A stretch of DNA of 23,155 nucleotides, from positions 1 to 23,155 of the IMG/VR virus record IMGVR_UViG_3300005518_000238; one strand, 5' to 3'. The notes beneath the pieces are model-generated. The model was not told where the DNA came from. It searched no databases and was given only the letters and a program-made list of their open reading frames with translations. This DNA is from a virus. The position numbers and the translations under genes were made by a program. This document shows, piece by piece, positions 1-23,155 of this stretch. Numbering within the stretch: position 1 is the first letter of the stretch; each line of letters opens with the position of its first letter.

Positions 1-143
1 CAGGGTAGGGCGTAGGACGGGGTTCCCAGGGTAGGGCGTAGGACGGGGTTCCCAGGGTAGGGCGTAGGACGGGGTTCCCAGGGTAGGGCGTAGGACGGGG
101 TTCCCAGGGTAGGGCGTAGGACGGGGTTCCCAGGGTAGGGTGT
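1..143. repeat. Tandem array of a 26-bp G-rich repeat
   Basis: Five identical copies of a 26-bp unit begin at 1, 27, 53, 79 and 105. Each starts CAGGGTAGGGCGTAGG and ends GGGGTTCC. A sixth partial copy starting at 131 diverges after ten bases. The array runs off the left edge, so its true length is unknown. There are no unique spacers, so it is not a CRISPR array. The spaced G-runs could form a quadruplex. It may be an origin or packaging-related repeat, or a contig-end effect; the sequence does not decide. Confidence 0.9.
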
Positions 144-154
144 AGCCTACCCTG
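131..154. terminator. Hairpin made from the repeat motif
   Basis: CAGGGTAGG (131-139) is followed by a six-base loop and its exact reverse complement CCTACCCTG (146-154). The left arm is the start of the last tandem repeat. The hairpin lies ten bases beyond the stop codon of the minus-strand gene ending at 164, so a terminator role for that operon is likely, although no clear T-run follows on the minus strand. Confidence 0.5.
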
Positions 155-163
155 GCAGACATG

Positions 164-1021
164 CTAGGCTAGGGACATGAGAGCCGTTTCTACCTCAAGC
201 TGAGAATCTTGACAGGGTATGGCAATACCTAGCAGCGTCTCAGCTTGCGCGATCTTGCCGGCTACCACTTCATAGCTTTTCATAATGGCGTCGACGTTAG
301 GCGCCGTATAGGCGCATCGTTCTACAATCTTTACGAGCTGGCCAGAAAACTCTTGTGCTAGTTCCTGCGCTAGCGCTTGCCGGTTAGCGTGTGACATATC
401 AAGCGCAAGCGTCGACAAGGTCACCGTGCCGGCGCAGAGCACTCTATTGAGACACCGTTGCAAGCGCTTGACATACTCTAGGCCCGTATCATCCAGGATA
501 AGACTCAGGCCTGTCCAGAGTCCTACGGTATAAGGTTCTAGTAAGCGATCGCAGATCTTGCGCAAATCATTATCGTATAGGCGCGCTTGGCCATGGTCGA
601 CTAACATAGAAATGTCAAGATCATCGCACAGCTGGGCATACTCGCTTGCTCCAGACTCTCTGATTAACTCGGGTAGCGCGCTTGCGTGTGGTGCGTACAA
701 GCGCGCTATAAGCTGGGAATACTCTACAGTATCATCTCCGCAAGCCTGCACGTGGATTTGTACGTCCATACCTTTCTTTTTGGCGTTTTTTGGCGATTTT
801 GCTATCGCCTTGCACAAGCGGCCGGCCTGATCATAAAAGCGCTGATAGCGTAGCAGGGTATACGCTGCAGCTGCCCTACATGCGTCTGTTTTTGAGCGTA
901 TAGCTGGTACAATTTCTGCGATCTTGTCTTGTTGGCATAGCTCCAATACCGGCAAGTCTTCTGAGACGGTATCGCGCATCGCATAGCTTTCTTTGGTTAT
1001 TGATATCTTGAGCAAGTGCAT
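164..1021 (-). CDS. Hypothetical protein, last gene of the AAA+ operon
   Basis: A 285-residue protein of unknown function. I recognise no domain. It is largely predicted helical (Ala, Leu, Glu and Gln rich) with scattered cysteines that form no CxxC pair, and no signal peptide or membrane segment. A short Lys-rich stretch (SPKNAKKKG, about residues 77-85) is the only low-complexity feature. It is the third and last gene of a minus-strand set that begins with an AAA+ ATPase and a von Willebrand-like protein, so it may be an adaptor or substrate of that pair; this is inference from position only. AAGGA lies a suitable distance before the ATG at 1021. An in-frame ATG at residue 15 is an alternative start. 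A 28-bp palindrome separates it from the upstream gene. Confidence 0.75.
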   Translation of the reverse strand: MHLLKISITKESYAMRDTVSEDLPVLELCQQDKIAEIVPAIRSKTDACRAAAAYTLLRYQRFYDQAGRLCKAIAKSPKNAKKKGMDVQIHVQACGDDTVEYSQLIARLYAPHASALPELIRESGASEYAQLCDDLDISMLVDHGQARLYDNDLRKICDRLLEPYTVGLWTGLSLILDDTGLEYVKRLQRCLNRVLCAGTVTLSTLALDMSHANRQALAQELAQEFSGQLVKIVERCAYTAPNVDAIMKSYEVVAGKIAQAETLLGIAIPCQDSQLEVETALMSLA

Positions 1022-1036
1022 AGGGATATATCCTTG

Positions 1037-1064
1037 TAGGGCAGATCTCGCGAGATCTGCCCTA
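1037..1064. promoter_or_regulatory. 28-bp perfect palindrome between two minus-strand genes
   Basis: The left arm TAGGGCAGATCTCG (1037-1050) is followed directly by its exact reverse complement (1051-1064), with no loop. It fills most of the 50-base gap between two co-directional genes. It could be an operator for a dimeric repressor, or an RNA hairpin that lowers expression of the last gene. It has no adjacent T-run, so it is not a standard intrinsic terminator. Confidence 0.6.
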
Positions 1065-1071
1065 TACTGTG

Positions 1072-1977
1072 TTAACTGTTTAGCCGGGTTAATTGGGACT
1101 CAAGCCATACTCTGGCATGTTCAAGGGAGTCGATTTTGTCTTCTTGTACGGGTCCGATGTAGCAGGCAGTAGCCGGTATGCCTACATGGCTTGCAAGGGT
1201 ACTCTCTACCCATGTTTTGAGTGTATTTTTGTCTGCTGGAAAACCGTAACACGCGCTTATGGGCCCATGCTCTGGCTGTCCTATCTCGAACAAGCGGAAA
1301 CATATACGCCGACAAAACGCGGCAGACGTAGTCAGCGCCGTATTATGAATAGACCAGACGCTATCAGACGTAAGAAGCGGTATGCACAAGGTGCCAGTAG
1401 GGGAATTTTCATAGGCAGACAAGCTATGGTCGACACCATAGAGCGTTACGTTCCGGCCGGCCTGTTTGGCCAGAGAGACGAGCGTTAACGTTGCGGCCGT
1501 ATTCCAGGCTATATGCTCTGGCGTGATATAGTGGGAATAGGCAAGTGGTAAGACCACAATAATACGGCCTTGTACGCTACTGCGTGCGACGCGTACCGTA
1601 CGTCGCCATGCAGTAGAGAGTTGCCCTCGTAGTACCCTATGGGGATTGACTCTTGAACCTTGCCGCGTCCAGATCTGTTGACGTTTGACGCTAGACGCTT
1701 CTAAGCCGCATGCGTCTAAGTCTTCAGACAAGCGCGCAATACGTTCTACACGTTCGGGTAAATATGGCGCGTCAAAATGCCGACAGTAGCCTACAAAGTC
1801 TGATAAAGACTCTGCCCATTTTTTACTAGCCGGTATGCTTATGGCCTGATTTCTAAAAGACGGATTGCGCGTGCTATAGTCAACCCATTGTTGCGGATCT
1901 TGCCGGCTATGCGACGCGTCGATTGTATCAAGTGCATGCTCCAGGCTAGAATAGAAGACACACGGATCTTGCTGCAT
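1072..1977 (-). CDS. Degenerate von Willebrand/CobT-like partner of the AAA+ ATPase
   Basis: A 301-residue protein directly downstream (12-base gap) of a MoxR/CobS-like AAA+ gene. In bacteria and in some phages such ATPases are paired with a von Willebrand A or CobT-type protein that carries substrates to the ATPase. The central part fits that role: an Arg-rich segment (HRVLRGQLSTAWRRTVRVAR) precedes a hydrophobic strand (RIIVVLPLAY). A helix-rich stretch ending TLTLVSLAKQAGRNVTLYG follows, matching the strand-helix-strand start of a Rossmann-like vWA fold. The metal-binding DxSxS motif after the first strand is not present, so metal binding is doubtful. GGAG precedes the ATG at 1977. The assignment rests on gene pairing and fold pattern, not on a clear motif. 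Confidence 0.6.
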   Translation of the reverse strand: MQQDPCVFYSSLEHALDTIDASHSRQDPQQWVDYSTRNPSFRNQAISIPASKKWAESLSDFVGYCRHFDAPYLPERVERIARLSEDLDACGLEASSVKRQQIWTRQGSRVNPHRVLRGQLSTAWRRTVRVARSSVQGRIIVVLPLAYSHYITPEHIAWNTAATLTLVSLAKQAGRNVTLYGVDHSLSAYENSPTGTLCIPLLTSDSVWSIHNTALTTSAAFCRRICFRLFEIGQPEHGPISACYGFPADKNTLKTWVESTLASHVGIPATACYIGPVQEDKIDSLEHARVWLESQLTRLNS

Positions 1978-1989
1978 GGCATGTGCTCC

Positions 1990-3348
<1,359 letters not shown>

Positions 3349-3386
3349 TGCCTCGTATCCTCACGTGTTAGGCAGTGTTAAAAGAG

Positions 3387-3420
3387 ACCAGGCGCTTAGT
3401 CTGTCCACTAGGCGCCTGGT
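3387..3420 (-). terminator. Hairpin between hypothetical gene and AAA+ gene
   Basis: ACCAGGCGCTTAG (3387-3399) and CTAGGCGCCTGGT (3408-3420) pair over 13 positions with one G-U and an eight-base loop. It begins six bases beyond the stop of the minus-strand gene ending at 3427. On the minus strand the bases after the stem are CTCTTTTAACAC, a short T-run, so an intrinsic terminator or attenuator before the ATPase operon is likely. Confidence 0.65.
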
Positions 3421-3426
3421 ACGGTG

Positions 3427-3903
3427 TTAGGCCGGTTGTTTTTGGGTTGTGAGATATTTCCAGCCATTGGCATACCCTGCAGGCTGTTGCTCGCTTGTAC
3501 GTGCGGGGTGACTCACGGGGAGGAAACTAAACACCGCAAGCGCGCCGTAGGGCAGGCTATACATACGAGCATTCCAGAGTGCTACGCGCGTGGTACGATC
3601 TTTTTTTCCTGCACTACGCTCTTGCTCGGCTCGTCTGTCGAGTGTCCACACTATCCAAAATTGATGGCCAACTACCTCCGCAATACATTTTTCGCAGGTT
3701 AATTCTGATACCGTTTCTGTTGCACGTACGGGCATAAATACTGCGTCGTTACTGCTATACCGTCTTTGATGGCATAGTGGGAAATTTGAAAAAAGCGCGT
3801 CATTGGAGCGATCGCTCCAATGTGTGTCGAGTGTCCCAGGGTAGACATTCCAATGTACTTTCAAGCTATTCATTTTGCGTGTTTCCCCATTATTGCTGTG
3901 CAT
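3427..3903 (-). CDS. Hypothetical protein with a Cys pair
   Basis: A 158-residue protein of unknown function and the first gene of the minus-strand side. The visible features are a central TCEKC pair with an upstream Cys (PLCHQRRY) and nearby His residues, which could form one zinc site, plus aromatic-rich segments such as HQFWIVWTLDRR. There is no membrane segment or signal peptide. The start at 3903 has GGAT eight bases upstream; an in-frame ATG at residue 11 (3873) is an alternative. A terminator-like hairpin directly follows the stop codon, so this gene may be transcribed separately from the ATPase set, or at a higher level. Confidence 0.65.
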   Translation of the reverse strand: MHSNNGETRKMNSLKVHWNVYPGTLDTHWSDRSNDALFSNFPLCHQRRYSSNDAVFMPVRATETVSELTCEKCIAEVVGHQFWIVWTLDRRAEQERSAGKKDRTTRVALWNARMYSLPYGALAVFSFLPVSHPARTSEQQPAGYANGWKYLTTQKQPA

Positions 3904-3956
3904 ATTACGCTATCCTATAGGCTAAAACGTTCTACATTTCACATTACACTACACTA

Positions 3957-3975
3957 CATGTATTATTATTACATG
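3957..3975. promoter_or_regulatory. Inverted repeat upstream of the minus-strand genes
   Basis: CATGTA (3957-3962) and TACATG (3970-3975) flank a seven-base AT spacer. The site lies about 55 bases upstream of the ATG at 3903, where a promoter operator would be expected. Confidence 0.4.
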
Positions 3976-4186
3976 CCAGACAAGACCATGCCAACATTTT
4001 TTTACAAGCAATATGGCCATAAGATGATTTTTATGTCGCGCGTATACGTGAGACGGACAGCAGACTCTCAAGTGCTCGGAGCAATACCGTAGGCCAGAGA
4101 TAAAGCAGGCGCTTAGGTCAAAAAGAACATACAAGGCGACAGGAGGGTTCAAAAAAAAGCAAGCGGCGCTTTCGACGGTTCCTTAT

Positions 4187-4202
4187 TGATAATGGGTTAT
4201 CA
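4187..4202. promoter_or_regulatory. Operator-like inverted repeat, TGATAA-N4-TTATCA
   Basis: TGATAA and TTATCA are separated by TGGG. The GATAA/TTATC half-site recurs in inverted orientation at 4328-4346, and a single half-site TTATCA lies near 4516. This suggests several sites for one DNA-binding protein. Confidence 0.45.
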
Positions 4203-4314
4203 TCTCATAGCATGCGCCCGCTGTACTCTGCCCTGGTAAGAGAGTTTTCTTTTAGTCTCATGCCCACTTGTGCAGTATAAAAGCGCGTAGGAACGTGTTT
4301 TCAAGCACTTACAG

Positions 4315-4366
4315 TATGTTACCCCTATGTTATCACTTTGATAACAGTTCCATTGTTATGTTACCC
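4315..4366. promoter_or_regulatory. Compound site: TGTTATC-N5-GATAACA flanked by direct repeats
   Basis: A perfect 7-bp inverted repeat, TGTTATC ACTTT GATAACA (4328-4346), sits between two copies of TATGTTACCC (4315-4324 and 4357-4366). The nested symmetry is typical of a repressor operator with flanking half-sites. Confidence 0.5.
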
Positions 4367-4560
4367 TTGTGCCAAACTTAGTCGGACTGGCTTAGAAAGG
4401 TTACATACTCATGAGTCTACACTCTTTGGTATACGCTGTTATATATAGAGTTACCGCTCTATCATCCTATCTTATTGGACTTCGTTATACTCTCACGAAG
4501 TTTACATAATTAATGTTATCAGAAGTTGTCTACCAAACGTACGCGCGATACTTCAAGATT

Positions 4561-4592
4561 CGAGAGAGGGAGGGATATCCCTCCCTCTCTCG
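4561..4592. terminator. 32-bp perfect palindrome
   Basis: CGAGAGAGGGAGGGAT (4561-4576) is followed without a loop by its exact reverse complement (4577-4592). As RNA it would be a very strong hairpin. It sits at the border between the AT-rich and G-rich halves of the control region. No T-run follows on either strand, so a terminator, a recombination or protein-binding site, or an origin structure all remain possible. Confidence 0.6.
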
Positions 4593-4739
4593 ATGCCGGC
4601 CTAGCTTCGCTTCGCTGGCCATGCTGCACGTTTGCGCAGGAACAGACGCCAGGAATTTGACACCCATAGGGGCTCCACGGCTGGGAGGTTCTAAGGCAAA
4701 CGCCTCAGCCCCGTCTGAGCGCGCCCCCTGCGTGTACAT

Positions 4740-4794
4740 ATAGCGTGAGGGTCCCCTATGGTGTGAGGGTGCTCCATCGCCTATGGCGTGAGGG
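4740..4794. repeat. Short direct repeats (GTGAGGG units)
   Basis: CCTATGGTGTGAGGG (4755-4769) recurs 25 bp later as CCTATGGCGTGAGGG (4780-4794), and a shorter relative, ATAGCGTGAGGG, is at 4740-4751. Iteron-like direct repeats near a replication-type winged-helix gene could mark an origin, but three short imperfect copies are weak evidence. Confidence 0.4.
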
Positions 4795-5019
4795 GGTACG
4801 CGGGGGTGCGGGGTTCCCTCCTGGTGGGGGCATGGGGTGACGCGCGGGGGGTGGGGGCTCCAGGCGCCTGGTGGTCGGTGGTCGGGTCTCCTCCGTAGGA
4901 ATATGGGGATACGCGGGCGGAGGAGAGCGTCCATCTGGGGACACTGAGAAGATAGAGAGAGAAGGGACAGTGTTTTGCGCGAGGTTTTCTGCTGGCATGC
5001 CGCGTGAGTTTTTGGTATA

Positions 5020-5041
5020 TAGACCAACTATAGTTGGTCTA
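5020..5041. promoter_or_regulatory. 22-bp perfect palindrome upstream of the first rightward gene
   Basis: The left arm TAGACCAACTA (5020-5030) is followed directly by its reverse complement (5031-5041). It lies about 105 bases upstream of the GTG at 5147, a suitable place for an operator controlling the long rightward operon. Confidence 0.55.
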
Positions 5042-5146
5042 GAGCCCTAGAAGTGTGAGAGGGAGAGAGTCCTGGAACAGGGCAAGGCGCCACAGGCACG
5101 CGGTACGCGGCTGTCACGGCGCAAGGGGGCAGAGGAATGGGTCTGG

Positions 5147-5473
5147 GTGTTTCAGCAGCGCTTACGGGTGCTCGCCTGTGATCGTCGGCTCAAGGGGGCA
5201 CACTGGCGCATACTGGCGTATGTCCTGAGTTGTGCGACGTATGCGCAGGATATCCGGCTCAGGCACCGGGAGATTGCCGAGGCGTTGACGATGGATGCGG
5301 CTGATGTCACCAGGCGGCTCCAGGATCTGGCGGTGTTTGGGATTGTCGCCCGGGTGGAGACGCATCGCTATCCGCCGACGTACCGGCTGAACTCGCAGTA
5401 TATCTACAAGGGGCGTGGCGAGCGCTTAGAGCAGCGCCGGGCCTATCAGGGGAAGGAGCGTCGGCGTGGCTGA
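5147..5473 (+). CDS. Winged-helix DNA-binding protein (replication or regulator type)
   Basis: A 108-residue protein, counted from GTG at 5147. A helix-turn-helix with wing is visible: LKGAHWRILAYVLSCATYAQ, then LRHREIAEALTMDAADVTRRLQDL (about residues 38-61), then FGIVAR and a strand pair ending PPTYRLNSQYIYKG. This is the pattern of RepL-like or MarR-like winged helices, in which a REIAEAL helix precedes the recognition helix. As first gene of the rightward operon it may be a replication initiator or operon regulator. The reading frame stays open upstream to 5051 and encodes a basic segment that looks coding (RLSRRKGAEEWVWVF). A CTG at 5072 with GGGAGAGAG before it is a possible earlier, non-canonical start. 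Confidence 0.75.
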   Translation: MFQQRLRVLACDRRLKGAHWRILAYVLSCATYAQDIRLRHREIAEALTMDAADVTRRLQDLAVFGIVARVETHRYPPTYRLNSQYIYKGRGERLEQRRAYQGKERRRG

Positions 5474-5819
5474 GCCAGAACCCGTGCCAGAGCCAGAGCC
5501 AGACACCGGGCCGCAGCCCGTCTGGGTGCAGCTCCTTCCTGCCAAACCCAACCAGATGTTCAGCGCGGAGGTGACGCGGGCGGTGGTGTTCTTGCGCTAC
5601 TCGCAGGCGGTGCCCTGTGCCGAGTGTGGCAAGCGCTCGAAGTATCACTGGACGATGCTGCTGTCGTTTGCGGCGCACAGGATGGCGCCTGGGATGTTCA
5701 CCCTGGCGGAGTCGGGGCAGGTGCATATACCGCTGGCGCCGGTCTGCCGGGATCACCTGCTCCTTCCAACCGCGCTGCCCCCTGTGCCAGCGAAGCCCAG
5801 AGGGAAAAGACGTGCCTGA
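5466..5819 (+). CDS. Small Pro/Glu-rich protein with zinc-binding cysteines
   Basis: A 117-residue protein starting at GTG 5466, overlapping the previous gene by eight bases. It begins with a Pro-Glu tract (AEPEPVPEPEPDTGPQP). The body holds CAECGKRSKYHW (about residues 51-62) and a further C/H pair (VCRDH, about 93-97), a likely single zinc site. It ends in a basic tail (KPRGKRRA). Function unknown. The Pro-Glu linker resembles the one in the AAA+ ATPase, which may be coincidence. Confidence 0.7.
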   Translation: MAEPEPVPEPEPDTGPQPVWVQLLPAKPNQMFSAEVTRAVVFLRYSQAVPCAECGKRSKYHWTMLLSFAAHRMAPGMFTLAESGQVHIPLAPVCRDHLLLPTALPPVPAKPRGKRRA

Positions 5820-6006
5820 GCCTGAGGCGTCATTCGATCTGCATCGCTACGTGCAGACGTTGCTCGTGAGCACTGAGCAAGCGCTCAATGCCCTGACCCA
5901 TCTGCGCCAGGACCTGGACGTGCTGATTGGTCAGACGGCGCTGCAGCGTTCGCACCTGGAGGTGTTGCAAGCGATGCTGGAGAGCCAAGCGAGGAGGAGC
6001 CCGTGA
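5812..6006 (+). CDS. Small helical protein
   Basis: A 64-residue protein. It starts at GTG 5812, which has AGAGGGAAAAG upstream and overlaps the stop of the preceding gene by eight bases. The frame is open further upstream, but that part lies inside the preceding gene and reads unlike protein. The product is almost all amphipathic helix with leucine spacing (ALTHLRQDLDVLIGQTALQR), consistent with a short coiled coil that could oligomerise. Function unknown. Confidence 0.65.
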   Translation: MPEPEASFDLHRYVQTLLVSTEQALNALTHLRQDLDVLIGQTALQRSHLEVLQAMLESQARRSP

Positions 6007-6404
6007 CGGAAGAGGAAGCCCTGGAGGAGCTGAATCGTTTCATGACGGAGACGTTTCCGCATTATGTGCTGGACGGCCATACGCCGGTCAAGGCGACGGA
6101 TTTCCTGTCCTTCATGGCGTGGTATGAGCAAGCCGATCGTCACGTCGCCCATGACTTTGGGGAGGGCTGGGAACTCTCGACGGTTTTTCTCGGGGTCGCG
6201 GTGCACCATCCCCGTGACATGCAGGATGTGTTGCCGCCGCTGTTTGAGACGGCGTTGTTCGGGGAGGGCGCGGACACGAATGTGCTGGAGCGCTACGACA
6301 CCTGGGAGGACGCAGAGCATGGGCATGCGCAGTTTCTGCGTGGGTTGACCGTCCCGAAGGAGCCATACACGATGACGCCAAGGATACGCCGTGGACGGGG
6401 ATGA
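6003..6404 (+). CDS. Hypothetical acidic protein
   Basis: A 133-residue acidic protein of unknown function. The GTG at 6003 overlaps the previous stop codon (GTGA) and has a strong GAGGAGGAG site upstream, which fixes the start. It is rich in Trp, Phe, Asp and Glu (for example FLSFMAWYEQADRHVAHDF), with no Cys pair and no membrane segment. It is translationally coupled on both sides, so it is probably produced together with its neighbours. Confidence 0.7.
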   Translation: MTEEEALEELNRFMTETFPHYVLDGHTPVKATDFLSFMAWYEQADRHVAHDFGEGWELSTVFLGVAVHHPRDMQDVLPPLFETALFGEGADTNVLERYDTWEDAEHGHAQFLRGLTVPKEPYTMTPRIRRGRG

Positions 6405-6993
6405 CGCGGGCAAGCAACTCTTCCCGGATGCCGAGTGGTTCGCCCTCTGGCAGACCGGCGCGCTGGCGCGCTTTCTGCCGAAACGAGGCCAGCGCGGGGA
6501 TCCGGCGCCGGTCCTGGAAGTGCACCATCACGACAAGGACGGCGCGCGGGCCATCGGGCTCATGCTGCTGGCCATCGAGGGCTGGAACGATATCCAGGTG
6601 CGGCGCCAGGTCTTGCAGAATATCGGGATCAAATGGGCCACCGAGGGCTGGCAGGTGCTGGCCCTGGTCTTTGCCTCCTGTGCCTGGGCGCGGGCATTTA
6701 CGCCGGCAGAACGCGCTGCCCGTGGCAACCGTCTGGTAGAGACCTACGACGATAAGCGCGAAGTCATGATGGTGCAGGGCTCGACGCTCGATAACCGCAT
6801 GGCCTGCGCGCAGGCCGAGATCCTGCGCGACAAAGTCGGACGGGTGCGGGCCACCACGCCGTGGGATGTGCGTCACCAGGGACAGATGTGGCATCTGGAC
6901 TTTGCGACCCTGGACGTCGCCTGGGAAGCGTATGTGCGCACGGTCCATGCCATGCAGGGCGGCATGCCGGATCTCAGTGAGGTGCACTGCTGA
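6391..6993 (+). CDS. Hypothetical protein
   Basis: A 200-residue protein starting at GTG 6391, with AAGGAT six bases upstream, overlapping the previous gene by 14 bases. No known motif is recognised. The N-terminal half holds a His-Asp cluster (EVHHHDKDGARAIGLMLLAIEGW) and a Trp/Ala-rich helical stretch (VLALVFASCAWARAF). The C-terminal half is mixed helix and strand and ends with the ATGA overlap to the next gene. The long antisense frame here (6112-6987) is a GC-composition shadow. Confidence 0.7.
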   Translation: MDGDDAGKQLFPDAEWFALWQTGALARFLPKRGQRGDPAPVLEVHHHDKDGARAIGLMLLAIEGWNDIQVRRQVLQNIGIKWATEGWQVLALVFASCAWARAFTPAERAARGNRLVETYDDKREVMMVQGSTLDNRMACAQAEILRDKVGRVRATTPWDVRHQGQMWHLDFATLDVAWEAYVRTVHAMQGGMPDLSEVHC

Positions 6994-7538
6994 TGACGCC
7001 AGAACAGGATCTGCGCCAGCACCTGGAAGACGTGGACCGCCTGCGACTGCAGCGCGGCTGGGTCTATAGCTCGCCGCAGCGCTTTGTCCTGACGCACGGG
7101 GTGACCGGCGCGCCGCATCCGGTGCCGCCTGGTATGTGGCAAGGCCGACCTCGGTGCTGCTTTGACAACGCCATTACCGTGGCGATGCTCTACGATATCC
7201 CGTACATCGAGGGCTACGCCTTGCTGGGGCTGGACGGCCAGACCCTTGCCCTGCACCACGCCTGGAACCTCGACGCGCACGGCCGCGTCATTGACGTCAC
7301 CTGGCATCCGTATGTCGGGCTGGCGTATCTGGGCGTACAGTTTGCTCCTGAGCGTGCTGACGAGGCCACCTGGAACTTTGATGGGACGATCTTAGAAGAC
7401 GACAAGCGGCGCTATCCGCTGCTGCGCGAACCCTGGCACGGCGAGCCGCCAGGTGTGGTCTGGCCGCACTCCCCGCGCTTAGACAGGATCCGGCGCATGA
7501 AACGGCGCCTGCTTGGGCAGGAGGTGTGCCATGACTGA
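6993..7538 (+). CDS. Cys-His hydrolase-like protein (papain/transglutaminase pattern)
   Basis: A 181-residue protein starting at ATG 6993, which overlaps the previous stop (TGATG) and has GAGGTG upstream. The order of motifs suggests a cysteine hydrolase-type fold: RCCFDNAI (Cys56) starting a helix, then YIEGYALLG strands, then HHAWNLD (His89) and VIDVTWHP (Asp101). Cys, then His-x-Trp, then Asp is the catalytic order in papain-like and transglutaminase-like folds. A second gene in this operon (8769-9215) has the same layout. Substrate and activity are unknown, and the pattern could equally be a non-enzymatic relative. Confidence 0.65.
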   Translation: MTPEQDLRQHLEDVDRLRLQRGWVYSSPQRFVLTHGVTGAPHPVPPGMWQGRPRCCFDNAITVAMLYDIPYIEGYALLGLDGQTLALHHAWNLDAHGRVIDVTWHPYVGLAYLGVQFAPERADEATWNFDGTILEDDKRRYPLLREPWHGEPPGVVWPHSPRLDRIRRMKRRLLGQEVCHD

Positions 7539-7830
7539 TGCCCCCACCCCTGGCCAGGTCGCGTACGCGGCGTATTGCGAAACCCGTGATCCGTGGTGGC
7601 ATCCAGACTTCACACTCCTTCCACCAGAAGCGCAACACTGTTGGGAAGTCGCCGCGCAGGCCGTGCTGACGTGGAAGCCGGCGCCTGCCGTGGTCCATAG
7701 ACTCAGGGCAGGGGTGCCGCTCTGTGGCTTTTCGCGTGAAGCGCCCGTGCATTGGCCAGCGGGCCATCGCTGGAGTGCGTTTCAGGCCGACATCACCTGC
7801 CCAACCTGTCAGGAGGTGTCTCATGGCTGA
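7531..7830 (+). CDS. Small zinc-binding protein
   Basis: A 99-residue protein. ATG 7531 has CAGGAGGTG directly upstream and overlaps the previous stop by eight bases, so this start is secure. It carries a C-terminal CPTC pair (about residues 91-94), preceded by a Cys (VPLCGF) and His residues (HWPAGHRW) that could complete a zinc site. The N-terminal half is Trp/Pro-rich (ETRDPWWHPDF). Function unknown. Confidence 0.7.
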   Translation: MTDAPTPGQVAYAAYCETRDPWWHPDFTLLPPEAQHCWEVAAQAVLTWKPAPAVVHRLRAGVPLCGFSREAPVHWPAGHRWSAFQADITCPTCQEVSHG

Positions 7831-8095
7831 CACGGCGGCGTGCCCGTCCTGCCAGGCGAAGCTGGTCGCGCATGTCGCCCTGCCGTGGGGCGACGGGGCG
7901 CAGCGCCTTCCTGCGGCGCCGTGGATCTGCTCGCACTGTGCGGCCTTGGGGATAATCGAGCTTGAGACGGGCATGATTACGCTGGTGCCTGACGATGCCT
8001 GGAAGCCCGTGCAGGAGCGCAATCCCGTCCTCTGGCAGGATATTGTGCAGGCGCGGGCGCTGATTCTGGCGCAGGGAGGCCCCCATGACGCTTAA
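7823..8095 (+). CDS. Zinc-ribbon protein
   Basis: A 90-residue protein starting at ATG 7823, with AGGAGGTGT upstream and an eight-base overlap with the previous stop. Two clear knuckles, CPSC (residues 7-10) and CSHC (about 36-39), are spaced as in a four-Cys zinc ribbon. The rest is a helical tail (LWQDIVQARALILAQGG). Zinc ribbons of this size usually bind nucleic acid or protein partners; no partner can be inferred here. Confidence 0.75.
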   Translation: MADTAACPSCQAKLVAHVALPWGDGAQRLPAAPWICSHCAALGIIELETGMITLVPDDAWKPVQERNPVLWQDIVQARALILAQGGPHDA

Positions 8096-8261
8096 TGGCC
8101 AGGTGCGCGTGCTCACGCCGGACAGCTGGCAGCATACCCATACGTGTTATACGTGCCAGGACGACTTCCACTGCGAGTGGCTGTACTGCAAAGACCAGAT
8201 CAACCGGAATTGCGTCTCCTGCATCAGGGCCATGCAGCCCGCGCGGGAGGACACACGATGA
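8085..8261 (+). CDS. 58-residue cysteine-rich microprotein
   Basis: A 58-residue protein from ATG 8085, preceded by CAGGGAGG and overlapping the previous gene by 11 bases. The next gene overlaps its stop as ATGA. It is very Cys-rich: HTCYTC, FHCEW, LYCK and NCVSC give about six cysteines plus His, enough for one or two zinc sites. Its tight fit between neighbours, with good ribosome sites on both sides, makes it credible despite its size. Confidence 0.65.
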   Translation: MTLNGQVRVLTPDSWQHTHTCYTCQDDFHCEWLYCKDQINRNCVSCIRAMQPAREDTR

Positions 8262-8482
8262 GACGCCTGCGCTGGTCCCTGGTCCTGCTGGGCTTCACGG
8301 CCTGCACGACGTATTGGAGCAAGCCTGGGGTGTCGCCAGAGGACTTTGCGCGGGACAACTACGCCTGCGAGCTGGACGCCAGTCGTGTGGCGCCGGTGTC
8401 CGACGTGCAGGCCATCAATGTTTCGGCCAAAGAGCGCCTGCATCGGTCCTGTATGGAGGCCAAGGGCTACCGCAGGCAGTAA
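8258..8482 (+). CDS. Small lipoprotein
   Basis: A 74-residue protein starting at ATG 8258 (ATGA overlap). It has a lipoprotein signal: basic MRRLRW, hydrophobic SLVLLGF, then TAC with lipidation expected at Cys16. The mature part is short and contains two further cysteines (YACEL, RSCMEAKGY) that may form a disulfide. The CMxAKGY ending is common in small bacterial lipoproteins. It would sit on the periplasmic side of a membrane, which implies a Gram-negative-type host. In phages such proteins may be outer spanins or exclusion lipoproteins. No overlapping inner-spanin gene is seen nearby. Confidence 0.7.
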   Translation: MRRLRWSLVLLGFTACTTYWSKPGVSPEDFARDNYACELDASRVAPVSDVQAINVSAKERLHRSCMEAKGYRRQ

Positions 8483-8499
8483 CCACGGGGAGGAGGAAG

Positions 8500-8766
8500 G
8501 TGCGACATTTTCTGGTTTCGGCGGTGCGCTGTCCGTTGTGCGACAAGGTGCTCAACTGCCACGGCGCCACGGCGCCCACGCCTGGCCCGCAGCCAGGCGA
8601 TTTGACCCTGTGTGTGGGCTGTGGGGTCTTGCTGACGTTTGGGCTCATGGGCGAACTCCAGGTGTGCACCGACGCCATCCTGGCCTCGCTGACGCCTGAG
8701 GAACACCAGGATCTGGCCCGCACGCGCGCTTATGTCCTGGCGCACCCTGAACTCCGCGAGGGCTAG
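8500..8766 (+). CDS. Zinc-ribbon protein
   Basis: An 88-residue protein starting at GTG 8500 after a strong GGGGAGGAGGAAG site. CPLC (residues 11-14) and CVGC (about 39-42) form a typical four-Cys zinc ribbon. A helical tail (TPEEHQDLARTRAYVLAHPEL) follows. No signal peptide. Function unknown. It is one of a run of zinc-ribbon proteins in this operon. Confidence 0.7.
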   Translation: MRHFLVSAVRCPLCDKVLNCHGATAPTPGPQPGDLTLCVGCGVLLTFGLMGELQVCTDAILASLTPEEHQDLARTRAYVLAHPELREG

Positions 8767-8768
8767 CC

Positions 8769-9215
8769 ATGGACGCGTTCCCTGTCCGCGAGCCCCTCGA
8801 GGGAGACCGCCAGATTGAGCAACTGATTCATCCCACCGGGCACTGCTTTGACGATGCCCTGGAGATCCTCGTGCAGCTCCTCACCGAGGAGCACGTGCCC
8901 CCAGCAAAGCTCCTGCTGGTGCACGGCATCTGCCTCATGGACGATAACTGCCGCTTTGCCCACGCCTGGGTCGAGCAGGACGGGCAGTGCCTGTTCCTGG
9001 GACGGTACCAGGGCGACACCGTCCTCTGCACCGTCGATCGTGCGGACTTCTACCGCCGCCTGCGCGTGCAGGAGCGCACCAAATATACGCCGCAGCAGGC
9101 CGCACGGGAAAACGAACGGACCTGTTCCTACGGTCCCTGGAAACCGCGCTACCTGGCCCTCACCCGGCCAGGCGAGGAGGCGCACGGTGACACAGAGCCA
9201 CTGCATCTGGTGTGA
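8769..9215 (+). CDS. Cys-His hydrolase-like protein, related to the 6993-7538 product
   Basis: A 148-residue protein from ATG 8769. GHCFDDALEI (Cys26), VHGICLMDD and AHAWVEQDG (His65) follow the same order as CFDNA, YIEGYA and HHAWNLDAHG in the gene at 6993, so the two are probably distant paralogues of one Cys-His fold. The third residue is less clear here; Asp71 or a later Asp could serve. The C-terminus (YTPQQAARENERT onward) is unrelated to the other copy. Function unknown. Confidence 0.65.
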   Translation: MDAFPVREPLEGDRQIEQLIHPTGHCFDDALEILVQLLTEEHVPPAKLLLVHGICLMDDNCRFAHAWVEQDGQCLFLGRYQGDTVLCTVDRADFYRRLRVQERTKYTPQQAARENERTCSYGPWKPRYLALTRPGEEAHGDTEPLHLV

Positions 9216-9450
9216 TGAGGTGCTGCTGCCCTCCGACACTCGCCACACGTACGCCAACGGGCCCAGCGCGCACCGTGCCTGTGCCCTCAGGCAGGTGGTC
9301 GGCTCCGTCGCCCACCTGGAGCGGCGCTGCTCGTGCTACGTACCCGGTGCGACCGAAGGCGACCCGGATGGACTGACCCGGCGTGCCGCCGCCGAAGCCG
9401 CGGTGCAGGCGTTCATGCGCCTGGGGCAGGAGGCCCTGGACGACGACTAA
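9187..9450 (+). CDS. Small zinc-binding protein upstream of terminase
   Basis: An 87-residue protein from GTG 9187, overlapping the previous gene and preceded by GAGGAGG. CIWC near the N-terminus with later His/Cys (HRAC, CSCY) suggests one zinc site. The C-terminus is a helix (RRAAAEAAVQAFMRLGQEAL). It occupies the place where a small terminase often lies, but it is short and shows no helix-turn-helix, so I do not call it one. Confidence 0.65.
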   Translation: MTQSHCIWCDEVLLPSDTRHTYANGPSAHRACALRQVVGSVAHLERRCSCYVPGATEGDPDGLTRRAAAEAAVQAFMRLGQEALDDD

Positions 9451-9525
9451 GTTGCGCGAGAATCAGTCCTGACGTATCCTGATGCCATCCCCCTATGGAC
9501 ATACGTGTCTCTGGGGGGCCCGCCG

Positions 9526-12033
9526 ATGGACGCCATACAGGATGCACCAGGCCAGGTCAAAATCTACACGCCCACCCCGACGATCGCCCGCTGTATGCGC
9601 TCGCCAGCGATTTTTCGGCTGCTCGTCTCGGGCCGTGGCGAGGGCAAATCCTCTGGCTCCCTCATGACCATCGTGACCCACGCGCAGAAACAAGATCCGG
9701 CGCGCTGGCCGCTCAAATTTGCCGCCCTCAGAGATACCCGCCGCAACTTAGGTCTGACCACGGCTGCGACGATCAAAGAATGGTTCCCGGAAGGCCTCGC
9801 CAGCTTCTGGGTCGGCAAAGACCTGGAGCCTGAATACGCCCAGATTCGGCTCCATCCTGAACAGAATCCGGTCGTCGAATTTTTCTTCTTTGGCTGCGAT
9901 AACCCCCGCGATTACTCGAAATTCCAGTCGTTTGAGTGCGATGGCGTGTGGATGGAGGAGCCGGCCCCGGCTGCAGATATTTCAGGCGGGATTCCGGGCG
10001 ACGCGCTGGCGATCGCCGTCACCAGTATGCGCAAAAGCGCCCAGCCGCTGGTTATTATTGCCGAAAATCCCCCGGATGGTTCCGACTGGACGGCGCAGAC
10101 CTGGAATCTCCCCGGTGCCGAGCCGACCGATTGGGACCTCGAGCGCCAGGAGGCGATTGAGCGCATCCGGGCGCAGTCCGAAGTGTTTATTATCCCCAAA
10201 GGCGAAAATTACCACTTAGATCTCAAAACCCCCGGCTACCGCGAGCGCAATCGGGATATGCTGCTGGCGCTGGGGCGCGCCGACCTGGTCGCGCGCCTGG
10301 TCGAGGGCAAAGTCGGCAACGTCAAAATTGGCGAGCCGGTGGCGTCCAATTTCCGCGATGAACACCTGGTGGACGCGGTCCCCCCGGTGCAGCGCGGCGA
10401 GCGCTTGATTACGTCGTGGGACCCGAAGCACTCGCCGGCCTGTATTCTGTGGCGCGTTCGCCCGGGCGGATTTTGTGATATTATCGCGGCATTTCAGGGC
10501 GTCAACATGGGGGTGAAGCAGCTCATCGAAAAGACCATCCGGCCCTGGCTGGCGCTCTACGTCCCGGATGAGGTGACGTTTATCCATACTGGCGACCCGA
10601 ACACCACGAACGAAGACCAGAGCGACTCGGCCATGAGCGCCGCGCGGGTGATTATCGATCTGATGGGCGGGGAGCAGTGGGTGCCGGGTCCGGTCTCCAT
10701 CGAAGACCGGCGCTTGCCGATGCACGACGTGCTCAATCGCTATCATAATGGTCGTCCATGGGTTAGAATTGATAGAAGACATAGTAAAGTATTAATTTCT
10801 GCCCTACAAGGCGGGTGGCATTATGGTCGAGACCCCACAGGTCGTGTGATAAAGGATCGTTGGGTGAAAAGTCAGGCGTGCGTCGATGCGCACACAGAAA
10901 TGTTGACGAGCGATGGATGGAAAACGTTTGACGCGATTAGCCCTGGCGACGCCTGTATTGCCTATGATCTTGATGCAGGGGTGCTGACAGATAGCATTAT
11001 TGAGAAAGTGTTTTCGTATGAAGAGTCGTCGCGTGTTGTGCATTTTAAGAACAACGCTCTTGATATGATTGTGACACCAAATCATAAAGCATTGGTAACA
11101 TGTAATCAGATGTCACAAGGTGTTTTAAGGTATGCGTCTCCTTTTTTAAAGCCAGTAGAACAGCTGTTAATGAATGACTATGTGGTGCGATCAGCAGAAT
11201 TTCCTACGCATGAAGAATCGGTGTATACCGATGAATTTGTTCGATTGTGTGCCTGGGTGTTGTCAGAAGGGTATTATGAAACAACCTATGCAGGGTTTCG
11301 TCTGTCACAAAGTGCGACGCACAATCCTGTGTATTGTGATTTTATTGATCGGCTTGGAGAGCGTTTTGGGGCGAAGCGTTACAGAAAGAACAAAGACGGT
11401 ACGCAATACGATTGGGTCTTTCCTGCTGCGATAGGCCATGCAGTGCGGGCGTTGTTTCCTGACAAAGTGTTAACTCCAGCGTTTTGTTTTGCTTTAACGT
11501 CACGCCAGCGCTGGATGTTTCTCTATGAGTTTGTGCGTGGCGATGGGGAATGGGCACGTAGCAGCCATGGTCCTGTGCCGGATTGTGCGATGGAAGGAGG
11601 CGCTGAGGATTTCTGGCAGCGGGGAGGAGTGCCACGTATTTGGCAAAAAAGCCATGCGAGTATTGACTGCTTGCAATTGCTTGCCACGCTTGCTGGATGT
11701 TGTGCGACGCTGCGGAAGGCCCAGAACCGTGAGGGGTGGCGACTGACGTTGCATCGGAACAAGCGCAAGACGTTTGTGCGTGATTTGCAGGTGACACACG
11801 AGACGCTTCCGTTCGTCTGGTGTCCACAGACAACGCACAGCACGTGGGTGGCACGGAGAAATGGGTACGTCTTTCTCACTGGCAACAGTGACGTCGGGGA
11901 AGCCTTTGCCTACGGCTGCGCCATGCTGACGCGCCGGGAGTTGACCCTGTCTGCGACGGAAAAGTGGCGCCGCAAGGTCTCGCAGATGAACCGCGATCAC
12001 CGCCTCAGGGTGGTGCATGGGACTGGAGCTTGA
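9526..12033 (+). CDS. terL: Terminase large subunit, interrupted by an intein
   Basis: The packaging motor ATPase and nuclease, encoded as an 835-residue precursor from ATG 9526 (GGGGGG seven bases upstream; an in-frame GTG at 9505 is less likely). The ATPase half has Walker A SGRGEGKS (residues 35-42) and Walker B with coupling acids in CDGVWMEEP (138-146). The nuclease half has ITSWDPKHSP (Asp299), HTGDPN (Asp357) and, after the intein, DVGEAFAYG (about 789-797), the C-terminal acidic motif of the RNase H-like fold. Residues 452-787 are an intein. Splicing would leave a 499-residue enzyme with the joined sequence DRWVKSQA-SDVGEAFAYG. GC content drops sharply at 10741 and recovers after the intein. 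Confidence 0.95.
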   Translation: MDAIQDAPGQVKIYTPTPTIARCMRSPAIFRLLVSGRGEGKSSGSLMTIVTHAQKQDPARWPLKFAALRDTRRNLGLTTAATIKEWFPEGLASFWVGKDLEPEYAQIRLHPEQNPVVEFFFFGCDNPRDYSKFQSFECDGVWMEEPAPAADISGGIPGDALAIAVTSMRKSAQPLVIIAENPPDGSDWTAQTWNLPGAEPTDWDLERQEAIERIRAQSEVFIIPKGENYHLDLKTPGYRERNRDMLLALGRADLVARLVEGKVGNVKIGEPVASNFRDEHLVDAVPPVQRGERLITSWDPKHSPACILWRVRPGGFCDIIAAFQGVNMGVKQLIEKTIRPWLALYVPDEVTFIHTGDPNTTNEDQSDSAMSAARVIIDLMGGEQWVPGPVSIEDRRLPMHDVLNRYHNGRPWVRIDRRHSKVLISALQGGWHYGRDPTGRVIKDRWVKSQACVDAHTEMLTSDGWKTFDAISPGDACIAYDLDAGVLTDSIIEKVFSYEESSRVVHFKNNALDMIVTPNHKALVTCNQMSQGVLRYASPFLKPVEQLLMNDYVVRSAEFPTHEESVYTDEFVRLCAWVLSEGYYETTYAGFRLSQSATHNPVYCDFIDRLGERFGAKRYRKNKDGTQYDWVFPAAIGHAVRALFPDKVLTPAFCFALTSRQRWMFLYEFVRGDGEWARSSHGPVPDCAMEGGAEDFWQRGGVPRIWQKSHASIDCLQLLATLAGCCATLRKAQNREGWRLTLHRNKRKTFVRDLQVTHETLPFVWCPQTTHSTWVARRNGYVFLTGNSDVGEAFAYGCAMLTRRELTLSATEKWRRKVSQMNRDHRLRVVHGTGA
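10879..11886 (+). mobile_element. Intein with LAGLIDADG (DOD) homing endonuclease in TerL
   Basis: A 336-residue in-frame insertion that should excise itself from the terminase. It starts with Cys (CVDAHTEMLTSDGWKTFDAI, block A). Block B follows with IVTPNHKAL, containing the T-x-x-H motif. The C-terminal end reads NGYVFLTGN, followed by Ser of the extein (agt, 11887). The usual penultimate His is Gly here, a known but less common variant. The middle holds two endonuclease helices, LCAWVLSEGYY (acid Glu) and FLYEFVRGDGEW (acid Asp), the DOD pattern, so homing activity is plausible. Codon use is more AT-rich than the host gene in its first two thirds. Confidence 0.9.
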
Positions 12034-12034
12034 C

Positions 12035-12268
12035 ATGCATCAGGTGCGTGTCCTTACCTCTGACGATGAACAGAAGGTTGCGGCACAGCCGACGTGCTGG
12101 GCACTCTGGCGCGTGGGAGTGCCGTGTCCGAACCAGGCCACCTGGGAGGTGCGCAATACGACCAATCCCGGCTATAGCCGCATGTGTGAGGTCCACAAGG
12201 CGGCATTTGCAGAGGCAGAGCCCGCTGCGGCGGTGGAGTATCTGCGTCTGGAGGCGCATCATGTCTGA
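12035..12268 (+). CDS. Small zinc-binding protein
   Basis: A 77-residue protein from ATG 12035, one base after the terminase stop, with GGAG upstream. An in-frame ATG at 12017 inside the terminase gene is an alternative start. The pattern C-W-x-L-W-R-x-x-x-x-C-P-N-Q-A-T-W, then MCEVH about 20 residues later, is a Cys-Cys-Cys-His zinc site. It ends in a helix (AAFAEAEPAAAVEYLRLEA). Function unknown. Confidence 0.7.
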   Translation: MHQVRVLTSDDEQKVAAQPTCWALWRVGVPCPNQATWEVRNTTNPGYSRMCEVHKAAFAEAEPAAAVEYLRLEAHHV

Positions 12269-12512
12269 GCATCTGGATTCGACGTCCCGCGAAACGCTGG
12301 TGAACGCCGTCATGGCGACCTGTGAGTATGTCTGCGAGTGGGCGGACGATCCGACCCTGTTCGCGCTGCTGGCGACGCTCGCGCAGCATGCGGTCAACGT
12401 GGCGCAGCGTATCCAGTATCTCGGTCAGCCCATGCCGGACGCGTGTATGGCCAACCCGGTGCCGCCGCCGTCGTCCCTCATGGGCGCCAGTTACGGCAAC
12501 GGACCAGGCTAG
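12261..12512 (+). CDS. Hypothetical helical protein
   Basis: An 83-residue protein from ATG 12261, overlapping the previous gene by eight bases. The N-terminal two thirds is helical (RETLVNAVMATCEYVCEW, then LFALLATLAQHAVNVAQRI). The C-terminal tail is Pro/Gly/Ser-rich and probably disordered. There is no known motif. The frame is open further upstream, but that part lies inside earlier genes. Function unknown. Confidence 0.65.
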   Translation: MSEHLDSTSRETLVNAVMATCEYVCEWADDPTLFALLATLAQHAVNVAQRIQYLGQPMPDACMANPVPPPSSLMGASYGNGPG

Positions 12513-12520
12513 GAGGACGG

Positions 12521-12895
12521 ATGCCCCCACGGAAACGACGCACGCGGCGTCCGCCCGAGCATGCGCCAGAACCGGAGCCAGCGCTGCCGGCGTCAGGGCC
12601 CGTGCCTGCGCCCACAGCGGTGGACATGCCCCCGGACGTCTCCTGCCTCGATGCGCGTACCGGACAGGCCGTGCACGCCGTGCAGGAAACCGGCTGGGTC
12701 TTTTCGCAGCGTCCAGGCGATAGCTGGCGTGACCGTATGCAACTGGTCTGGCGTCCGCATGGGGTGTGTCCGGCGTGCCACAAAGAGCGTATGCTGCTCA
12801 TCGCTCTGAACGGGGAAGCCGCGATGTGTGATTTGTTGCACGAACGTGATCTGGCGCAGGCGGCTGGCCTCTGTACCTGTGCCTACGCGCCATAG
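12521..12895 (+). CDS. Zinc-ribbon protein with disordered N-terminus
   Basis: A 124-residue protein from ATG 12521, with AGGAGG directly upstream. The first ~45 residues are basic then Pro/Ala-rich (MPPRKRRTRRPPEHAPEPEP) and likely disordered. A later CPAC pair, a single Cys (AMCDLLHE) and CTC near the C-terminus could bind zinc. It sits between terminase and portal, so it may be virion- or packaging-associated, but position is the only evidence. Confidence 0.7.
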   Translation: MPPRKRRTRRPPEHAPEPEPALPASGPVPAPTAVDMPPDVSCLDARTGQAVHAVQETGWVFSQRPGDSWRDRMQLVWRPHGVCPACHKERMLLIALNGEAAMCDLLHERDLAQAAGLCTCAYAP

Positions 12896-12906
12896 GATGC
12901 CTGACT

Positions 12907-15186
12907 ATGCCGATTTCTGACGCGGGCGAACTCACTTCCATACGCTTGAACCGGCGCCAGCGCACGCGCCTGGTCAAGCAGCTACGCGACCACTACGACA
13001 AAGGCCTGGCCGGGCGTGGGGACTGGCCGACGCGCCATGATGATCACTACCGGCGGTATCTGGCGGACTGGACGCTGCGCCCCGCGGGGCCCTGGCCGGG
13101 CGCGCCCCGGCTGTTTACGAGTCACACGCGCCGGACCATGGAGAAGATTCACGGCGACCTCTGGCGCGCCATCTTCCCTGGATTTGAGTCTCTCGACCTC
13201 GACCCCCTCAACGAGCCGGCCCTGGAGCGCTACCAGCGCGTCACGCAGTTGGAGCGCTGGACGCTGCGGCACGCCATCAACGACGCGGACCAGGGCGGCT
13301 GGATGCACATCGGCAAGATGGCCCTGTTTGACGCCCTCCTGGACTCGACCGGCTACCTCAAGGTGTATCCGTGGCGCCTGCCCTGGAATGACGCGGTGCC
13401 CGATACGATGATACGGATCGACAACGTCGACGAGGGCACGCTGATTATTCCCCCCGGGGCCACCGGCTGTCAGTACCCGAACGCGGAGTATTTTGGCCAG
13501 GAACTCTGGGTCCGCTGGGACGATCTGGTGCGCAAGCGCCGGCAGGGCTTCCGGGTCCCGGACCGGGACACGCTCAAGCCAGTCACCCGCACGCTGACAG
13601 AGCGCGAGCGCACCGAAGCCGAGCGCGAGGGGCATCAAGTCCCCGAGCCCGCCGAGGAATACAAAGTGGTCGAAATGTACGAGCGCTTTGTGCTCGACGA
13701 CCCGGACCAGGACCCGGAAGAGGACCTGGTGGTGTCGTGGTATCCCGATGTGGACGACGACGACTGCTTAGGCCGCGTGCTCTCTCTCACCGATTTGTTC
13801 CCGAACCAGCCCATCCCCACCCGCCCGTTTTTCTCGGTGACGGTGTGGCCGCAACCGCGCCAGCTCCGCGGTATGGCGGTCCCCGAGCGCTCCAGAACCC
13901 CGCAGGACATGCTCAACAGATTGGCTGAGCAAACCATTAACTACGGCGACGTGAGTATCCTGCCGTTTTACTTCTACAACGCCATGCTCACCGGCGAAAT
14001 CCCGGATCTCCGGCAAGTCATGCCGGGCCAGGGTGTCCCGGTGAATGATGTCGGCGGCGTCACCTTCTCCCCGCGCGCCTCGCTGAACCGTCATTTTATG
14101 GAGCAGATGCAGGGCTGGGGCGCGGAAATTGAAGCGGACCTGCACGTCTCTGATATCTCTCTGGGACGCCAACCCACCAGGCCCAATGCCCCGCGCACCA
14201 TGGGTGGAACGATGCTTTTGCTGCAGCAAAGCCGGGAGGCGTTTAGCGATCTGGTCGAGCATTTAGGCGCACAATATAGTGCGCCGCTGGATTTTCATTG
14301 GCGACTTTGGCAATTTTTTATTCCCCCAGGCTTGCGCGTGCCGCTGAAAGCCGTGCGTCCGCGTCAGGCGCCTCGCGCGCTGCCGGCGCATGGGCCGTTG
14401 TTCAACGAAGCTGATCCTTTTGGGATGTCTGGTCGCTTGCCCGATGGCGCTGGCAGTGGTATGAATGGGGCGCAGGCGGGGCAGGGCGGGTCTGGAAGCG
14501 CTGTCGCAGGGCTCGGCATGGCAGGCATGGAGCTGGGCGGGGCGGGGCAGGGACCGGGAGCGAACGGCATGGCGGGTCCTGGGATGCCTCCCCTGCCACC
14601 TGGCGCTGAAAGCCTCTTAGAGCCAGAACAAGACGTAATGCTGGAAGAAGAGGTGACGAAGGAAGACCTTGCCGGGTCCTACGTGCTGCGGTTGACGTTA
14701 AATCCTGAGTTGCCATTTGACAGGCAGGTGGTCATGCAACTCGGTGGGCAAATGCTCCCGCTCCTCATCGAACGCTACCCCATAGGCGCGCGTCTCCTCC
14801 TCAAGCGCATGTGGGAAATCAACGGTCAGAAAAACTTTAATCAGATATACCCGCCGGCCATCGCGCACTTAGAAACCCAGCTGCGCTTTACGCAGGTCAT
14901 GCTGCAGCAATTCATGCAGGAACAGCAACTGAAGCAGGCCAAGATGCAGGAGGCCGCGGCGCAGGCCCAGATGCAGGCTGCTGCGAACGCACCGCCGCAG
15001 CAGCCGCAAGGGCCGGGTCCTGAGACGCAGGCGATGCTCGAAGCTGGCGAGCAACACCGCGTGCAGCAGCGCGGCCAGCAAGAAGAAATGCGCACAGCCA
15101 GGAGTACGGCGCAGGCGATCGCGGCGTTTCAGAAGCTGGCCCAGGACGGACAGGACGCCGACACTGCGACGGCAGCGGAGGGATAG
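12907..15186 (+). CDS. Portal protein
   Basis: A 759-residue protein at the usual place downstream of terminase. It resembles the large portal proteins of podovirus-like phages. The N-terminal pattern LRDHYDKGLAGRGDW, then a Trp-Pro-Gly motif (PWPGAPRLF), then TMEKIHGDLWRAIFPG matches the KPWPGA-type start of such portals, and a long mixed core follows. About residues 505-575 form a Gly/Met/Ala-rich segment, probably a flexible insertion. From about residue 640 it turns into long helices and a Gln/Ala-rich coiled coil (MQEQQLKQAKMQEAAAQAQ), consistent with a barrel or crown domain. It would form the ring at the capsid vertex for DNA entry. Called from motif order and context, not from a unique catalytic motif. 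Confidence 0.85.
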   Translation: MPISDAGELTSIRLNRRQRTRLVKQLRDHYDKGLAGRGDWPTRHDDHYRRYLADWTLRPAGPWPGAPRLFTSHTRRTMEKIHGDLWRAIFPGFESLDLDPLNEPALERYQRVTQLERWTLRHAINDADQGGWMHIGKMALFDALLDSTGYLKVYPWRLPWNDAVPDTMIRIDNVDEGTLIIPPGATGCQYPNAEYFGQELWVRWDDLVRKRRQGFRVPDRDTLKPVTRTLTERERTEAEREGHQVPEPAEEYKVVEMYERFVLDDPDQDPEEDLVVSWYPDVDDDDCLGRVLSLTDLFPNQPIPTRPFFSVTVWPQPRQLRGMAVPERSRTPQDMLNRLAEQTINYGDVSILPFYFYNAMLTGEIPDLRQVMPGQGVPVNDVGGVTFSPRASLNRHFMEQMQGWGAEIEADLHVSDISLGRQPTRPNAPRTMGGTMLLLQQSREAFSDLVEHLGAQYSAPLDFHWRLWQFFIPPGLRVPLKAVRPRQAPRALPAHGPLFNEADPFGMSGRLPDGAGSGMNGAQAGQGGSGSAVAGLGMAGMELGGAGQGPGANGMAGPGMPPLPPGAESLLEPEQDVMLEEEVTKEDLAGSYVLRLTLNPELPFDRQVVMQLGGQMLPLLIERYPIGARLLLKRMWEINGQKNFNQIYPPAIAHLETQLRFTQVMLQQFMQEQQLKQAKMQEAAAQAQMQAAANAPPQQPQGPGPETQAMLEAGEQHRVQQRGQQEEMRTARSTAQAIAAFQKLAQDGQDADTATAAEG

Positions 15187-15188
15187 AC

Positions 15189-15617
15189 ATGAGCGATGTT
15201 GCCACGCTGGCGGAGTTACTCAAGCTTCAGGGCACCTGCGAGGTGCACCAGGCCATCGCCAACGTGGGCGATCTGGGCAGTGAGGAGGCGAGCCAGCAGC
15301 TGCACATTGCTATGATGCGGGCGACGATGCGTGCCGGGCAGGTGCTCATGCACGTACTTCTCGGAGATAGCTGGCACTACCTGGTGCAGGCGCGCTACGA
15401 ATGGCGCCAGCTGGCGCCGGAAGAGTACGATGCCGTGGTGACCCTTGCGGTAGCCGATGCCGAACCCCGTCCGCTGGCACGGGGGACGCTGGAGGCGGTG
15501 GTAGAGACGGTGCGCGCGCAGAGGCAGGAGGCTCCGACCCCTGACGGGCGAATGCCGAACGCCCAATCAGGGGTGCGAGAGAATGTGCACTCGCCTGAGT
15601 GTACGGCTCCATCATAG
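15189..15617 (+). CDS. Hypothetical protein
   Basis: A 142-residue protein from ATG 15189, three bases after the portal stop, with GAGGGATAG upstream. The first ~110 residues are predicted helical (ASQQLHIAMMRATMRAGQVLMHVL; YEWRQLAPEEYDAVVTLAVAD). The last ~30 are disordered and end CTAPS. No recognisable motif. Placement between portal and scaffold-like protein suggests a head-assembly accessory role; this is inference only. Confidence 0.65.
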   Translation: MSDVATLAELLKLQGTCEVHQAIANVGDLGSEEASQQLHIAMMRATMRAGQVLMHVLLGDSWHYLVQARYEWRQLAPEEYDAVVTLAVADAEPRPLARGTLEAVVETVRAQRQEAPTPDGRMPNAQSGVRENVHSPECTAPS

Positions 15618-15706
15618 GCAAGGACGGGTCCTCGCACAAGCAAGAATCCCAGCAGTCGGCCCAGCGACACGCCTATCTGCTCTTTGATGGCGAGAAGGTC
15701 TTTTAG
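15599..15706 (+). CDS. Possible 35-residue microprotein or gene remnant
   Basis: A GTG at 15599 inside the end of the previous gene opens a frame (IIGKDGSSHKQESQQSAQRH, then AYLLFDGEKVF) that stops at 15706. The composition reads like protein, and the gap 15618-15748 otherwise holds no gene. There is no good ribosome site. It may be a small gene or the worn end of a longer one. Confidence 0.25.
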   Translation: MYGSIIGKDGSSHKQESQQSAQRHAYLLFDGEKVF

Positions 15707-15748
15707 AGTCTCTTTGGGGGCGTGTCGCTGCCCGGCGAAAGGCATGGC

Positions 15749-16078
15749 ATGGCGGAGCGCGATATTGATCTGGCGATGATTGAGCGCCTGGTGCGGACCA
15801 GCGCCTGGCGCGAGTACCGCGACCAGGTCCTCCTGGTCGATTTCCGCAGGGTGAGTCAGACCCTGGACAGCGTGCAGGGGGATCATCGCTACTACCAGGG
15901 ACTGAAAGAGGGCCTCCGGCGCGCCATTGAGCAGCCGTACACGCTGCTTGACTTGCCCTCGCCGCTGAGAGAGCCAGAGGCGCCGGCGCGTCTGCCGGCG
16001 CGTGTCGCGGCCCGGGAACAGGACGACACGCCGGCCCAGGGGGGGCGCTCACTGGTGCGGCCCTCGTATCTGGCCTGA
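15749..16078 (+). CDS. Hypothetical protein
   Basis: A 109-residue protein. I chose ATG 15749 because GAAAGG lies six bases upstream; an in-frame GTG at 15722 has its G-run too close. The N-terminal part is helical with YRDQVLLVDFRRVSQTLDSV and YYQGLKEGLRRAIEQP. The C-terminus is Pro/Arg-rich and disordered. No known motif. It lies in the head-gene cluster between portal and scaffold-like protein. Confidence 0.65.
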   Translation: MAERDIDLAMIERLVRTSAWREYRDQVLLVDFRRVSQTLDSVQGDHRYYQGLKEGLRRAIEQPYTLLDLPSPLREPEAPARLPARVAAREQDDTPAQGGRSLVRPSYLA

Positions 16079-16086
16079 GGAGGCAA

Positions 16087-16296
16087 ATGGTGGAACCTGC
16101 ACCACTGGATGAAACGCATGTGCGCTCTTTGCTGGCGGAATTGCTGGAGCATGGCTACGGGGAACTCTCGATTCGGGTCCATAACCACGTCATTGCCTCC
16201 ATTGTCCCCATGCCGATTGTGAAACACGCCAGCCAGGCGGACGGGATACACTTGGCGTTGACAGCTCCTGGAGCGCGTGTTACCGTCTCGCGATAA
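16087..16296 (+). CDS. Small hypothetical protein
   Basis: A 69-residue protein from ATG 16087, with GAGGAGG upstream. Its shape is a helix (VRSLLAELLEHG), then a strand pair (ELSIRVHNHVIASIVPMPIVK), then a short C-terminal strand. Small helix-plus-hairpin proteins of this kind occur among phage and bacterial unknowns; no function can be assigned. It is the last gene before a terminator. Confidence 0.65.
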   Translation: MVEPAPLDETHVRSLLAELLEHGYGELSIRVHNHVIASIVPMPIVKHASQADGIHLALTAPGARVTVSR

Positions 16297-16349
16297 GTAC
16301 AGTTAATACATACTATTGGGTGGGTACCCTCTACCCCAAAAAACGGATG

Positions 16350-16378
16350 AGGACTTTCGGGTCCTTGTCCTTTTTTTT
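16350..16378 (+). terminator. Intrinsic terminator upstream of the scaffold-like gene
   Basis: AGGAC (16350-16354) pairs with GTCCT (16361-16365) across TTTCGG, followed by TGTCC and eight T residues. It ends the terminase-portal gene set. The scaffold-like gene starts 12 bases later, so that gene needs read-through or a promoter in the AT-rich stretch 16297-16320. Confidence 0.7.
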
Positions 16379-16389
16379 GGGATAGAGCT

Positions 16390-17406
16390 ATGGCCGAAGA
16401 AGCTTCCGTTGAGTCCGTTGAGAGTGCTGCCCCCGATACCACGGACAACGCAGACCTCTCTGGCGATTCCGGTTACGAGGGCGACGAGCAGTCGTCCGAC
16501 TCTTCCTCCACGACGCAGACCGCCGAACCTCTCTGGACGCGCCTTGGCTATGACAGCGAGGACGCGCTGGAGAGCACGCATACGCGCTACAAACAGCAGG
16601 TAAGCGGGTCCTACACGGAAACCCAACGCCTGCGTGATGAAATTGCCGCTCGTGACCAGCGCCTGAACGATTTTGAACGCATGTATCAGTCGCGCCAGGG
16701 CCCCCAGGGTGGGCAACCCCCGGCCGCGGCGAACACGCCGGTCAGTTTTGCGCAGGCGGTGGAAGCGTACTTAAACAGCGACAATGCCACCATCGCGCGT
16801 TATGAACAGCAGCTGCACCAGCAGGCAGAAGACCGCGTGCTGTCGACGCTGTCCACGGTGGTGCGACCCGCCCAATACTCCGACATGGTGATCCAGGATT
16901 ACCCGGATCTCAATGACCCCAAAACCCCCCTGTACCGCCAGCTCTACGAACGTTACGAGGCCGAAGCCGCGCACCCCCGCTTCAAGCTCATGTTTCCCAA
17001 CGACGATCCAACCGCTGTGCGTGAGGCCTACTCGCCAGACGGCGTCGAGCGCAAGCGCGTCGATATGCGCATTGTCGGCTACCTGGCGCCGCGTATCCAG
17101 GCGGACCTGGCCAGGAACGAAGGGCGCAAGGACGAGGCCCGGCGTCGTGGCGCCGCGCAAGGCGGCAACGGCACGAGTCGTAGCGCGGCCAATGATCACG
17201 AAACCTCGCCTATGCAGCTGCTCAGCGCCGAAGAACAGCGCGAAATCCGCCAGCAAATTCAGGCCCGGACGCTGCCCGACGACTGGCCCAAAACGGTGGA
17301 AGGCGTCGCCAAGAAGTTTGTCGACCGCTGGAAAAAGTCGAGTCCCCAGAAATACCAGTCGCGCCTGGAGATGCATCGCTCCGGCCAACCGATTCGGATC
17401 GGCTAG
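16390..17406 (+). CDS. Scaffold-like head assembly protein
   Basis: A 338-residue protein with the usual traits of phage scaffolds. It has a very acidic, Ser-rich disordered N-terminus (about residues 1-45, e.g. SVESVESAAPDTTDNADLSG). Helical and coiled-coil stretches follow (TQRLRDEIAARDQRLNDFER; YEQQLHQQAEDRVLSTLSTV). The C-terminus is basic (VAKKFVDRWKKSSPQKYQSR), as in scaffolds that bind the capsid through a positive helix. It lies between portal and capsid genes, where scaffolds are usually encoded. It would act inside the procapsid and leave before or during packaging. Sequence identity to a named family is not claimed. Confidence 0.7.
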   Translation: MAEEASVESVESAAPDTTDNADLSGDSGYEGDEQSSDSSSTTQTAEPLWTRLGYDSEDALESTHTRYKQQVSGSYTETQRLRDEIAARDQRLNDFERMYQSRQGPQGGQPPAAANTPVSFAQAVEAYLNSDNATIARYEQQLHQQAEDRVLSTLSTVVRPAQYSDMVIQDYPDLNDPKTPLYRQLYERYEAEAAHPRFKLMFPNDDPTAVREAYSPDGVERKRVDMRIVGYLAPRIQADLARNEGRKDEARRRGAAQGGNGTSRSAANDHETSPMQLLSAEEQREIRQQIQARTLPDDWPKTVEGVAKKFVDRWKKSSPQKYQSRLEMHRSGQPIRIG

Positions 17407-17409
17407 GGC

Positions 17410-17754
17410 ATGGACGACGCCACGGCCCTGGTGCTGGCGGAACGGGACGCTGCCTACGGCGAGCGCAACATGCTGGTGGCGTTTCTGGCGGTGTGTTATC
17501 CGGCACATCTGGCGCGCCATCCGGCCGCTGATAGGTTGTGGGATGACGACTGGCGCTGGATTGTCTGTGTGCATACGCCCTATGGCCAGATGACCTGGCA
17601 TATCCACGATCGCGAGCTGCCGTTCTTTGATCATCTGCCGCGTCTGGCCAATGATTGGGACGAGCATACCACGAGAGAGAAGTACGCGCGCTTGGGGGTG
17701 ATGATCGCCGCCCTGGCGCCGAAGTCCCCGCGGCTCTCGCAGGAGGGCGCTTGA
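17410..17754 (+). CDS. Conserved phage-type hypothetical protein (WDEHTT motif)
   Basis: A 114-residue protein from ATG 17410. It has a clear pattern that I recall from phage and prophage hypotheticals of unknown function: ERDAAYGERNMLVAFLA, then DWRWIVCVHTPYGQMTWHIHD, then a WD(G/E)HTT box followed by REKYARL. The HIHD and WDEHTT boxes hold the best-conserved polar residues, so a metal site or catalytic role is possible. Its stop overlaps the next start (TGATG). Confidence 0.7.
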   Translation: MDDATALVLAERDAAYGERNMLVAFLAVCYPAHLARHPAADRLWDDDWRWIVCVHTPYGQMTWHIHDRELPFFDHLPRLANDWDEHTTREKYARLGVMIAALAPKSPRLSQEGA

Positions 17755-18053
17755 TGGCTACACGCTCGCGTCTGACCGTCTACCAGCGCAACGTTCCGCC
17801 CATTGACCGCACGATGGTGCGCTGCAAGGTGTGCTCACAGTACCTGGACATGGACCGGACGCAGAGCCCGGAGGAGTGCCCCACGGTCTACCGCACCACG
17901 GGCAGCGTCTACTTTGCCAAGGGCCCAGGCGGGGAACTCGCCCTGGACGTGATCGACAAGACCGTCGAGGGGGTGGTGCCGGCCTACGCGGCATGTCCGT
18001 TTTGCGGGAGTCCGCGCTGGCTGGACGGCGCGGCGGGCCCACTCAAGAGGTAG
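17754..18053 (+). CDS. Zinc-ribbon protein
   Basis: A 99-residue protein from ATG 17754 (overlapping the previous stop, AGGAGGG upstream). CKVC (about residues 23-26) and CPFC (about 84-87) form a four-Cys zinc ribbon around a strand-rich insert (GSVYFAKGPGGELALDVIDK). An extra Cys (EECP) lies between. Function unknown. Confidence 0.7.
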   Translation: MATRSRLTVYQRNVPPIDRTMVRCKVCSQYLDMDRTQSPEECPTVYRTTGSVYFAKGPGGELALDVIDKTVEGVVPAYAACPFCGSPRWLDGAAGPLKR

Positions 18054-18055
18054 TC

Positions 18056-18397
18056 ATGGCCGTTGTCGCCCGTATCAAGTCCTGGACGATTCGCCGCAAG
18101 ATGGCGGACGCGTCGTGGATGTGGGACCTGATCAATTTGCAGCGCACGCTGGCGCTCTGCCACGGCTGCGCTACCCAGAAGATGCCCTGGCGCTGGCAGC
18201 AAAAGCTGCATTACCAGGAAATGACCCGTTTTCACGGCGATGGGCACTGCGACTACTGTCGCCAGGAGACCGCAGTGAGTCTCTATTACTCGACGGATAC
18301 GCCGTATTTTGCCCAGATGGATCGTGATCACCAGCTCGCGAACGCGGCGCAGGAACGGGACCGGGCGCTCGTCTTTGACCGGCGCAGAGTGCTCTAG
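18056..18397 (+). CDS. Zinc-ribbon protein
   Basis: A 113-residue basic protein from ATG 18056, with AGAGGT upstream. CHGC (about residues 38-41) and CDYC (about 66-69) form a zinc ribbon. Between them is a Trp/Gln/His-rich helix (MPWRWQQKLHYQEMTRFHGD). The C-terminal half has an SLYYSTDTPYF segment and a charged helix (ANAAQERDRALVFDRRRV). The mix of positive charge and zinc ribbon suggests nucleic acid or protein binding. Function unknown. Confidence 0.7.
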   Translation: MAVVARIKSWTIRRKMADASWMWDLINLQRTLALCHGCATQKMPWRWQQKLHYQEMTRFHGDGHCDYCRQETAVSLYYSTDTPYFAQMDRDHQLANAAQERDRALVFDRRRVL

Positions 18398-18405
18398 GAG
18401 TCGAG

Positions 18406-18936
18406 ATGCCTGACCCTCGGTTTCCCGGCCCACGGACGTTTGCCCTGCCGGAAGGGGTGCCCGTGGCGGGGGAGTATATCGCACCGGCCATGCAGGGGAC
18501 GCCCTCGCAGACGTTTCGCCTGCCGGCGCCGGCGCAGTTGCCGCCAGGGGGGTACGTGCCTCCAGAAGGCTATACGCCGACGAACCCAGGGATGGCGGTG
18601 TCTCCAGGGCCGTATGCCAACGAATTTAAGACATATGCGATTACGGAACCGTGGGCTGAGAAACGGGATGATTGGTCGCCTGAGCAGCATCTTAACTACT
18701 GGCTGGGCTGGTATCTCAAGAATTATAACGCGGGGAACCCCGTGCAAAATACGCCCGAGCAACTGATGTACGGGGTCGATTATGCCAGGAGGCAGGGCTA
18801 TCCTCCCGGCTATACGCAACAACGCGGGCCGATGCCGCCTGATTTTGAAGATGAACTCTTACGTCATCTCGGGTATGCGCGCACGCCCAAGGGTTTTGTG
18901 CCGATTCCAGAGGATGCCAAGCCACCGCTTGGCTAG
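18406..18936 (+). CDS. Proline-rich hypothetical protein
   Basis: A 176-residue protein from ATG 18406 after CTAGGAGTCGAG. The first ~75 residues are Pro/Gly-rich and likely extended (FPGPRTFALPEGVPVAGEYI; LPPGGYVPPEGYTPTNPG). The middle is helical (WSPEQHLNYWLGWYLKNYN), and the end is again Pro-rich. It could be a virion component or head-associated minor protein, by position only. No known domain. Confidence 0.65.
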   Translation: MPDPRFPGPRTFALPEGVPVAGEYIAPAMQGTPSQTFRLPAPAQLPPGGYVPPEGYTPTNPGMAVSPGPYANEFKTYAITEPWAEKRDDWSPEQHLNYWLGWYLKNYNAGNPVQNTPEQLMYGVDYARRQGYPPGYTQQRGPMPPDFEDELLRHLGYARTPKGFVPIPEDAKPPLG

Positions 18937-18968
18937 AAGGACGCAGGCACCACTTGCCTGTCTGATAC

Positions 18969-19038
18969 ACGTGTTCCAGCGTGGTTCCAATGGAACTCCG
19001 GGGGGAGGTTCGGTGGCCGGAGTCGCGCTGGAACACGT
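18969..19038 (+). promoter_or_regulatory. Structured leader before the 19058 gene
   Basis: ACGTGTTCCAGCG (18969-18981) and its exact complement CGCTGGAACACGT (19026-19038) enclose 44 bases. These contain a second small hairpin, GTTCC-AAT-GGAAC. Such a branched RNA 20 bases before the start codon could protect or control the mRNA of an abundant structural gene. AAGGAG follows it. Confidence 0.6.
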
Positions 19039-19057
19039 CTTATAACAAGGAGCCGTT

Positions 19058-19825
19058 ATGGCCTACGTGCTGAAAGTCTTAGGTCTCCAGAGCGGGGATT
19101 TTTTCAGCGATTACTTACTCGATGCGAACTGCGCCGCTGGCGCTGTGGCACTGCGCAACACCGCCGTAGCCTCAGCGGGCGAAGTCGTGGACGCGACGAC
19201 GACTGGCGCCGTGGATGCGATCGGGCTCTACAGCGATACGGTGGTGTATACGGCGGCTCCCGTGCTTGGGGCGGGGCTGAACAGCCCGTTTGGGTTGCTC
19301 GGCGGCAACGAACTGATGGGCGCGTTGGCGCGGATCGTCAACCACCCGCACCAGATTTGCCGCTTCCGGGTTGCTGGTGGGCCCACAGCGGGGATGGCGC
19401 TGGCCGCAGATCCTACGGTACCCGCCAATGTCGTGATTAACACTACGGCAGACGCGACCAAACTGATCGTGGCGTCTGCCGCCCTCGGGGCGGTGTCGAT
19501 GGTGGGCGGGCTCATCAAAGGCAAAACCGGCGCCAACGCCGGCCAGGTGCGCCGGATCGTCACCCACACGACTGGCCCACCGATTGACGAACGGGTCGAG
19601 GTGGCGTTTACCAACGCGATTGGCGTGAATGACCAGTTTATCCGTGTGCCCTACTCGAAAGCCATGACCAACGTGCAGCTCACGACGGACCTCACCGAAG
19701 CCAACGGCATCATTGCGGCCGGGACGGGCGCGGTGCTCAAGGTGATGAACGTCGTGATTGATGAAGACCAGAACCAGGCGTGGGTCGACGTCATGTTTGC
19801 GGACCACTGGCTCAATCAGACGTAA
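19058..19825 (+). CDS. Probable head (decoration-type) structural protein
   Basis: A 255-residue protein directly before the capsid gene region. It is rich in Ala, Val, Thr and Gly and mostly short strands (AVALRNTAVASAGEVVDATT; IKGKTGANAGQVRRIVTHTT), with no Cys pairs, catalytic motif or membrane segment. This composition, the strong AAGGAG site, the structured leader and the position between scaffold-like and capsid genes suggest an abundant virion protein such as a capsid decoration protein. It does not resemble the HK97-type capsid protein, which is the split gene at 20495-22202. Confidence 0.6.
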   Translation: MAYVLKVLGLQSGDFFSDYLLDANCAAGAVALRNTAVASAGEVVDATTTGAVDAIGLYSDTVVYTAAPVLGAGLNSPFGLLGGNELMGALARIVNHPHQICRFRVAGGPTAGMALAADPTVPANVVINTTADATKLIVASAALGAVSMVGGLIKGKTGANAGQVRRIVTHTTGPPIDERVEVAFTNAIGVNDQFIRVPYSKAMTNVQLTTDLTEANGIIAAGTGAVLKVMNVVIDEDQNQAWVDVMFADHWLNQT

Positions 19826-19834
19826 TTGACGAGG

Positions 19835-19888
19835 TTTTGTGAACAAAACGGCGATTCGAGGGTGTTTTTGCCCCTTTTGTTCACAAAA
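19835..19888. terminator. Bidirectional terminator-like hairpin
   Basis: TTTTGTGAACAAAA (19835-19848) pairs exactly with TTTTGTTCACAAAA (19875-19888). It lies between convergent genes: the plus-strand structural gene ending at 19825 and the minus-strand gene ending at 19915. It could stop transcription from both sides. Each arm is itself nearly palindromic, so two smaller hairpins are an alternative fold. Confidence 0.6.
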
Positions 19889-19914
19889 CTGTCCGTGTGT
19901 GTGCGGTCGCCGTC

Positions 19915-20055
19915 TTAGTGTCCGGCGCTGATGGTGGCGTACAGCCACCAGACGACGGCGATGACGAGCAGCAGCCTGGGGATGCCTGGGGCATAGGTTT
20001 CCAGGCACAGCAGGGCGAGGATGGCCAGTACCAGGGCGATGGGGATGAGGATCAT
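19915..20055 (-). CDS. 46-residue membrane protein, possible holin
   Basis: A very short gene, MILIPIALVLAILALL then YAPGIP then RLLLVIAVVWWLYATISAGH, from ATG 20055 with AGGAG upstream on the minus strand. It has two predicted membrane helices joined by a short turn and almost no soluble part, the form of a small class II-like holin. It begins eight bases after the stop of another minus-strand membrane-protein gene, so the two form a unit. The holin role is inference from size and topology. Confidence 0.6.
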   Translation of the reverse strand: MILIPIALVLAILALLCLETYAPGIPRLLLVIAVVWWLYATISAGH

Positions 20056-20063
20056 GGCGACTC

Positions 20064-20297
20064 CTAGCGCGCCAGGCGTTGCCAGATGGCGCTGTGTTCC
20101 TTGCGCGAGTGTTCTAACTCCTTCAGTTCTTCAAGCTGGCGCTGGAGTACGGCTTCATGCTCTTTCATCGCACGCTCGCCACGTACTTCGAGGGTATGAA
20201 GAAATGTGACGAGGGCGGCGACAGAGAGGGACAGTGCGATGAGACGTCCGATATACCAGGAGAGGGCTCCGTAAAAGTCGAGGCGCTCGCGGGACAT
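20064..20297 (-). CDS. 77-residue membrane-anchored coiled-coil protein
   Basis: I chose ATG 20297 because AGGAGGTTGCC lies directly before it; an upstream ATG at 20339 would add 14 Pro-rich residues. The product has a short N-terminal segment, one membrane helix (LIALSLSVAALVTFLHTL), then a highly charged helix (EHEAVLQRQLEELKELEHSRKEH). That layout fits an inner-membrane spanin-like or holin-accessory protein with a periplasmic or cytoplasmic coiled coil. With the 46-residue membrane protein downstream it may form a lysis cassette, placed unusually among head genes and against their direction. Confidence 0.65.
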   Translation of the reverse strand: MSRERLDFYGALSWYIGRLIALSLSVAALVTFLHTLEVRGERAMKEHEAVLQRQLEELKELEHSRKEHSAIWQRLAR

Positions 20298-20494
20298 GGC
20301 AACCTCCTGTATGGGTTGAGGGGGGACGGCTGGGCCCACAGGGATACAGGCCCCACGGCTTACCAGCGGTGATCAGCCGCTACCCAGCCATGTACTTCAT
20401 TGTACCATGTAGTGTAGTAGAGTACAACAAAACATGGAAAGGAGACGAGACAAACAACCGTATAACGTGTGCAACTTTTTGAAAGGCCAACTTT

Positions 20495-20532
20495 ATGCCG
20501 GTTATGGATTTCAATGCCTTTGCGACACTGAT
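20495..20532 (+). CDS. Capsid exon 1
   Basis: Encodes MPVMDFNAFATL plus two bases of the next codon. Ending at CTGAT, joined to exon 2 at 20798, gives ATLI-DERYREVID. An end at AGCAAT (20538) joined at 20805 gives TLISN-RYREVID, a product of the same length. The sequence alone does not decide between them. Confidence 0.55.
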
Positions 20533-22202
20533 TAGCAATAGTCCCTCCTAGAGGAAACTTTAGGATGCGCACCGGGTGAAACGGCGAAAACCTGGCGAGG
20601 CAACGTCGTACCAAGCGTGCAGAACGGCATAGAAGTATGCACGTCGGTCTAGAGACTAGGCAGTGAGGAGCCACCCAATACTCTGCCCACGAGCGCCCGG
20701 CTTCCTTCCGGCAAGGAAGATGACATAGTCCGAGCTACCGTGACGCGCAATGAGCGGTAGAAGGCGGGGATAAAGAGCCCTGTCGGTAACATAACTGTGA
20801 CGAGCGCTACAGGGAAGTGATTGATAAGGAGCTTTCTGACCAGCGCGATTACATCCCGCGTTTGTGCACGGTGCGTGACTCAGACCGCGCCACTGAGCGT
20901 ATCAGTTCGGTTGGCGAGGCGCAGCAATGGGGCGCCTTTACAGGGCAAATTGACTACGACAGATTAACATATGGTCCCCTGGCAGCGTAAGGTGCCAGTG
21001 TGCATCGGGTGAAACGACGAACGGCCCATGCCCGGCCAGTAATGGCGCGGAAGGCTAACGCCGTAGGAAGCGCTGGAAACGGCATGAAAGTACCAGCGAA
21101 CCTCGAACGCATAGGCAGTGACGAGCCAACGAATAACCTGCCCACGAGCGCCCGACACCCTGTAGAGGGTGATAACGTATGCTGACCTCACCAGGAATGG
21201 TGAGAAGCTAGGGATAAAAAGCCTTAGCGCTAACAACGTGTTTACGAGCAATATGCCTCTGTAGCCACTCATAGGGAATTTAGTCAGGGTATGCTTATAA
21301 CTAGAAGGATGTATGAGTCGGACCTAACAGGCATACTGAAGCGTGCTGATAGGTTCCGCAAGATCGTCCGTTCTGGTTTGATTACGCGCCAGACGCATGC
21401 GGCGACGATTTTTAACCGGGCCACGTCGATAGATACCACGTTTTGGGAGTCGACCGAGCCCGTGCCGCTGATTTCCCTGGCGCACCAGACGCGCACGCCT
21501 GGGGTGTCGGTGGCGACCGGGTTTAGTAATTACCTGGTCGGGGCGTTCTCGCCTACCACGTACCGCGCTGCCCGGATACTCATGCGGCGGTTCAGGAACG
21601 ACCGTGGGGATTTGACGGACATCGTAGGCGATGAGCTGTGGACGAGCATCGAAAACGAACCGCGGGCGCTCGAAATCCTGCGCACCCCGCGAGGCCTGGA
21701 TACCGCGTACGGTAACATCAACCCGGAACAAGACACCGCAGAACTGATCATCTGGAATCGCTTGACCAACGTTAATGCGGCGTACCTGGTGAACAAGAGC
21801 CTGCGCGAAGAGTCCTGTGTGTGGTGGAACTGGATTGACCGTAATTAACGGTCCAGTCTAAATCGGGTGAAACGGGGAACACCTCTCAGAGGCTATCCCG
21901 TAGGAAGCTGAGTGAACGGCATGAGAGTAACTCAGAACCTCTACAGACTAGACGGTGAGCAGCCAAGCAATAACCCGTCCACGAGCGCCCGACACCCTGC
22001 AGAGGGTGATGAGATAGTCGGAGCTGCATGGCAACATGCAGAAGGCGGGGATAAAGAGCCCTGTCGGCAACAGCACTGCAATCCTGAATATGAAATGATC
22101 CGTGACTTCGAGACTAAGCAACTCAAGTGGTCTGGATACGGCGCATGGTCTGTGCAGGTTATCCCCGAATGGCGCTGGTTGATAGGAATATTACCTTCTT
22201 AA
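20495..22202 (+). CDS. Major capsid protein gene split by three group I introns
   Basis: Four exons are proposed: 20495-20532, 20798-20970, 21241-21835 and 22079-22202. Joined, they give 930 bases, an uninterrupted frame of 309 residues plus stop. The product reads like an HK97-fold capsid protein in one piece: N-terminal YREVIDKELSDQRDYIPRL, then ERISSVGEA, then HREFSQGMLITRRMYESDL, then a long central part with RAARILMRRFRNDRGDLTD. It ends with INPEYEMIRDFETKQLKWSG and PEWRWLIG. The order efsqGm.i.r, mr.FRndRGdl, w.n.ltn.naayl and PE-x(n)-dfeT-x-q-l-k matches capsid proteins of this type known to me. Without splicing the frame hits stop codons in every intron. GAAAGG lies eight bases before ATG 20495. 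The exon 1-2 junction is the least certain (see intron 1). Confidence 0.85.
20533..20797 (+). ncRNA. Group I (IA-like) intron 1 in the capsid gene
   Basis: About 265 bases with the full group I core. P3 is CCGGGTG/CGCCCGG, P4 is ACGGCG/CGTCGT, and P5 is a small CCT/AGG hairpin. P6 is CGTGCA/TGCACG closing the shared loop GAACGGCAT-AGAAGTA. P7 is GACTA (20654-20658) with TAGTC (20726-20730), P7.1 is GGCAG/CTGCC, P8 is CTTCCTT/AAGGAAG and P9 is CTACCG/CGGTAG. No endonuclease gene is inside. The 3' end is placed at the G of TAACTG (20797), as in intron 3. The 5' site is uncertain, since the expected guide region before CGGGTG pairs poorly with either candidate exon end. Confidence 0.8.
20798..20970 (+). 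CDS. Capsid exon 2
   Basis: Encodes DERYREVIDKELSDQRD through GQIDYDRLT and the first base of the next codon. Read without splicing it would stop 16 bases into intron 2 (TAA near 20989). The 5' boundary shares the uncertainty given for exon 1. Confidence 0.75.
20971..21240 (+). ncRNA. Group I (IA-like) intron 2 in the capsid gene
   Basis: 270 bases. P1 is exon AACAT with guide GTGT, ending in a U-G pair. P3 is CGGGTG/CGCCCG, P6 is CGCTGG/CCAGCG, and P7 is GCATA (21109-21113) with TATGC (21178-21182), different bases from the other two introns but still fully paired. P7.1 is GGCAG/CTGCC, P8 is ACCCT/AGGGT and P9 is CTCACCA-GGAA-TGGTGAG. A final GCTAGGG/CCTTAGC helix precedes the terminal G at 21240. 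P4 has one A-C mismatch, so splicing may be weaker or the helix shifted. No ORF inside. Confidence 0.85.
21241..21835 (+). CDS. Capsid exon 3 (main body)
   Basis: Encodes YEQYASVATHREFSQGM through REESCVWWNW plus two bases. The frame is open back through the exon start, and an internal ATG at 21291 is only an apparent start. The end at TGGAT is supported by a U-G pair with the guide sequence GTCTA of intron 3. Its first 60 bases are AT-rich (24 of 60 G or C) compared with 36 of 60 at 21421-21480. Confidence 0.85.
21836..22078 (+). ncRNA. Group I (IA-like) intron 3 in the capsid gene
   Basis: 243 bases. P1 is exon TGGAT with guide GTCTA, giving U-G at the splice site, and is extended by GACCGT/ACGGTC. 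P3 is CGGGTG/CGCCCG. P4 lies in ACGGGGAA/ATCCCGTA, very like the phage T4 td intron core as I recall it. P6 is CTGAGT/ACTCAG, and P7 is GACTA (21946-21950) with TAGTC (22015-22019). P7.1 is GACGG/CCGTC, P8 is ACCCT/AGGGT and P9 is CTGCATG-GCAA-CATGCAG. It ends with G at 22078. The clearest of the three for splice sites. Confidence 0.88.
22079..22202 (+). CDS. Capsid exon 4
   Basis: Begins CAATCCTGAA directly after the terminal G of intron 3. It encodes the last base of Ile, then NPEYEMIRDFETKQLKWSG to the stop TAA at 22200. The ending (dfeT, then WRWLIG) is the typical C-terminus of this capsid family. Confidence 0.8.
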
Positions 22203-22227
22203 CTATTATAAATAGTTCTAAAGAAGG
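22194..22227. terminator. Hairpin spanning the convergent capsid and HNH stop codons
   Basis: CCTTCTT (22194-22200) pairs with AAGAAGG (22221-22227), with an inner ACTAT/ATAGT and a short AT loop. Both stop codons (TAA at 22200 and TAG at 22218 on the minus strand) lie within it. The genes are only 15 bases apart. It probably serves as a shared terminator. Confidence 0.6.
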
Positions 22228-22802
22228 AGTGGCTGTACCGGAATGAGGGGCGCCCTATCGCGTTTCTTGCTGTTACAGCTTTTGCAGGCTGGCACAATGT
22301 TGCTCATGGTGTGCGAGCCGCCCTTCGAGAGTGGAATGATGTGGTCCTGGGTAAGTTTTTTCACTTTATGACCACAATAGGCGCAGCGATAGCCAAACTG
22401 TGCTTTGATTGTTTCCCATTGTGCGGCGGTTAAATCGTTAATGGGTGCATTGGCTTTTGCGGCACGACGACGACCATTATGTTGGGCGACAACATGGGGA
22501 TGGGTCGCTAGATATATTTTGTTTCTGGCGTTTTCTTTCTCTGGGTTTTCCCAATATTGGGCTCGTTTACGGGCGCAAATCTCGTCAGAGTGTTCGGCAT
22601 GGTAGGTACGGTCATGAGCGTTGATCTTCTCTTTGTTACGCTCATACTTGGCGGCATCGTAGGCTTTGATTTCCTCGATGTGCCTATCATAGTGGCGGCG
22701 TTTATTGGCCTTGCCCTTGGCGCTTTGCTGGTAGCGACGGAAAGTTTCTTTACGACGTGCTGCACGTTCTTCAGGCGTCAATGGGTTTTTGCGTGGTGGC
22801 AT
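22218..22802 (-). CDS. Free-standing HNH endonuclease
   Basis: A 194-residue protein. The C-terminal HNH domain is clear: CAYC (Cys140, Cys143), LTQDHIIPLSKGG (Asp153-His154), NIVPACKSCNSKK (Asn168, Cys173, Cys176). The two Cys pairs bind a structural zinc, and DH/N form the metal-dependent nuclease site. The N-terminal ~115 residues are basic, with repeated short Y/R/K/E-rich units (e.g. NKEKINAHDRTY, NPEKENARNKIY), common in phage homing-type HNH proteins and probably DNA-binding. It sits 15 bases from the capsid gene on the opposite strand. GGAGAGAAG precedes ATG 22802. It may drive homing of the ORF-less capsid introns from outside; this is inference. Confidence 0.9.
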   Translation of the reverse strand: MPPRKNPLTPEERAARRKETFRRYQQSAKGKANKRRHYDRHIEEIKAYDAAKYERNKEKINAHDRTYHAEHSDEICARKRAQYWENPEKENARNKIYLATHPHVVAQHNGRRRAAKANAPINDLTAAQWETIKAQFGYRCAYCGHKVKKLTQDHIIPLSKGGSHTMSNIVPACKSCNSKKRDRAPLIPVQPLLL

Positions 22803-22888
22803 GTGCTTCTCTCCGCATGAGAGGCTCCGCGTATGTAGTGCAGCAACCTGCGCGGACAGGCTTTCGGGAGCTACCCTAGCTGCACCAG

Positions 22889-22915
22889 ACTAAGTATACC
22901 TAAATTATACTTAGT
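22889..22915. terminator. Inverted repeat upstream of the HNH gene
   Basis: ACTAAGTATA (22889-22898) and its complement TATACTTAGT (22906-22915) enclose seven bases. GTTTTG follows on the plus strand. It lies between the divergent HNH gene and the right-edge gene, so it could be an operator or a weak terminator. It overlaps plausible -10-like AT sequence on both strands. Confidence 0.5.
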
Positions 22916-22979
22916 GTTTTGTAACCTATGCGAGTGAAAGTGAACTGGCGACACAGCAGAGTGTTCATCTTACGGTTTT

Positions 22980-23006
22980 CCATCTTTACACATAGTGTAA
23001 AGATGG
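22980..23006. promoter_or_regulatory. 12-bp perfect hairpin before the right-edge gene
   Basis: CCATCTTTACAC (22980-22991) and GTGTAAAGATGG (22995-23006) pair exactly across ATA. The hairpin ends 22 bases before ATG 23029, so it would lie in the 5' leader of that gene or act as its operator. Confidence 0.55.
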
Positions 23007-23028
23007 CATTTCACAGAGAAGGAAAGCC

Positions 23029-23155
23029 ATGAACGCGAGCATCAGCGACGATTCCGGCACGAAAGTGAAAGGCTCGACGGTCTGCAAAGACTGCGGCACG
23101 ACGACGCTCGGCAAGCGCTACAGCGTTTCTGGGCATGGCTCTGGCAGTAAGCCGG
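23029..23155 (+). CDS. Zinc-ribbon protein, truncated by the window edge
   Basis: The first 42 codons from ATG 23029, with AGAAGGAAAG upstream. The visible part has a polar start (MNASISDDSGTKVKGST), then CKDCGTTTLGKRYSV and GHGSGSKP. The CKDC knuckle and the following basic segment look like half of a zinc ribbon, whose second Cys pair should lie beyond the edge. Function unknown. Confidence 0.7.
   Translation, partial: MNASISDDSGTKVKGSTVCKDCGTTTLGKRYSVSGHGSGSKP

Follow-up and report, generated by a model that had tools for sequence, protein, structure and literature searches.

An intein with a Gly-Asn end at nuclease motif III of a phage terminase: probably a homing intein rather than a packaging switch

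Introduction

The window analysed here is a linear phage record of 23,155 bases from IMG/VR, in which the gene of the terminase TerL carries an in-frame insert at the last acidic motif of the nuclease. This location raises the question of whether the insert is a mobile element at a catalytic motif, or a switch by which splicing sets the time of DNA packaging. A sequence-only reading of the locus had raised the possibility of the switch. We conclude, with a probability of roughly 0.87, that the insert is an ordinary and recently mobile homing intein, which belongs to a large phage family, resides in the TerL of a tailed phage and splices constitutively.

The terminase gene and its empty and occupied alleles

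The open reading frame at positions 9505–12033 (plus strand) encodes 842 amino acids and represents a TerL interrupted in frame. The match of this frame to Terminase_3 was weak, and a profile match to Sf6 gp2 (PDB 4idh) was confined to the ATPase region. The nuclease motifs are common to annotated terminases of BcepC6B and of Rhizobium, Cronobacter and Vibrio phages and, judging from the alignments, both ends of the reading frame are parts of one TerL. Based on the two profiles and the alignment, the N-extein (9505–10878, plus strand; 458 residues from the GTG at 9505) contains the ATPase domain and nuclease motifs I and II, with the motif I Asp (WDPK) at 10420–10422 and the motif II Asp (GDPN) at 10594–10596 in the alignment with TerL relatives. 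The ATG at 9526 is a likelier start codon than the GTG, because the relatives diverge upstream of it. No relative of this TerL was confirmed among bacterial and archaeal genomes, and no DNA similar to the window was found among sequenced phages.

The same TerL was found without the insert in two other phages, L004 and L007, and the L004 protein is 94.2% identical to that of the window. Both read RWVKSQA↓SDVGEAFAYG across the insertion point (arrow), with zero residues missing or extra, and since KSQA↓SDVGEAFAYG matches to the codon, both splice points are fixed. The intein extends from Cys1 to Asn336 (10879–11886, plus strand; 336 residues) and contains a nested LAGLIDADG (DOD) homing endonuclease, as indicated by the empty alleles together with the fold model, the Foldseek matches and the family alignment presented below. 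The C-extein begins with Ser+1 (SDVGEAFAYG...) and occupies 11887–12033, stop codon included, as seen from the empty-allele comparison. The intein had previously been placed at 10879–11889; the identification and the start are upheld, whereas the end was set 3 nucleotides too far and took in the Ser+1 codon. The ending was correctly read as LTGN followed by Ser, with both the C-terminal Asn (N336, codon 11884–11886) and Ser+1 present.

The window, L002 and L003 share one intein allele, which is intact in each of them. A different intein of 358 residues, only 30% identical to that of the window, is inserted at the same base in L005 and L006, although their TerL is 94.4% identical to the window TerL. 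In L145, whose TerL is only 29% identical, an intein sits at the homologous residue (VKDVH↓SHPSDALSHG). The empty site in L004 and L007, the other intein in L005 and L006 and the intein in L145 show together that the insert is not a normal domain and did not descend vertically along with the window TerL. On these comparisons, the motif III site has been invaded repeatedly by different members of the intein family.

That the segment might turn out to be a normal TerL domain had been anticipated in the sequence-only reading, and the searches of the window protein, in which no Pfam or NCBIfam intein model scored above threshold, would agree with such a domain. This candidate was rejected on the exact intein-less alleles, which show that the insert is separable. 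With an intein fold, all intein blocks present and relatives of the segment in unrelated host proteins, we give it practically no credence.

The window TerL also matches phrog_85 (thymidylate synthase) over residues 441–652. The label is an artefact of the intein, because the match covers essentially the intein alone. Elsewhere, the minus strand of the window encodes an HNH endonuclease at 22218–22802 (PF01844, E 6e-14), which is possibly a second, free-standing mobile nuclease of the phage, and a MoxR/CobS-like AAA ATPase at 1990–3348 (AAA_5, PHROG 249), in which a Pro-Glu repeat run, PEPEPEPEPEPEP, lies ahead of the ATPase domain.

Anatomy and predicted fold of the intein

The window intein was aligned with 71 relatives, giving an alignment (A5) of 72 full-length members. 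Cys1, the N-terminal nucleophile (10879–10881), is present in 72/72, a count that is not independent, since the N-terminal boundaries were found by a motif requiring Cys. Block B (TPNH, 11074–11085) provides Thr B:7 (T66) and His B:10 (H69). Position B:12 is Ala71 in the window intein but Trp in 41 of the 72 members, a departure that counts against our preferred explanation. Block F, WCPQTTHSTWVARRNG, at 11818–11865 contains Cys F:4 (C315) and serves as the signature of the family, as seen from both the pattern scan and the alignment. The C-terminal TGN (11878–11886) consists of Thr G:5 (T334), a Gly at G:6, where His is usual, and Asn G:7. All of these elements, like those of the endonuclease, are encoded on the plus strand.

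An AlphaFold model of the window intein computed from A5 reached a pLDDT of 93.7 and a pTM of 0.91. The best solved structures matching this model in Foldseek were the LAGLIDADG inteins TliVMA, PI-SceI and PI-PfuI, with E-values down to 8.5e-13, and the model thereby indicates that the insert has the HINT splicing fold. At the sequence level, the family profile also recovers PI-PkoII, V-ATPase inteins and I-DmoI. The block F pattern matched once in the window as compared to 0.00 times in shuffles; together with the E-value of the fold match, this excludes chance.

The two DOD helices noted earlier were recovered with their acids, E130 (SEGYY; motif at 11266–11271) being E or D in 70/72 members and D222 (GDGEW; motif at 11542–11547) being D in 70/72, and Lys196 between them (11464–11466) is K in 60/72. 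The suggestion that the homing enzyme is live is consistent with these data: the endonuclease looks intact, with both acids and the intervening Lys conserved and with matches to the LAGLIDADG fold. Decay of the intein to a form unable to splice, with TerL left dead or split, would fit the absence of a penultimate His and the atypical residue at B:12. We consider such decay very improbable given that the reading frame is open, that all family-invariant residues are kept, and that the allele is intact in all three contigs in a protein essential for packaging.

The insertion point within nuclease motif III

At motif III, which in the window TerL was placed by sequence alignment only, the relatives read DKNxYSHPADAxQY as compared to VKSQA↓SDVGEAFAY in the window, so that the junction lies directly ahead of the SH column pair. 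The Asp of SD aligns with the His of the relatives, and the Glu of GEA (11899–11901, plus strand), the fifth residue past the junction, aligns with the Asp of SHPADAxQY and is the third nuclease acid. The earlier placement of the intein at this motif is thus retained, with the acid reassigned from the Asp of SD to the Glu of GEA. It is a reasonable inference that the unspliced precursor should lack nuclease activity, because the third acid sits 5 residues beyond the junction.

This position would fit a regulatory gate, in which slow or condition-dependent splicing, responding to redox state, pH or temperature, would keep the TerL nuclease off until late infection and thereby time packaging. 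Several cysteines in the window intein, Cys1 and Cys F:4 among them, agree with this proposal, other inteins are known to splice conditionally, and the same idea has been put forward for the TerL of phage Mic1 (PMC7156551). On the other hand, conserved active-site motifs are favoured insertion points of homing endonucleases in any case, and a gate would be dispensable, since the closely related phages L004 and L007 do without the intein.

The intein family and its Gly-Asn end

We scanned IMG/VR for DNA encoding block F (pattern W C P x T ... A R R N G, silent on the last three residues of the intein) and obtained matches in at least 119 contigs. Among the 131 matches listed, with overlapping or duplicate loci counted, 128 have Gly-Asn followed by Thr, Ser or Cys at a fixed spacing after block F (Thr in 74, Ser in 51 and Cys in 3). 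The remaining three consist of one with Ser-Asn, one that is cut off right after Gly-Asn and one that is doubtful. A penultimate Gly was present in all 72 aligned full-length members. The host proteins are diverse and include portal protein, methylase, sigma factor gp55, DNA polymerase, a phosphoesterase-like protein and several terminases.

As far as these alignments reach, Gly-Asn is a fixed trait that is ordinary within this large phage family, and being inherited from the family it is not readable as a tuning for TerL. In the Bethlehem RDF intein, which has a native penultimate Gly, splicing is almost complete, whereas the substitution G316H causes the precursor to accumulate (PMC5050341); in the one phage case tested, Gly thus speeds splicing, contrary to the earlier expectation. 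The proposal that the missing His signals slow or conditional splicing was therefore abandoned, which corrects a tempting inference: a large phage family ends in Gly-Asn as a rule, and the ending is not a sign of regulated splicing. With the same ending fixed in proteins of many functions, a gate at TerL appears improbable.

Members of the family also recur at other sites. In metagenomic phages, a site in the T4-like sigma factor gp55, NWRGY↓T/S-Y-x-D/E-E/D-M, is occupied repeatedly (L030, L035, L041, L048 and about 30 others), the identity of gp55 being taken from an annotated relative in Synechococcus phage B23. In L115 (intein at 7035–8042, minus strand) and L139, whose host protein was identified as TerL by Terminase_3C, the intein lies directly after nuclease motif I (GLDFGY↓SNDPTA), and the motif I acid would be separated from the rest of the nuclease before splicing. 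An intein of the same subclade as that of the window is found in L119 (6491–7546, minus strand) in a TerL-like protein truncated by the contig end, where it falls in the nuclease domain, on a strand that precedes motif III by about 20 residues.

Active-site residues and splicing class

Cys F:4 and Thr G:5 are each present in 72 of the 72 members, most of which were retrieved with a pattern that specifies Cys F:4 but not Thr G:5. The pair Arg326-Arg327 is also invariant and likewise belonged to the search pattern. No conserved His was observed in the last 30 positions of the 72-member alignment, with at most 10/72 in any column. Neither of the histidines that usually assist Asn cyclization is thus conserved in the family, and the third splicing step would therefore use other help, a further point against our preferred explanation.

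The window intein has the class 1 features Cys1, Thr B:7, His B:10, a C-terminal Asn and Ser+1, but not the penultimate His, which is common in class 1 without defining it. The definition of class 3 requires Trp B:12, Cys F:4 and Thr G:5 and excludes a nucleophile at position 1 (PMC3196547); the window intein shares Cys F:4 and Thr G:5, but has Cys1 and lacks the Trp. By this definition it is not class 3 as judged from its residues, and it fits best into class 1, with a Cys at F:4, a combination that exists elsewhere and is polyphyletic (PMC3196547). Read from the alignment, an active site with Cys1, Cys F:4, Thr G:5 and no His mixes features of the two classes.

This mixture may extend to the mechanism, such that Cys F:4 would make the first attack while Cys1 is retained but dispensable. 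WCT inteins with Cys1 or Ser1 reportedly use the class 3 route, as Tori and Perler are said to have described in 2011. The invariance of Cys F:4 and Thr G:5, along with Trp B:12 in 41/72 members, points in this direction, as does Ser or Thr at +1 in 125 of the 128 Gly-Asn matches listed, which is a preference of class 3 inteins (PMC5222942). Against it stand Cys1 itself, the existence of class 1 inteins with Cys F:4, and the Ala at B:12 of the window intein, since splicing of the class 3 inteins tested is blocked when Trp B:12 is replaced by Ala (PMC5222942). On balance, we regard the mixed mechanism as tentative and rather unlikely. The active site with Cys1, Cys F:4, Thr G:5 and Gly-Asn nevertheless offers a direct two-mutant test of the origin of class 3 splicing.

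Traces of mobility

The 132 nucleotides just upstream of the intein (10747–10878, plus strand) are AT-rich, with a GC3 of 0.30 as compared to 0.75 over the remainder of the N-extein, and the corresponding 44-codon flank has a GC3 of 0.64 in L005 and 0.70 in L004. The window differs from L004 at 35 of these 44 codons, 27 of them synonymously, as compared to 127 of 380 codons elsewhere. The GC content is 40–58% in the intein itself and about 62% in the gene. The composition suggests that the flank was probably co-converted from a donor richer in AT.

Two further patches were observed. The first 44 nucleotides past the intein (11887–11930) are identical to L004 and L007, and the remaining 103 nucleotides differ at 27 positions; the identical stretch could be a half-site of the homing target or the edge of a recombined segment. 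Positions 1295–2668 of L002 are near-identical to 9505–10878 of the window save for a local patch about 600–720 nucleotides upstream of the intein, with 12 and 2 mismatches in two adjacent 60-nucleotide blocks, which suggests a small recombination patch.

In phylogenetic trees, the inteins at the motif III site form a supported clade with those of L119 and L044 (100/99 in both trees). Within the large tree, the L005 intein groups with that of L145 rather than with that of the window (100/91), although the alternative branching that joins the window and L005 inteins was not rejected (p-AU 0.24), and AU tests did not distinguish between the branchings conceivable for the three motif III inteins. 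The safe statement from these sequences is that at least one motif III intein was acquired separately, because TerL genes that are 94% identical hold inteins that are 30% identical at one base. Homing leaves this kind of discordance between intein and host, in which occupied and empty alleles coexist. The empty allele and two intein types at one base in near-identical phages, along with a third type in a distant TerL, constitute a compact natural set for the study of intein turnover.

Discussion

The explanation that we favour runs as follows. The 842-residue precursor would fold, and the intein would excise itself and join KSQA to SDVGEAF, thereby restoring nuclease motif III and yielding an ordinary TerL of about 506 residues (counted from the GTG at 9505). 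The active site of the family, with Cys1, Thr B:7, His B:10, Cys F:4, Thr G:5 and the fixed Gly-Asn, would carry out splicing without a penultimate His. In mixed infections, the LAGLIDADG endonuclease would cut the intein-less terL of related phages, and repair would copy the intein and some of its flank into the cut gene. We infer splicing, cleavage of the empty site and homing, as well as constitutive rather than switch-like splicing.

A more ambitious proposal joins several of these threads. The family would stand between class 1 and class 3 and be widespread in phages; Cys F:4 would start splicing despite Cys1; Asn cyclization would proceed without either histidine, perhaps with the help of Arg326-Arg327; the penultimate Gly would be required for speed; and family members would replace each other at TerL motif III. 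As a whole, this proposal is speculative and rather unlikely.

A close published counterpart by position is the second intein in the TerL of Microcystis phage Mic1 (MN013189), a protein with two inteins, one per domain (PMC7156551). It likewise lies within nuclease motif III, directly ahead of the catalytic Asp (QDHL↓CDALRY), which by inspection of the sequence is 4 residues nearer the acid than in the window, and the authors of that study likewise suggested control of packaging through splicing. In contrast to the window intein, it is a mini-intein without an endonuclease, it ends in Ser-Asn before Cys+1, and it interrupts a different TerL family. Both a TerL intein in the nuclease domain and the idea of packaging control are thus already published for this cyanophage (PMC7156551).

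By descent, the TerL inteins of the Gordonia phages GordTnk2 and GordDuk1 belong to the same family. They are 24.6% and 22.3% identical to the window intein over the full length and share Cys1, the block F residues WCPxT...ARR and the TGN end, with a fold match in BFVD at a TM of 0.83; they differ in that their host is an unrelated TerL, which they interrupt in its ATPase part. The actinophage DNA methylase inteins Dorothy_75 and Bobi gp73 are also of this family by alignment, with a different host protein and site (PMC9957025). Methylase inteins are scattered among related methylases, and two types of them jump between divergent hosts (PMC9957025). The intein of Bethlehem gp51, the RDF, resembles that of the window by its published description, being a class 1 intein that splices efficiently with a penultimate Gly (PMC5050341). 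Finally, the mycobacteriophage TerL inteins a–g also reside in the TerL of tailed phages, those tested splice efficiently, and two cut their empty sites; unlike the window intein, however, all are located in the ATPase domain and several are class 3 (PMC5050341). To this literature, the window intein adds a site in the TerL nuclease.
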